This document shows, piece after piece, positions 1 through 64,000 of a stretch of DNA of 64,000 nt. Numbering within the stretch: position 1 is the stretch's first letter; the number at the start of each line of letters is the position of its first letter. Under the pieces are notes generated by a model. The model saw only the letters and a list, made by a program, of their open reading frames with translations, searched no databases and was not told the DNA's origin. This DNA is from Gautieria morchelliformis (lineage: Eukaryota > Basidiomycota > Agaricomycetes > Gomphales > Gomphaceae). The stretch is taken from assembly GCA_015179125.1 (NCBI GenBank), contig WHVA01000200.1, positions 62,001 to 126,000 on the forward strand, written 5' to 3'. The position numbers and the translations under genes were made by a program.

Positions 1-1448
1 TGGCTCCGTACTGACGCTTTCGCAGCACGCCGAAGTCCACCATATGCTCTTGCGCCTCGCCCGTAATGCCAATGTGGACATTCGATTTGGGTGTGATGTC
101 AAATCCGTGGATGCATATACCCCGTCAGTCACTTTGGCGTCGGGCGAGGTGATTCGAGGTGACATGGTGGTTGGCGCAGATGGCGACCAATCCTATGTAC
201 GCGATGTGGTTCTTGATTACCACGAGCCTGGTATACCTAAGGGGACGGCTGTATATGTGTGAGTCCTATGAGTCTTTTCCCGTCTGCCTCTAATATCATA
301 TGTCTTCCGTAGCACGTCGATACCAATAGAGCGGATGGCCGATGACCCGGAACTGCAAGCTCTGGTAGATATACCTCGAGTGCGTCACATCATAAGCCCA
401 ATTGTTTCCGCAACTTAATTCTTTGCAGATGAATGAATGGTACCGTCCATCATTATTTATCTTCTTGCATCTATCTGTACTGACACCAATGGTGCTAGGA
501 TGGGGCCTTCACGAATATTGCTGTCACTGCCCCTGAAAGCGGCGGGGTTATACCTCATGTACCTCATCCATACCCAGGAGGATGTCAATGATCCTACTGC
601 TACTGTGGGGTGGACATCTCGTGACGATGTAGAGCGGTTCCGGAATGACCTCGTTGGATGGGAACCCAGGTAATGATGTTCATGCCATGTGCAGCTCTCA
701 GCTGACGTTTTCGGTTGGCGCAGGGTTCAGAAACTCATGAAACTCGTTGATTATACATGTCTTGTCAAACAAGTCCGGAGAGAACCACTAGATACATGGG
801 TCCATGATTCGGGTCGAGTCGTCCTCGTCGGTGACGCGTGTCATCCTATGCCTGTACGCTTTCCATGCTCTGCGCAGTCTCCCTTGCGAATCTGACATCT
901 TGGCCAGGCCTACGCTTTACACAAAGCTTCCATGGCCATCGAAGACGCGGCGATTCTTGGCAACCTTTTCTCCCGTCTAAAGTCACGTGATAATATCAAG
1001 TTCCTACTGCACGCTTACCAGGAGCTTCGGCAGACACGCTGCACGTACGTACAGGGGCGTGAAGAGCTTGCACACATATGTTATCCGCTACGGGAGGGGA
1101 CGCCAGCGACTTTGGACCAACGCGACGAGGAACTCAGGGAGGCGTATCTAAGCAAAGACATTTCTCCCGAGCAGTTTGAGGAGCTATGGGAGAATTCAAC
1201 TGAAATATTTCGGTGCGTCCTACATCGCAGTGCGGCTGTTAGACGTTTGGGTTGACCCGGTATATTACAGATATGAGGTCGAGCTGGAAGCTGAAGGATG
1301 GTGGGCTGATTTTGGTCGCTTAATGACACCCCACGAGGACCACCGGGCGTCGACGTTCATGAACTTGGGTGTCTCCCGGTCTACAGTCGTCGAGTCATCG
1401 GAAACCTTACCCACACAGAATGCGACATCAGTAGTAGTGCTGAATTGA
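1..1448 (+). CDS. FAD-dependent monooxygenase (salicylate hydroxylase-like), 5' end outside window
   Basis: This is the C-terminal part of a group A flavoprotein monooxygenase, which uses NAD(P)H, O2 and FAD to hydroxylate small, usually aromatic, substrates. The visible protein starts near residue HHMLLRLARNANVDIRFGC, the usual position of the second FAD-domain strand. VVGADGD is the substrate/FAD-domain motif. GRVVLVGDACHPM contains the conserved GD pyrophosphate-binding motif, followed across an intron (about 852-908) by ASMAIEDAA, which normally packs on FAD. Further introns lie near 262-313, 370-430, 672-722 and 1213-1270. The reading frame ends at TGA 1446-1448. The N-terminal GxGxxG loop must lie upstream of the window. 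Substrate cannot be told from sequence; many mushroom paralogues exist. The family call is secure, the exact role is not. Confidence 0.85.
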
Positions 1449-1776
1449 AACCACGGCATTCTAAGTGTGGTCGCGTCCAACCGAAATTTTCAAGATCTGT
1501 AACGGCTAGGCATACCATACCCCCTATAATTATGGATATCCTTTCCAGGCTGGGGTTCTGAGGACTGTGGTGTAGCAGTTGAATTTCTTACCAAGCATAG
1601 TTCTTCATGTCTAAGTTTTTGCCGTTGTCGTTGTCGATGTCTGTCCAGTATCTTGTCAATATAACTGCTGTTGGCAGTTTCGAAATTCGAAGTCAGCCCT
1701 GTGTCCTTCCTCCAATGATATGAGTGCAGGTGAGAGAGGCCCCATGAGTATCTAACTCGTACTAGAGATTGAACAT
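1449..1776. other. Intergenic spacer, same-strand genes
   Basis: About 330 bases between the monooxygenase stop and the GPI10 start. It should hold the terminator of the first gene and the promoter of the second. I see no convincing coding exon, RNA gene or repeat. Confidence 0.5.
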
Positions 1777-3720
1777 ATGACCCCTGTAGTTTGGGCAACA
1801 TCCGCCCGACTCGCAATCTGTCTACGCATTGCAGTCGCGCTTCTCTCCGTTACATATTTCCAACCCGACGAATATTTCCAGGCGCTCGAGCCCGCTCACC
1901 ACCTCGTATTTGGGTATGGTCACCTCACCTGGGAATGGCGTACCAGGCCACCAATACGCAGCATCTTCTTTCCGATGCTGTTCGCACCTGTGTACTGGAT
2001 GTTGAAAATTCTGGGTTTGGATGAACCCTACTTGCTGGTCTGGGTTTTGCTTACATGGTTTGCAATGGGACGTGGAAGAATCGTTGATTATTTTTCCCTT
2101 GAATTTATAGATTTGGGCTCCAAAAGTTGTTCAAGGATTGTTTGCGTCTATTACTGATGTAGCGGTACGGCGACTGGCCCGCAACACTTTGGGAGACCGC
2201 TACGTCTCCATGACGGTAATATACTCTCTGTTTGGGCGAGGGAAACAACTATGACCACCTTCCTTTACTTGTCCAGTTTTTTCTATCCCTCACATCGTTA
2301 TTTCATCTCCAAGCACTATCCAGAACGCTGTCCAACTCCCTGGAAACAAGTCTTACTACACTTGCCTTGAGCTACTGGCCTTTTGCAACGTTTCATTCAT
2401 CTCAGTCAGTGACGATAATTATCTATAACGTGTGTGACTAAAGCTTGTGAAGGCAACTAATCAAGCCACTCATCGTCGCTGCGATAACCTGCATGATCAG
2501 ACCCACTAATGCGATTATCTGGTCCTTCTTGATTATTGAGCTATCCTGGAGGCTACGACATGATTCCAGCCGCTTACTCCGACTCTGGAGTCAAGTCGGT
2601 GCAGTAGGGTGAAATAGTTACATCTCGTAGCTGCTATTTATCGCTCACGCCAGTTTCGAAGCGCAATATCCTGCACATCTCTCTTTCTGCTGGACTCCTG
2701 GTACTTCCGAACTCCAACCTTTACACCTCTCAACTTCCTCATAACAAATATGTCTCCGGTGTCTACTTTCTATGGCCGGAGTCCTTGGCACTATTACCTC
2801 ACTCAAGCGATACCGATTCTCTGCAACGTCACATCACCGTTTGTTGTTTATAGCATGTGGCACGCTCTCCGGAATGGACCATCTCCCGTCCGGCGCTTGG
2901 TTGCTCTCATTCTATGGGTTGTCTTTGTTTATTCCCTCGCAGCGCACAAGGAGTGGAGGTTTATCCACCCACTGCTGCCGGCCATGCATGCCATCGCATC
3001 CAAACCTATTGTCGATCATGACACGGAGAACCACAAAAGGCGTTTTTATATCAGAGCATGGCGCATGGTGACACTCGCGGCACTCGCAGCAGCCCCCTAT
3101 ATTCTTTTTGTCCAGTCCCGTGCGCAGATTGCTGTGATGAACCAGCTTCGCTCCATACCGGCGGAGGAGCTGCGGTCAATAGGTTATCTGATGCCTTGCC
3201 ACTCTACGCCGTGGCAATCTCACTTACATCGACCACACCTCTCGCAGCACTCGCATTGGGCCTTGGGTTGCGAGCCACCTATAGGGTGGGCAATTTTCTA
3301 TTTTCGCATGTGGCTATACCTTGCCTCCTCGTGCTGATATCAGTGTTTTTCGTCCCTCTCAGAGAGCAGGAACATGATATATACAAGGATCAATCAGACT
3401 TATTTTATGCTTCACCCATCAGTTACTTGCAGACGATGTTCCCGACCGCCGTAGATCCGGATTTCCCACCTTCCCGCTTCCCTGCGTCGGTTCCCGGCAC
3501 TCGAGGCGTAGCTGATACCACGTGGGCACACTCGTGGCCTTCACACCTAGTCTTCTTTGGGTCTCTGTTAAACAGCGGCGGTGTGCAGCCTCTATTAGAG
3601 AAACTGGGCTATCGAGAATATTGGTACGGATGGAATGGGTGGGAGCAGGATGAGAGGCGGAGAGAGGGGGTCAGAGTATGGGCATGGCGGAGACAAAACA
3701 CTAACCCATCTGCTAGTTAG
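1777..3720 (+). CDS. GPI10: GPI mannosyltransferase 3 (PIG-B/Gpi10, GT22 family)
   Basis: Endoplasmic reticulum membrane enzyme that adds the third mannose to the GPI-anchor precursor from dolichol-phosphate-mannose. Family motifs are clear: FQPDEYFQALEPAHHLVFGY and GHLTWEWRT near the N-terminus (the luminal DE pair of GT22), HKEWRFIHPLLPAMH in the middle, and GYLMPCHSTPWQSHLHRP downstream. Many hydrophobic segments fit a polytopic membrane protein. The first intron is 2038-2110: exon 1 ends DEPYLL and exon 2 resumes IWAPKVVQGLF. More introns occur around 2216-2275, 2400-2460, 2590-2745 and 3180-3270. The ATG at 1777 gives a signal-anchor-like start. The last exon ends at 3720. Internal splice sites are only partly resolved. 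Confidence 0.9.
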
Positions 3721-4112
3721 GACGAAATAAGGTGTCTTTCACAGCAGTTTGAGGATTTTTCGTAAGTATTCAATATACTGGCATTTCCTACATCTCGCTC
3801 AGCACGAGACTCTCTGCCTCATCCTACTCTCTATCAAGCAGAGAGGTGGCTGCCGTGAGAACTATCATCGCCAATACAAAGTCGATAATCAAAGCCCATT
3901 TTATTGGATTATACAGTTATCTCCTTTGACCATACTTCGTACGCGAGATTATAAATAGTCCCTGTTGCTCTTTATCCATGGTCATAAATCCAAGGAATTC
4001 GTTTGGCATAAGTATTAATGTGGTGGCGTGGAAGTTGTGGAACCCGGGCCCGCTAATCAAAATTTGAAGCTCCGATTGCCTGAGAACTCAGAGTTTCTCT
4101 ATTGATCCATTG
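3721..4112. other. Intergenic spacer
   Basis: About 390 AT-richer bases between GPI10 and the adenylyltransferase gene. No coding exon, repeat or RNA gene is recognised. It presumably contains the promoter of the downstream gene. Confidence 0.4.
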
Positions 4113-5250
4113 ATGGCAGAAGAGCTCCTCAACGATGTCGACAAGGCAATCCTCTTGCTTAACATACCTAACATTTACGACCTGTCCGTGATTTCTGACC
4201 CGATAACAATCGCGGCAACCAGGACCCGGACACGATTACTTATTACGATCTTCTCCAGCTTCTTTGACATCGTTACCGGTACCAGCAGCTGGGATGCTGT
4301 TCAGAAACTACTGACACATGCATACGTGCAGGCAACAACTGTCGCCCAGAAACACAATAAAATTTTGATGAGTATAGATGTTCTTCTGCGCGGGGTCCAA
4401 AGCCATGCTACAGGAGAGGGTATTATGGACGATTGGAATATGGTATTCTGCTCTGGTACCTCTTCACCATGTGATCCTTGAAACGGTTCTCAATCTATTC
4501 CTTAAGGAAATATTGAGGGGTCCTCCGTCCCTCCTACGTGGCAGTCTCTACCTTTTCTCCGTCTTACAGGAGTTCCGGAACATCTCATGACTACGTCGTC
4601 ATTTTCTCAGGAGACGATAAGCACCCCTGTCACATATCCCGTGGTTGCCCTTGGAGGAACGTTTGATCACCTTCATGCCGGACACAAGATTCTCCTCAGC
4701 ATGGCAGCTTGGATAGCTGGGCGGAAGGTTATTGTTGGAGTAACAGGTCGGGGACGCATGTCCTTTGACACACTCAAACACTGAGGATATATAGATGATG
4801 TCCTCCTCGCGAAGAAGGCTCATAGGGATATCCTCGAGCCCCTCGTTGTAAGATGTGACGCCGTCAGAAATTTCCTTCAACTTTTCAAACCTGCCCTGGT
4901 TTACGATGTCGTCCCGATTGCCGACGTATACGGCCCCACTGGATGGGACCCCGACATCCAGGCACTCGTTGTGAGCAAAGAGACCCTCCCAGGGGCCTCT
5001 TCCAGTGCGTATATCGGCCTATGACTATTCAATTGCTGATCATAAACAAATTTCAGTCGCAACTCTCCGCGCCCAGAAAGCGTTGCCGCCATTGGAGACG
5101 TTCATAATCGACGTCATCTCCGCGGTTTCAGCCGACCTTGGGACAGATGATCCCGAGACACTGAAGAATGCCAAGATGAGCAGCACTTTCATCCGACAGT
5201 GGATGCACGAACATCAGATGACGAATACACGTTCAGATGCCGAGAGCTAG
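4113..5250 (+). CDS. CAB4: Phosphopantetheine adenylyltransferase (PPAT, CoA synthesis)
   Basis: Catalyses ATP + 4'-phosphopantetheine to dephospho-CoA, the penultimate step of coenzyme A synthesis. The nucleotidyltransferase signature is plain: VVALGGTFDHLHAGHKILL (the HxGH motif) and, near the C-terminus, KMSSTFIRQW, equivalent to the ISSTxIR ATP-binding motif. A 48-base intron (4747-4794) joins VIVGVT to DDVLLAKKAHRDILEPL, and a second (5005-5056) joins GASS to IATLRAQKALPP. An N-terminal extension of about 120 residues from ATG 4113 precedes the catalytic domain, as in yeast Cab4-type single-domain enzymes. The joining of this extension across 4400-4600 is uncertain. There is no fused dephospho-CoA kinase domain, unlike animal CoA synthase. 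Confidence 0.88.
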
Positions 5251-7828
5251 GCAACTAGTCGACGCAGTCGATGGACACTATTATTATTATTTTTTGATCA
5301 CTCAATATTATCGTCATGAGCATTTGGTACAACGAGCGGGAGCGGGCCATTAGTCGAAGCATTAATTCTAGGGACGAGTGAATGGAAAGCCTATCCTGGT
5401 GCGTTAATACGGCGCGAGTTGCAGGCACGTACCCCTGCGGTTCCTGGAGTCTGATTGAGAATGCAGGCGTAGGTTTATCCATTGAAGCAGAATCTGCTTG
5501 GCTATCCCTTGGACGTATTCATGGCGCTGCGACAAATCGTCGAGTCCACTGCTTTTCTAATTCATCATGTTTGTTATAATATTAACAAGGACGGCGTTAT
5601 CCTCCATTTTGGGGGCACCGGCACTCATCAAACGTCTGCGCCAACAATATCTGATAGTAATGTACCATGGGGTATTGATGTATGTAGAATAGCACGTAAA
5701 TGATTAATGTACACCTAGGTATACGTGCCTGAACACAGAAAGCTACGCTGGATAAAAAGTATATGCAGGCGATGTCCTTTGAATTTTGTATCTCTGTTCC
5801 AGGGTGCCAATCTTCTTCATCCCCAGAGTGGGGGGCGTCCACCGGCCCTAGGTATTTAATAAGAGTCGAACAAGAGGCGAATCAGATGGTGAAGACATCA
5901 AGTTCTGTCCTGACAGCGGCGGTTGGGACTTGTGATCTGGAATGGAGATCCCCGATCATATGCTGTGAGTGAGCCTGGGGCCAGCAAAGCAGCTGGTAGT
6001 GTGAATGGAAGAACTTCACCATACTCCGCACGGTGGAATAAACACGGTACGAGCATAAGTGATGCTTTATGTGGGTAGATCGACTTCGACCCGATCATTC
6101 ATTCACGACATTCCGATTCTTCTGCGACTCGCTTCTCAAGGGACAGGAGCTTGAGCTCGGGCATTCTACGTTGGACCAGAACCTCGAATATGATACATAT
6201 CGAACCCCCTCGATCTTCCTGATATTGGTAGATTAATCATCAAGAGCGGTCAGAAGGTGCTAAGAGAACCACGAAGACACTAAGAGAATCACGACGATGC
6301 AAGGCACATTTCCACGCCCGCCGGGGCCAAGTGAATGAGGTGAGTGGTTGAGGAGAAGGACATGCTGTGGCGGTATGGAAGTGTGTTATCGTGACAGGGG
6401 GAGATGTATTGGTAGTAAGGGTGTCTTTTGGTTGCCTGGGTGTAGAATGAGGCGTGGACGATCACTCCGGTGAGGGGGAAAGGTGGGAGTCGCTACCGCG
6501 AACTCGAAAAATACGGCCAATGTGGACTGATGTTTCCTGCATCAGTACTGCCTGAGCCTGACATAGCCACACCCAACGAGTGAAACGACCCTAACATGGG
6601 CGATGTGTTCTCTGCGCATCAATCTCTCTTGAATCCGGTCGGTTTCATGTAGCAGCCGATCTCAGGCTCGGATGCGGCGCATAGTGGCCTGTTGCCAGGA
6701 GAGTGAGAAAGGTAGAGGGGGAGCAGTACACTGCAGCCTCGTCACGACGGACACGGACGATACAGTAGCGCACCGTCCTTTCTTGTGGCCTCAGTTTACA
6801 TGATCCTAATTTATCATTCTTTCTCTTCGGTTTCCGCGGTGCGATTATGTTTTTGAAAACCATGCCGAGTCACAGTCCCCCTTCATCATAACTGCAGGTG
6901 CGAACATGCTTGGATTCACAGGCCTCGTCCGGGGACATGTAGCCTCTACTCTGAAAACGACCCGGAGGCGACTAGCGTCCAGTCGCAAAGGAGTAAGGCT
7001 CATGTTCGTTGGCTCAACTCTAGGACGCCATGACACTCTGACTATGCGTTATAGGCAGCGCGAGAGTTGTCGGATGGTTACCACTTGTGTAGCCCAAATG
7101 GAGACGTGATGAGGGAGAAGCGTAGGAGGGAGTTTAAAAGCGGGCAGAGGACTCGGGGCTCGATTGGAGCTTCGAGCAGCAGAACGACTCTGACGTTGAC
7201 GCGGGTGCTGCTTCGTTTCGGTATGTATCCAAGCGCTTTCTCTCGAATGCGATCATTTTCACAGTTCACAGCAAGGTAACGTCGACTAGGGATCCTGGGT
7301 CATCTGTTCTCTCGGAAGGCTGCGTTTGTGTGGGGGTTTACGGTCGAAAAGCAGAAGCAAGATTAACTGATTATGATGTGCTGCCAGCGCTGCAAGATTA
7401 TCGTGTGTCAAATTCGACCGACGACTGATGTTCGATCGTGGCACTGTCTCTACGCCTGGTCACGAATCTATGATCCAAATCAGTAGATATGTCTTGTGTC
7501 TTGCAGCACGGCGGGATGCCGTACGCATTAACCTAGGGCAAGGGAAAGAGTATGGGCACGTACTCAAGCTCGAGCGTAACGAGGAGTTCAATACAGGCTT
7601 TAACCTGAAAGTGCAAAGCGAATGGCACGGTATCCTGAAAAGGATGCCAATGAGGACAAGCGAGCAGCCGTTCACACAACTGCGGAAGCAGTCGATACGT
7701 CACGTATCCACGTCTAATTTGAAGGTCCGATTTCCACTAGGGCTTGATTGCTTCATGGATTAACGTTTCGTTTACTTGCTTTCAGTTTCATTTTTCGCTG
7801 GCCAGCGTCCCGACACTCTTTTAAACTT
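5251..7828. other. 2.5 kb gene-poor stretch
   Basis: No reading frame here resembles a known family, and those present are short and shift frame without a chain of good splice sites. Small local features are an ATT-rich run near 5280 and an imperfect doublet of a roughly 20-base unit (ctaagagaayCACGA type) at about 6257-6297. A multi-exon gene of very short exons cannot be excluded. The 3' end should hold the LIM gene promoter. Confidence 0.4.
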
Positions 7829-9716
7829 ATGTCCCAGTTCCCCGCGGACAGCAGCCCAGGCAGCGGCGTGCCCACAGCAAAGTGCTCATCCTGCAGCCAA
7901 CCCGTTCCTTTGTCTGCGCTGGGCGCACATGTCTGTTTCTCTCAGCAGCCCCTGCCCGCGACACGCCCGCCCCAGCAGCTGCTACCCCCCCAGCTGGCTA
8001 GGCTACGCAGCAGCAGCCAATCTGCGCCTCGGCAGCCCCCATCGCCAGCTGCAACTTCGCACGTCCCCTTTCCCACTGTTTCCACACCCCCGTGCCCAGA
8101 AGACTACATGCCCGGTGGCGAAAGTGGCATGGCGGGCGTCGGCAGGCGCGCCTTTCAGGCCGCCGCCCATGCGGCCGTCTTCGCCCACCACACACAGCAT
8201 CATCCATATCCTTATAACCCAGAAATTCAAGCTAACGACCACTACCCCCCCAATTTCTGGACATTGCTGGGTCTTCTGGAAGAGGTCAGTCCTCCGATCA
8301 TACCGCGCTTATTGCTGATCGACCACCGTGTCTACTAGGCACGCCACCATTGTCCCCCAATTCCGCTCACTCATCATCCCCACGCTCTCATTCCCCATTG
8401 TCGCCACTCTCTCAATCTTCAGGCAGTATTCCCGCCATCCCAGCATCTCGCACTCCCTCACTAGCATCGAATACTACCCCGATGTCTTCCTCACGTTCAT
8501 ATTCGAACCCCTCTCGCACACCGTCCGAGCGAAGCATCCCAGCCCCCACGCCTGCCGCTTCCAGACTCCCGTTCTTTCAGAAATACAGGGACACCCTTGA
8601 GCACGTACCAGCGCCATCCACCGCAATCAAAAACGACGACTTCTACAGCTCACACACCAACTCCATACGCCCAGTCTCTCCTGTCCACTCAGATTTTTCA
8701 GGTAGCGGGCTTGCATATGATAGAGACGATGACGATGAGTTAGGCGAGCAAGAGGAAGTGCTTGGCAGGTTGAGCCTCGATAAAGATCGTGCGTCGTCCT
8801 CGTCACGCTCCTCGGCGTATTCTGCTGCCTCCGTGGTGCGCATGACCCGAGAGGACCTCCCGGGTTCTTCCCCTCGGCGCTCGCATACCACACCGACCGT
8901 GGGTCCACGGGGTGGCCCGGGCGGTGTGCCGAGCCCATTGGGCTCGGTCTCACCCCCCGGTGCAGGTGCAGCTCGTAGCGCAAGCGATGCAAAAAATATC
9001 CGTCGCATCAAGGAGATGGACCAAGTCCCAAAGCCACGCGTATGCCTTCGTTGTGAACGCAGCATTGAAACCGGTCGCTGGATCAAAATGGACACAGGCA
9101 AGGGCGTGCTGTGCGAGCGCTGCTGGAAGAACATGTATCTCCCCAAGGTGACTTATTTCTGCTCTCTATCAACAACCCGCGGCCTGACATTGGCTGGGCC
9201 GTGTAGTGTCGAAGGTGCGACAAGCCGATAGAGCAAGCAGCGGTCTATTCGTCAGATGGGCAACTCAAGGGGAAGTATCACCGCGAATGTTTCAATTGCG
9301 CGACATGCCACAAACCCTTCCCGGACAAGTCGTTCTACGTGTATGACGGACAGCCGATGTGCGGGTTCCACTATCACCAGGCGAACCACTCCCTCTGCGT
9401 CTCCCCCAGCTGCGGCAAGCCCATCGAGGGTGCGTGTGCGATCACATTCCTCGGCGATAGGTACCACCCAGGGTGCCTACGGTGCGGGTACAAGGGCTGT
9501 GACGAGCCCCTGGAAGACTACTGGGAAGTCGACGGCATGATGCTGTGCGAGCGACACGCGCAGCGCGTCGAGCAGGACGCGGACGGGGAGGAGGACGACG
9601 ACGTAGGTGAACTGGGACGCATCGCCTCGGTGCGAAGGCCGGGGCGTCACGGGTCTGGCGAGGCGCGTGCGCGGAAACGCACGACACGTCTCATAAATCT
9701 CTCAGGCGCATTCTAA
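7829..9716 (+). CDS. LIM-domain protein, paxillin-like (Pxl1-type)
   Basis: A roughly 590-residue protein with a long Ser/Pro-rich, probably disordered N-terminal half and zinc-binding LIM repeats at the C-terminus. The N-terminus from ATG 7829 carries a small CSSC motif and many Pro/Gln/Ser runs. The LIM part starts CLRCERSIETGRWIKM, continues across an intron (9148-9206) as KCRRCDKPIEQAAVYS, then YHRECFNCATCHKPF, and ends with CVSPSCGKPIEGACA and HPGCLRCGYKGCDEPL. Spacing of Cys/His pairs is that of LIM modules. In yeasts such proteins (Pxl1) scaffold Rho signalling and the cytokinetic ring or polarity sites; that role is inferred. A first intron near 8285-8338 has an ambiguous donor (GTCAGT or GTCCTC), with the latter keeping frame. 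Confidence 0.82.
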
Positions 9717-10288
9717 GGCATGCGGGCACCTCTACATCATCATGCCACGCCAAAGCATCATACCCCTCAACTGACTTATGGCTCTTGACCAGCAATTATG
9801 TATCTCATGCTCACTTGCACTATCTTCTTTTCATCTTGAGGACTTTTCTTCATTGTGGACTGGCGTCTAATGCCCCCGCTTATGCTCTTGTAATGCTCCC
9901 TCCTATCACCTTTCTGTAGTTTTTTTTTCTTTTTCTTTTCCTTTTCCTTTTTTTTTTCTTCGTGTCACTCCTACATTTTTCTTTGTCTCGTGTATCCACT
10001 CGCTGCCTTCCCTCCATTAAACGTGGTACTTTCGGGTGACATATCACAACATGAGCATCGGGTATCTCGCTGTCATCCCGTTTTTATCAAGGTACTTCAG
10101 GGTGACGTATCACACAACGTCAACATCGGGTATCCTATTGTCCGGGGAATACGGGGAAAAAAATACATGTGGGATGAATCAACTCCCGAGCCACAACAGA
10201 CGTTTGAAATTATACTCCAATTTGGTGTAAATGCTCGTCATGCGTTGAGCCTCCGACAAGCTGTGATGGATGGAACATCGCGTTAGCG
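9717..10288. other. Convergent 3' spacer with pyrimidine tract
   Basis: Downstream of the LIM gene is a long T/C tract at about 9918-9960, likely in the 3' UTR or polyadenylation region. An imperfect tandem duplication (10027-10140) follows. No coding exon is recognised. Confidence 0.45.
10027..10140. repeat. Imperfect tandem duplication, about 65 bp
   Basis: Two adjacent copies share TTCgGGTGACaTATCACA, then an A/C-rich stretch and CATCGGGTATC. The first begins near 10027 and the second near 10093. They differ by several substitutions and small indels, so the duplication is not recent. Confidence 0.6.
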
Positions 10289-13200
10289 TCAGGATGGTAG
10301 GATCGGTATGCAGACAGCCACATACCTCACTATATCCTCCTCAACCACGAAGCCGGGCCTTGCACTCCCGACATCCACACAAGCCTCGTGCATTAATTCG
10401 ACGATCAAGTTTACAGCGTCGCGGCAAGTTGTCGCCGACGCAACTGGATCCTCGACGTCCGATGTACCTTTGATATGCTCAGCCGGGAGCGCCTTGAATG
10501 CAGCAGTGACAACAGCGCCGCCCGTGCCTGCGCCCGTCGCGAGCGCTACATTGGATAATAATTTAGATAAGACAGTAGAGCCTCTACTGCCTTTCCCCGA
10601 CATGAGCAGCCGTGACATAGGGGTGGATGGCCGGAACGGTCTTGCATCACCTACCGTGTTGCGTACTGAGTAGCTTGTCACGCGAGTTGTCAGACCGGAC
10701 GGAAGATAGGAGATAAGGAACCCAAAGTTGTCGTCCGAATTGCGACTGGCTTCTTCCAGAGGTGAAAGGATGTAGATACCTGGAAGGGTGGAAGGTGAGC
10801 CTCGGACACCAGACAGTAGAAAGTCTCTCCGGGTACCTTTCGTGATCTTAGTGATATCCCCAAGAGGAATTCGGGTGAAGAGTTTGACTTTCTCAAGGTT
10901 ATAGTCATAGCTCTGAGTGAACAGTGGAAATTTAGCCGCATTATTGTTCATACCCGGGCACGAACATACTCACGACCATGTACAATGCCTTGGCTGTCTG
11001 TAGACCATGTCAGAGAGATATTGTGGCATTGGAAGGAGTGCAACGCACTAGTAAGAGGACTCTCTCCTCAAATTTGTCGCTTATTCTTGTGTTTAGATCG
11101 ACAGGTGAGAATAACGTCCAACCTCCAATTTGTTTCTCGCCCTCAAACAATACCCGCGACGAACATGTTTCAATGGCTGCGGCTCGAATTTTCGATATCC
11201 GTATAAGTTCGCGAGGGTCGGTGGAGGACAACTTGTGAAGGAACTCAGAGAACACAGATAACGTGCGGTTGTCCAAGAAGAAATCTATGACAGCTTGCGA
11301 GAACCAATCGCTGAATGTCGACGTATAGACTCTGCGTCGATGAGCACAGGTTCATCATCGCTTCGGGATACCAACATACCTCGACAAACTGTTTAACCCA
11401 TCGTTGAATAGTCCGCCAAGGTCTCTCTTGCCGGTCCGAGTGAAATCACCCTAACATAAATTGAAATTGGGAACTCATCATGATGCTTTTGCCAGCATGC
11501 GTACCTTCAACGCTGAAGTTCCGGCACTAACAAACAAATGACAAATTAGAGGCATTCGAACAGAAACAAGGAAAGATCCACTAAGCGCGACTGATCGCAT
11601 CTCCATTATTAGCCCAAACTACAAAGTAGTTAGTTATCATCGATACCTTCACAACACTTACTGACCGTCGTTGAAGACAACATCCGCCTCCGTTCGGTCC
11701 CCTGCTTCGTATGCACTTGCTAGCGCAACAGCTGCCAGCTGGTCTTGTAGAACGGAGCGTGCAAATGCAGACTTGGACGCGTAACGGGTTACTTATTGGA
11801 TTTCAATCTCAAAAAACGAGTGCGCTCACCTGCACAACATTGGTTCGGTCCAAACAATCAATACAGTTCACGCGGAATGCGCCCTTTTGCTGAGACATTA
11901 CAATACCCCCGGACACCCAGAAGAACCTGAAACACATTATAAATGAGTCAGGGTTTCACTACGGAAATACCCACAAACCCTTGCGACTCGAAAGTACGTT
12001 CGAGCTTTGTTATTAGCTTGGAGATGTTCTCGTATCTGTAATAGCGTTTCAGGATCGATTCTACACGAGAGTTGACTTGCTTACCGCATGCCTTTGGTCT
12101 CAGCATGAAAGTCATATCTAATATCCCAAAAGTTAACCATCACTTGTTGAAGCAGTCCTGTGCGCTACGCACTCGTGATATCTATCACCCCGGGACGTCA
12201 GAAAATGGTGAAGAAAGCCAAGTAAAATATGCGCCTTACTGGATATCGCTCGAACCCAACTCGCCCATGCTTTCGCGAAAGGCGGCGGTGAGTGCACCTT
12301 CTTTGCCGTGCTGCTCCGTCAGGTTAACGACCGCCTATGGATTTAAATATTATGAATTAATTTCATGGCCGTGGTCAAGGAAAACGTACAAGCGGACCAT
12401 AGATGGTTAAAGTGCGGCCGAAATGTCGTTTCAACGCGTCCATGCTCTGAGAAGGCGTTCGTTCTGTCGATAGCTGCGGCGGTGGCTTCAACCCATACCC
12501 TGACTGAGTCCAGAATAAAGGGACTATTGGAAATGGATGAGACGATGTCTGCCAGAGCCAATGCCACGTACTGGAACCGCGGATCTGAATGTGACTGAAG
12601 ACGTTCGACCGACCTTCACGCTACCCATCGTATGGTTAGATTAGATCCCATCATGGCTTTTAATGGAAACTGACCTTGATGCGCATGATGGTTTCGGTTT
12701 CCACAAAATTGGCCACATTCGCATCATCGTCTATACCTACACTCTAATGTTAGCAATATCAACATAGAGCTAATGACTAACCTCTGCGCTGGTAACGCAA
12801 ACCAGCTCTTTCCCGCGACCGCCGAGACACAAGGACGTAATCCACTGTGTGAGATGTTTGGTCACCTTCGGCATCGACATTTTCTTGCACATCCCCATCA
12901 GATGTCGGCGCGTGATAGAGAGGGCGAGACGAAGGTATGCGGAACGATGCGATTTGGTAGTAACCCTGCATGATCGGGAGCACGTAAGAGTGCAGCTATT
13001 ACACAGAGCACATCAGGATTTTCTCCTTATATTCTCCCTGCCTGTGTGGAGAATTTCAGAAACTTACCCCTGCGTCGATGAATGGCCGTGAGAGTGACTC
13101 GTTCCACCAGAACTTCCGATCGACGCGACGCCATAATGGAAGTAAGGGTTGGGGCTCTGGAAATTCCTCTGCTTCTTCGCTTGACAATGATACTCGAGGT

Positions 13201-14495
13201 TGTTCGTCGAGTGCTTGGAGGTCTGAGAGGAGCGAGCTACGCTGCTTCAGCTTCGCAATCTGCTGTTGTTTGCGTTGCAGAGATGTAGTAATGTCTGACG
13301 GATCTCATTATAGACGAAGACCCACTGAGACAACATGCATCCGTACCGAAGCTGTAGGAGAAGAACATTCCACCCTTGGCAAATTCCTTGGCTGTTTCTC
13401 TCACTATCTTTTCGTCCAGTTCCGAGTGTCTTTCTTCAATTGTGGAAGGTGCAGGTGCAGTAGACGCAATGATGGAGTTTAATAGCTCGGTTGGGGCGGC
13501 ACCGGTTTCCATACGGTGCTCCAAACCATTGACCATATCTAGCGACGGGGCCGCTTCGGAAGCAGAGGCGTTCAAAGACGTTGGTTGTCGGCTCCAAAAA
13601 GAAAGTCGAGCGGCCAACGCCTTAGCAACAGGCGACGTGGGAAAGGATGGATTCGGAGTAGAGTGTCCAGAAGAGTTAGACGAGGGTGGTGTTGGAATGT
13701 CTGGTTCTTCATGTAAGAGAGATGGAGATATCATCGGCCTTCGCTCCTCTGGGGCAAAACTGACGTGCGGAGAAGGGGTGGAATCGGAGTGGTCATCACT
13801 GTTTTGTTGAATAACGTGACCACTAGCTACGTCGCTGGTGTCGGTGTCTGCGCGGGGCGGTGTAGGTTTGGCAGCAGTGGGTGCGGAGGGGTGTGTATTG
13901 AGTGACGCCAGCATGTTAACCGTGGCGGCCGCACGAGTTTGTTCAAGTGGTATTGCACTGACGCCGTCTACTTTAAATACAGTGCGAGACTCGTCGAAGA
14001 CTAATCCAGGCTCAAAAGGTTCAATAGTCATCAGAATATCGGACAGTACGTACGATCACCGACCTCAGTGCATGAGGTAATAACTAAAAGATAAGATGCT
14101 GCAGGAGCAGTGATATAATAAGCGATAGGGTTTTACAAGGAATGCGAAGCATACATACCATGAAATAGCCGTAAGATACCTACTATTCCATGCACGGTCG
14201 TGTTCGCGGTGCAGCTAACTTTATCGACTTCAATCTCATCTACAACAGCGTCCTTTCCCCATGAGATTCTTACATACGACACGGCTTGGGCATCGCTATG
14301 TAAGTCGGGACTAAGCATGAGGCCGTGTGTGGTGACAAGCACATGGATAGAGGCATAAGGACAAGGGTGTGGGAGCGGGGGAACGAGAAATTTAGGCCGT
14401 AGAGATACAGAACGAGAAGCAGGTATATGTGTTGAAGGGGGATCCCCTGGTGTGGATGGTTGCGAGGACTTGCGTCTCGAGAACAAGCGCTTCAT
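10289..14495 (-). CDS. SAC-domain phosphoinositide phosphatase with hSac2 domain (INPP5F/Sac2-like)
   Basis: Large multi-exon enzyme expected to remove phosphate from membrane phosphoinositides. The N-terminus ([13 protein letters not shown]) is followed by a Ser/Pro/Thr-rich region. The SAC domain then begins with [15 protein letters not shown] and continues with a [12 protein letters not shown]-like segment, [15 protein letters not shown] and [20 protein letters not shown]. The catalytic motif [12 protein letters not shown] (CX5R type, near 11835-11895) is intact. Toward the C-terminus, [24 protein letters not shown] and [11 protein letters not shown] match the hSac2 domain that distinguishes Sac2/INPP5F from Sac1. 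There is no obvious C-terminal transmembrane pair, again unlike Sac1. At least eight short introns interrupt it. The start at 14495 and stop at 10289 are in open frame; internal splice sites were not all resolved. Confidence 0.87.
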
Positions 14496-14623
14496 GACGG
14501 TAGCTCATATCAATTGAATTATGTCGCGTGCGGGTACAAATAAATCAATACTAAAAGGTACGTCATTGATGCCGCTAATTCACAAATGTTATTTTCACAA
14601 TAATTCTCATTGCTAGTCGAACT

Positions 14624-15859
14624 CTACGCAGTAGCTGTTACAGGAACCTGGACGTCCGCTGAGCTCAAACCCATCGTTCTCTGGTCATATCCATAGCCAC
14701 CAGTCGCACCAGGAATTTCAGGACCATCATAGTGCAGCTTCGTGAGATCGTAGTTTCCTATAGCAATCATAAGCATGAGCTCTGCCAACAAGAGATATGA
14801 ATCGTACCAATGAATTGCCATCCATCTTCTTTAACGTGATAGAGGTTGCACGTGTTGCCTGAGAATGCATCACGGTGACCGGCGGCGTAGATGCTTCGCC
14901 TTCCTAGTTCTTGCGCCTCCTCATCTGTCAGATCCCAACGGTACCCTTGATCGAGGACACCATATGCAAATGTACTTCCCGAACCGACGGAGAAGAGATT
15001 GCCCTTCAGTCGGGTGCCATCTGAGTCCACGTAGAACACAGCAGGGCCCTAAGAACGAGTCAGCGGCGGTGACAAGCAAACAGTAGGTTCGTACTGTTTT
15101 ATCCCATCCGCAAATCATTGTTCCCTGGAAAACTCATCAATTACCCATCACATATTAGTGGCGAAATACGCACCATACTCAACCCCATCCCCTTGTAGCT
15201 ATAAACAAGATTGCTGAGATATTTACTTGCAGCTGCCACCGAAATTCTTTCTCTATTTCGCAACTCGTGAAGCCGACATTGAATGCCAAGGTAGGTCTCC
15301 CAGTATTGACAGTCCGCTGAGACACAAGGTCAGTACCATAAATCGGGTCCAAAGCAGAAAAACGTACCTGCGCCCCCAGCCATAGTACCAAGTAAAAACT
15401 TATTAATTTCAATGACTTTCTTCACAGTGCCCGAGGCTATAACCGTCTGTAAGCCTGTGATGGTATGCGCTGAAGAGACACTATTTACCAATGTAGCTTC
15501 CTGCTGTAGCCCTCGAGTCTACTGCAACAATGACGCCGCCCTGGAAACGGAAGGCAAGGGTGGTTGTACCGTGCTGGATCTTGATCCTGCACGAAGGGTC
15601 CACATGGTCGTCGGTATGTAATCTAAGGAAGGAGGTAGGCTGGATTCTCATGTGAGCCATCAGGAATAATAGCTCGATTCGAAACACGTACGTCTGGAAC
15701 AGCAGGCATGGTGAAGCTCAACGAGCCAGCTGCACCCAAGCTCCCAAACCCTCCTGAGGAGCCCCACATTGCGTTTGAAACGCCGTCATCCTCGGCGTGT
15801 CTGTCAGGAATCTCCTGTGATGCACTCGAAGACGCAAAGCGAGATACGAGAGAGTTCAT
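14624..15859 (-). CDS. PRE2: 20S proteasome subunit beta type-5 (chymotrypsin-like)
   Basis: Catalytic beta5 subunit of the proteasome core. A propeptide of roughly 75-100 residues ([17 protein letters not shown]...) precedes the self-cleavage site [11 protein letters not shown]; the Thr after Gly becomes the N-terminal nucleophile. [17 protein letters not shown] holds the conserved Asp and active-site surroundings. [32 protein letters not shown] and [14 protein letters not shown] are also typical. The C-terminal exon runs from [11 protein letters not shown] to the stop at 14624. About seven small introns separate the exons. It lies 128 bases from the start of the neighbouring SAC gene on the same strand. 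Confidence 0.95.
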
Positions 15860-16012
15860 GGTTGGTGGAAAGACGCGCTGACGCGGCGCGTGTATAGCGC
15901 TACTCTGTTTTCCTTACGTAATGACCTCCCGAAATACCTGAATGCGGTCTATAAAAGGCTGCGCTATTTATTCTCTGTTTCGCGGGCGCGTCTTTTGAGC
16001 TCCAGTGCAGAA

Positions 16013-17042
16013 ATGGAGTGGTCCCCTCCTAAACAGTATGACCAAACAGCACACCAGCCTGCTCCCCATGCTAGTCAGGTGAACCCGTCTGGAGAATGGG
16101 CTCCGCCACCCAGTTTTTACCAGCATGCCCCGAATACCATGCCCCCTGGAACACATCAGGCACCATGGAACTTGCCCAATTATCAACCAGCCCCTCCAAG
16201 GCAACAAGAGCCTATCATCCCCCCGGTGAACACGTCTGGAGAATGGGCTCCACCACCCAGTTTTTACCAGCATGCCCCGAATACCGTGCCCACTGGAACA
16301 CATCAGGCACCATGGAACTTGCCCAATTACCAACCAGCTCCTCCGATGCGACTGGAGCTCATCATTCCCCCAAAGTATAATGGAGATGTTATCAATGAAG
16401 GGAGTGGCAAAATGTATCATCTGAGAACAACAGACATCCATTCAACTATTCTTTCTGATACTTCTGGGTATATGATCGGCCGGATTGACTGGAAGCAGAA
16501 TCCTGCCCACACGGTGGTCAAAATTCGGCAGAATACTTGGCAGCAGGACCAGCTTCTTTATACGAACAGAGACATGTGATTCGTTCACTGGGTTTACTTG
16601 TGCAATGCTTTTACCAATATGCTCTTCCAGGTCCCACACCTTTCCCGTCAACCATGTAGCTGGTGAGTTCACGTGGAAAAACGTCGCAAAGGGCATAGAG
16701 GCAAGTGGGTGGTGTCACTATGGTACATGCAATACCTCTTATACATGTTCTCTTAGTGCTTTGATGCCTCGAGTTCCAAAGTCGCGGATTTCCCTTACAG
16801 AAAGTACGGCACATCTCATTACTTGCTGCTTGTTTACCCAATGCCCCCTATTCTGGAACAGAACTAGCACTATCAGAATCGAACAGTCACAAGCTGCCTA
16901 CAGAGAATTGATTATACTTACTGCGCTTTTGATACATCACGAACAATCAAACCATCGTGAGGGGATTATGGGCCGGGTTGGTGAAGGGTTTACTGAGGGA
17001 GTAGCAGAAGGAGTTATCAGTGGAATTTTAGGGGGGGCTTGA
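16013..17042 (+). CDS. Hypothetical proline-rich protein with duplicated 49-residue unit
   Basis: From ATG 16013 the protein opens with a Pro/Gln-rich region in which a 49-residue unit (147 bases) occurs twice. Copies start near 16082 and 16229, each containing SGEWAPPPSFYQHAPNT, GTHQAPWNLPNYQPAPP and IIPP. A C-terminal region follows with SGKMYHLRTTDIHSTIL and GYMIGRIDWKQNP, which has the feel of the beta-rich DUF6593-type domain common in mushrooms; this match is from memory and weak. Exon 1 meets a TGA at 16577. The rest (VNHVAGEFTWKNVAKG, then a hydrophobic segment RELIILTALLIHH and a Gly/Val-rich tail to 17042) is probably joined by introns near 16576-16629, 16663-16702 and 16722-16756, but I could not build a continuous frame. 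It may be a pseudogene. Confidence 0.5.
16082..16375 (+). repeat. Two in-frame tandem 147-bp coding repeats
   Basis: The repeat period is exactly 147 bases, as seen from TCTGGAGAATGGGCTC at 16088 and again at 16235. The copies are highly similar, differing at few positions, and keep frame. This suggests a fairly recent duplication or ongoing unequal exchange. Confidence 0.85.
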
Positions 17043-17333
17043 TCCAAGAAACAGGGGAAACATATTACCCTTGCTGATCTTCGTGAGTTTAACGCTATGG
17101 TGTCTGTGTCCGTAACACCAGGATCGCTTCCCCAGGTTTCCTAGTCCCTATACCTCGAGGGGCTTAGCAAGCACATGCTAAGCCGAGGTATCCTATGATC
17201 CTCCGCAGTTCACACATATTTATATGAAGAATTGGCGTTGTTGTACACTCTAACACTCTAACAATGGAAAGCCAGTGGCCATCAGTTATCTCCGCGGACT
17301 TTATGCCCGAACTCCCTCTATCTACTACGTACC

Positions 17334-18302
17334 ATGTCCTCGCCTGAGCACTTTCTGCAGCCAGCACAAGGCATATCCAACCCGCCTTTCTCTTACTTCC
17401 CCGTTGAAGTTGTCAGGTTGATATTCGAGCTCTCCGCGATGCAGAGCGATCGGACAGCAGCGAGCCTGGTCCGTGTGTCTAAGCTTGTGCACGGCTGGGT
17501 CTTGCCAATTTTATACGAGACGATCGTCATTGAACGGCCAGAAGTTTTCCTACGAATCGTGACCATCATCCCCTCTGCAAAACACCCACATTTGGCCCTC
17601 CTTGTCCGCAATGTTTGTATTAGCCTACCCGCGCGGTTTGATGACAACTTATATCAAGCGACGGTATTCCCGTGGGACGTCGATAAGTTCCTACGCGCCT
17701 GCAGAAATCTCCAGAATCTCTACATAAATGACACCTACACACGATTTCGTTATCCAATGGGTTGTCACCGACACCTCAGACAGCTACATTGCGGCTCATG
17801 GGATTCGTGGTTGAACCATGATTTTCTATCATTCGACACACTCACCCACCTCCGTGTCGACCTTGCATACAATTCCGGAATAGGTCCCTCATGGGTGCCA
17901 CTGCTCCCGCCCTCAACAAGGTTGCCAAATCTTACCCACCTTGCAATTGGAACAGACAGGCGTAATGCCGCGTCGGAATTGCGCAACGCCTCCAATTTCC
18001 TGCGCCGGGTTCTTGCCAGGGAAGGCGTTGTCATGGTTGTCTTGACGATCTGGTTCTGCTGGTCAGAGACCAGGAGCCTAACCGAGATCTTTGCGCGGGT
18101 TTCGGACCCGAGACTTTGCGTCTTGATGATGTTCGATAGTCCTCACGGCGGGTCCTCAGTCAGGGAATGGGAAGACGAGGTGCAAGGGAGGAAAAGCATT
18201 TGGGATAAAGCGGACGTAATAATGAAGCGACATCGGGAAGGTGGAGGTCAGGGAATCGCAATAGGCAGTTTAGAGATAGATACCTCCACTGACTATCGAT
18301 GA
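17334..18302 (+). CDS. F-box-like protein, single exon
   Basis: An uninterrupted 322-residue frame. Residues about 20-65 (YFPVEVVRLIFELSAM, then SLVRVSKLVHGWVLPILY) have the fungal F-box pattern: a Pro-Val-Glu-Val-Val hydrophobic helix followed by a Leu/Val-rich helix. The remainder carries degenerate leucine-rich patterns (LRQLHCGSWDS, FDTLTHLRVDL, LPNLTHLAIG), typical of the large mushroom F-box family. Such proteins recruit substrates to SCF ubiquitin ligases through Skp1, whose gene lies at 51222 in this window; the linkage is probably coincidental. Substrate is unknown. No signal peptide or membrane segment is seen. Confidence 0.7.
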   Translation: MSSPEHFLQPAQGISNPPFSYFPVEVVRLIFELSAMQSDRTAASLVRVSKLVHGWVLPILYETIVIERPEVFLRIVTIIPSAKHPHLALLVRNVCISLPARFDDNLYQATVFPWDVDKFLRACRNLQNLYINDTYTRFRYPMGCHRHLRQLHCGSWDSWLNHDFLSFDTLTHLRVDLAYNSGIGPSWVPLLPPSTRLPNLTHLAIGTDRRNAASELRNASNFLRRVLAREGVVMVVLTIWFCWSETRSLTEIFARVSDPRLCVLMMFDSPHGGSSVREWEDEVQGRKSIWDKADVIMKRHREGGGQGIAIGSLEIDTSTDYR

Positions 18303-18499
18303 GTGTAGTCGAATATATTCTGATTACTTCTCGTCAACCAAGAAGAGTAACTAGTCGCCATTACTGTATACATGATATAGTTCGCAAGAAGCACGTGGGA
18401 TGGCCTCGGTGCATATGAGAGATAATAACAGATCAACAGTATAAAACAAACGTGGTCAAGACCGCATTATCCTACATGAGGTGTTTTGGACTTTCGACA

Positions 18500-21400
18500 T
18501 CACTGCTTGTTCTGAGCCTCCTCGGGTGCCATGGCAGAAGCCGACGGCTGCGGCGGGGGGCGCTGAGCCTGGGTCTCCGCTTGAGCCTGGGCCTGAGCAT
18601 GCACTTGGACTTGCGCTTGGTTTATGCCTACTAATGCGCCCGCTGCCTGTGCGTGGGCCAAGGCCTGCATCGCTGCTGGATCCTGGGAGAGCGAAAAGCG
18701 AGAGAAGAACGTGTCCCACTGATCCCAGTCGAACATGCTCCCTGGGATCCCCTCCAGTAGTCCGTTGTCCGTCACCGCGAATTGCTCGAGGTTCGCATGC
18801 GGCGCAGGCTCATCGAGTACGTTCATTACTTGCACCTGTTGTGGTCCGAGGGCGCCATTCAAACTAGGATTTACGTTGGGCAAATTGGAGAGAGGTGTGT
18901 AGTTGACCAAAGAGGATGAAGAAGTCAGCCCTGAGGAAGCTTGAGGGTCTATCCGTCAGATGATGCTTATAAAGTCAAACGACTCACTGTGGCTGTCCGC
19001 GTCTTTGTTTACGCTTTGTCCGAGACCATCCCCTTTTAATACAATAGTGCCTTTTGGTAAGTCACTATAGTCGCCATTCGGGCGCTCCGCAGCGACGAAC
19101 ACACCTCCCCCAGGCTGACTGGGGTCTTTCTTGAACATCAGTCCTCGAAGGGCCTCTGGGAACTTCCCGCGGGGCCGGACACCAACGGTAGGATTCAGGG
19201 GCTCAGTGCTTGACGAAGGCGTCGAGGCAGCTGCTGCAACAGGAGTCTGTGTAGACTCATACAGCAAGGCAATAATCTCGGCAGTCTGGTACAACCGAAT
19301 TAACAAAGGAACGATGGCCTCAGTGGATATAACATACCTTTCGCCGTGTAGATCTGTGATCAGGCTGCAATGTTGCTTCCCACCTTTTGATACAGTCTCT
19401 GAGCTTACGCAGAGCTGCAGCCGCCTCAGGATCTTGACGCCTAGCCCACGTGTGATACTGTAAAATACACCTAGAGTCAACGCCACAAGCCAGGGAAGAG
19501 TTATATCCTACACACCTGGACAAGCGCACAGCTGGTGGCGCAGTACGACACGAGCATCCACACGTCATACATACGCTCATGTGCATCGAGCCAGTCGATT
19601 GACTCGCGCGAGAGCCGTATGAGACCGGACCATCTTTCGATCGTCAGCGCAAACTTGAGGTGCACCGGGACGGTATATGAGATACGCATGAAAACACGCC
19701 AAAAGAGCATGCAGACACATGTGTAGAAAAGATGTAGTAGTCCTGCATGCTGTGGCGATTCTGCGCCTTGGAACTGTAGTTTAGAAGGCAGGTTGTCGTT
19801 CCACTTGTCAATGTCAGCGAGAAGCTTCTCAAGCCCCTCATCCGTTGCAAGTACTAAGCCACTGGGACTGCATCATACTATGAGTCCTGCGCTGCACAGT
19901 TTTCTACACAACCATCATACCTGTATATCATTTTGAGCACTCGTCCCAGGAGAATGCTAAGCTTGAGCAATTCGTTCAGGTACATATCCTCCACGGCCTC
20001 CGACGATGTGAGCCTCACGTCGCAATCTTCCACGTCGATCATAAACGGGTGTCCGTAGGTCAAGCTGCACCAGCGATCGCTGATAACACATGCGGCCCAG
20101 AGGCGTCGGCGCAAATCAAGGTTTTGCTTGACGGACTCGGCACGGTGGAGACCCAAATCCTGCGCCTAAGCAAAATCGCTTGAATGCTAGCCAGAAGTAG
20201 GGAAGAAAAATTCTCACCATTCTGACAGCCGTGCCAAGCCTCAGCCAGAAGGCGGAGAGTGCATTCGACACGAACTGCGAGTGACAATCGGCACACATTC
20301 CTAGTACCAACAGAGCCTGCAGGTTCACCGTTGAGGCCGTGCTGAGGACATCCTCTGCTTTGATTACAGTCGAAACCGCGTTACGGAGGTTATCAAAAAT
20401 GGCGGGAGGAACATCGCGGCAAGCAGCGGCGACCGAGCAAATGGCATACAGAAGTATAGGCGGCGGGGATGTCGAGGAAAGGAACTCGTCGCGGGACACG
20501 ACAGTGAACATGGGAGCAACGTCATTAAAGTAACTATTGACAAGGCGCTCCACGACGTCACGTTCGATCCGGAGGTCAGTTGATCTAGAAAGCGTGGGCG
20601 TGGAGTCGCTAGGCGCAGGCTCTGTGACCTGAATGAAGCTGTCCCCGGATTTGCTGACCTCCCAGGTGTGGTGATAACGAAGATCGTAGTTTTCATATGC
20701 GCGCGTTGGCACGGTCGTGGTGGAGTGCAATAGGTATGCAGCACTGGTGGGGCCTCCATGCGGGAATATGTGGACAAAAGGAAGGGTATGAAATAGACCA
20801 TTGCTCACCTAGTACCTTAGTCTCTGCCTTAGCCAATGCCTCGGACTTGGGAGTGCCAGTACGGCGAGCGGGGTCAGCGCCGTCACGCTTATCGGCCGCT
20901 GCGGCGGCGGCGGCGGCCTCTTCTTCGAGGCGCTTCTTTTTAAAGCGGGTTTCCGTTATGGGGAGGAAGAAGGTACAATCGAAACCATATTGCTTGCAAT
21001 GCTGGCACTGCGGCGGGTCGATGTCCGGCAGAACGTCACAGCTGATACGTAGAAGCGTGAGCGAACGCCACGCCAACGGCAACGAACGGCGCATACCGAA
21101 TTTTCCTTGAGCGACAGGAGTCACAGGCCCTTTGGGTTTTGGTGCGTTTCTTGAGATCTGCATTGTCCAGGTCCTCCTCAGACTTTGTGCGATCTTCGGA
21201 CTTGCGTTTGCGCTTGAGACCTTTGGCTGTCGCTGTAGTAGAAGGGGCGGGCGCGGATGCAGGCTGAGGCGAGGGTTGGGGAACGTCGGGCGGGCGGGAC
21301 GGTGGGAAGCCGCTTGGCCCTATCGGCGGATACTGATGGTAACTGTACGGGTGGTGGCCATACGGCGGGGCATGAGGGTGGGGCGGGAGGCCATATGGAT

Positions 21401-21725
21401 ACATGCCGGGCATGGGGCCAGCATTGGTGCCGACAGGCCCCGGACCGGGGAGAGGATGGTGAGGATGAGGGTAGTGCTGGGGAGGGATGTATGGAGAGTG
21501 ATGAGGCGGATAGTTTGGGTTCATACTTGGCAGAGGCGGCAGGGAGTAATGCAACCTGCCGGCCGAGACGGGTGGTTCAGGCGGACTTATGGGAGGAACG
21601 TCGGCGGGAGCGACGGCAGAGGGAGCGGCAGGACGACGGCGACGAGCGTCGGACGGGTGGGGAGAGTGCCGTGCGGAGCTTTGTGGTTTTGAGGAAGAAG
21701 GAGGAGGGCTAGCTCTCGGAGCCAT
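18500..21725 (-). CDS. Zn2-Cys6 fungal transcription factor with fungal-specific regulatory domain
   Basis: Nuclear DNA-binding regulator. The N-terminal 170 residues are very rich in Pro, His, Tyr and Gly. A basic stretch (LKRKRKSEDRTKSEED) then leads to the binuclear zinc cluster: ACDSCRSRKIR, an intron near 21037-21068, then CDVLPDIDPPQCQHCKQYG and FDCTFFLPI. The six cysteines are present. A linker (TETRFKKKRLEEEA) and an alanine run follow. The middle homology region includes VERLVNSYFNDVAPMFTVV, LRRRLWAACVISDRW and SLTYGHPFMIDVEDCDV, the usual fungal_trans signature. The C-terminus is Gln/Ala-rich with GSMFDWDQWDTFFSRF, an acidic-aromatic activator-like patch, and ends at 18500. Introns are numerous. 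The target pathway is not identifiable; the cluster resembles cutinase- or lipid-type activators only loosely. Confidence 0.88.
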
Positions 21726-23572
21726 ATGGACAATATTATCAACCGTTTGTCAAACTGTAGTAAGGTGTGGTCGTCACAGCGGTGCTGCGGTGACAGTCGG
21801 ATAACGATCCCGCTGACGAAGCTAGGCAAGGTCACCAGGTTGATTCCACTAGGGCGGGCCGAAGAAACGTTTTTATTCCCACCTCGATTGTTCCTCTCTT
21901 GTTGTAATAGATCAGAGATCGCAGATTTGACGCCAACGAGGAGCTGGTTCTACGGTCGAATCTGAACGAATTGTCGGTGTGAGACCAGTTCCGTCGGACT
22001 TTGAAACGCGGCGCCCTCTTTCAGCTCCCCCGACTGTCCCGATTTCTGACTGCCGGAGTTCGAAGATGGTGCGTGATCAGGCACTCTGCAGGTAGAAATT
22101 ATTAGTGTAAAACAGAGGCCGCGTGATGCGGCGATGTGGAACTACGAAGAATGGGCTGAGACTTCAATACACGTCCAAATCTGTGGAGGTAGCACCACCC
22201 TGCGAAAGTTTTCCACTAGCCTGATGCGCTCACACATGGTGTCTCCGGTGTTGTCCCATTAGAGAAGGCAACAACAACGAATACAGCCGGACAATATAAA
22301 GAAAGGAGCGTGCTGTACCGTGATTTGAATGCCGATGCGAAACTGGTCGCACCGTGTCGTCACTCTTCTGAATCCTCAGCGCAGCGCCACTGGCTTCGCC
22401 GGCGCCTTCCATTCTTCTCTTCTCAGAGCACATTGCTTCCTCCGAATCGGACGGGCTTGCCGGGGTCTGGACATGCTGGTACCGCAAGTTCCGCCCAGAT
22501 GAGAAGTTGCATCCAGTCTTGGCTTGTGTCACACCTTCTCCCATGTAGAGAGGGAAATCACTCACTCCCGTCGCCGTCATGTTGACTCTCTGCACAAGGA
22601 GCTGATTCAGAGCGCGAGACCATCCTGAGAATGCCCATTCCCCACGGGCCAGCATGGGCCAAGAAGAATTAACTATGCCAGAAATTCGGTGTGCGCAGTG
22701 TCCTCTCAAGTTATCATAGCTCCAATGATAGGGCTCTCGAAACGCCATTGGTCTTTCGCTTCCGGGCACTGCAGATCGCGGGAATGAAACGTAAAGAATC
22801 ACTCTCCATTTCGTTTGAAGAAAAGTATAGTTACCAGCACTGTTTGCCTATGGAGGTTATGACAATGCGACAGTGAGGTCTGTGACGCGATGTCACACCA
22901 TCCTCCATCAAAAAAAAAAAACTTGCGAATCGCATCTTCGATATATACAACTGCTCCGTGGGATATTTCAGTCTCCGTGTCGCTTCCGATACGGTTTCCG
23001 GCGACTCAATGCAGTGGCTTAGGGTGTTGTTTTTTCTCTCTTGCGACTGCGACGCTTTACCCCAGTTTACACAACGATGTAGACCATGTGAATCTATCCA
23101 GTCTCCAAGCAAATATTTGCATTACACTACGTGTCATCATTGGTCCAGGTCATCGTGGCATGTTTCACTCACCAAGTTCTGAAATAGGATTACCGAAATC
23201 TCATCGGCCGACATCCTCTTGGTTCTCTGTGGGGAGTGGAAGGTGCGAACATCCCGGATTAACTATCGTGATATACTGTGTGTTCCGAATCGGACTGATC
23301 CCCTTCTGCAAGGCGTGAGCCATTAATAAAGCTTGCTCTATACTAATCGAATTTCGCGAGTGGCGATGGCATGGCTCATTTGTGGCCCAAGGCTGAAAGG
23401 TTCTTGGGACATGGTGGACACATGCATGGAGCTACTGACTCATATATATGCCGGATTCCGTGGCTTTCCCGGCGCATCCACCCATGGATAAACATTGATC
23501 CCCGTAGGTTTCGTGCCTATGCACTGACCGCATCAGCCTGACTTCCGCAGATGTCGAGGAACGACTTCGGCA

Positions 23573-23720
23573 TTGTTGTGTTACCCCTGGTTTTATTGGT
23601 GGATGTCTACCACGCGAATGGCGCGGCACTGCCCCACGCAGTCCATTCGTGGTTGTTATATTACCCGTGGCTTCATTCTACCACGCGAATGGTGCGGCAT
23701 TGCGTTGTCAGTCCAATAGC
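23573..23720. repeat. Decayed direct doublet
   Basis: Two adjacent segments share a ttGTtrTrTTACCCsTGGyTT start, then CTACCACGCGAATGG and GCGGCAyTGC. The copies begin about 75 bases apart and differ by substitutions and a small gap. Confidence 0.55.
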
Positions 23721-23820
23721 ACCAGCGGCTGCCAACAGAGAACCCTCGCAATCGTAGATGGTCCAAGGATGGCATTCGATTGCATAAAACAACTAGTATG
23801 ATTTTAATCGCTTTGGTGGC

Positions 23821-24222
23821 ATTTTGCTCGTTATTTGTCAGGCTTATCGTCCTCGGCGATTCACGTGGACTTTGACCTTGTCACTTGGTAGGCTTAACTT
23901 CCTCGGCGATTCGTGTGGACTTTGACCAGACATCTTGGCATGTTGCTCGTCACTTGGCAGGCTTAACTTCCTTGGCGATGCATGTGAACTTTGACCAGAC
24001 ACCCTGGCATTTTGCTCGTCACTTGGCAGGCTTAACTTCCTTGGCGATGCATGTGAACTTTGACCAGACACCCTGGCATTTTGCTCGTCACTTGGCAGGC
24101 TTAACTTCCTTGGCGATGCATGTGAACTTTGACCAGACACCCTGGCATTTTGCTCGTCACTTGGCAGGCTTAACTTCCTTGGCGATTCATGTCGACTTTG
24201 ACCAGGCACCTTGGCATTTTTC
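23821..24222. repeat. 69-bp minisatellite, about five to six copies
   Basis: Unit length is exactly 69 bases, starting GGCTTAACTTCCTTGGCGAT. Copies begin at 23891, 23960, 24029, 24098 and 24167, with a shortened, divergent copy before them (23841-23890). The copies at 23960, 24029 and 24098 appear identical to each other, while the outer ones are diverged. Because 69 is a multiple of three, frames stay open on both strands (plus unit containing AGLTSLAMHVNFDQTPWHF, minus unit containing SPRKLSLPSDEQ). I read this as repeat geometry rather than proof of coding. Confidence 0.9.
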
Positions 24223-24485
24223 AACGAGTGTCTACCGACGCATCATGGGCCACGGCGGAATAACATGCAACGGAGAGCCAGAGAACCAACCTGACGGTCC
24301 TCGCGGTTTGTCAGATAGACATGAAGAAGAGTCACCACTTTCCTGCTGGTCGTTCAGTAGGTGTCGCGTACATCCCTTGTCCCTTGATACAAGTGCAAAG
24401 TTTCAAAATGCCGGAACCCACGGGCAACAGATCTGGACGTCATACCAACATGGCATCTCGTGTCAACCAAAGCTGCAACGCCTTT

Positions 24486-24510
24486 TGCAACTGCAACGGT
24501 TGCAGTTGCA
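24486..24510. repeat. Perfect 25-base palindrome
   Basis: Arms TGCAACTGCAAC and GTTGCAGTTGCA flank a single central G. Each arm is itself built from repeated TGCAAC units. It could form a cruciform or be a dimeric protein-binding site. Confidence 0.8.
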
Positions 24511-25338
24511 GTATGGACACACACACTGTCGTGGATATATATGTTTATGGCTTACTGGCACCACTACAGTAAACGTAAGTGCCTTTCAGCTAAGCTGATT
24601 GCATCGGTGACGTTGCACGCGCCAAATGGTTCTACCGTTCTAGGCTTCCAGTACGCAAGCCGAATTCCGGGACCCAGGACTGCGAAGGAGTCATTGGAAA
24701 CTGCGTGGACCAATCGCCATCGTAATATTGCTGTTGCAATTCATCTAGTCTAGTTCCCATATCAATCGGCCAACTAAATATAAAAGATCCTTTTCATACC
24801 GGATTTTCAATTACTGGCGTGATTTCGAGAGGTGCGTCACGTGCAAATTAGGATGGACAATTGAAGATTGTCCAGGTCTATGACGCAGTGTGATCCACAA
24901 GCATCCATACTGTCATTGCCTTTCCTTCTGACCGCCACAGTCCAACACTTGGACGATGGTAGTCGCAGTCTTTTCACCCACCCACCACTTCCCTATTTTG
25001 TTGTTAGTTAGTTTGTCTCTCGTTACTGCCGGCTCGAGCCCGTCCCTGAAAGGCGTGCAAGAGAGCAGCTTCGACAAGCAATCTATTGTTTTGCTTTCAC
25101 CAACACCAGGAGCGGCATAGACTCAGGCTTTCCGTGGCAGTATGGGGTGGTTATATATAGAAGATGTGTCGACAGCTCTAAGTAGCATGGAGCCCGTGCA
25201 TTTCACGTTTTTCGAAACACACTAATCCTTACTTGATACTCAATGTCGGAATGGCACCCTCTTACCCTGATACCACTTGACCACGGAAAAACAGAGCTAC
25301 ACAGCGACGACAACAGCCAAGTCGACTCCGTATCCCGT

Positions 25339-25392
25339 CGTCTCTTGTCATGATAGTAACGGCCGTGCATTAGACTACCATGACAAGAGGCG
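25339..25392. repeat. Inverted repeat, 14-base arms
   Basis: CGTCTCTTGTCATG at 25339-25352 pairs with CATGACAAGAGGCG at 25379-25392 with one mismatch and a 26-base loop. It lies about 240 bases beyond the stop of the unknown gene at 25628. It may be a structured transcript end or chance. Confidence 0.5.
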
Positions 25393-25627
25393 ATGGAAAT
25401 CATGGGCTCTGTCTGTGATTGACTCCATATAGCAAAAACCACATGGAATGGATCTGAGACAGTAAAAAAATGCGAGGAGGGTACGGGGTGACACAAATAG
25501 CTAGGTAGCAGGCTTTTGCTGTTTACAGTAATGGCCTATGAGTCATCCTGGTTATGAAAGAGCCAACAGGGTGATGAGTGCATGGTACAATGAGTGTTTG
25601 CGATAACCGAGCCTTCAACATAAATCA

Positions 25628-27105
25628 TCAAGAGCATTCAGCACTTGGCATATGCACAGATGACATGGATTGCAGCCGATCAAAAACACTGGGAGGTTCC
25701 GGTAGTCCTCGAACCGAGTGGGGCGTCTCATATGCTGCGAGGACAAAGTGACTGTCGTATTTTTAAAGGTCTAAGAGGATATTTCAACTCACCTGTCGGA
25801 AACATGAAAGTACAACTAAGGTCGAATCGCTCCATGGGTGAAAGACTTGGATCATCCAATCTGCGGAAGACTTCATCCATGTCATCGTTGGTCAAGATTA
25901 TGTCTGCATCATCTGTTAATAAATCCCCCTCGGTGTCTTGTGCTTCGTCATCGCTGCCAGTACCCTGCATCCCTTGACTCGTGAAGCCGGTTATATTTCC
26001 ACGATTAATGGGATACGCAACCGAACTGTCATCCCCGGCCGCCAATTCAGCTCCTATCTCGACGCCATTCAAAGCGGGCCTAAAGTAAATTAGTTCAACA
26101 AGCTGCAGAGTTTTATCAACGAGCCCTTTGGCTCTTTCGGAGATGTTGCCGAATCCGTAACATGTTTCATGATGTCGAAACTTGGCTCCTGCATTGAGTA
26201 TAAAGAAGAATATGTTGACGGTCTGAGAAGGGCCTCTCGTAGACACATGTCGGAATGGAGGGAAACGAGAGGGCGGATCGCCGGCTACCAGTTCTTTGTC
26301 CACAACGTAGGCTTGTCCGTCGGGAGGGGAGACACCGGGTCTGTTATAGTATGATATGTGCTGACCCGGTACAACAAAGTAGTCCGGGTGCAGAAGGACA
26401 ATGTCAAACTCGACATCGTTGAGAATATCCTGGGTATAGTCATGTTGTCAAATTGTGGGGTGAAGATTTTCAAGACACTAACGCACCGACACCAGTGGCC
26501 TAGGCTCTTGCGGTCCGTATTCATTAACAGTCTTTTGCCAACGTTTGTTAGATTCAGTGAGAAGACCTGTAAGACGGTCTAGAGTTTCGTCGGACCCGGT
26601 GATAGCGAACACAGCGTAATTGTCGAATTTAATGTGCTCCGTCGAACGCACTGCGGCAGCGTTACGAGAGAGCAAGAGAAGAAGGAGGGATGAATACATA
26701 GAAATAAATTGCTGGCATGCTCTAAGGTAAAGTCGGGGGAAAGTTGGGGCCAAGTGATCTTTAATCCAGCAAGAAATCTTGCCTGCCAAGCGTTCAACAC
26801 ACTCAGTTACGGGATGGAAGACCTACAATCCTAGATGCGAGCGGTGGGTTCTTCCGACATGCATTGATTATGTGAACCCGTTGGAGAGCAAGATCAATAC
26901 TGCCCGTTAAAAGGTCGCAAGTGTCACGGTATAGGATGTCGTCGCCGTCGGGTTGATTGTAGACGCTGCCAGCGCTGTGACCATCAACCGCTGAAGGAGA
27001 AGCAGAAGGCACATCCGGCAGACGTTCGGGAAGGGCAACACCGGGAAGTTGAAACAACTTGTAAGGCACTGGAAAGGCCAGTCGATTGTTGGTAAACTTG
27101 GACAT
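25628..27105 (-). CDS. Hypothetical protein, unrecognised family
   Basis: A multi-exon gene of perhaps 380 residues that I do not recognise. It starts MSKFTNNRLAFPVPYKLF at 27105. Later exons contain HIKFDNYAVFAITGSDETLD, DRLTGLLTESNKRWQK, VEFDIVLLHPDYFVVPG, AYVVDKELVAGDPPSRFPPF, and an acidic stretch (TGSDDEAQDTEGDLLTDD). The last exon is reached through a good GTGAGT donor near 25790 and a CGCAG acceptor near 25740. It reads AYETPHSVRGLPEPPSVF to a TGA at 25628-25630. Frame continuity and splice quality support a real gene. No signal peptide, membrane helix or catalytic motif is visible. Confidence 0.6.
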
Positions 27106-28192
27106 GACGGCGAAGATGTATCGGAGTTGTATTAGTCAGACACGGACTCCTTATGGTGGCACCTGTGTATAACTCACACTCCTTCCCATATCAAGACAAA
27201 GCTCTCGATAGTCTACCTACCTAATGCTCCAATAAACTCCGAGTCCGGAGCCATGTGTTTTCGCCCTCTCTTCCCCAACTGTCACCCAGCTGCCATATGA
27301 CAGGTTATCAGCAAGCCATGATCCCTCCACAGCATACTAGTAACCGCTGTTCCATATTCTGCGTGATATCGGAATTCAGTGCGGTCCGGAGATCATCGAC
27401 ATCGCTGCTTTGTTTACATTCCCATTCCGTCCTCTTCATGAGCCTCCAGCCTTATGCACCGCGGGACACATCGTAAGTATGTGTTTTGGTTGACACGGCC
27501 TCGTGACTTTTAGGGGTGAACATATATACACACGAATAGTGAACTTCGGATATATGGCACACAGTCAGGGCGACACCTTGCGATGAATAGATCCGGCCCT
27601 GGACACATCCTTCCTTCGACCACCTATGAATAATATGGCAACGACGGTCAACGTTGTATTCTTCCCTGATTTATGGAATGACACGTTGGGTTGCACGGAC
27701 GTTAGCCGTGTCATGGTCTACATTTACTGATTGACCTCCTGCGGTCCCATGCGAATCTAACATGAGGAGTGCCAGACACCTTCACGATACATTTGGTGCT
27801 ACTGGACGATCCTCTATAAATATACTGTCCCAGCATAGCGCCCTGGTACGTATATTTATATATTCCCGCGCTCACTTCGAGCTCTCATATGTACTCGTTA
27901 TTTTATCCCTCGGTTATTTATATGTTAATCTTCTCAGAAGGACCCCATGCACATGAATCAAAGGTGAAAACCTTCTCAGGTTATGTAACCACAGCATTCC
28001 GCTGTTTTTTCGCCATTAATCGCTACGCTTTTGGGCTAGGTGCCACCTAGCGCGAACCTCCCTCGTATGCCCAAGCGATCCGGCAAATTTCCAGGCAATC
28101 GGATGGCGATTATGTGTATTCACACAATGCAACGAACTTGATTTGTGGTTTCAACTTCAAGGAGGCATTCGAGATCGGTGTAATTTCGCCTA

Positions 28193-28632
28193 GGGTGCCT
28201 GCATCATTTATCTCCGGGTCCCTAGTGCCGTGGAGGGATATATAGCTAGGGCCTAACTATCCCTCTACGTCACTAGGGCTCCAGAAAAGATGACATCCAC
28301 GACTAGCCCAAGGTTTTCGCCCGCTCTGTCCAGTTTCTTATACTTCGAATTGATATTTTGTCAGGGGGGTGCCTGCATCATTTATGTCCGGGTCCCTAGT
28401 GACGTAGAGGGATAGTTAGGAGCGATGGTCCCAGTGGGGGATCCAGTAGAATGAGTTGCTGCCATATGACTCACATATAGCAAGAACCCATTCTACTGGA
28501 TACCCCACTGTGACTGCTCCTAACTATCCCTCTACGTCACTGGGGACCCAGAAAAGATGACATCCAGGACTAGTCCAAGGTTTTCGCCCGCTCTGGCCTG
28601 TTTCTTGTTCTTCGAATTGATATTTTGTCGGG
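28193..28632. mobile_element. Tandem non-autonomous fold-back (MITE-like) element, two copies
   Basis: Two direct copies begin GGGTGCCTGCATCATTTAT at 28193 and 28367 and end with AATTGATATTTTGTC near 28364 and 28632. Each contains a palindrome. In copy 2, outer arms 28390-28423 and 28516-28549 match at 33 of 34 bases. Inner arms 28432-28453 and 28489-28510 match at 21 of 22. The result is a hairpin of about 160 bases with a 35-base loop. Copy 1 keeps a shorter, decayed version of the outer arms. No coding capacity is present. A small non-autonomous DNA element is the best guess; a hairpin small-RNA source is possible. Confidence 0.65.
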
Positions 28633-29005
28633 CGTATCCTCATCTGTCCTAATCCGTTCAGATGCGACATCTAAGTCAGAAGCACCGGTCGCGTGGCAAA
28701 GGCATAATGAACAGGTCTGTACAACGTTCGGTCCTCCCATTTGAATTAACACGCGGTTTCCCTACCTGTGTGAGGCCAGCACAACCTTGTCATTTTAACA
28801 TGCGTGCAGTAGGCTACGATAATGGTCGAACTGGCAGATAGAAGTTGCGATCGATTAATGTTGAAAGGTTCGTACGGTGTGAGCTCGGACCATAAGAGGA
28901 CTGTATACTATCAGAGAACAGCGCTGGTATTAACTTGCTTCAGGACCTACATAGCTACCGTGTCTCACACAGGTAGAGCACATTATTTATGTTTGTGTAA
29001 TGCCA

Positions 29006-29025
29006 GACGCGTGACGTCACGCGTC
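29006..29025. promoter_or_regulatory. Perfect 20-base palindrome with TGACGTCA core
   Basis: GACGCGTGACGTCACGCGTC is its own reverse complement. Its centre is the bZIP (CRE/ATF) site TGACGTCA, flanked on both sides by ACGCGT, the MluI cell-cycle-box core recognised by MBF in yeasts. It is about 720 bases upstream of the palmitoyltransferase ATG. Function is inferred from motif knowledge only. Confidence 0.5.
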
Positions 29026-29744
29026 GCGCCCACTGAACAGCATCACAAGTGCATTCAAGATCTAATGTCTATCCGGCGCATCCATAGTTCAAAGAGTGGG
29101 TTCTGCAATAATTCCTCTGAAGACGTCGATTACAGGGAGCGAAGCTTGGTCGGCTCTCGGCACCGCGGCACAGGGACACACTATTCTATTGGTAGCCAAA
29201 AGTGTTGTGTTCTTGCGACCAATAGATATTACACCGAAAAGGATACAGATACGACTCGAAGGGAGAAGCGAGTCTGGGAGTCGGACTGTCGCATTGAACG
29301 ATGAGCTGTGGAACAAATGTCGCGGGACAATGTCTTGAACCACGAGTAGGTCAGCTCACACCCACTACACGTGGAACCTCAAGGCATCTTCGACTTCGAA
29401 GCACCCATTTATGGTCCGCAGACCACGAGGCTGTTGTGCTGCAGCTGAAGAGTCAACACTCGAGATTCCACTTTGTGCGGGTAGAGAACGACCATTGCCT
29501 GCGTCAGATAAGAAATAGGTCAACATTAGATTGGTTGCTACCGATCATCTTGGGAGGGGCAGGGGGTCATGTGACCGAGCGAGAGTCGGAGTAGCGCTTT
29601 GCTTCTGTGAAGTGTGAAACGCCTTTAGCGACCTTGACCGCTACTTTCGTCTTGGTCTCTGACGGCCCTACGTGTGGGCCCACTCAAGGCTGCCCTCACG
29701 CCCAGTTCGAGCGTCGTCGCCCCTTCTCGCTGCTCAGTCCCGCC

Positions 29745-31672
29745 ATGTCGCCCCCGACAGAGGCCGCTGCGAGTCACATTCTTACCCAGTCCTCTCCGTC
29801 GTCCCCCACCCCCGCGTTTGCCCAGTTCCCGCCTTATCCCGTAAAATCCAGCTCTACCACACAGCTCAATCAGGTACAGCCGCCAGCCTCGGCTGTGCGC
29901 CCGCCCCGCCCGCATCCACATGGCCCCAGTCACCCACGCCCGTCGTCCTTTGCCTCTTCCACCACTGGTGTTCATCAGCGTTTCATAGACGCCATAGGCG
30001 GATCCCTCACTAGACAGCTTTCCATCCCGTCGGCGGCGGATATCTCAGTCAGGCGCACGCGCCAGGTCGTCGTTGGCAAGCACAGCCGTGAACCATTACT
30101 TCCCATCAACGTTGTCAAGGAGGACCCAGCACACCCAAGTGTCCCTGAACCCCAGTATCCGGCGCGAGCACGGGCTCAGGTAAAGTGAGAAGCAGCGTCG
30201 ACAAGATATTTAAGCGAGCCACAAGCGCCGACTCTATTGCCGCGTCTTCCAACTTGCCTCTTCAGCCCAACTTCACCCCGCTGAGGGAGAGATGCGCCAG
30301 CCTCACTCGCGCTCTAACTCAAACGATGGCTACTTTCCCGCCCAGCCGTTGCCACGCTCTCCTGCCCCTTCGCCCACGTCACGCCACCCAGGCTTCGTCC
30401 CCATGCCGCCCCGAATACCACACCTTTCGTGCCACACATCTCGCTCAAGACCAAGAAGCCTGAGCGCAACTACGTTGGCTACCCTTCAAAAAATATCTTT
30501 TTCTTATATGGCCATCTCCTCACGGGGGGAGACTCGCCGCTCCCATTCATTGCGAGTTTCACCCTCCTTCTGGGAATCGCAGGCACCTGGTTCGCGACGA
30601 CGTGCGTATGGTGGTGGCACAATGAGAGCCCTGCCGTCGCAGCCGTCGGCGCTTACATGTGTCTCCTCACCGTAGCAAGCATGTTGGCGACCGTGAGTCA
30701 CTAGATCTTTCTTTGTGCCTCTTCTCACACGTCTGCAGGCTTTCAGAGACCCAGGCATCCTTCCCCGTGATTTAGATCCTGAACCGCCATATCCTGCCGT
30801 GTCCCCTTCTGATGGTAGCCCTCGAATGCCGCTTCCTCGGGATCTTCGTGTTGGTCAGACACTGTGTGTTTTCCTGATTTCATTTGCGACATAATGTAGC
30901 GCTCACTCGTGCTTTGCAGGGTGCGTGTCAAGTACTGTACCACATGCAAGACGTACCGTCCACCGCGCTCAAGCCATTGCAAAGCATGTGATAACTGCGT
31001 CGATGGGTGTGATCACCACTGCCAATGGGTAAACAACTGCGTGGGTCGCCGAAACTACACGTCGTTTATCACATTTCTGGTCACTGCGGTACGTCTCGCG
31101 CCCATCCTGTACGACTCCGCGGACACTAAAGACAACAAACCGCAGAGCCTCACGCTGGCGCTTGTGATCGTGACGGCAGCACTGAACCTGTTTATACTTA
31201 CTCGGCGGCGGCATGTCTCGTTCCGTACGGCACTGAGCACTGCGCCGGGGAGCGCCGTCGTGTTCTCGCTGGGTATCGTCGTCATTTGGCCGCTGCTGGC
31301 GCTCATGGGTTTTCATGTCCGGGTGGGTCATTCCCAATTTGGCGTACCTTCTTCCTTTTACTGATGGGTGCTTCTGCTCAGCTGCTGCTGCTTAACATCA
31401 CCACCATCGAGCAGGTGTGATTTCTCCGCCCTTTTCCCCTGATTTTTGTCCACTAAAACTTCGGTTCGCAGGTACGGAACAAGTTCCATGCGACGCTGGT
31501 GCCGGGCCCGGCGCCGCCAAACCCGTTCTCGCTGGGACGCTGGTATCGCAATGTGGCATACCTGCTTTGCCGGCCAGCAGGATACACGTGGATCGAGGCC
31601 TCGTCTGTGAAAATGGAAGACCGGCGCCAGATCAACCCTGGCGTGTATCTGGAGTCGGACGACGAAGAGTAA
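29745..31672 (+). CDS. ERF2: DHHC palmitoyltransferase, Erf2-type
   Basis: Membrane S-acyltransferase that attaches palmitate to cysteines of Ras-like and other proteins. The N-terminal 200 or more residues from ATG 29745 are Pro/Ser-rich and disordered. VPHISLKTKKPERNYVGY precedes the first membrane pair (LPFIASFTLLLGIAGTWF and VGAYMCLLTVASML). The cysteine-rich domain reads VKYCTTCKTYRPPRSSHCKA then CDNCVDGCDHHCQWVNNC, with the intact DHHC active site and zinc ligands. Two more hydrophobic segments follow, then the TTxE motif (LLLNITTIEQVRNKFH) and NPFSLGRWYRNVAYLLCRP, both characteristic of Erf2. Introns lie near 30183, 30692-30738, 30855-30920 and 31090-31400. Yeast Erf2 works with Erf4 on Ras; no partner gene is nearby. 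Confidence 0.92.
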
Positions 31673-32620
31673 GAGTAAGCACAACACATGGGTTTTCTCT
31701 ATTATTTTAAGACATATTTCATTTTATCCGCTGCATTTTTTCCGCGACCGCGATTCCATCATCCACCGATAAGCACGCTCAATCGTTTTTTACGTCCATG
31801 ACTACCACATTTCTGAACCAACCAACCAACATCCCATACTTATTTTTTCTCGTATGAGTAGACTAGATATCAACGGTTATGTAACGTTGGACGCGCCGGG
31901 CTGTGTTCCAGCGTGGCAGGATTATAATAATTTTCATTATTGGGAGTGGAAGGCGACGACGTTAGTCTGTTGGGTGTTGGGACACGGCGATCAAATTGCT
32001 CGCTGTCCGAAAATTCACCTAGTGGAAGCTTCCACATCTGATTTTTAGCAATGAATTGTCATTACAATCGAATTCTCGAGGCACTGCAGTCGTTCCCTTT
32101 GTAGCCAGCGCGCTAGCGGCATAAAACTGGGCATACTTATCATGGTATACCTATGTTCCCATGCCGTCGACTCGATCCACCTATACCTTGCTCTCATACT
32201 GTAGAGCGCCGTTTGTGCAGGTTTGAGATGTCGGCTTTTACTGTAAAACAAAGACGGGGACGGGTAACTACCTGTAAGTAACTAACCGTGGATGGGGATA
32301 TATAAGAGTTAAAACAAAAATCAAAAAGGGCTGGGAAATTGTACGAGTGCCGGTGCGTGCCTAAATGCGCGGAAGGCGCCGAGATTTTCGGTTGACTAAG
32401 CAAAATCGTGAGAGAACCACCATCGCTCTTCATCGACATCCATCAGCCTCCCGCCATCTCCTCACAAATTCTACGAGGTCCGGTTGAGACAATCCACCGC
32501 TCTACGTTCGATATCCGATTTACTAAATATCGCCCGTTTTCCTTCCCTGCAGTCTTTTGCAAGCCACCTTTTCCCATCCATCTCTCCAGCTGGACGTATC
32601 GTAGCTTACTATAACTCAAA
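31673..32620. other. Intergenic spacer
   Basis: About 950 bases between the palmitoyltransferase and the G-gamma gene. No exon is recognised. Pyrimidine-rich DNA directly before 32620 resembles a fungal promoter and start region. Confidence 0.4.
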
Positions 32621-33004
32621 ATGAATTCTCGACCGCACAAGCAATCGATGTCCGAGCTCAAGCTCCGCCGGCTCACGGAGCACAACCAGCGACTTAGGGA
32701 CGACCTGGCGCGACCGCGGGTCAAAGTCAGCGAAGCCAGCGCAAGGTGAGTGCGAGCGCCTTGTCTTTGTGGGCATGCATGGTAGCGGCGTACTCATGGC
32801 GCGGATTTTCCAGCCTAATCCGTTACTGCAAAACAACCAAAGACCACCTCGTGAGGCCGTCTCGATCTTGCCCTTGCCAACGAGCAATTGCGGGAGTGCT
32901 TATGCGTACTTGCGTTTCAGGTTCCATCGGTGTGGGGTCCAGTGGGGAAGGGCGAGGATCCTTATGCACCGCCAACGCAGGGATGCAAATGCGTCATTAT
33001 GTGA
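32621..33004 (+). CDS. STE18: Heterotrimeric G-protein gamma subunit
   Basis: An 81-residue protein in three exons: 32621-32745, 32814-32850 and 32921-33004. The introns have GTGAGT and GTGAGG donors and CCAG and TCAG acceptors. Exon 1 encodes [20 protein letters not shown], the coiled-coil that pairs with G-beta. Exon 2 gives [13 protein letters not shown]. Exon 3 gives [18 protein letters not shown] and the end [12 protein letters not shown] is a CaaX box for farnesylation and removal of VIM, and the Cys two residues earlier is the usual palmitoylation site. Length and every block match fungal Ste18/Gng1 proteins, which carry pheromone and nutrient signals at the plasma membrane. The middle exon is only 37 bases, so gene finders may miss it. 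Confidence 0.93.
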
Positions 33005-34055
33005 CCTGGCGCACGCCCCATCAGGCCACCTTTTTTTGCTCTCGATCCCCGACCAGTACAGTATTCACGCCGCGCATCATATATCCCTCCGCACGCTAGC
33101 TCCCTCGTATCTCACCGGGCCGTCCGTCTCAGACCTATGTTATCGTTTTATCGCATTCTCCAAGACCCGCTGCGGAAATTTGGAAATTGTCTATCTACCT
33201 TTGCAGTGAGACTCGGCGCAGTGTCCAGGTTGGGCGCAGACTGTGAGCGGTGGGAATGAGGAGTGGGAATGGGAATGGGAAATGGGTGCGGGTGCGGGTG
33301 TGGATGTTTTTCAGCCGTTGTTCATCCTTTCCCTTCTTGACCCCCCTCGACACTTCCTTCTTGTCGCCCCACACTCCTTATTTTTCTCGTTATACCTCCG
33401 CCGGACCTCATTTCCATTCCATCTAGCTTTCTGCGTTGTCGTATCGTATCTCATTGCTCCCGTAAACACGATTCCATCTAAACATGTACAGCGATGGCCC
33501 GAATTTATGTCTTTCCAGACCCGGTTCGTCGATGCGCGCAAGAAGCAGCTATTATGACGCTTCATATTAGGTATTGTCTGGACGTATCTCAATATTTTTG
33601 TCGCTCCTCTGCATTAATTCTCGGTTTCCGAGCTGTGCCCGCAAAGTATGTTTAAACCCTAGAGTATGTTATAAGACCCCGAGAGAAATTTTTCGTTTCC
33701 TTCGCTGGGCACCCTGTTCTGCACGAGGCCCCTTGTTTTCCAAAGCCTATTTGAGACGGACGTCCGATCACACTCCGAATCAATTGGAACTGAGATCCCA
33801 CTCATGAAGTGTAACCTCTGACGCGCACGTCTAGGTCATGATAATATTACTGTAATATACTTCAGCCCCAACTATCCCAATCTAACTGTATGTAATGCAA
33901 ACGTGCCGGGACTGGGCGAATATTCTGTACTGGTGGAGAATTTGAAGTCCGCTCCGGGCCAGTTTAGGGGCCGGTCTAAGGCCACATGAGGCCTGCATAT
34001 GAATCCTACCACGGCCAGACCACGGCTATACGGGAGAAGCCCATTAGCCATGGCG
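33005..34055. other. Convergent 3' spacer
   Basis: About 1 kb between the G-gamma gene (plus) and the TLC gene (minus). It contains a G-rich low-complexity stretch of repeated GGGAAT and GGGTGC units at about 33250-33305, followed by T/C-rich DNA. No coding exon is recognised. Confidence 0.45.
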
Positions 34056-35335
34056 TCACTCGGCCTTTACCTTGTGCTCCTGAGATGGAAATCGTTTCCG
34101 TAATGCAGCCAACATCTTATACATCCTAAGAAGTATCAGCACGTCCCCAAAATAAGCCGGCCGAACTTATAGTTACATATAAATAACGCACCATAAACAG
34201 TTCAGGAGTTGCAACGACGCCGTGCCGACTGCGTATATGAGTGAGAGGAACGGGGAAAGCTGTACTCGTGCGTCATGGAGGGTGATCAGAAATCGATAGG
34301 ACTACGGTAGAAGGATAATCAGATATCGAAACGAGACGACCAAAAATTATGCGACATACGGTGACAGATCCGTAGCAAATGCGTGTAAGAAAGAAGACTA
34401 TAACCAGGGCTATACCGTTCACCAACTGCAGTGTTGTTCCCGTACGTCCCGTCTTATCAAGGAACCTTAGAGCAAACTGGTCCAGAAGTAAACAAGTATT
34501 TCAGAAAGCCACTCACCAATGAATATTTAGCAAGGGCGTGCTTCTGCGTACAAGGAATAAGGGCGTGGTATAATGAAGAGAGGATAGGAAATTTGGTCGT
34601 ACATTTCCAGGAAAAGCAATCTGACAGACGTGTACGCGAACAATGGACGGAATGTCAGGCCGACACCAGCCAGCACTAATATACCTACAGTGGTGTTAAA
34701 ACCGGTACCACACCATATACAGCGCCAGACAGACCATGAAGTGCGAGGCCGATATCCTGGAAATGTACCAGAGTCTCTTCCATGGCGTCCCATAGAAAAC
34801 TAGAAGGGTAGCGATGAGGCCACCGGAAGAATAAACATGGCCGAAAAGGGATATCAACACTTACTAGCTACGCGGCACTGACATCAGATGAAGGAACTAT
34901 GCTCGTAGCTTCATTCCATTACGAGACTGGCAGACTCACCCGCATGCGAATGCCTCCATTTCTCCCTCGATCATATGCATTCCGCTCACTTTGTCGTTGT
35001 TCAGTTCTGGCAGGGCGACACACCGCCACGCCATGATGACCACAATTACAGCGTGGAACATGGAGCACGCGCGCGCGGCCCTAGGGAGTCATGAACGGTG
35101 AACTTCGACAAGACAGGAGGCATCAAAGAACTCACCATCCTTGCTTCACACGTTTCGAGGCTTTGCCGTAGTGCTCAGGAAACCATCTATTGAAGAAAAA
35201 AGGGGACGTCCATTGTATGGCGTGGAAGCTGAGAAACGAAAGCGCGACAGTGCTTGAGTACTCTGGAAGGCGAGGCAACCCAAGGGAATGCGCGAGAGGG
35301 ATGGTGACGGGTGCAAGGAGCGCTCCGAGTGACAT
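34056..35335 (-). CDS. TLC-domain membrane protein (TMEM56/TLCD-like)
   Basis: Polytopic endomembrane protein of the TRAM-LAG1-CLN8 superfamily. Exons traced on minus: MSLGALLAPVTIPLAHSLGL to KASKRVKQGW (from ATG 35335); then ARACSMFHAVIVVIMAWRCV and GEMEAFACG; then FLWDAMETLVHFQDIG-like sequence with HGLSGAVYGV; then GLTFRPLFAYTSVRLLFLEM; then FLDKTGRTGTTLQLVNGIAL; and a last exon MYKMLAALRKRFPSQEHK ending at 34056. The order W-D, HF, HG, FRP and the closing aromatic/charged segment is that of TMEM56-like TLC proteins (yeast YJR116W/YPR114W type). Ceramide synthase catalytic His-His is absent, so this is not Lag1. Function in lipid sensing or trafficking is inferred only. Confidence 0.78.
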
Positions 35336-36203
35336 GGATATTTTTGTTTCTCTGGGAGCCTAAATTAATCTCCACATGTGTAGCGTAGTAAACGGTAGTA
35401 CGCACCTCAGTGAATCGACGATTTGCCGAGGTGAAACTAACTGGTCGACCGGTAGATATACTGTCGCGGCGGTCAGGTATGACCGCGACTAATAGGAGTA
35501 CTTGCAAAGACTGACTACGCTCCGAGAGTTTGTCTTTGCGACGGTGACCGGTTCGTTCTCCGTCTCCGGTTCAAGCTCAGTCTTTTTTGGTCGTGGTCTG
35601 CGTGTAAGTATGGCAATAGCAGAAACGCCATACTTACACGAAGAGTGATACCAGAGTTCGTATTATTCAGATGGGTGAGTATTGAATATACTTGGCGGGA
35701 TAATGACAACATCTAATAAGTAGCGTCAAGTGTAAGATTTTAAATGCCCCCGATGCTCACAACGACGTACTTACAGGTTCATAACGGCAAGCAACAACGT
35801 TATGTTAACAGGAGCCACACTGCGTGCGATTTAATGAGGCCGTTTCGGGCAGACTACTTGTCCTTGTACATCGTTATGATCAACAGCCTGTGCATCGTTG
35901 TGAACAGCCTGTAGTACGTCGTTGCGACACCTTGCATACGAACGCTACTCATGGTTGGCATTCAGACGCTCAAGGCTTTTTGTGATCAACGCTGTTTTTT
36001 GAGCGTGTTCTCTGAGGCATTGTCACTTCAACGACTCCAGACAGGCGGAGTCTAGGTTATCATCACGCGTATTCCAGAAAATTCAACTATGGCCAATGGG
36101 TGATTGGTCGCTGCGGTATATAATACTATGAATTATATAGCAATGGAGCTGTTGTTTACGGGTTTTTGTCGAGGACACATCATGAGGGACCTCCGTCAAT
36201 ATG
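35336..36203. other. Intergenic spacer
   Basis: About 870 AT-richer bases upstream of the TLC gene and downstream of the zinc-finger gene at 36204. No coding exon or clear repeat is recognised. Confidence 0.4.
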
Positions 36204-38118
36204 TTACGAATAAAATTGCTCCGGATGATAGCCTGGGGTCATTGATGCCACGGAAATAGAAGACCGGGAAAGTGGTGGCGGAATGGAGGGATCGGCTACG
36301 ACCATCTCTAGTGAATTCGAACCGCCATCGACGACGGTCGGGGAATGCGATGCTTTGTGAGACGTGTCCGCAAGGAACATGGCATGAGCACGCTGCGAAT
36401 ACGCACTACGATCGACATTCCCTGATGTCTGATCCATGGCACCTACAGCTCGGGCAGCTGCTTTAGCGCGACGAGTACGTTTATCCCAAGGACAAAATGG
36501 ATGATTATGTGGGATACCTGGCGCTGGAATCACGACGGCTTTACGAAGCGAGTGGTCCACAGGCGAAAAGACTGTGATCTTTGCAGGACATGGTCGTTGC
36601 TCCATCACAGCTTCAACAATCTTGCCTCCTTGGATATGAACGTGAGCTGCGGAGGGCTTCGTCAGCTTACAATGTCATGACTTCATGCGGTGGACTCACG
36701 GCAGTATCGTTGCTTCAGTCCAGTCCGAGGGGGCACGGTAAAAGTGCATGTGTCATTAACAACCACGGTATCTGAGTGGTTGATGGGTCCCGTACTAAAC
36801 AGCTCCACAAGGGGCCCTTCAGCTACATCTCTGGGGATCTGACAAAAGATATGGCCTGCGATTGGACAGCGTGTGGGCACTGCAGAACAACCGATGAAAG
36901 GACGTCCTTGATTAACTGCGAACTGATATACCATGAGCCGACGTTTAAAGCCGGTTTATATGAAGGTACCGAACGAACATCTTGTTTAACTTCGGTCCGT
37001 CCAGGACATCGCCCATGGTCGAACCGACACTTCTCTTTCACAACACTGTTGTAAAATCTTCAAAGCTCACTCAGTATACGGAAATGGGTCGACCTCGTGC
37101 AATCATGCACACGCACTCAACCGATCGCTCGAAATGGCCCGTGTTTGACGCCTCCTCGGGCGGTTCGCCGATGCCATTTCGCAATAGATACATTGCATCT
37201 AGGTCGGAATCAGTCCGTTTGTAGTTCTTCCAGAGGTCTGCGGGAGCCCTGCCGCAAATGAAAGCGCCACGGCATTCGTGAGACATTTTCTGACATTTCA
37301 CACCTTCCCCGAGGAGTGTGACTGTGGTTGCTTTCGTAACCGAGCCACCCGTTCCGCCAGTCCAAGCATCCGTGCACTATGGCGCAAATCAACAAGGCGA
37401 AGTAGGGACAGTAACTTACAAGTCAACGCACCTTTTGCTTGATAATGGCAGACATAGCCATCATCCTTCTTTGATTATCCTGATGATCATTTGGATGGCC
37501 ACTCAGATCCATGATGTATGCAACAGAGTTGCCCATCTCAGGGACTCGCCAGTGATCAGGAACTTCCGTCAACGTCTCGACTCTGCTCACCCAGCTCTGA
37601 CGCGTGACCTGAACCATACCAGCAGCTAGCTTCCTTTCGGATTGTTTGATGGCAGTCGAGACACCGCGTTTCCTCTTCCGCGCCACACAGCCTACTGCGT
37701 CCATGTCATTGTCGCTTTCCTCAGTGTCACTGGTCGGCCTATCAGCCGCAGACGTCTGACAAGTTGAAGTTGAGCACTTCCGCGGGCGATTTATGAAAGG
37801 GCCCGAGATTGTGCTCGGCGCAGATCCCGAACGCGGACGCGTGCTGAAGGGCTCCGGGGTAGGAGGCGGTGACCGTTCCTGCAAGAATTGCGCCACGAAC
37901 GCGCAAAACTTTTCAAAATTAACCCATTTTGACGCGTTGTCTACAGAGTAGACAGTAGGGCACGCTTGAATTATCCGAACAGGGAAATACTATTTTTATG
38001 TTGGAGTAGATGTGGTTGTGAAAATGCAAAATAAACTCACCTTATCACGGTAAGCACGTATGACATCGTCCCCCACGACCTTAAGAAGCTCTTCGAGCTC
38101 TGAGGCAGTGGCTGCCAT
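36204..38118 (-). CDS. Zinc-finger protein resembling the N-terminal part of Agaricomycete transposon proteins
   Basis: Exon 1 from 38118 reads MAATASELEELLKVVGDD. Exon 2 has FVAQFLQERSPPPTPEPF and a nuclear-localisation-like CVARKRKRGVSTAI. Later exons carry KCQKMSHECRGAFICGRAP, QGRPFIGCSAVPTRCPIAG, RYCPHVHIQGGKIVEAV, QRPCPAKITVFSPVDHS and VVIPAPGIPHNHPFCPWDK. The Cys/His layout ending in HNHP resembles the GCM/WRKY-like DNA-binding fold at the front of large mushroom transposase proteins; I base this on memory of the family. The protein stops at 36204 (TPGYHPEQFYS) with no transposase core behind it. It is therefore either a truncated element copy or a domesticated DNA-binding protein. At least five introns with good splice sites argue against a random relic. 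Confidence 0.55.
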
Positions 38119-39133
38119 GAGCGTTGCATGTAGGAATGCTACTGGTTACATAAACCCAAAATTTTCCATTCACCCTGACCGCCTCGACATACCTTACGTC
38201 CAAGCTGACCGTTTGAATATGTGATTGTGTGTTGACTTTTACGTGGCTCGGTTGGTGTGCGCTTACCAGCGACGTGCAGCCGACTGCAAGAAGAAGACCA
38301 AGGAGTCTTAAAATTCTCGAGGGTTGGTGGGCTTAGCATGGAGTAGCAGGGAGCAGTGAACGTCAGTTGGACAACTTGGAGTACGACCAACACTCTTGAT
38401 GCATCTAGCTTACGTAAGGACTATAATGATCCGAGGTGACTTCTGCCAGTGACCTTGCGCTTGTCCACCGTGACACCTGTATCAAGACTTCACATCCATC
38501 CAATGCCACCAAGTCACCTTGATCATTTGACGTCCTGAATGTGCCCCAATGATACTGCAGTTAGATGGTTAAGTTCCTCTTCCCTCTCTCCCTGCGTTCT
38601 AGATGGTATTCGCGTCAACATCGCGCGTACAGCGTTTACCGGAACAATTCGGTAAAGACGCTGCGCCGTGGCTGTATAATTTGCGTCTATAGCAGGAACT
38701 CTCCCCATCATTCTTAAAATATCCAAATTTCAATATCCCTCCCGCGATCCATCACTCGATACTTCGTGGCAAGCGACGTACAACTGCTGCGAGAGTGTCT
38801 CGGTTCCCCCTCTCCTGCACGTCATTTATCTCAATCTAGCCTCACATCTGGACTACCATATTGTCTCAAGGTTGATCAGGTCATGTGGCTGTCGATGACT
38901 TCTGCGCATTACAAGGAATCAAACTCTGACACTGAGTGACAACAATCCTTTATGGGCTTCCATGTGATGCATATGGTGGGCCCGGATACATGGTCCGCAC
39001 TGCCATGGCGTTGCATTTGGGTAGAGCGATGCCATAACGCTACTCGAGGAGCCCTCATACGAAGCACACGTGCTATTCATACCGCTCTATGCAGCATTAA
39101 ACGGGATCCTAAGGTTAACCATTTGCAAAACGG
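38119..39133. other. Intergenic spacer
   Basis: About 1 kb between the start of the zinc-finger gene and the end of the first cupredoxin gene. Only short frames without family character are present. Confidence 0.4.
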
Positions 39134-39991
39134 TCATAATGCAGTGATTCCAGCCACGATGCCGACAAGTGTCAGCAGTGCAGCACCGCTGCTCGTCCGC
39201 ACGGCGCTGTTAGGTTTCGTAGTTGCGGAAGGTGATGAGCTTCCAGTCGGACTCCCTGTCGAATTGCTCCCCGAACTCGTCGAGTTGGCGGTGGAGTTGG
39301 CCATTGCGTTAGCCTGGTGAGATGACAGGGAAGGATCAACAAGCCATCGCCAGAGGGTGAAATTTGAAAATACCTGAAACTGAGTGAAGGTTTTATCCAC
39401 TGGTGGGTTGATCACTCCCACCATTCCGGATTTACAGTGGTTGGTTTGTCTTCAAAGGACGTAGCATTAGGAAGTCAGTCTTACAGGCAAATCCGGACCT
39501 TGTATAACTCCCACTCACGCGCAGTAGAACCAGATCGGCGTAGTCGACGAAACGTTTAGTATGAAGGAAGGGAATGGCGCACTGCTACCGTTGACCGGGA
39601 AGCTGGAAGGACGGGGACGTTGAATTGTGACAGGCAGATTAATATGAAGTGCGACATACAATGGTGAGGTGAAGCCATCATTGGTGCAGGGATCTGCAAA
39701 ACTACTCGCAAATACGGACTACAACGATCCTATCATTGTAACAGCAGAAGGAAGGAGAGAATAATGACAACTCACGTGGTTCTTGCTCAGGAAAACGAAG
39801 TTGATCATGTCCCCAACGGAGGCGTTCATGGAAGGCGGGTCGAACGTGAGTGAATTATTGCTTCCAACAGCCACAGAGAGGTTCGCCTATACCGATGTCA
39901 GTAACGGGCCTACTGCATCATATAATAGACATACCGCAGAGACTAAGGCGGGAACTATCGCAGCAAGAGCGAGGGTCATAAAAGAACGCAT
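39134..39991 (-). CDS. GPI-anchored serine-rich cupredoxin-like protein, copy 1
   Basis: Secreted cell-surface protein. The signal peptide is MRSFMTLALAAIVPALVSA (ATG at 39989-39991). The cupredoxin fold reads ANLSVAVGSNNSLTFDPPSM then VGDMINFVFLSKNH, where the His is a potential copper ligand. After an intron come DPCTNDGFTSP and FPSFILNVSSTTPIWFYC, with the second ligand-type Cys, then SGMVGVINPPVDKTFTQFQ. A Ser/Thr/Asn/Gly-rich linker leads to a C-terminal hydrophobic tail (GAALLTLVGIVAGITAL) suited to GPI attachment. At least four introns are present. TATATAAA on the minus strand near 40186-40194 is about 200 bases upstream. Function (copper or oxidative chemistry at the wall) is not established for this fungal family. 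Confidence 0.88.
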
Positions 39992-40571
39992 TCTGGAGAT
40001 CAAGGGTGATTATGGTGACTGGTAACTGATATGCTGTGGGGCTAATGACATGGTGAACCTGATACTTGTAGTGGGGACTCGCACGACGGCTTACCTCGCT
40101 CAACAAGCTACGAATGAATAATGGACCGACTCGCGGTTTCAACTTGAACGAAGAAGTGAAGGCGAAGGGTGCTTATTCCCAGAGCTTTATATAATACAGT
40201 ATGATGCCGGGGCGATCACATCGCTTAGTAGGCCCTAACCTTAGCCCAAATGCTATACACGTTGTGATGATAAGCCGCGCTCGGTTCCTGGGATCATGAT
40301 GATCACAACATGTTCCATACCACTTTGTCACGAATTTGTTATACCCAAAAATATTTACTGCCACTTCTCAAGTTTGCTGATCCAGGTTTGAGTTTCCGTT
40401 CGGGACTGAGAAAGGGCCTCCTAATATACTGTTGCTAGGGTGCGAAATAACTGCCATGATGGTAGCAGCAATCACACGTATGGTTGTTGTGGAAATAGAA
40501 GGTCTTGCTTCTTGGATGTACAGGCCAGATAAGTTATCCTCTACACTATGCCACCGATGGTAATCCAAAGC
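39992..40571. promoter_or_regulatory. Promoter spacer between cupredoxin paralogues
   Basis: About 580 bases between the two same-strand cupredoxin genes. A TATATAAA-type element lies near 40186-40194 on minus. No other gene is visible. Confidence 0.4.
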
Positions 40572-41494
40572 CTAGAGTAGCATCGCACCGATGGCGACAA
40601 TAGTGAGCAGCCCCGCTGCTCCACGAGTAGACAGGACTTTGGAGGCACCGTTAGGATTCGGCGACACGCTTGGAGACGCATTGCTCGCCGCCTGCGACGC
40701 AGAAGCTGATCCCGAAGCTCCACTTGCAGCGGCTCCCGACGCACTGGTGGCATTCATACCGCCTGGCGCTGCGGTGCTGTTCGCCGACGCTTTGGCCGCT
40801 GCCTGTGGGCAAAGTCAAGACATGGGAAGCGTCGTGGATTGTGGCTATTACACGTACAAGAAACGTATCGAAGCTCTTCTGGGGTGTCGCATTTATGCTG
40901 AAAACCATACCCATCTGACAATGGGAAACCGGGGTTTTCTACTGGAGTTGAGAAATTCTCACAGAGCTGAATAACACAATAATTACCTGAGCACAATAGA
41001 ACCATAGTGGAGTAGTCTGGTAACACGATCAGCGACTGTGGACACGAAGAATTTCTACATGCACACACGTTATTGATCGTAATACTCCACGTAGGGAAGC
41101 TACCATTGGCAATTGTGGAATTCGCTGGTATTGGCATACTTGACCCGGGACATTAATTGAACAGGTAGTAGGCTTATGAACTGGGGCTTACAAGCCAGAG
41201 TTGACTCCTAATGAACCATTGAACATGGCCTTCGTGCAGGGCGATGCAAATGTGCTCTGGGTCGCAGACTAACACCCAACATCCAAGTCAGAGACAGTCA
41301 TAGATTAGAAAAAAAGGGCAACACACGTGGTTCTTAGCTTGGAATTCGAAATTAATCTGATCTCCCGCAGCCGCGGTGATGTTGGACGGGTTGAACGCTA
41401 GTTGACCACCAGCACCAACGGTGACGGTGTGAACTTCGCCAAGAACAGCAGCCGGAATGGCAGCGAGAGCAAGAGCTGTAGAGAAGAAACGCAT
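40572..41494 (-). CDS. GPI-anchored serine-rich cupredoxin-like protein, copy 2
   Basis: Paralogue of the preceding gene with the same layout. The signal peptide is MRFFSTALALAAIPAAVLG (ATG at 41492-41494), then VHTVTVGAGGQLAFNPSNIT and AAGDQINFEFQAKNH with the potential copper-ligand His. Next come STFASPCTKAMFNGSLGVNS, NGSFPTWSITINNV, a Cys-containing strand and SGMVFSINA. The Ala/Ser/Asn-rich linker ends in a hydrophobic GPI-type tail (GAAGLLTIVAIGAMLL). Introns sit in equivalent places, including one right after KNH in both genes, which indicates gene duplication. Its promoter faces the thioredoxin gene at 41982. Confidence 0.87.
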
Positions 41495-41981
41495 TTTGCT
41501 ACCAGGCAGACACGACGAGTGAGCGAAAACGAATGTAAGGTCCTGACAAGCCTGAGCGGAAAGAAGAAGACAAATGAAAGCCTGTGGAAATGTAAGATAC
41601 GTCAGAATACGGCTCTGGCAAGTACGAACGACTGAAACACTCACTCCGCTGGCGGAGAGAAAGATACCAAAGTGGGGGGAGGGGATGAATCAAGGTGGTA
41701 ACCAGACCTATACGCTATATAGGTCTCCGACAAGCGAGATAACCATGCTACCAAGCCGTCGGCTTGATCTCATAGAAACACTGACGTCACACAGCTAAAC
41801 ATTAAATTGCCCAGTTTAGGCTAAATTGTCTACGGCAGTCCTTGCAAGAAGAAGTAGGCATGTCTAGTCATGAAGTATATCTGATATTCACTTAAAAAAC
41901 GTCCTCAGGAAAGCTTCGTGCCACAGCATTTCAAATTCCAGTCGACCCAAAGAGCTGGCGAGTCGCGCCTCAGTCTGTCAA
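41495..41981. promoter_or_regulatory. Divergent promoter, cupredoxin copy 2 and thioredoxin
   Basis: A 487-base spacer serving two oppositely oriented genes. A perfect inverted repeat (AGACCTATA, 5-base spacer, TATAGGTCT) at 41704-41726 includes TATATAG and lies about 210 bases before the cupredoxin ATG. Confidence 0.5.
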
Positions 41982-42578
41982 ATGTTGCCGCCAATTCGTC
42001 CATTGTTGACGTTGCGCGTCAGTCCCCGAGCGTTTTCTTGCTCTAGGAGGACATTTTCTGTCACAACACGGTCAAGACAGCAGATCCATGATGCAGACGA
42101 AATTGTGTGTCCAACCAGGCTGCCAGGCTCTTTAAACCTTACATCTCATCGTGTCGCGGTCAGACCTTCAAGTCTCATATTTCTAACACGAAGGACAAGG
42201 TTATTCTTGTAGATTTCTATGAAGAGTGAGTTGGCGTTCTTCCATATTTGTTTAGCTGTGACATTCATGAATATCCAGCTGGTGTCCACCGTGCAAAGTG
42301 CTTTCTCCATTGTTAGAACGACTAGAAGGTGACCCGTCCTTAATTGGCGCTCAATCTCTCGACTTGGTAACTATCAAGGGAGAGAGTGTCCCTAATTTAG
42401 CATTGGAATACAAGGTCAGTATCTCATTCGCATACACTACGCTACCTGATCATTCGTGAGTCAGATACGGGCGGTACCAACAGTGTTTGCATTTAGAAAC
42501 GGGTCTGTGATTGGCAAGTTCACAGGAGCTCTCAGTCTACCCCAGATCAAATCGTGGTTTACCACTCTGATGAAATAG
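41982..42578 (+). CDS. Thioredoxin, probably mitochondrial, with WCPPC active site
   Basis: Small dithiol-disulfide oxidoreductase. From ATG 41982 the N-terminus is Arg/Ser-rich and lacks acidic residues (MLPPIRPLLTLRVSPRAFSC), as in a mitochondrial presequence. After a proposed intron 42071-42126 the fold begins with DKVILVDFYE. A second intron (42226-42278) joins to DWCPPCKVLSPLLERLEGDP. The protein continues LVTIKGESVPNLALEYK, then across the intron 42415-42464 IRAVPTVFAFRNGSVIGKF (cis-Pro in VPT), and ends SLPQIKSWFTTLMK. The active site is CPPC rather than the usual CGPC, encoded at 42283-42294 by TGT CCA CCG TGC. All core elements are otherwise present. The first intron is a proposal that fits frame and presequence; it is the least certain part. 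Confidence 0.85.
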
Positions 42579-42981
42579 ATGGCTTCATACCGGTCTTCGA
42601 GAGAGAGCGATTGATGCTGTTGAATGTCACTTCACATCAGACGGTATGGATTTGAGCACGGTTGAGCGCGCTTATGCGGTGTTGTGTGGTAAATACAGGG
42701 TGATACTGACAAGAAAGCACGGTAACGGCACGAGGGAACGAAAAGAGCGTATGACGGGCGACGGCACAGAGGGGTAAGAATAGGCGACGAGGTAATCTAG
42801 GAGTCTATACCGAGGGTAACTGATATAGACGAAAGATACTGAAACAGGGGGAGTAGACAACTTGAAGAATGTTGAACTTGCAAGCAATAAGTCAAGGATT
42901 GAAGTGGTGCGTAAGGATGAACTTCCGCAGATGCAAAAACGAGTCTAAAAGGAGAGGACGAGCCGAGAGATCGAACAACGC
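42579..42981. other. Convergent 3' spacer
   Basis: About 400 bases between the thioredoxin stop and the S-adenosylmethionine synthetase stop. No feature is recognised. Confidence 0.4.
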
Positions 42982-44431
42982 TCATAGTTTAAGCTGTTTG
43001 GGCTTCTCCCAGTTATATTCCGGGTTACCAAAGTGGCCGTACGAGGCCGTCTTAAGGTAGATCGGTTTTTGGAGGTCCAATTCACGGACTGAAAGAACAT
43101 CAGTCCTATGTAAGGAATGCAATGTAGACGAAACACCCAGCATACCAATGACACCAGGCCTGAGGTCCCAGTTGTTCCTAATGACGGCGACAAGCTCCGC
43201 ATCAGTCTTTTTTCCGGTGCCGTATGAGTCGACATAGATGGCAAGAGGCTCCGCTACACCAATAGCGTAGGAAAGCTGAACGAGGACACGACGTGCCAGG
43301 CCTGCAACGACGAGTGACTTGGCTGTCGCATAATTCGCATTAGTATGCGGAACCGGCCCACAGCACCATTTGCTTACCGATCCATCGGGCAGTGTATGCT
43401 GCCGAACGATCGACCTTGGAGAAGTCCTTCCCGGAGAAGGCACCCCCACCGTGTGCACCCCATCCACCATAGGTATCAACGATGATCTTGCGGCCTGTTA
43501 GACCAGCGTCCCCTTGGGGGCCACCTATGACGAAACGACCTGACGGTTGGATCTGAGACGGAAAGGGGACATTGAGACAAGTAACCACAGTGATTGAATA
43601 GATACAAACATGATAGATGGTCCTGTCGTCCAATAGGCTGGCAGGAATGACCTTCTTGATAACCTTCTCCAAGATCTCCGACCTGAGTTTCTCGGTAGAG
43701 ATCTCCTCTGCGTGCTGGGTCGAGATAACAACGGTGTCGACGCGCAAAGGAATGGTTGCACCACCATCCTTCTTGTACTCAACGGTGACTTGAGTCTTAG
43801 AGTCAGGGCGGAGCCAAGCAAGGAGACCAGAGCGGCGAGCCGCAGCGAGGGCCGCATTGAGCTTGTGTGCCAGCATGATCGTCAGCGGCATACACTCCTC
43901 AGTCTCATCGGTAGCATATCCAAACATAATACCCTGATCTCCCGCACCGTGATCCTCGAGCGAACCGTGGTCAAGACCTTGGGCGATGTCAGGACTCTGC
44001 TGCTCGATCGCGACGAGAATATTGCAAGTCTTGTAATCAAAGCCCTTCTCGGACGAGTCGTACCCGATCTGCTTGATCGTATTGCGGATAACCTTTTGGT
44101 AGTCCAAATTGGCTTTGGTGCTGATCTCGCCAAAAACCATGATCATGCCGGTTTTGGAGGCAGTCTCGCACGCAACCTTGGATGAAGGGTCTTGAGCGAG
44201 ACATGCATCGAGCTTGAGAGCATAATGAGCAAAGAGCACATTGGTAATCACTAGAAAGTCCTTACGATGGCGTCCGAGACCTGGTCGCAAATTTTGTCTG
44301 GACGGGTGAGGATTTGATTGTCTGTGTAACGACCAGTACATACCGGGATGACCTTCTCCAACACTTTCGCTGGTGAAGAGGAAGTGACCTGGCGCGAGAG
44401 CGCCGTGCACGTTACCGTTGACAGAGGGCAT
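42982..44431 (-). CDS. SAM2: S-adenosylmethionine synthetase
   Basis: Makes S-adenosylmethionine from methionine and ATP, with cleavage of triphosphate; cytosolic. Signature blocks: [14 protein letters not shown] at the N-terminus (ATP/Met-binding His), [15 protein letters not shown] (the hexapeptide motif), [19 protein letters not shown] and [19 protein letters not shown] (the P-loop-like nonapeptide). The C-terminal exons give [44 protein letters not shown] and the end KPKQLKL at 42982. Start ATG is 44431. Introns include one directly after GEGHP, one within the following DKICDQ/SDAIL block, and others near 43560-43610, 43330-43380 and 43090-43145. Full length is expected, about 390-400 residues. 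Confidence 0.96.
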
Positions 44432-44672
44432 GGATGGAAGGGGGCGGGTTAAGGGTGGTGAGGGTGGTGGAAGAGAAACGGACGAAAATTTAAGATCGCG
44501 CCTCGGCCGCTAACCGACAGTTTTTCGATCACGCCATTTGTGAGACAATATGGATAACTGCTTGCACTGCATTGTAGTATAGATGTCATCTTTGAAGGCT
44601 TCTTTTTATGCGATGGGTTTCTGTTACACGTCGTGGGAAAATACTCTACAAACTAAAAGGCAAGGAAAAAGC

Positions 44673-47650
44673 CTATAACCAACCAACTCCAAGCGGATCC
44701 GATTGTTGGCCATTCAATGGCTGGGAAGGGGGTGATTCCACGCCTGGAACGCTCACCAAACTTGGGCTTCGGCTTAGAGGTAGAGGGAGGGCAGAGGGCG
44801 TGGAGGCGTGGAAGGTGTCAGACCCACGTGATGGTGTTGATAGATAAGGGCGAGAAATGGCAAAAGGGGAAGAAGAATAACTTAGCGGTGTAGGTTGGGC
44901 GACGGTGGGATCGTGTGGTAATGACGTTATTGGCGATGAAGAGCGGCCATCGAGATGGTCGAGGGGTTGCGTCCGCGGAACACTCGAAGATGGGTTTTGT
45001 TTTAGCGATGCCCATGGATTGTCGTCATTCAAAGCCACTATGGCATGAGATGATAGATTGTCTACCCTGTCGGCCCACGGCTTATTTGTCGAGTCTGTCG
45101 CCTGTAACTCCCCGCCTCTTGTTGATAGGTCGGAATTGGCACTGGGAGAACCCGGACTAACGACCAAGTCCCTCGTGACGCCTTCATAAGCATCTCGAAC
45201 CCCTGAAAGAGCCGCAGACGCGTTTGATGATAGCTTTCCCCACATCGACCTCAGCCCCCCACCTGTGAATGCATCAGGAAGCTTAGGAAGCGCAGGCCCG
45301 GGTCTGCTTTGGTGTGGTAACGAAGAAGGTCCAGCTTCCGACTGTGGTGACTCTGAACTTGGCGGTTGAAGAGAGTACGTGGAGTTGACAGTACCAAAGG
45401 GCTTGAAACTGTCCCCACGTGTAATCGGAAGACGCTCTGACCGTGTAGGAAGTGTGGGTGACGACGTTGACCCTAGCGTAGTACCAAGGCCATTAGTCTG
45501 GGGAATGCGGTCGGAAGTAGCTGCACTTGGAGGGGTAGATGGTGAGCTCTGTGGCTCTGAAGGTATCTCAGCCGGCGGCGCAATGGGATCGTCGTCAGCG
45601 GATTCGATCGTTTCCACGCCAGCCGTCTGAGCGATTACAATTCTGCCATTCATCTCCTCATCTGATCGTCCATACAACTCATGCCAAAACCGTACATCCT
45701 TTGGGTTTGGGAACAACACGCCCATGTCTGCATCTGGAGAGCGACTCGTTGGATTGTCAAGAGACGTGTCATATTCCGGGTTTTTGTTCTTCTCCATCTC
45801 CTCTGGAGAGTTGAACCAGTCCCACGCGCTGACAGTACACTCACATGGTGGTTTGCCACCATCATCCACACGGCGCTCTTGTTCGTTGTTATGCAAAAAT
45901 GTTCCAAACTGGCACGAGTATAGGTGATAATGAAGTCGCTCAAGGAAGCGCTGATTGAATTCGAACCGTGTTGGAAACTGCCGCTGGATCTGACGAACGC
46001 ACTCGAGAAATTGATGGAATACTGGACTGGTTTCCTTAAGGTGATGTTGAGGCGTAAATTTGTTCTGCACAGAGGCTAGAAATGCCTGGGCCGCTTCTGC
46101 GCCACCTGTATTATCATTCGCGCCGGCGGTGAGGAAGAATTTTTCCGAAGAGAGATGACCACACCGATCGAGAAACCTGTGTCCGAAAGATAACCAATCT
46201 TTTTCAATGAGGATCTGAAAACCACGCATGGTGCGGTAAAAGGGGTCAAGGCAGAGTTGAGCTAGAGACGACAGCTGAGTAGTACGATCCCAACCATCGG
46301 AACAATGTATAAGCACGTGTGATGAGTTAACGTGAATATTGCGAACAACGAGAAGGGTGCCGTCCAGGAGGGCAGAAATGTATCGAAGCCATCCGGACCT
46401 TCTTAACGCCTGCCGATCTAAGAAGATGTCGTCCAACGGAAGCGGTCTCGATCCATCGATGTTTAGTAAAGCAGCAGCGGCAATATCTGCCTCTCGAAGT
46501 GCTTCGATGACTTTTGCCAGTGAATCACGCATGACGTGGATGTTGTCGACACCGAGGTACACCTTTCTGGCGTCCTTGTAATGGTCCATGTTCTCCGTTC
46601 CAGCTCCCTTGGCGAATGTAGCCATAGCATTGGTAGTCGGCCGTGCGTCGGTTATGAGGTTGGTAGCTGTCGCGCCATAGACCTTGGTTTCGACAAATGG
46701 AGAATGTGGAGAATGATGAGATTGAAAAATGGCTTCGACAAGTTTCTCATCCTGCACGGACCGGTTATTGGTCAACCCAACCATGGGTTGGCTGGAGCGC
46801 GTTATAGTACCCTGTCAGAACTATGAGGAACTTATATACCGGTGAGGCTAAAATTGCGCACAAAATTGGCCCAGTGAAGATATGAGAGCGCTGGTATGCG
46901 CGACCTGCTGCGATGCTTGCATGCATATGCGAGTGTAGTATCGCTGATCTTGGTGGGAACTACCAGGCGAGCCGGGTACGTAGGACAAAACTACTACCCT
47001 GTCGGCCTTCACACTACCCAAGACATGAAGCAACTTACCGAATAATCTTTATTGATATCAGTGAACCGCCACGCCTTTGTGCGGGAGCCTACGCCCATGC
47101 GCGCAAATTCCTCGCGAGGAGAATATAGTGACCACCCAGTTCTAGTTGGCAAGGGCGGATTGGGTTCATAGTTGTAAGCGTAAAGTTGTGTAACCGATGC
47201 TACATCTCATCGTCAGTATTGTTTTGAATGTAAGTATCGCAACGCACTGGCGACTGTAAGTTCCCTCACACTCTCGAATACATCGGATGCCTCCTGCTCT
47301 TGCGCAAACGACAACGTGAAAGTTTCAAAGGTACGGCATCGAAATGCAACAGGCGTGAAACCTTGTAGTGTCTGGGGCATGCGGGTGACGAGAGAAATTA
47401 AAGGATATGGAACCTGAAGCGCTTTAGCCAGCAGTAAACCAGTGGTAGGTGGCCACAACTCACCCACATCTCCTCCTCAGGCGCCCCATCCGCTTTGTAT
47501 ATGAGATGGTGAGCAGTGAGATGCAACGTCCCAGTGGTGGTGCTACCAGGTTTATTACACGACACGCCCATGACCTGCAGAGACGTGTTCAGTATCGCCT
47601 TCGCTACGCCCTGTATGTGTCCCGACCTTGGCCACTCTGATAGAATCCAT
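44673..47650 (-). CDS. YMR1: Myotubularin-type phosphoinositide 3-phosphatase
   Basis: Removes the 3-phosphate from PI3P and PI(3,5)P2 on endosomal membranes. The N-terminus (MDSIRVAK, ATG 47648-47650) leads to a PH-GRAM domain: GSTTTGTLHLTAHHLIYKAD, then VPYPLISLVTRMPQTLQG and FRCRTFETFTLSF. The catalytic domain includes WRFTDINKDYS, VGLTNNRSVQDEKLVEAIF, AMATFAKGAGTENMDHYKD and the CX5R loop VLIHCSDGWDRTTQLSSLAQ, followed by the family block RTMRGFQILIEKDWLSFGHR. The 3' exon is 703 codons long without interruption. After the phosphatase domain it encodes a long Ser/Pro-rich tail (for example LPTRSERLPITRGDSFKP) ending at 44673. The active site is intact, so this is an active rather than dead myotubularin. 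It is divergent from SPB4 with a 312-base gap. Confidence 0.94.
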
Positions 47651-47962
47651 GGTCGGGGAGTTTCTGAATTTGACAAGCAGCCACGGTAAATGATCTAATC
47701 GCAAAACGTATACGTAGTAGTACTGTGGCTTGTCAATTGCCGGTTGCGCCCTCTCGCGCCCTCACAGCGGACCTTTTTTCGCGCTTACTTCGTAGTGGAA
47801 ATAGTGAGTATCCTTGTTCAATTATGCTGCGTCCTCCATGCATAGTGAGACTCAATGTTGTCCTATTCGACCACAGACAATCAGCACCGTGTCTAGCCGG
47901 GCAACCCGAGTGTCCGAGCGCACTGCCTGGGAGACTCGTGATTTGCTTCAAAGTTTTTCACC
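47651..47962. promoter_or_regulatory. Divergent promoter, YMR1 and SPB4
   Basis: A 312-base spacer between two ATGs in opposite directions. It must carry both promoters. No specific factor site is identified with confidence. Confidence 0.5.
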
Positions 47963-50472
47963 ATGGCCACAGGCAATACTGCAAATGCATTTGCTGGCCC
48001 TTGGTCCTCCCTGAGCCCTCCTCTCACGCCTTGGATGTAGGTAGTTATTTACTAGTGAGGTCTTTGTTTATTTATATCGTTTTCAGCTTGGACGTTATAC
48101 GGTCCCTTGGTCATACTCAAATGACCCCAGTGCAGGCCAGCACCATCCCTTTATTTATGAAACATAAGGATGTCGTCGTGGAGGTATGTCTGTACATAGT
48201 TTGTTATGCTATGAAGGTTCACTAGTCCTGTAGGCCGTGACGGGATCAGGAAAAACTCTTGCTTTTGTAATTCCCATCCTAGAGAAGCTCATAAAGCGAC
48301 ATCATGAAGCACCCCTGCGCAAAAATGAGATTGGCGCCTTAGTGATCTCACCCACCCGGTAAGCAAACTAAATATCTGCTCGATCATGCTGTCTGACCGC
48401 TGTGCTCCATGACAGTGAACTCGCCACGCAGATCCACTCTATATTTTCCCTCTTCCTTTCCTCTCAGCCATCTTCTGAAGCATCATCTTCACCCGAAGAT
48501 AACCCTTCAACCACTGCGCAACCCCCCATGTATCCACCGCCTCTCCTCCTAATCTCAGGTACGGCCTCGACGCCTGCGCAAGATGTCTCGCGTTTTTTAG
48601 ACACTAGAGCCGATATAGTCGTGGGAACTCCAGGTCGAGTGGACGAGTTCATCCTTGGTAGAGGTCGTAGTATGGTGAGCTGCAGGGAGCTCGAAGTGCT
48701 TGTTTTGGATGAAGCGGACCGGTATATGAATCCCACGATATGAATCCCACGATGTACTAAATCTTTTCACAGTCTGCTCGATCTAGGTTTCGATGCATCT
48801 ATCACCCGCATCATATCACACTTACCTAAACAACGCCGAACTGGTCTCTTCTCAGCAACCATGACAGATGGTCTGTCGTCGCTTGTCCGAGTGGGACTGC
48901 GCAATCCTGTGCGAGTCGTCGTCAAAGTGGAGGCGAAACGGGGCGTCAAGCGGAAGGCCGGCGACGAAGTCACCTCCGAACGTCGAGTCCCTGCGAGGCG
49001 AATCCACATTCCTTTCATTTAGGAACATATTAATCATGCTTGGGCGCAACAGCTTACAGAATTTCTTTGTGGAGTGCAGAGCATCGGAGAAACTCGTTCA
49101 ATTATTACGCATAATTGCTCATGAACAACAGCACCATGGTTCGGCGAAGTTTATCGTTTATTTCGCAACGTGTGCATGCGTAGACTATTTCTACCGCGTA
49201 GGTTCATTATTCCTACCTATCTCCTTCAGAAACTGATTAGCGTTACACCATTAGATACTGCCTGCCCTTCTTCCCAGGACCTGTTCTCTTCACTCTCTGC
49301 ATGGTCACATACCACCTGCGTCTCGAACATCCACTTTAGCTGCCTTTGGGTCACACCCTTCGACCCCAGTATCGTCCTCCATTTTGCTCTGCACAGACGT
49401 GGCGGCCCGAGGGCTTGATCTACCCACGGTCGATGTCGTAATACAATTTGATCCCCCGGTGGATCCGAAAGGATTTTCTCATCGGTGCGGAAGGACTGCA
49501 CGAGCCGGCAGGGAAGGGAGAGCCTGGTGCCTGCTCGGGGAGAAAGAAAGAGGTTACGTAGGTGCGCTATGTCCCACCAATGTAACCAGGTATATCTGAG
49601 TATGGGCCCCACTCCATAGATTTTCTGGCCGTGCGCAAAATCCCTCTCACGGAACGGTCGTTCTTAACGGATGATCAAGGCCTTTCTAGTGAATCGAAGA
49701 TGGCTGAAGCAGACGGCGAACGATCAGAGGACTATATGGTCGAGCATACCATCACACAAATACGAGCAGTTGTACTCCAGGATCGTGATAGTTTCGATAA
49801 AGTGAGTCCGGTCGCGCATAGCGGCACGTCACTAACACTCGTATCGCTTCTGGTTAGGCAGTGAAGGCATATGTCTCCTTCATCCGCGCATATACGAAAC
49901 ATGAGGCGTCGTATATCTTCAGGTTGAACAACCTTGACCTTGTGGGTGTTGCACGTAGCTTTGGGCTCCTCAGGCTTCCACGCTGTCCGGAGTTGAAAGG
50001 AGTGGATGCCAAGACTGCAGGGTGGCGCGATGCAGATGTCGACGTATGTGGTAAATTAGTCGCAATACGTTCTCGGCTCATAAAGAAGGGGTTCTAACAG
50101 TGGGACGTTTATGCCTACAAAGATAAAAGGCGGGAGGCAAAGCGTGTCCAGCAACTGACCGTGAAGCGTTCTAGTAAAGTCCATGAAGAGCGACAACGGC
50201 TACGCAAAGATCGTGAGGAAAAGAAAAAGAGGAATGAGGCGTGGTCCTCTAAGACGCTGCAGAGGGAGCACCGTGACCAGCGTCGAGAAAAGAAGGGACG
50301 GAAGCGAGCGTGGGCGAGAGGCAACCCCAGTACTACAATTTCGACCAAGGATAACGATAATGTTGACGACGACACCAACCCCGATGCTGCAGATGATTGG
50401 GAAGAACTAAAACGAGAAGACCGGGAGGCTAGGAATGCCAAAAGGACAACTTTTGTAACTTCTGACTTGTAA
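47963..50472 (+). CDS. SPB4: DEAD-box RNA helicase Spb4 (60S ribosome biogenesis)
   Basis: Nucleolar ATP-dependent RNA helicase needed for 25S/27S rRNA processing. It starts [17 protein letters not shown] (ATG 47963). Intron 48036-48086 leads to [20 protein letters not shown] (Q motif). Helicase motifs follow: [14 protein letters not shown] (I), SPTRELATQ (Ia), TPGRVDEF (Ib), VLDEADR (II, DEAD), LFSATMTD (III, SAT), then [41 protein letters not shown] (V) and [13 protein letters not shown] (VI). A 51-base intron (48722-48772) follows DEADR, and another (49201-49256) joins DYFYR to [12 protein letters not shown]. The C-terminal extension characteristic of Spb4 ([36 protein letters not shown]) and a very basic tail ([18 protein letters not shown]) end at 50472. 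All motifs are intact. Confidence 0.95.
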
Positions 50473-50518
50473 TAACTTCTGGTTCAATGATTTACTATAA
50501 GCGGATGATTTCGGTCGT

Positions 50519-51136
50519 TCAAGGGTTAACCTCTGCCAATGTATTGGAAACAAGGTCGCCACCGGTATGCTCCAGTTCAGCGAGGTTGACAAGCCCAAAA
50601 TGTCTACTCCGTCCAAGAACCTCTTCATCGCGTGGAAGTTTCTCTCCTCGATTAAGAACTACACCCACAAAGCGTCGAGCCTTGCCCCTGCGCCAAGGTA
50701 TGCTATAGTAACGTACGAAGCCCGGGGCTACAGCGTATAATGTGTGGTCGCGACCAATCTTTACCTGCGTTCTGGCTGAGTATGGCAAAAGGTGATAAAA
50801 GCAGACTACTGACATGTTGACCAGGATGGAATTGGGTTCCTCGTTGACGTACGATGATGTTTCCGGGAATAACAGGCTCGTCTGAGGAAACAGCAGGATA
50901 AAGATCGCACAGCTCGCCATCAGGAGCTACCTTACCAGAAAATTTCTTAACTCCTAACCGCTTTCCAGGTGAGCCACCATGGTTGCGTATTGTTCCACCA
51001 GCGCGTTTGGTGGCAGTTCGCACTTGGCCGAGACCTGAAAGAGGATTACAAACGTAAAAGTGAGAGTGGAAAAAGACAAACCCTTAAATAAAGGAGCTAC
51101 CCTTTGTTTAAAAACAGAGCTCAGCCCCAACATCAT
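50519..51136 (-). CDS. MRP7: Mitochondrial large ribosomal subunit protein bL27m
   Basis: Component of the mitochondrial 54S subunit near the peptidyl-transferase centre. Exon 1 (from ATG 51134-51136) encodes [11 protein letters not shown]. After an intron of about 65 bases it resumes [20 protein letters not shown], then [11 protein letters not shown], the universal bL27 N-terminal block. [20 protein letters not shown] and [20 protein letters not shown] are the bL27 core strands. The C-terminal extension ([20 protein letters not shown]) is typical of fungal mitochondrial forms. The stop is at 50519, 46 bases from the end of SPB4 (convergent). The start lies 85 bases from the SKP1 start (divergent). 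Confidence 0.94.
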
Positions 51137-51221
51137 GTAGGAGACAAGGCGCTAAGAAACTCCGCTATTCCTTCTCTTTGCCACCACCACCACCTACAGC
51201 CTCCTACTGTTTCTACGTGCA
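51137..51221. promoter_or_regulatory. 85-base divergent promoter, MRP7 and SKP1
   Basis: Only 85 bases separate the two start codons. It contains a CCACCACCACC run and pyrimidine-rich DNA. Both 5' UTRs and both promoters must fit here or extend into the genes. Confidence 0.5.
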
Positions 51222-51994
51222 ATGGTTGTCTTAGCCACTTCCGACCACGAACAGTTTGTCGTCGACAAGGAGGTCGCCGAGCGTAGCGTACTTATCAAAA
51301 ACATGTTAGAAGGTCTGTTTCCTCGTCTACACTTACACGCCACACTCAGCAAACGCTATTCTCGTGGTTATTATTGCAGACGTTGGAGAGAGTGATCAAC
51401 CTATTCCCCTCCCTAATGTCTCATCTAGTGTACTCAAGAAGGTCATTGACCGTTGCCGCGTATTTGTTCTTCCAGTTGAGCCTAACACCACAACTTGACT
51501 ACAGGTATTGGAGTATTGTGAACACCACCGCGGTGACGCTCCTGTTCCAGATACGGATAACGCAGATGAAACGCGCAAGAGGACAACAGATATCTCCGAG
51601 TGGGACCAAAAGTTCATTACTGTGGACCAGGAGATGCTGTTTGAAATCATTTTGGCGGCAAACTACTTGGATATTAAGGCATTACTGTAAGTCTAGGATA
51701 ATTACGAGTAGCGCGTAGTCGTCCGGTTGTTTCGGCCCTCCCCCTATCGCCATTTTGTAGTAATTATTTACTGATCCATGTTTTTCTAGTGACGTTGGGT
51801 GCAAGACTGTGGCAAATATGATCAAGGGAAAAACGCCGGAGGAAATCAGGAAACTCTTCAACATTGTCAACGACTTTACGCCTGAGGAGGAGGCTCAGAT
51901 CAAGAAAGAGAATGTACGTTTTACCGTTTCCTTCCATATATTATCACTCACGACTTTCCCCTTGTCCCAATAGGAATGGGCGGAAGACCGATGA
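51222..51994 (+). CDS. SKP1: Skp1, SCF ubiquitin ligase adaptor
   Basis: Bridges cullin and F-box proteins in SCF ubiquitin ligases. Exon 1 is [20 protein letters not shown] then [10 protein letters not shown], from ATG 51222 (an alternative to the usual VxLxTSDxE start, well conserved). Intron 51313-51379 leads to [20 protein letters not shown]. Intron 51441-51504 joins KK to [16 protein letters not shown]. Then come [20 protein letters not shown] and [12 protein letters not shown], an intron, [37 protein letters not shown] and, after a last intron, NEWAEDR with TGA 51992-51994. Every block is canonical and the F-box-binding C-terminal helices are intact. An F-box-like gene occurs at 17334. 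Confidence 0.97.
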
Positions 51995-53297
51995 ACAAGA
52001 TTCGCTACAGGCTTGCATGTTACTCGTTCTAGCTTTTAATCTGAGCTTTCTCTTCCTCCCACCCACCCATTCATGTAATATGCCTCAACCATCGCTTGTA
52101 GCTGAATACAAGAAGCTTTAACGAGTCGCGACGGTATGTATCTGTGTAGACTGCGCAATGACAAGTTTGTTACTCCCCGGCTGTGATTACAGCCGGACTC
52201 CGACCCGTGCTTTTTCAGCCTTTTTATAGCTAGAGACACCTGGGTTTTCCTTTACAAGTAGGCCTTGTCTCAGCTAGCTTCCTTGATCAAAAACTCTCAG
52301 AAAGTCATCATCTAACCTCTCACGAAGAGCTTTTAGCTTGGGAGGTTGTCGTTCGTCGGCGGCAGCAACCAGGCTTCTTCCGGCCCTTGGGGGGTTTTCT
52401 GAAGCTCCTACACAATTTCGCCACACCGGGCCTTTTAGAAATGGAGCGACTGAGGCATCAAGTATCTCATTTCTGGCGAGTGGAACGGTTGTTTCGGGGC
52501 TTGGAGCGCCAATCAAACGCAGCCAATCTCAATATTGTGAGCTGAGCGGCCTAGCCCAACAGGTTTCGCGTGTCCGAGTACCTATGCTGGAGCATTATTC
52601 ATATGCTCTCAGTACTCTCTATCGTCTCCTGCGTGCAGTGGAGTTGGCATCAATAAGATGAAAAGCATCTGGGCATCGTCGGACTGGTGAAGTAGTCGAT
52701 GATTCTGGATCGAGGAGGCGCAGGGCTGGTTCAGTCACTGGCACGGATATAGGTACAGGACTGTATCTACTGAATTTCTAAGTAACATGAATGCACTACC
52801 TCTGGCGCTTGGCACGGCGTTTCTCGTTGGCCCCATGTCTGCGTATTTTAGCTACTTCTTCGGTCGCCAGCTTCAAAATGACCTTGGCAGTTCCTTCGAC
52901 GGGCAATGGGCGAGCAATTCAGGGACGGCGAGCCCATCTGCAAGCTGTGAGAGCAGAGCGGAGTGAAGATATTCTTCACAGTGGAAGAGTGTGGGTTTCT
53001 TACATACATAAAATAGGGCAAATCACACCGTGCAAACGGCTGTAACGTGGGACTCCTAACGCTTGCTCGACGGCATGCAGGGGAATTTTGTGAATCTAAG
53101 GCAAGCAGCGCTCGGCTCCGCGGTTTTCGAATCCAGTCACGAGTCAACCTCGTCGCCACCTTCCCGGATTGTTGATCTACACCTATTAGACCATTATTCT
53201 TGCCGGGGCCATCCTTACACTTTTAGTCTACTGCTTGCAAGTCGCTTTTACACTCTTGGGGTTTTGACCCCACTCTCTATTCCATGCACATTTTGGA
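51995..53297. other. 1.3 kb spacer between SKP1 and capping-enzyme genes
   Basis: Apart from the tentative minus-strand gene above, this stretch shows only short frames. The 3' UTR of SKP1 and the promoter of the capping enzyme gene lie here. Confidence 0.4.
52274..53212 (-). CDS. Possible small hypothetical gene
   Basis: Fragments on minus that could belong to one or two short genes between SKP1 and the capping enzyme. A possible start MAPARIM is at 53212. A basic, clearly non-random segment TAKVILKLATEEVAKIRRHG then ANEKRRAKRQR lies near 52796-52910. Downstream pieces are TEPALRLLDPESSTTSPV (about 52640-52740) and ETTVPLARNEILDASVAPFL ending in a stop at 52274. Frames can be connected by GT-AG introns, but not uniquely. 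No family is recognised. Treat the existence of coding sequence as possible and the model as a guess. Confidence 0.28.
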
Positions 53298-55151
53298 ATG
53301 CCACGAATACCAGACATTCCCGGCGATCTCATTGAGGGTTTCGAGCATGTCGGTTTTTTGAAAGAACAAGTGGCGCGTCTCTGTGGATTGGATCGTTATC
53401 GGTTCGTCATTTGCGCTTTTAGTACCGGCAGCATCTTATAATGGTTTTGGTGATCTTTCTTCCGTTGTTCTGCTGGATATGTTGCCGTGTCTTCAGTTTT
53501 CCTGGTAGTCAACCCATCAGCTTTGGAAGAAAGGATCTGATTAGGCTCGAGCACGAAGAGTACGTCGGCCTATACATATTCTGTTATTTTCCTCATCAGC
53601 ATTAGTTATTGGGTCTGCGAAAAATCTGACGGCGTCCGTGTGCTGGTCTTTGTACGCCAGGAAGACAATACGAGTGCAGTCTATCTCGTATGTCCTGCGT
53701 TTAATTCTCCTCTATCTGCTCAGGCCATTGCCAGATTGACAGACATGACCAATATCGGATGGTGTCAGGATATTATTTCCCATTCAACGAAGACCCCCGC
53801 CGACCATTGGGCGATACGATTTTGGATGGAGAACTTGTCCTTGACATGAATCCGAAAACTCAACAAGTTGGGTGACTCTTATTCTTTCGGGTTGCACCAT
53901 GCCTTCAAGCCACAGATATATATTGTTACACTGTTCTTCTGTTTTTTGGAGGTCATCATGCTGACATGGTAAAACCCCAGGAAACTTTACGTCTATTAAT
54001 CTTCGATTGTCTCGTGATCAACGAGCAAAATGTAATGTCCAAACCTCTCTCTAGTCGATATGGGGTTCGTCCTTGTTCCCATGCATTTGGAATCAAAAGC
54101 TGAACGCGACAAGGGGCACAGAGATTGCACCAGTGGTTTTACGATCCCTACGAAAGGGTACTCCGAGACGTGCCACAGCTACGTGCTAATCGACCATTCG
54201 AGTAAGTTTCCTTCCATCAATCCTAGAAAAAATCTAACATGACGTCTATAGCATAAAAATCAAACAAATGCAACTTTCGTACCATGTTGAGAAGGTTATC
54301 AAGGAAGACATCCCCAGACTTCAACATGGTAACGACGGGCTTATCTACACATGTGCCGAGTCAGGGTATGTCGTTGGCACTGACGAGCGCATGTATGTAT
54401 TGTTTTTTTTTTTCACGTCTCGCTACCTGATCGTGTTCTTGCAGCTTAAAATGGAAGCCTGCCTCAGAGAATAGCATTGATTTTCGGCTCGAGCTGGGCT
54501 TCCCCCCGTTAGTCACAAATCCAACTGAGCCAGATTTTTGTGCCAAGCCACAGTTTATATTGAAGTCGTGGATGGGCAAGGAACGTGGCGGTGGGCGGGA
54601 TGCAAAAGGCAAGCAACGCGAGGCGTATGAATATTTCGATGTAATGACCGTGGATGACGAGGAGTGGGCGCGGTAGGCCCTTTATCCTCATTTCTTTTCA
54701 TTCCCATTAATGAAAGATGTGCAGGATGAAGGCCTCTGGGGAGCAAATAGATGATCGCATAGTGGAGGTCTGCTGGGATCTACAGCGCGAAGGGTGGAAA
54801 ATGATGCGGTTTCGAGACGATAAGCCTGAAGGAAACCATAGGTCTACCGTAGATAAAATCGTACAGACTATCTTGGACGGTGTTGAGCGAGACGAGGTGA
54901 GATTCTCTTTGTCCTATGTATTGCAAAGTTCATCGTCATACCGTTTCATTCGTCTTCTCCTTATCCATTTTCGGCTCTGCTGATCTATCCTTGCACAGCT
55001 CATAAGCCGCTCTGCCAGCATCAAAGCGGCTTGGAAAGTTCGGCATTCTCGCCCGGAAAAGCCGCCACCGTCACGTTCATACAGACCTCTCGGTCAGCCG
55101 ATCCTCACGAAGGTACAAGGACCGGACGTATGGGCGGGATTCCATCGTTGA
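53298..55151 (+). CDS. CEG1: mRNA-capping enzyme, guanylyltransferase subunit
   Basis: Transfers GMP to the 5' diphosphate end of nascent mRNA in the nucleus. It begins MPRIPDIPGDLIEGFEHVGF (ATG 53298). Short exons give LCGLDRYR, FPGSQPISFGRKDLIRLEHE and YWVCEKSDGVRVLVFVRQ; KSDG is the KxDG motif whose lysine forms the covalent GMP adduct. YYFPFNEDPRRPLGDTILDG and ELVLDM (motif III area), LRLLIFDCLVINEQ, NDGLIYTCAESGYVVGTDE (motif IV), LKWKPASENSIDFRLEL (motif V) and DDRIVEVCWD then WKMMRFRDDKPEGNHRST (OB-fold, motif VI type) follow in order. The stop is at 55149-55151 (WAGFHR). No triphosphatase domain is fused, as expected for fungi. Introns are numerous and mostly under 70 bases. Confidence 0.94.
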
Positions 55152-56543
55152 CAACCTGACGCCCCCCCGGTATCTGTTGCAGGCTGGGCATATCACTGTT
55201 GTAATTGATTATGCCACTCCGTAATAGTGCTGGCGCTGCCAGCGTGTCACCTTATGTGGATACACAATCAACTTTCCCTATAAAATATCTTAGCTGCATG
55301 GGATTTTGAAGGAAGAATCACTGCGAGAAAGAACAAATTATCTAAAGTTGTTATGCACCCATGAATTACTAGGCATGGAAACGAAAGAAGTAATGAAAAG
55401 ATCCGTCACCACGATCGATGACTCGGGACACGTGCGTACAAGCTCCAGAAATTCTGTTTGGGAGGATGCGATTCCATGACTGCTTTTCATTATTGCTCCT
55501 GCTTAACAAAAGCCTTGTCAAATGCACCCCAGCCTTTAGTCTTAGAGATGTAGGGTCTATAGTTGGGTATCGACATCCATTAACAGAGCCTTGCACCGCG
55601 TAAGTTCAGTGCAAGGCGTGTCTGCTGCAGGCATAAGCTCTTCAAATTCCCGTGGAATGAAGACGGGTGGTTTGCGGAGTAGCGTGGCGATATCCAAGAC
55701 CGAAGAAAGAAATGAGACTGCATTGGTGCCAAACAGAGCTGCACCTGAGTAGGGGCAGGTTCTTGTAGGGTGGACTGGGCTGATCATTTCCTTGGTTGTG
55801 TCAATGAACATGTCATGGCTGTCGTCTGATGTACGAACACCTCCGGAGAATCTGATATCCCTTCTTCGAGGTCACTCCTACAGAAAACCAAAGGGTATGT
55901 GTAAAAATTAGGCTAAACGAAGAGGGCTCACTGTGCGTTAGTTTCTGGTCTCGGCACACCTTGGCTACTATGGGATACATCATAAAGTTCTAGCGCACGC
56001 GCGACTACTCTGAAAAAGGGGACAAACATCATGCCGTAGTTAAATCCGTCATGAGCACTAAGTATTTGCAGCTTGACTGATGAATTTTAACTGATTGGGT
56101 AGTTTATTAGGTTGATGGACACTTGCTTCATAGAGACGGAAATGTGGCTTTAGGAAAGCAAGGCATAATAATGTCTCGTGAGAATGTATTTCTGTCTCCG
56201 ACAACCAGCCGGCTGTCCTCAAATATAACCCACCCGTCTCAACATTGAACCCCTACTCCCCAACGCTACCTTAAAATATGAACCGGGGATCAATAGAAAG
56301 CTCTCAATGAGCACATTCTAGCAAAATTATCCATTTCATGATATCGTCAAAGTTCGTTCAGTTATAAGTCAATCTTTGTGTCATACAGGCTTCGTGCCAC
56401 CATATGTTCTGCTTCTTGCAGCCTTGAACGGAATCCATCCCGGAGCGTTATTAGAGTAGATTGAGTGCACATTAATGAGAGCCACTGTGGCCAGTACAGT
56501 CTGTATATTTCTAATAATTCTACATTGGGATTTACTTGATGAA
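55152..56543. other. 1.4 kb spacer before the transposase gene
   Basis: Contains a possible coding relic (55557-56060, minus) and AT-rich DNA. I looked for a terminal inverted repeat matching the right flank (63858-64000) and saw none of convincing length. Confidence 0.4.
55557..56060 (-). CDS. Possible gene fragment, unrecognised
   Basis: Two exon-like segments: LQILSAHDGFNYGMMFVPFF then RVVARALELYDVSHSS (about 55940-56060), and, in another frame, FIDTTKEMISPVHPTRTCPY to a stop at 55557 with FLSSVLDIATLLRKPPVF. The sequence character looks protein-like, but I could not connect the two with a unique intron and know no matching family. It may be a small gene or the tail of a decayed one. Confidence 0.28.
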
Positions 56544-57829
56544 CTATTTTCGGGGCCGCAGACGTCGCCCTACAACTGCCGGTGCCAGGACTCCTTCGGG
56601 GCTTCGCTTTCGCTTAGCGTTGGATATCTTCTGAGTGCCCGTATAGTTTGTCGCCAAGCCGTCACCAGAAGTATCCTCTCGCTGTTTACCATGTGGAAGA
56701 GCACCGGCAAATGCTTTCCATCCCTCGGTGGTCTTCACAAGTCGAATCAAGGGCAGTTGATCTGTAGCTAGAGCAGACCCAACCGCCAGAGCTGCATCTA
56801 TAGCTAAAGATGACCTAGTCTCTTCTGTTTTGTTGGTCGCTGCATGTTCCACTCGAGCCCTTTCTACACTTTCGGCTTCTCCTTGACTAGGCTTTTGTGT
56901 AGGTTTGCTGGGTTCTTTTACAGCTGCCGTCTGCTGCACCTCGCTTCCACTCGCCATAGCTTCATCTTTGTGACCTTGTAGTACATCAGGACTTTCCATT
57001 TGACCAGCTTTGGGAATAACAGTTACAGCTTCTTGTGGGACATGTTCTTTAGTGCGCCCAGTGTCCGCATCGCGTTTATCCACATCGCGTGAAGGGGCTT
57101 CTTCAATATGAGCCTGCTCTTATGTGATAAGTGTCAAATAAAGCAGAAAATAAAGTGATGACCTTAGGATCAGAAGCAAAGGACACCTCAACGCCCGGTA
57201 GCTTGATCGTCGCGTCCATAATCCTGCGCGTCCGTTCAAAATCATCGTGTCCTTTGACACTCAGCGAAACGCGCCCTCGCATAGCTTCCCATACCAATTC
57301 ATGATCCGAGGAGGGTCGATACAGGTCGCCCTGGTCTGCCAGCACGTACGTTTCTTCAGCTCCGAGCCCCAGTCGATTACCTAGCAGATAGTAAGCCAGA
57401 ATTGCGCAACCAGGGCCGAACGCCAGGTTTGTCTGTTCCAGGTGGCCCTGAATGCCATGCGTTTCTCCTAACACACATGCAAGTCTGCTAGCACAAAAGG
57501 ATCCAATGATGTATGCATCCACATTGTCTAGGTATTGGGAATGTTCTCTAAAAAAGTCAAAAGTCAGACCAGCATCAAGTGTGGATCGTGTGCGCTTGGC
57601 TAGACGTTCATTCCATTGGTCGACTAGTCTGTTGAACGGTGTTCTTGATGGTTGCGCGAGAATCTCTGCAACAGTATCAATGACTGTGCACAGATAGTCA
57701 TGTGCAGCTGCCTTTGCCGGTGAGAGAATGTCTCTGATTTGGTCATCTGCTAGACCTTGGGCTTCAGCAGCCTCTAGGTCACGCGTGTCCAAGTCGGCGG
57801 GCCATCTTAATTTGGGGATCTATGAAAAA

Positions 57830-59260
57830 TATATTAGGGACAGTCCAGTTCCGTAGAACATGATCCAGCACGTACCTGATAGGTTTGGAGCTCAGGCACT
57901 GAATCGTCAGGGGCACCCATGAGATCATAACATTCGGCGAACGTGCGAGTGAATTCATAGGTGTTTGGGAGAGGCAAAATGTCATAGAAGACTCGGAAGG
58001 TTGCGACCTGAGATGAAATATCGCATGCTGTGATCCGTGCTGGGAAATGTAGGTCTCCCGGAGCAAGGGGCCACAATGCCCAGGCATCCATGCGAGGCAC
58101 ATATGTCTCTCTCACCTGGGCAGACAGAATGACATTGGTGGAGGCAGGGTTATGGGTATTGGGCACCCTCAATGTCATTTTAAACGGTTCCACCCACTCA
58201 GATAGTGGGAAGGGTGCAGGGTTAGATTTGCAATGGGAGAATGACGCATGGGGCACTGCCTGTTGATCTTGCCATTCACAAGCCAAGCGTTGTCCTATTT
58301 GGGTACGCAGACCTTCAATGTCACCAGCACTCAGCAAGTATGTAGGTGCTTCTGGATCACCACCTCTCACTAACTCCTGTGTAAACGCCACCAGGTATAC
58401 CCCACAGTCGGTGATGTTTGACTGCTGGGGTAAGTGAGAAGGTAGCTTATAACCAGGTGAATATGGAGCCAACATGCAATGATAAGTAAGTCTTACCTCT
58501 GATCGCATATGCTCATCTGAATTCTGACGCCAAATGCCAGAAATTTCACCTCGATCTGAGCAATGTGACTCCCATGCAAGAAAGCGTAAAATGCGCTAGG
58601 ATATCACACAGTGAGACAAAAACAGAATATATAGAGGGCTTAGTGACACAAACCTCATAGATGTGCTTGTGCATAAGCACATTGGGGGTCATGCTATCAT
58701 ATATGCGAATCAACATGGTTTGCATGTTAATTGCTACCAGTATCCAATGCCTTTTTTTGGCAATAAACCATGGAAGGAGAAGTCTTCCATAATTAAATAC
58801 ATCGCACTAAAACATATTCAAGTCAGCTGATTTACTGATAAATGTGATAAGAGAGACCTACATCAGGTACCCAAGAGGTGAGCTTACTTCCCTTTTTTCT
58901 TCGTCCTCTCCCCTGTCCTGGAGGCCCAAATGTAGCTGTCAGAGGGGCATCACGAATGCGATCAGCAAGTATAGTGTCAAAGATCTTAAAACTGGCCAGA
59001 TCTGAGGTACTGGTATGGCAATCCAGGGTGTAGAGGTGAAAGTAGCTGTTGATCACCGTTTCAGAAAGTTCCCCCTGTGAGCGCAAGGCTTGGAGTTTGG
59101 CAGCATTAAGTGGGTAGATGCCATTGACCGTAAACCCTAACAGTTCATAGTCACACAGGGCCAGAAACAGTAGCTTGCTCTTGTCCGAGGCGCTTCTGGT
59201 TGTGTCCTGAAGGATGTGTAAGAAAGTGAATGAGATTTTTAGATTTAGAACAGGAAACAA
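57830..59260 (-). other. Ulp1/C48 protease module 2 (complete catalytic set)
   Basis: Within the transposase gene. The segment runs from ELSETVINSYFHLYTLD (near 59050) through FNYGRLLLPWFIAKKRHWIL, AINMQTMLIRIYDSMTP and, after two introns, PQQSNITDCGVYLVAF near 58400. His (RHW), Asp (YDS), Gln (QQSN) and Cys (DCG) of clan CE SUMO-type proteases are all present in order and spacing. It is predicted to be an active isopeptidase. Confidence 0.8.
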
Positions 59261-59339
59261 ACCATCAGTGGAATTGAGCCTGAAATTTTGAAGGTCTTAT
59301 GAGAGGGTGACTAAATCCAACCCCGTGTGTGAGTGGTTA

Positions 59340-60330
59340 GGCTGCGAGTGAAAGGCGAAACATTACATTATTGTGCATGTTATGAAGAGCTATTGGGCTA
59401 AGCTTGTGTTGGGCCATTGCCTGGGCAACTTGCTCTATAGTCAATCCTTCATCGCCGCACACATAGGACGCATAAATTGTGGCAAGCATTTGCTTGATGT
59501 CTGCTGGTCGAAGTTGGTATACGTCCCTAGTGTCTGCATGCAGCAAAAGTGTGAGAGCGATGATAACTACCCAGAAGCCACAAGTGCTTGAATCGTCCTG
59601 GAGATGTGTAGGGAATGAGACATAAGGAGTATCGAGCGGAATCTGCCATATCTCAATGTCAAGAGGGTTCTCAACATGGTTAATGGCATGGGCTTACAGG
59701 TGGTGTGCCGGCCGGCAGAAGGTAATTATGGATCACCCACTGATCTACAATGGTGGAGTGGCCCTGCATATCTGCTGTTGGGTTGTAACGTGTGCATGCA
59801 TTACGAGGGGTGCTGCCAAGTGAATGGTAGAATAAGGTCCAGTGATTTTGATGGAGATCCATAAACATGATGTACGTAAATGGAGTTCGTTCATGCTGTT
59901 CAAGCAGCGACTGACAAAAGGGGGGTTTCTGACCAAGGAGTTAGACATCACACATGAAGCTTATGGGTGTGAAAACTATACCGTGCCACCGCTCAATGCT
60001 TCTGCGAAGCTAGTGGACATTCCAGGAGAAATGCAGAACCACGTGTGGAGTCCACATGCTGTGCTGAGTGAGTTGAACATTTCAACAAACACCATCATCT
60101 CCTCAATTCTGAGCCAGTATTCCGGGTTGTCCCACCGCGAGCAGTCAGCAGACCAAATTGCTAGGTCTTCGGCAGTAAGATCATCAAGGAGATGTCTGGG
60201 TTCAACATCAGGACTCAATCGGACAAGTTGACTCAAAAGGGGTTTGGTGCTTGAGCCTGCAATAGACTCATCAGGTATCCCATCAAGAGGACCAGCAACT
60301 CCCAGCATGAACTGTCCAGGAGGTTGGCCT
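59340..60330 (-). other. Ulp1/C48-like protease module 1 (Asp replaced by Asn)
   Basis: Upstream in the same gene. LTAEDLAIWSADCSRW and RIEEMMVFVEMFNSL resemble the N-terminal lobe. QNHWTLFYHSL supplies the His, RYNPTADMQG stands where Ulp1 has Tyr-Asp, and HLQDDSSTCGFWVVI gives Gln and Cys. The expected Asp codon is AAC (Asn), so activity may be reduced or lost. Confidence 0.62.
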
Positions 60331-60904
60331 AGCACCTTGCGCCTAGCCAGGTGTTTCCAATGCAGGTGTGTCTGTCATAACACTGTTCATCAAACGTTTG
60401 GTTGGCTTTCTACCGGGCTTTCTGCTGAATTGCGGAACTGCGCGTCGTTTCGTTGGAGATCGCCATGGCTGCATGGGGACCACTGGGGTTGGCTGTCCAT
60501 GGGCAGAAATAGGAGTAGAAATAACTACATAATTTATAAATATCATGCATGCCAGGTCAATTGATGCTCACATTGATTTTTCGGAGCTGGTGAACCACCA
60601 TCAAGCTCGGCCAACACAACAGGCTCTGTTGAACTTGATGATTGAGGGTCTTCATCAACAACGGTGTATGTAGCCTGGTGTGCGTACACCTTCTTCAGGC
60701 ATTGATCGATCTCGGCATCCCAGACTTTATCAGATCGCTGATGTGTCTGAGGACGTTTCCCTTTGTCCTGCGTGAGTGGTAGGCGTTTTTGATTGCTAGT
60801 TTCGAGCGCTGCATTTATTTAGCTGTGTGACTGATATCGAATGTAAACAGTGTACTGCACCTTTCCATTCAGAAGCCGGTCCATTTGACACTTGCAATTT
60901 ACCA

Positions 60905-60965
60905 GCTAGAAGGTGAGCGCCATACTTCCCTGTTTGAACCCATGCGTCACATGTACAGCTTGGTG
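60905..60965 (-). other. SWIM zinc finger of the transposase, one ligand missing
   Basis: SCTCDAWVQTGKYGAHLLAG fits the SWIM pattern CxC...CxH except that the third Cys position is Gly (codon GGC, plus-strand 60919-60921). One base change from TGC would explain it. Confidence 0.65.
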
Positions 60966-63900
60966 CAAGAATGTCAACATTAAAAGCCCCTGGCGTTTTG
61001 GAATCCCTGGTGAACGGACCTGGGCATGCAGAGTACTAGCATTCCCACTCACGGTAATGCCAAAACTTGAAAACGGCCATGTGATCCTACCTGATGCACG
61101 AGACCGGTATCCCACAGTTGATGAGCTTCATAGTTTAATTGCACAAGGTCGCGAGGCTCATTCCGAGGGGTAGAGGCCCAGAATCTGTAGTAAGGAAAGA
61201 ATTCATTCAGAATAATCCCAGCTAAACGATTGATCCTTCCAGAAAACATGGCAGAGACATATGCTATCATATTCACTCGAACTCACCGTTTATTCTTGCG
61301 GTTGTCCAGAAATACCGAGTCAAAAACACGAAAACCTCGTTCAATCCAGTTATTCACATTCCATGTGCCGTCACGAGTCTGTCCAGCGGGGAGCCCAATA
61401 TCTGTGAAGTGCTCTGAGTTACCATACCCAGTGAGCATGTTATCCCATCACACATATTTGTTTGATGCCTCACCTATCCACTCCTCTGTGAACCAGTTGT
61501 GGCTGAAGTAGTCACGCACCCATGCCGATTGCTGTGTTCGGACTTGAGCAGTTGACTTTGACATTCCCCGTTTGCGCATGCCCAGCTTCTGAGGGTCATC
61601 TGACTGCGAGCTCTCAGAGTCTGCGCTTGAATCAGAATCAGAAACATGCACGGCCACTTGGTCATCTTGTGACATGATTAACTTGTCAACCTGTTCCAGG
61701 AAAGTGTCCCTTGCACCTGGCCAAGAATCCCAAGTTCGGCAGCGCTGGAGACCACGGAAAAAGATCAGGATTTCATACTTGATCTCCTGCAAAATCCTGG
61801 GACATGTGCTCTTAGGCTTGTCATCGCCGTCCCAACGTAAGATCACCTGTATGACATGAAACTGGCACAGCCGGATATATGTGTCGGGAAATGCTAAATT
61901 TGTGGTCTTTTCAGAGGACAGCCATACGTAGCATACAGATAGTCAACTTACCTTGCTTGATGGCTTTGAGCTCAGACCTACACTTATCAATCATGAACTT
62001 TGGGATGTGCCAGCCTTCCTTGACAATGCCCCTGCAAAGCCTCACGATTTCGGCCCTGTCGGCTTCTCCAGGGTGCTCGATGCTGCTTGTATCTGCCATG
62101 GTACTGTATGAGATTAAGAAAATATGACTATTGGGCCCATATCGTACCTGCGTTAATCTGTTTTGCTCGTCGTCCTACCTTGATCTTGGTAGCTTCCAGG
62201 TACGTGGCTAAGGTCTGCGTGCGCACATTTTCAGACAGTAATACAGATCCTACGTACATCATAGTAGACAAAACGTTGCCATTAGATATAATATGCCATA
62301 GCAATGCACAGTGACTGACCTGGAACGAAGTGTTGATGCTCATTGACCGCAATCAGGAATGTCACGGCTGCACGATTTTCATTTTTATTGTGCCAGCTAA
62401 CCACATCTACCTGAGGAACCCTCAGAACATATGTACAACTTCGCAGGTAGAAGGGATATCGACGGTTTGAATTGCGGCCAAACCATCACGCGTGCCATGG
62501 AGAATTAAATTCTCGAGGGTGAAATTGTCTGCCATAGTGCATGTGAATCGCGACAGACTGTCAGGCTTGTGGGGATTATGAGGGATGAAACTTCGAAATA
62601 GGTAGGTATGATAAATTCGACAGATATATTCATAGACCTACTTGTAAATCTTGTGGGGATTGCGATTCTTGAGAATTACGACGGCAGTGAAAGGATCCTG
62701 ATCCAGACGTACTCGGCGAATGACGGCAGGTAACAACTGTCTGATCTGTTTGGCAGTTGGCCTGCGGAATGCTGGGAAGTTGTCGGTTATGTCAGTTGGG
62801 GCATTTGTTGGTCTGGAAGTGGGCAACGGGTTCCGGTACTGGTTAACTAGCTCTGCAATGGATTGTTTTGTAAGTTTCTTATTGTACTTGCCATAGGTAA
62901 GGCACGTACCACGCATAACCGTTGTAGCCTTGACACCTACCAGCCTCAGCCGTTCAGATACCAGGTTATGCAAATGCCGTGACCAAAGCAAGTTTTTCGG
63001 ATTTGCGTCTTCGTGGGTACCGGATTGCCAAACGGTGACCCGAGTCAAGTCGTCAGCATAAGCCTCAAGCTGCATGATCATATTGTTAGTACTACAATAA
63101 TTAAATCAAAACGAGCCCGTACCATGAGTCTCACTTGACCTGGGCATTGTTTCCAACGGTTTTTGCGTTGCACGAGAGGATTAGAACATTTATCTTCCTG
63201 ATCGGACTCTGTCGCAGAGTCAGATGTGTCTGATACCAAGGCACAGGCTCCTCGGCACTTGTATTCAAACCGGGCAACGACCCTCCTTTGTAAAATGGCT
63301 GCCTCACGTCCCTGGAGTGAAAGTCCAGATGTTTCATTCCAGAACAGGATGAAGGGACGTGCCCTGACATCAACGGGTGTGTCGTTCGGATGTCCAAACC
63401 ACGACTGGTCAACAGACACAGAAGTGGTGGCCCTGTAGGGGTTATAGTCATTGCACTATAATGTCAATCATTTTATTAGTATGCACATATATAATTCCTG
63501 ATAACTTACTTGAGCATCAAACCAATCCGGCAGCTTGGTGGTGAGGACATGACCCACATCCTTCCATACCGGCGCCAGGCGTTGGACGGAGTCCAAGAGA
63601 AGGGGCTTGTTGGATCGGTTTGTACTGAGATCAGGGGGAGGGAGACTGTGAGCTTCAATGAGATACGCACGCCGTCTTGGAGTGATGATGATGTCGGACT
63701 CGGAGTCGTTTGAAGAGGTGATGGAAGCCGTGTGGGGACTCTCTGCAGGGGGGCTGCTAGTAGTATTGAAGATGCGAAGGTTGTCATTCCGGGTTTGCCG
63801 TCCAGGTTTACGGAACTTCTTAGGCGGTCAACTGGGGCGTCGTGTGTTAGGCGGCATGTCGATTTATTGAAGAGAACGTATCGTGCGCTGTTATATAGCT

Positions 63901-64000
63901 GAGGGGCGTCAAAGAACACTGAGAAGTTCAGTATTCACACAGTATATGCTTAAGACAGACAAACCACAAAGTGACATAGTCCACCGAGACATACACAGTG

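Follow-up and report, generated by a model that had tools for sequence, protein, structure and literature searches.

A decayed Mutator-like element of Gautieria morchelliformis encoding a transposase followed by a putative, divergent Ulp1 module and a canonical one, probably in a single gene

Introduction

Several unrelated groups of DNA transposons, namely Mutator, Ginger, CACTA and Crypton, include elements with Ulp1-like domains (PMC2836005, PMC2528002, PMC3212892), and how these domains benefit their carriers is described as an open question (PMC2836005, PMC13317346). The closest described systems are the plant Kaonashi elements (KI-MULE or KIU, Vandal type), Mutator-like elements (MULEs) with a conserved Ulp1-like domain whose function is given as unknown; as described, they are devoid of TIRs and have one Ulp1 domain, encoded by a gene of its own that in KI-MULEs lies in reverse orientation to mudrA (PMC13317346, PMC2528002), so that a single, separately encoded domain, mentioned in an earlier note on the DNA studied here, is indeed published. 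Ulp1 domains have also been reported in MULEs of melon, rice, grapevine, hydra and lancelet; in some plant elements the domain shares the orientation of the transposase, and in melon it occurs in TIR-MULEs too, but these accounts, as far as they go, give an Ulp1 domain, no tandem pair and no fungus by name (PMC2836005, PMC2528002).

Other transposons are comparable in part. Ginger1 of animals likewise fuses a C-terminal Ulp1 or OTU domain to a DDE transposase, but this transposase is Gypsy-integrase-like, either of the two domains but not both is present and the description mentions no second Ulp1 module (PMC2836005). The oomycete elements CryptonF, which nest among fungal ones, and CryptonS likewise carry a C48 peptidase of the Ulp1 family, but only one, and a tyrosine recombinase takes the place of the DDE transposase (PMC3212892). 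By description, the Hop group (group 35) likewise consists of DDE-type MULEs of fungi and other organisms, with CCHC, C2H2 and SWIM listed for a sub-group of plants, Phytophthora, Puccinia and fungi; the main text on this group contains no word starting with Ulp, C48, protease or peptidase (PMC6446971). A single Ulp1 domain in MULEs is thus already known, and a full-text literature search (few subscription journals, no Repbase), judged by titles and the beginnings of abstracts, pointed to no fungal Ulp1 MULE and no tandem pair among the matches listed.

Here we analyse an element lying in a 64,000-nucleotide stretch of the Gautieria morchelliformis genome (hereafter the window). Compared to Kaonashi, it has TIRs and two modules, A and B, which lie on the same strand as the transposase, are joined by an in-frame link and probably belong to one protein with it.

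Results

The region is a Mutator-like element, as indicated by its TIRs, a 9-bp target site duplication, a MULE domain and a SWIM finger in its relatives. The whole element (C228:118158-126601) is 8,444 bp long; its 5′ end corresponds to window position 64601, 601 bp past the window edge, and the 5′ TIR consequently falls outside the window. The TIRs are imperfect and 54 bp long. The 9-bp duplication is perfect in five of the seven copies for which both ends were located, and shows a single mismatch in the other two. MULE target duplications range from about 8 to 11 bp, and TIRs are usual in MULEs, though non-TIR MULEs exist. The Pfam match to the MULE domain PF10551 (cut-off 27.6 bits) scores 27.8 bits in the window, 31.6 bits in the family-II query, which combines pieces of C615 with the SWIM exon of C759, and only 21.2 bits, below the cut-off, in copy C412. 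Neither the window nor the queries from its relatives matched a KDZ (Kyakuja-Dileera-Zisupton) transposase domain, for which Pfam has a model. The span initially proposed, 56544..63857, holds the coding order but falls short of the ends of the element at both sides (Table 1).

Table 1. Features of the element, in window coordinates
Feature	Position	Strand	Exons and remarks	Pfam
MULE element	56158..64000 (in window)	minus	Basis: TIR and flank comparison among copies	
N-terminal region	62480..63857	minus	E1-E4a (63857-63510, 63455-63123, 63069-62642, 62557-62480)	
Filler	62400..62472	minus	About 70 nt, unrelated; takes the place of a short segment that bears the first catalytic Asp in the other copies	
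MULE DDE region	61287..62399	minus	E4b-E8; second Asp 61988-61986, CxxH motif near 61867, Glu 61342-61340	PF10551
SWIM-type motif exons	60861..61235	minus	E9-E10; CxC from 60957, third ligand 60921-60919, His 60915-60913	
Linker, transposase to module A	60362..60808	minus	E11 60808-60572, E12a 60524-60362	
Module A, Ulp1-like (putative)	59367..60357	minus	E12b, E13 59928-59698, E14 59651-59367; His 59844-59842, Asn 59784-59782, Gln 59600-59598, Cys 59582-59580	
Micro-exon bridging A and B (probable)	59263..59310	minus	16 codons; introns of 56 and 56 nt either side, all phase 0	
Module B, Ulp1/C48	58266..59206	minus	E15 59206-58862, E16 58806-58654, E17 from 58595; probable 51-nt in-frame intron 58496-58446 within E17; His 58749-58747, Asp 58698-58696, Gln pair 58427-58422, Cys 58406-58404	PF02902
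C-terminal region	56544..58265	minus	Rest of E17 to 57876, E18 57819-57163, E19 57113-56544	
3′ TIR	56158..56211	minus	44/54 positions identical to 5′ TIR	
Target site duplication	56149..56157	minus	9 bp; identical to the 9 bp preceding the 5′ end	

The order encoded on the minus strand is MULE DDE transposase, SWIM finger, module A, module B and C-terminal region, and this strand, from 63857 to 56544, contains both transposase blocks quoted in the earlier note, with the parts in the order given there. From the sum of the exons, the full protein of the autonomous form would have about 2,000 codons, some 540 of which belong to the C-terminal region. The SWIM claim of that note holds for the motif: CxC and His are present in the window, where, however, the third ligand is Gly instead of the Cys found in all 11 other copies with this exon. 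The CxC...CxH ligand set is thus incomplete in the window copy, for which Pfam gives no PF04434 match; the match is above cut-off in C412 (E = 7.4e-6), while the family-II query reaches 13.1 bits and so stays under the cut-off (19.6). Downstream of the second Asp and ahead of the Glu, an apparent stop reads as part of an intron (GTGAG...CTCAG), kept in the 11 rows of the copy alignment, and not as a lesion. The donor of exon E5 may sit earlier than modeled; a stop in the last E5 codons is common to C446, C424, C267 and C363.

The window copy (C228) is a pseudogene, given an early stop, the replacement of the first Asp stretch, the loss of the SWIM Cys and a 2-nt deletion before module A. The stop, at codon 10, is in frame and shared with copy C253. 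The 10 other copies shown and C412 retain the segment that bears the first catalytic Asp, whereas the DDE set of the window copy is incomplete; the filler found in its place has itself as sole match in the genome, the lack of a match being no proof of rarity. The deletion, at about 60358, affects the exon leading into module A, and the module-B part is open. Each of the eight copies that cover almost the full set of exons has at least one stop.

Module B is firmly predicted to be a canonical Ulp1/C48 module with a His/Asp/Gln/Cys set. The window piece matches Peptidase_C48 (PF02902) in Pfam with an E-value of 3.4e-11 and module B matches SENP5 with an E-value of 3.1e-5; His, Trp and Asp are present in 18/18 sequences, and Gln and Cys in 17/18, the module B of C337 having neither of them aligned. 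The C-terminal region that follows has no Pfam match. An apparent resemblance of AWxLWP...YPA, within this region, to Tudor or PWWP motifs gained no support, and single-sequence AlphaFold models of two of its pieces (mean pLDDT 36 and 42) were too poor for use.

Module A appears to be a divergent Ulp1-like module with a His/Asn/Gln/Cys set and a putative protease, Asn standing where module B has Asp. This assignment draws on the invariance of His, Asn and Cys, on a spacing like that of C48 peptidases, on a weak profile match to module B that exceeds all shuffles and on purifying selection. His, its neighbouring Trp, Asn and Cys are found in 15/15 sequences from three families, and Gln in 13 of them. 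Modules A and B have the same Gln-to-Cys spacing (6), with 20 versus 17 residues from His to Asn or Asp and 72 versus 78 from His to Cys. In a profile comparison (hhalign), the A–B score was 28.9, against a maximum of 23.9 among 200 column shuffles, with an HHalign probability of 13 or 30%, depending on the direction; module A is thus weakly related to C48, and its comparison with host Ulp1 alone gave no significance. The module-A sequences of the window, C615 and C337 had no C48 match in Pfam, and module A had no sequence match in the PDB, so that the HMM test by itself denies module A; matches of the C615 piece to two unrelated ECF transporter families were below cut-offs and taken as chance. 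Hence, while the two catalytic sets of the earlier note are present on the minus strand, only one belongs to a domain recognized by PF02902; of the HMM searches which that note proposed, those for PF10551 and, at module B, PF02902 were positive in the window, unlike those for PF04434 and, at module A, PF02902. The missing C48 and PDB matches, the replacement of Asp by Asn and the loss of Gln in two copies would fit a degenerate, binding-only or unrelated domain, leaving a single catalytic Ulp1 module, but the invariant residues, their spacing, the score above all 200 shuffles and the selection described next make this reading somewhat unlikely.

The exons are found again in many copies of the same genome, and the order transposase–A–B recurs in a divergent family (family II: C615, C759, C626 and C246), which indicates that the arrangement is not due to chance; in family III (C337), the A–B adjacency alone was observed. 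Thus, the search for homologues suggested in the earlier note recovered the A–B pair in three divergent families of this genome, between which amino-acid identity is only about 30 to 63% over the A and B exons and introns are retained. Over eight pairs of copies, dN/dS was 0.26, 0.24, 0.24, 0.23, 0.33, 0.25, 0.36 and 0.97 for module A and 0.24, 0.33, 0.59, 0.24, 0.21, 0.30, 0.27 and 1.06 for module B, the last pair of each series being between close relics. Both modules are therefore under purifying selection between subfamilies. In the eight pairs, dN/dS ranged from 0.37 to 1.18 for the C-terminal exons E17b-E18. Plant MULEs often bear captured gene fragments, ULP domains included (PMC2528002), and the proteases could, by analogy, be fragments of host genes captured without function, as in Pack-MULEs. 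This is, however, extremely improbable in view of the same order across families at such low identities, the retained introns and dN/dS values well below 1 for both modules in seven of the eight pairs.

Modules A and B probably belong to one gene, as suggested by a phase-0 micro-exon in 11 family-I copies and by in-frame introns with strong donors in families II and III; the transcript would then be spliced through as one mRNA. A complete link, comprising the donor, the acceptors, an open exon of 48 nt and the second intron, is found in 11 of the 21 assembled segments, the other 10 having no uninterrupted link. The first linking donor is GT in nine of these 11 and GC in the other two (C505 and C794); in the window group it is GTAATG, a weak donor. 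Some in-frame bridge is likewise permitted by 752 of 2,000 shuffles of the link, so that one copy alone does not prove the splice. In family II, two in-frame introns flank a 57-nt exon at the A–B link, and in family III a single 67-nt in-frame intron is present, with a GTGAGT donor. What stands of the single chain of compatible splice sites proposed in the earlier note is hence the conserved in-frame splice signals between A and B, and not an intact chain in the window copy.

Alternatively, the region could hold two adjacent genes, one for the transposase and module A, ending at a conserved in-frame stop, and one for module B, a protease gene with its own ATG close to where the B exons begin. 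An in-frame TAA indeed lies a few codons past the putative donor in the family-I copies holding the link, and our initial model took it as the end of a first gene; the strong in-frame introns of families II and III led us to drop this model and to read the TAA as part of a branch-point-like CTAAC sequence, located between a conserved donor and acceptor. CTAAC is the usual fungal branch point. Besides, the 48 nt downstream are open in 11/11 copies, and families II and III have strong donors at the corresponding place (GTGAGT; GTAAGT in C246). As for an independent start, E15 has ATG as its second codon in C424, C267, C163, C734, C363 and C412, and in C326 by DNA alignment, and the window copy, unlike the others, has a micro-exon with ATG at its end, but E15 is devoid of Met in C228, C691, C446, C253 and C322, and so are the exons flanking the link in family II. 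In C337, the exon after the linking intron contains an in-frame ATG, 12 codons from its start and near the head of module B, which weakens one argument against two genes. Altogether, we regard two separate genes as unlikely.

Discussion

The reading we favour, and hold to be fairly probable, is that of a decayed MULE copy whose autonomous form would be a single protein with the order DDE, SWIM, A, B and C-terminal region. In this protein, the transposase would perform cut-and-paste transposition with the proteases tethered to it; module B would strip SUMO or a SUMO-like protein at the ends of the element, from the transposase or from repair or silencing proteins, and module A may act likewise on another substrate. 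Removal of SUMO would favour transposition or relieve silencing. Since A and B are found next to each other in three families of this genome that are distant from one another, the pair probably serves the element in its movement or in evading silencing.

A long chain bearing two cysteine-protease-like modules could also call for self-processing, A and B cutting it into transposase, protease and C-terminal parts. Viral proteases of the CE clan do process polyproteins. Yet no Gly-Gly or other shared cut site conserved in the linkers was seen by eye, and the linker exons E11-E12a (dN/dS 0.30 to 0.66) have a dN above that of module A in seven of the eight pairs; we consider such processing decidedly improbable.

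Returning to tethered proteases acting at the ends of the element, the retention of both modules under selection suggests two separate substrates. A bolder version, which we put forward with considerable doubt, is that B would be a deSUMOylase, that A, as a His-Asn-Cys enzyme, would act on a different ubiquitin-like modifier or substrate class and that the C-terminal region would be a chromatin-targeting part, all together acting against silencing in cis. If this is true, the transposon would bring its own machinery against host silencing. More generally, with two conserved modules probably fused to the transposase in one chain, it would become testable whether SUMO is removed from the transposase complex itself, since the proteases would sit at the ends of the element.

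Element ends, transposase and module B

The element (Table) carries at its two ends an imperfect 54-bp TIR with 44 matches and, because it extends beyond the window, its initial 601 bp fall outside it. The element is flanked by 9-bp target duplications; among the seven copies for which both ends were found, these have no mismatch in five and one mismatch in two. Together with a Pfam MULE domain in pieces of the window copy (27.8 bits for a cut-off of 27.6), which bears out the transposase named in the earlier note, these features make it a Mutator-like element. The gene model, comprising 21 exons, was set by hand from the sequence and compared with the copies, the end of exon E5 being uncertain; copy listings for this genome are lower bounds, so that each stands for at least that many copies. 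The window corresponds to C228:62001-126000 of a 122-Mb assembly; its introns are short and contain CTAAC-like sequences, which together with the genome size points to a fungus, probably a basidiomycete, as host.

Position of the element and of its coding part
Feature	Contig position	Window position	Strand	Remark
MULE	C228:118158-126601	56158 to window-equivalent 64601	minus	8,444 bp; ends from copy comparison
Coding part of the MULE		63857 to 56544	minus	

The SWIM finger expected downstream of the transposase scores above the Pfam cut-off in copy C412, but neither in the window copy nor in the family-II query. The earlier note had also described two protease modules, and HMM searches bear this out for the second one, module B: the piece of the window copy starting at exon E15 matches Peptidase_C48 (E 3.4e-11, residues 47 to 266), the match of module B to SENP5 in a phmmer search of PDB sequences has an E-value of 3.1e-5, with other sentrin proteases weaker, and a host Ulp1-like protein (contig C132, exons joined by hand) aligns with module B with an hhalign probability of 96.6%. 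Two further C48 matches, at C870:266576-267124 and C328:119092-119745, lie outside the element copies listed and are taken to be host genes or other elements. The genome also holds 42 matches to PF10551, among them many other MULE loci whose open frames are long, the longest reaching 681 aa (C91); at the level of contigs, few of those with PF10551 matches (such as C424, C253 and C186) also bear copies of the element.

Module A as a putative divergent Ulp1-like module

Searches of Pfam and of PDB sequences gave the first module, A, neither a C48 match nor a PDB match, nor any other that convinces. These results, together with hhalign probabilities between A and B of only 13 and 30%, depending on direction, a match to the host Ulp1 alone that is not significant, and an Asn where Asp is expected, cast doubt on its being Ulp1-like. 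What argues for a divergent Ulp1-like module is (i) the conservation of the His, the adjacent Trp, the Asn and the Cys in all 15 sequences and of the Gln in 13 of them; (ii) a Gln–Cys spacing of 6 in both modules; (iii) a profile alignment of A and B over the Cys region scoring 28.9, against a maximum of 23.9 among 200 column shuffles; and (iv) dN/dS values between subfamilies that, for seven of the eight pairs, lie at 0.23 to 0.36, close to those of module B (0.21 to 0.59, again for seven of the eight pairs) and of the DDE region (five pairs, 0.12 to 0.24). The distance from His to Cys is 72 residues in A versus 78 in B. The eighth pair consists of two close relics and has a dN/dS near 1 (0.97 for A and 1.06 for B), the value that decay would give. 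Over the eight pairs, the C-terminal exons E17b-E18 range from 0.37 to 1.18 and thus appear less constrained than the modules. Module A is a putative divergent Ulp1-like module and a candidate active protease.

Two modules in a probable single chain

When the genome was searched at the protein level, the transposase, A and B came out in the same order on contigs C615, C759, C626, C246 and C312; in C312 a deletion (76600-77300) has removed sequence between A and B and fuses A to the Cys half of B. On C337, A and B lie together at about 117 kb, with a transposase match at about 60 kb on the opposite strand; C678 has A only, among the matches listed. The double module of the earlier note thus recurs in divergent families (II and III) of the same genome; in C615 and C759 the exons of both modules share about 30 to 63% identity with those of the window copy.

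The intron that joins the transposase to A measures 47 nt in C228, C691, C424 and C267 but 67 nt in two further copies, C163 and C412 (C505 not counted), with the frame kept on both sides. Wherever a family-I copy retains the link, an in-frame TAA stands between A and B; it first suggested that the transposase with A and module B were two separate genes. In family II (C615, C759, C626 and C246) A and B are joined in frame by a 62-nt intron with donor GTGAGT or GTAAGT, an open exon of 57 nt and a further intron of 53 nt (lengths measured in C615), and in C337, the third family, by a single 67-nt intron with GTGAGT, although the exon after it has an ATG in frame at its 12th codon or so (12 codons in). 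The family-I link has the corresponding layout: a donor GTAATG or GTAACG (GC in C505 and C794), CTAACCA, an acceptor, an open exon of 48 nt and, after it, another intron (56 or 60 nt). This layout is found in 11 of 21 assembled segments; in C412 it is broken by an insertion, and the other nine do not contain the link in full. Since some in-frame bridge is equally possible in 752 of 2,000 shuffled versions of the window link, one copy alone is limited evidence for the single gene claimed earlier, and the weight of that reading comes from its recurrence across three families. At the DNA level, two modules in one chain are well supported.

The insertion in C412, nearly 3 kb between 93055 and 96000, lies within the second linking intron. 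C163:142347-151600 looks mosaic: its dS relative to C691 is 0.57-0.85 across the exons for the N-terminus, the transposase and module A but falls to 0.24 for B and 0.03 for E17b-E18, a pattern that points to gene conversion or recombination among subfamilies. C505:1-7680 and C794:2369-7682 are very similar: both have the GC donor, Gly where module A otherwise has its Gln, and internal stops in exons E14 and E18; they may be a single segment that was duplicated, or two haplotypes.

Apparent decay of the family

The window copy is a pseudogene: it has an in-frame stop at codon 10 (shared with C253), about 70 nt (window 62472-62400) replace the first catalytic Asp stretch, the third SWIM ligand is lost, and the exon leading into module A is shortened by a 2-nt deletion. 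For the 70-nt segment, possibly a repair filler, no other match was found in the genome. No stop interrupts the part coding for module B and the C-terminus. None of the eight copies spanning nearly all exons (C228, C691, C446, C253, C424, C267, C163 and C412) is free of stops. In this assembly the family therefore looks inactive; that it was active in the past is indicated by the dN/dS values.

Possible role and relation to known elements

At the transposition site, the fused C48 module would act on SUMO, or on a protein resembling it, where its targets may be the transposase, repair or silencing proteins. Such a deSUMOylation-type mechanism is hypothetical; the element offers no positive evidence of self-processing. 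MULEs of plants whose VANC genes carry Ulp1 reportedly act in the hypomethylation of related elements, the role of Ulp1 there being unknown (PMC13317346), and a role in post-transposition repair is suggested for Ginger (PMC2836005). Published work places Ulp1 in Mutator elements of hydra, lancelet, Arabidopsis, maize, rice, melon and grapevine (PMC2836005, PMC2528002) and in CACTA, Ginger and Crypton elements (PMC2528002, PMC2836005, PMC3212892). Neither tandem Ulp1 modules nor a fungal MULE with Ulp1 was found in the literature searched, which was mostly open-access; the main text of a 2024 screen of fungal TE co-option does not mention Ulp1 or C48 (PMC10799480), nor do the portions consulted of a 2025 paper on TET/JBP transposons in fungi mention Ulp1 or a protease (PMC12730594). 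Judged from the sequences, the arrangement is real and conserved. The present element resembles the MULEs with Ulp1 described in these sources by its Ulp1 module and differs from them by the tandem of A and B: a MULE with Ulp1 is already known, whereas two such modules in one chain in a MULE would be new.
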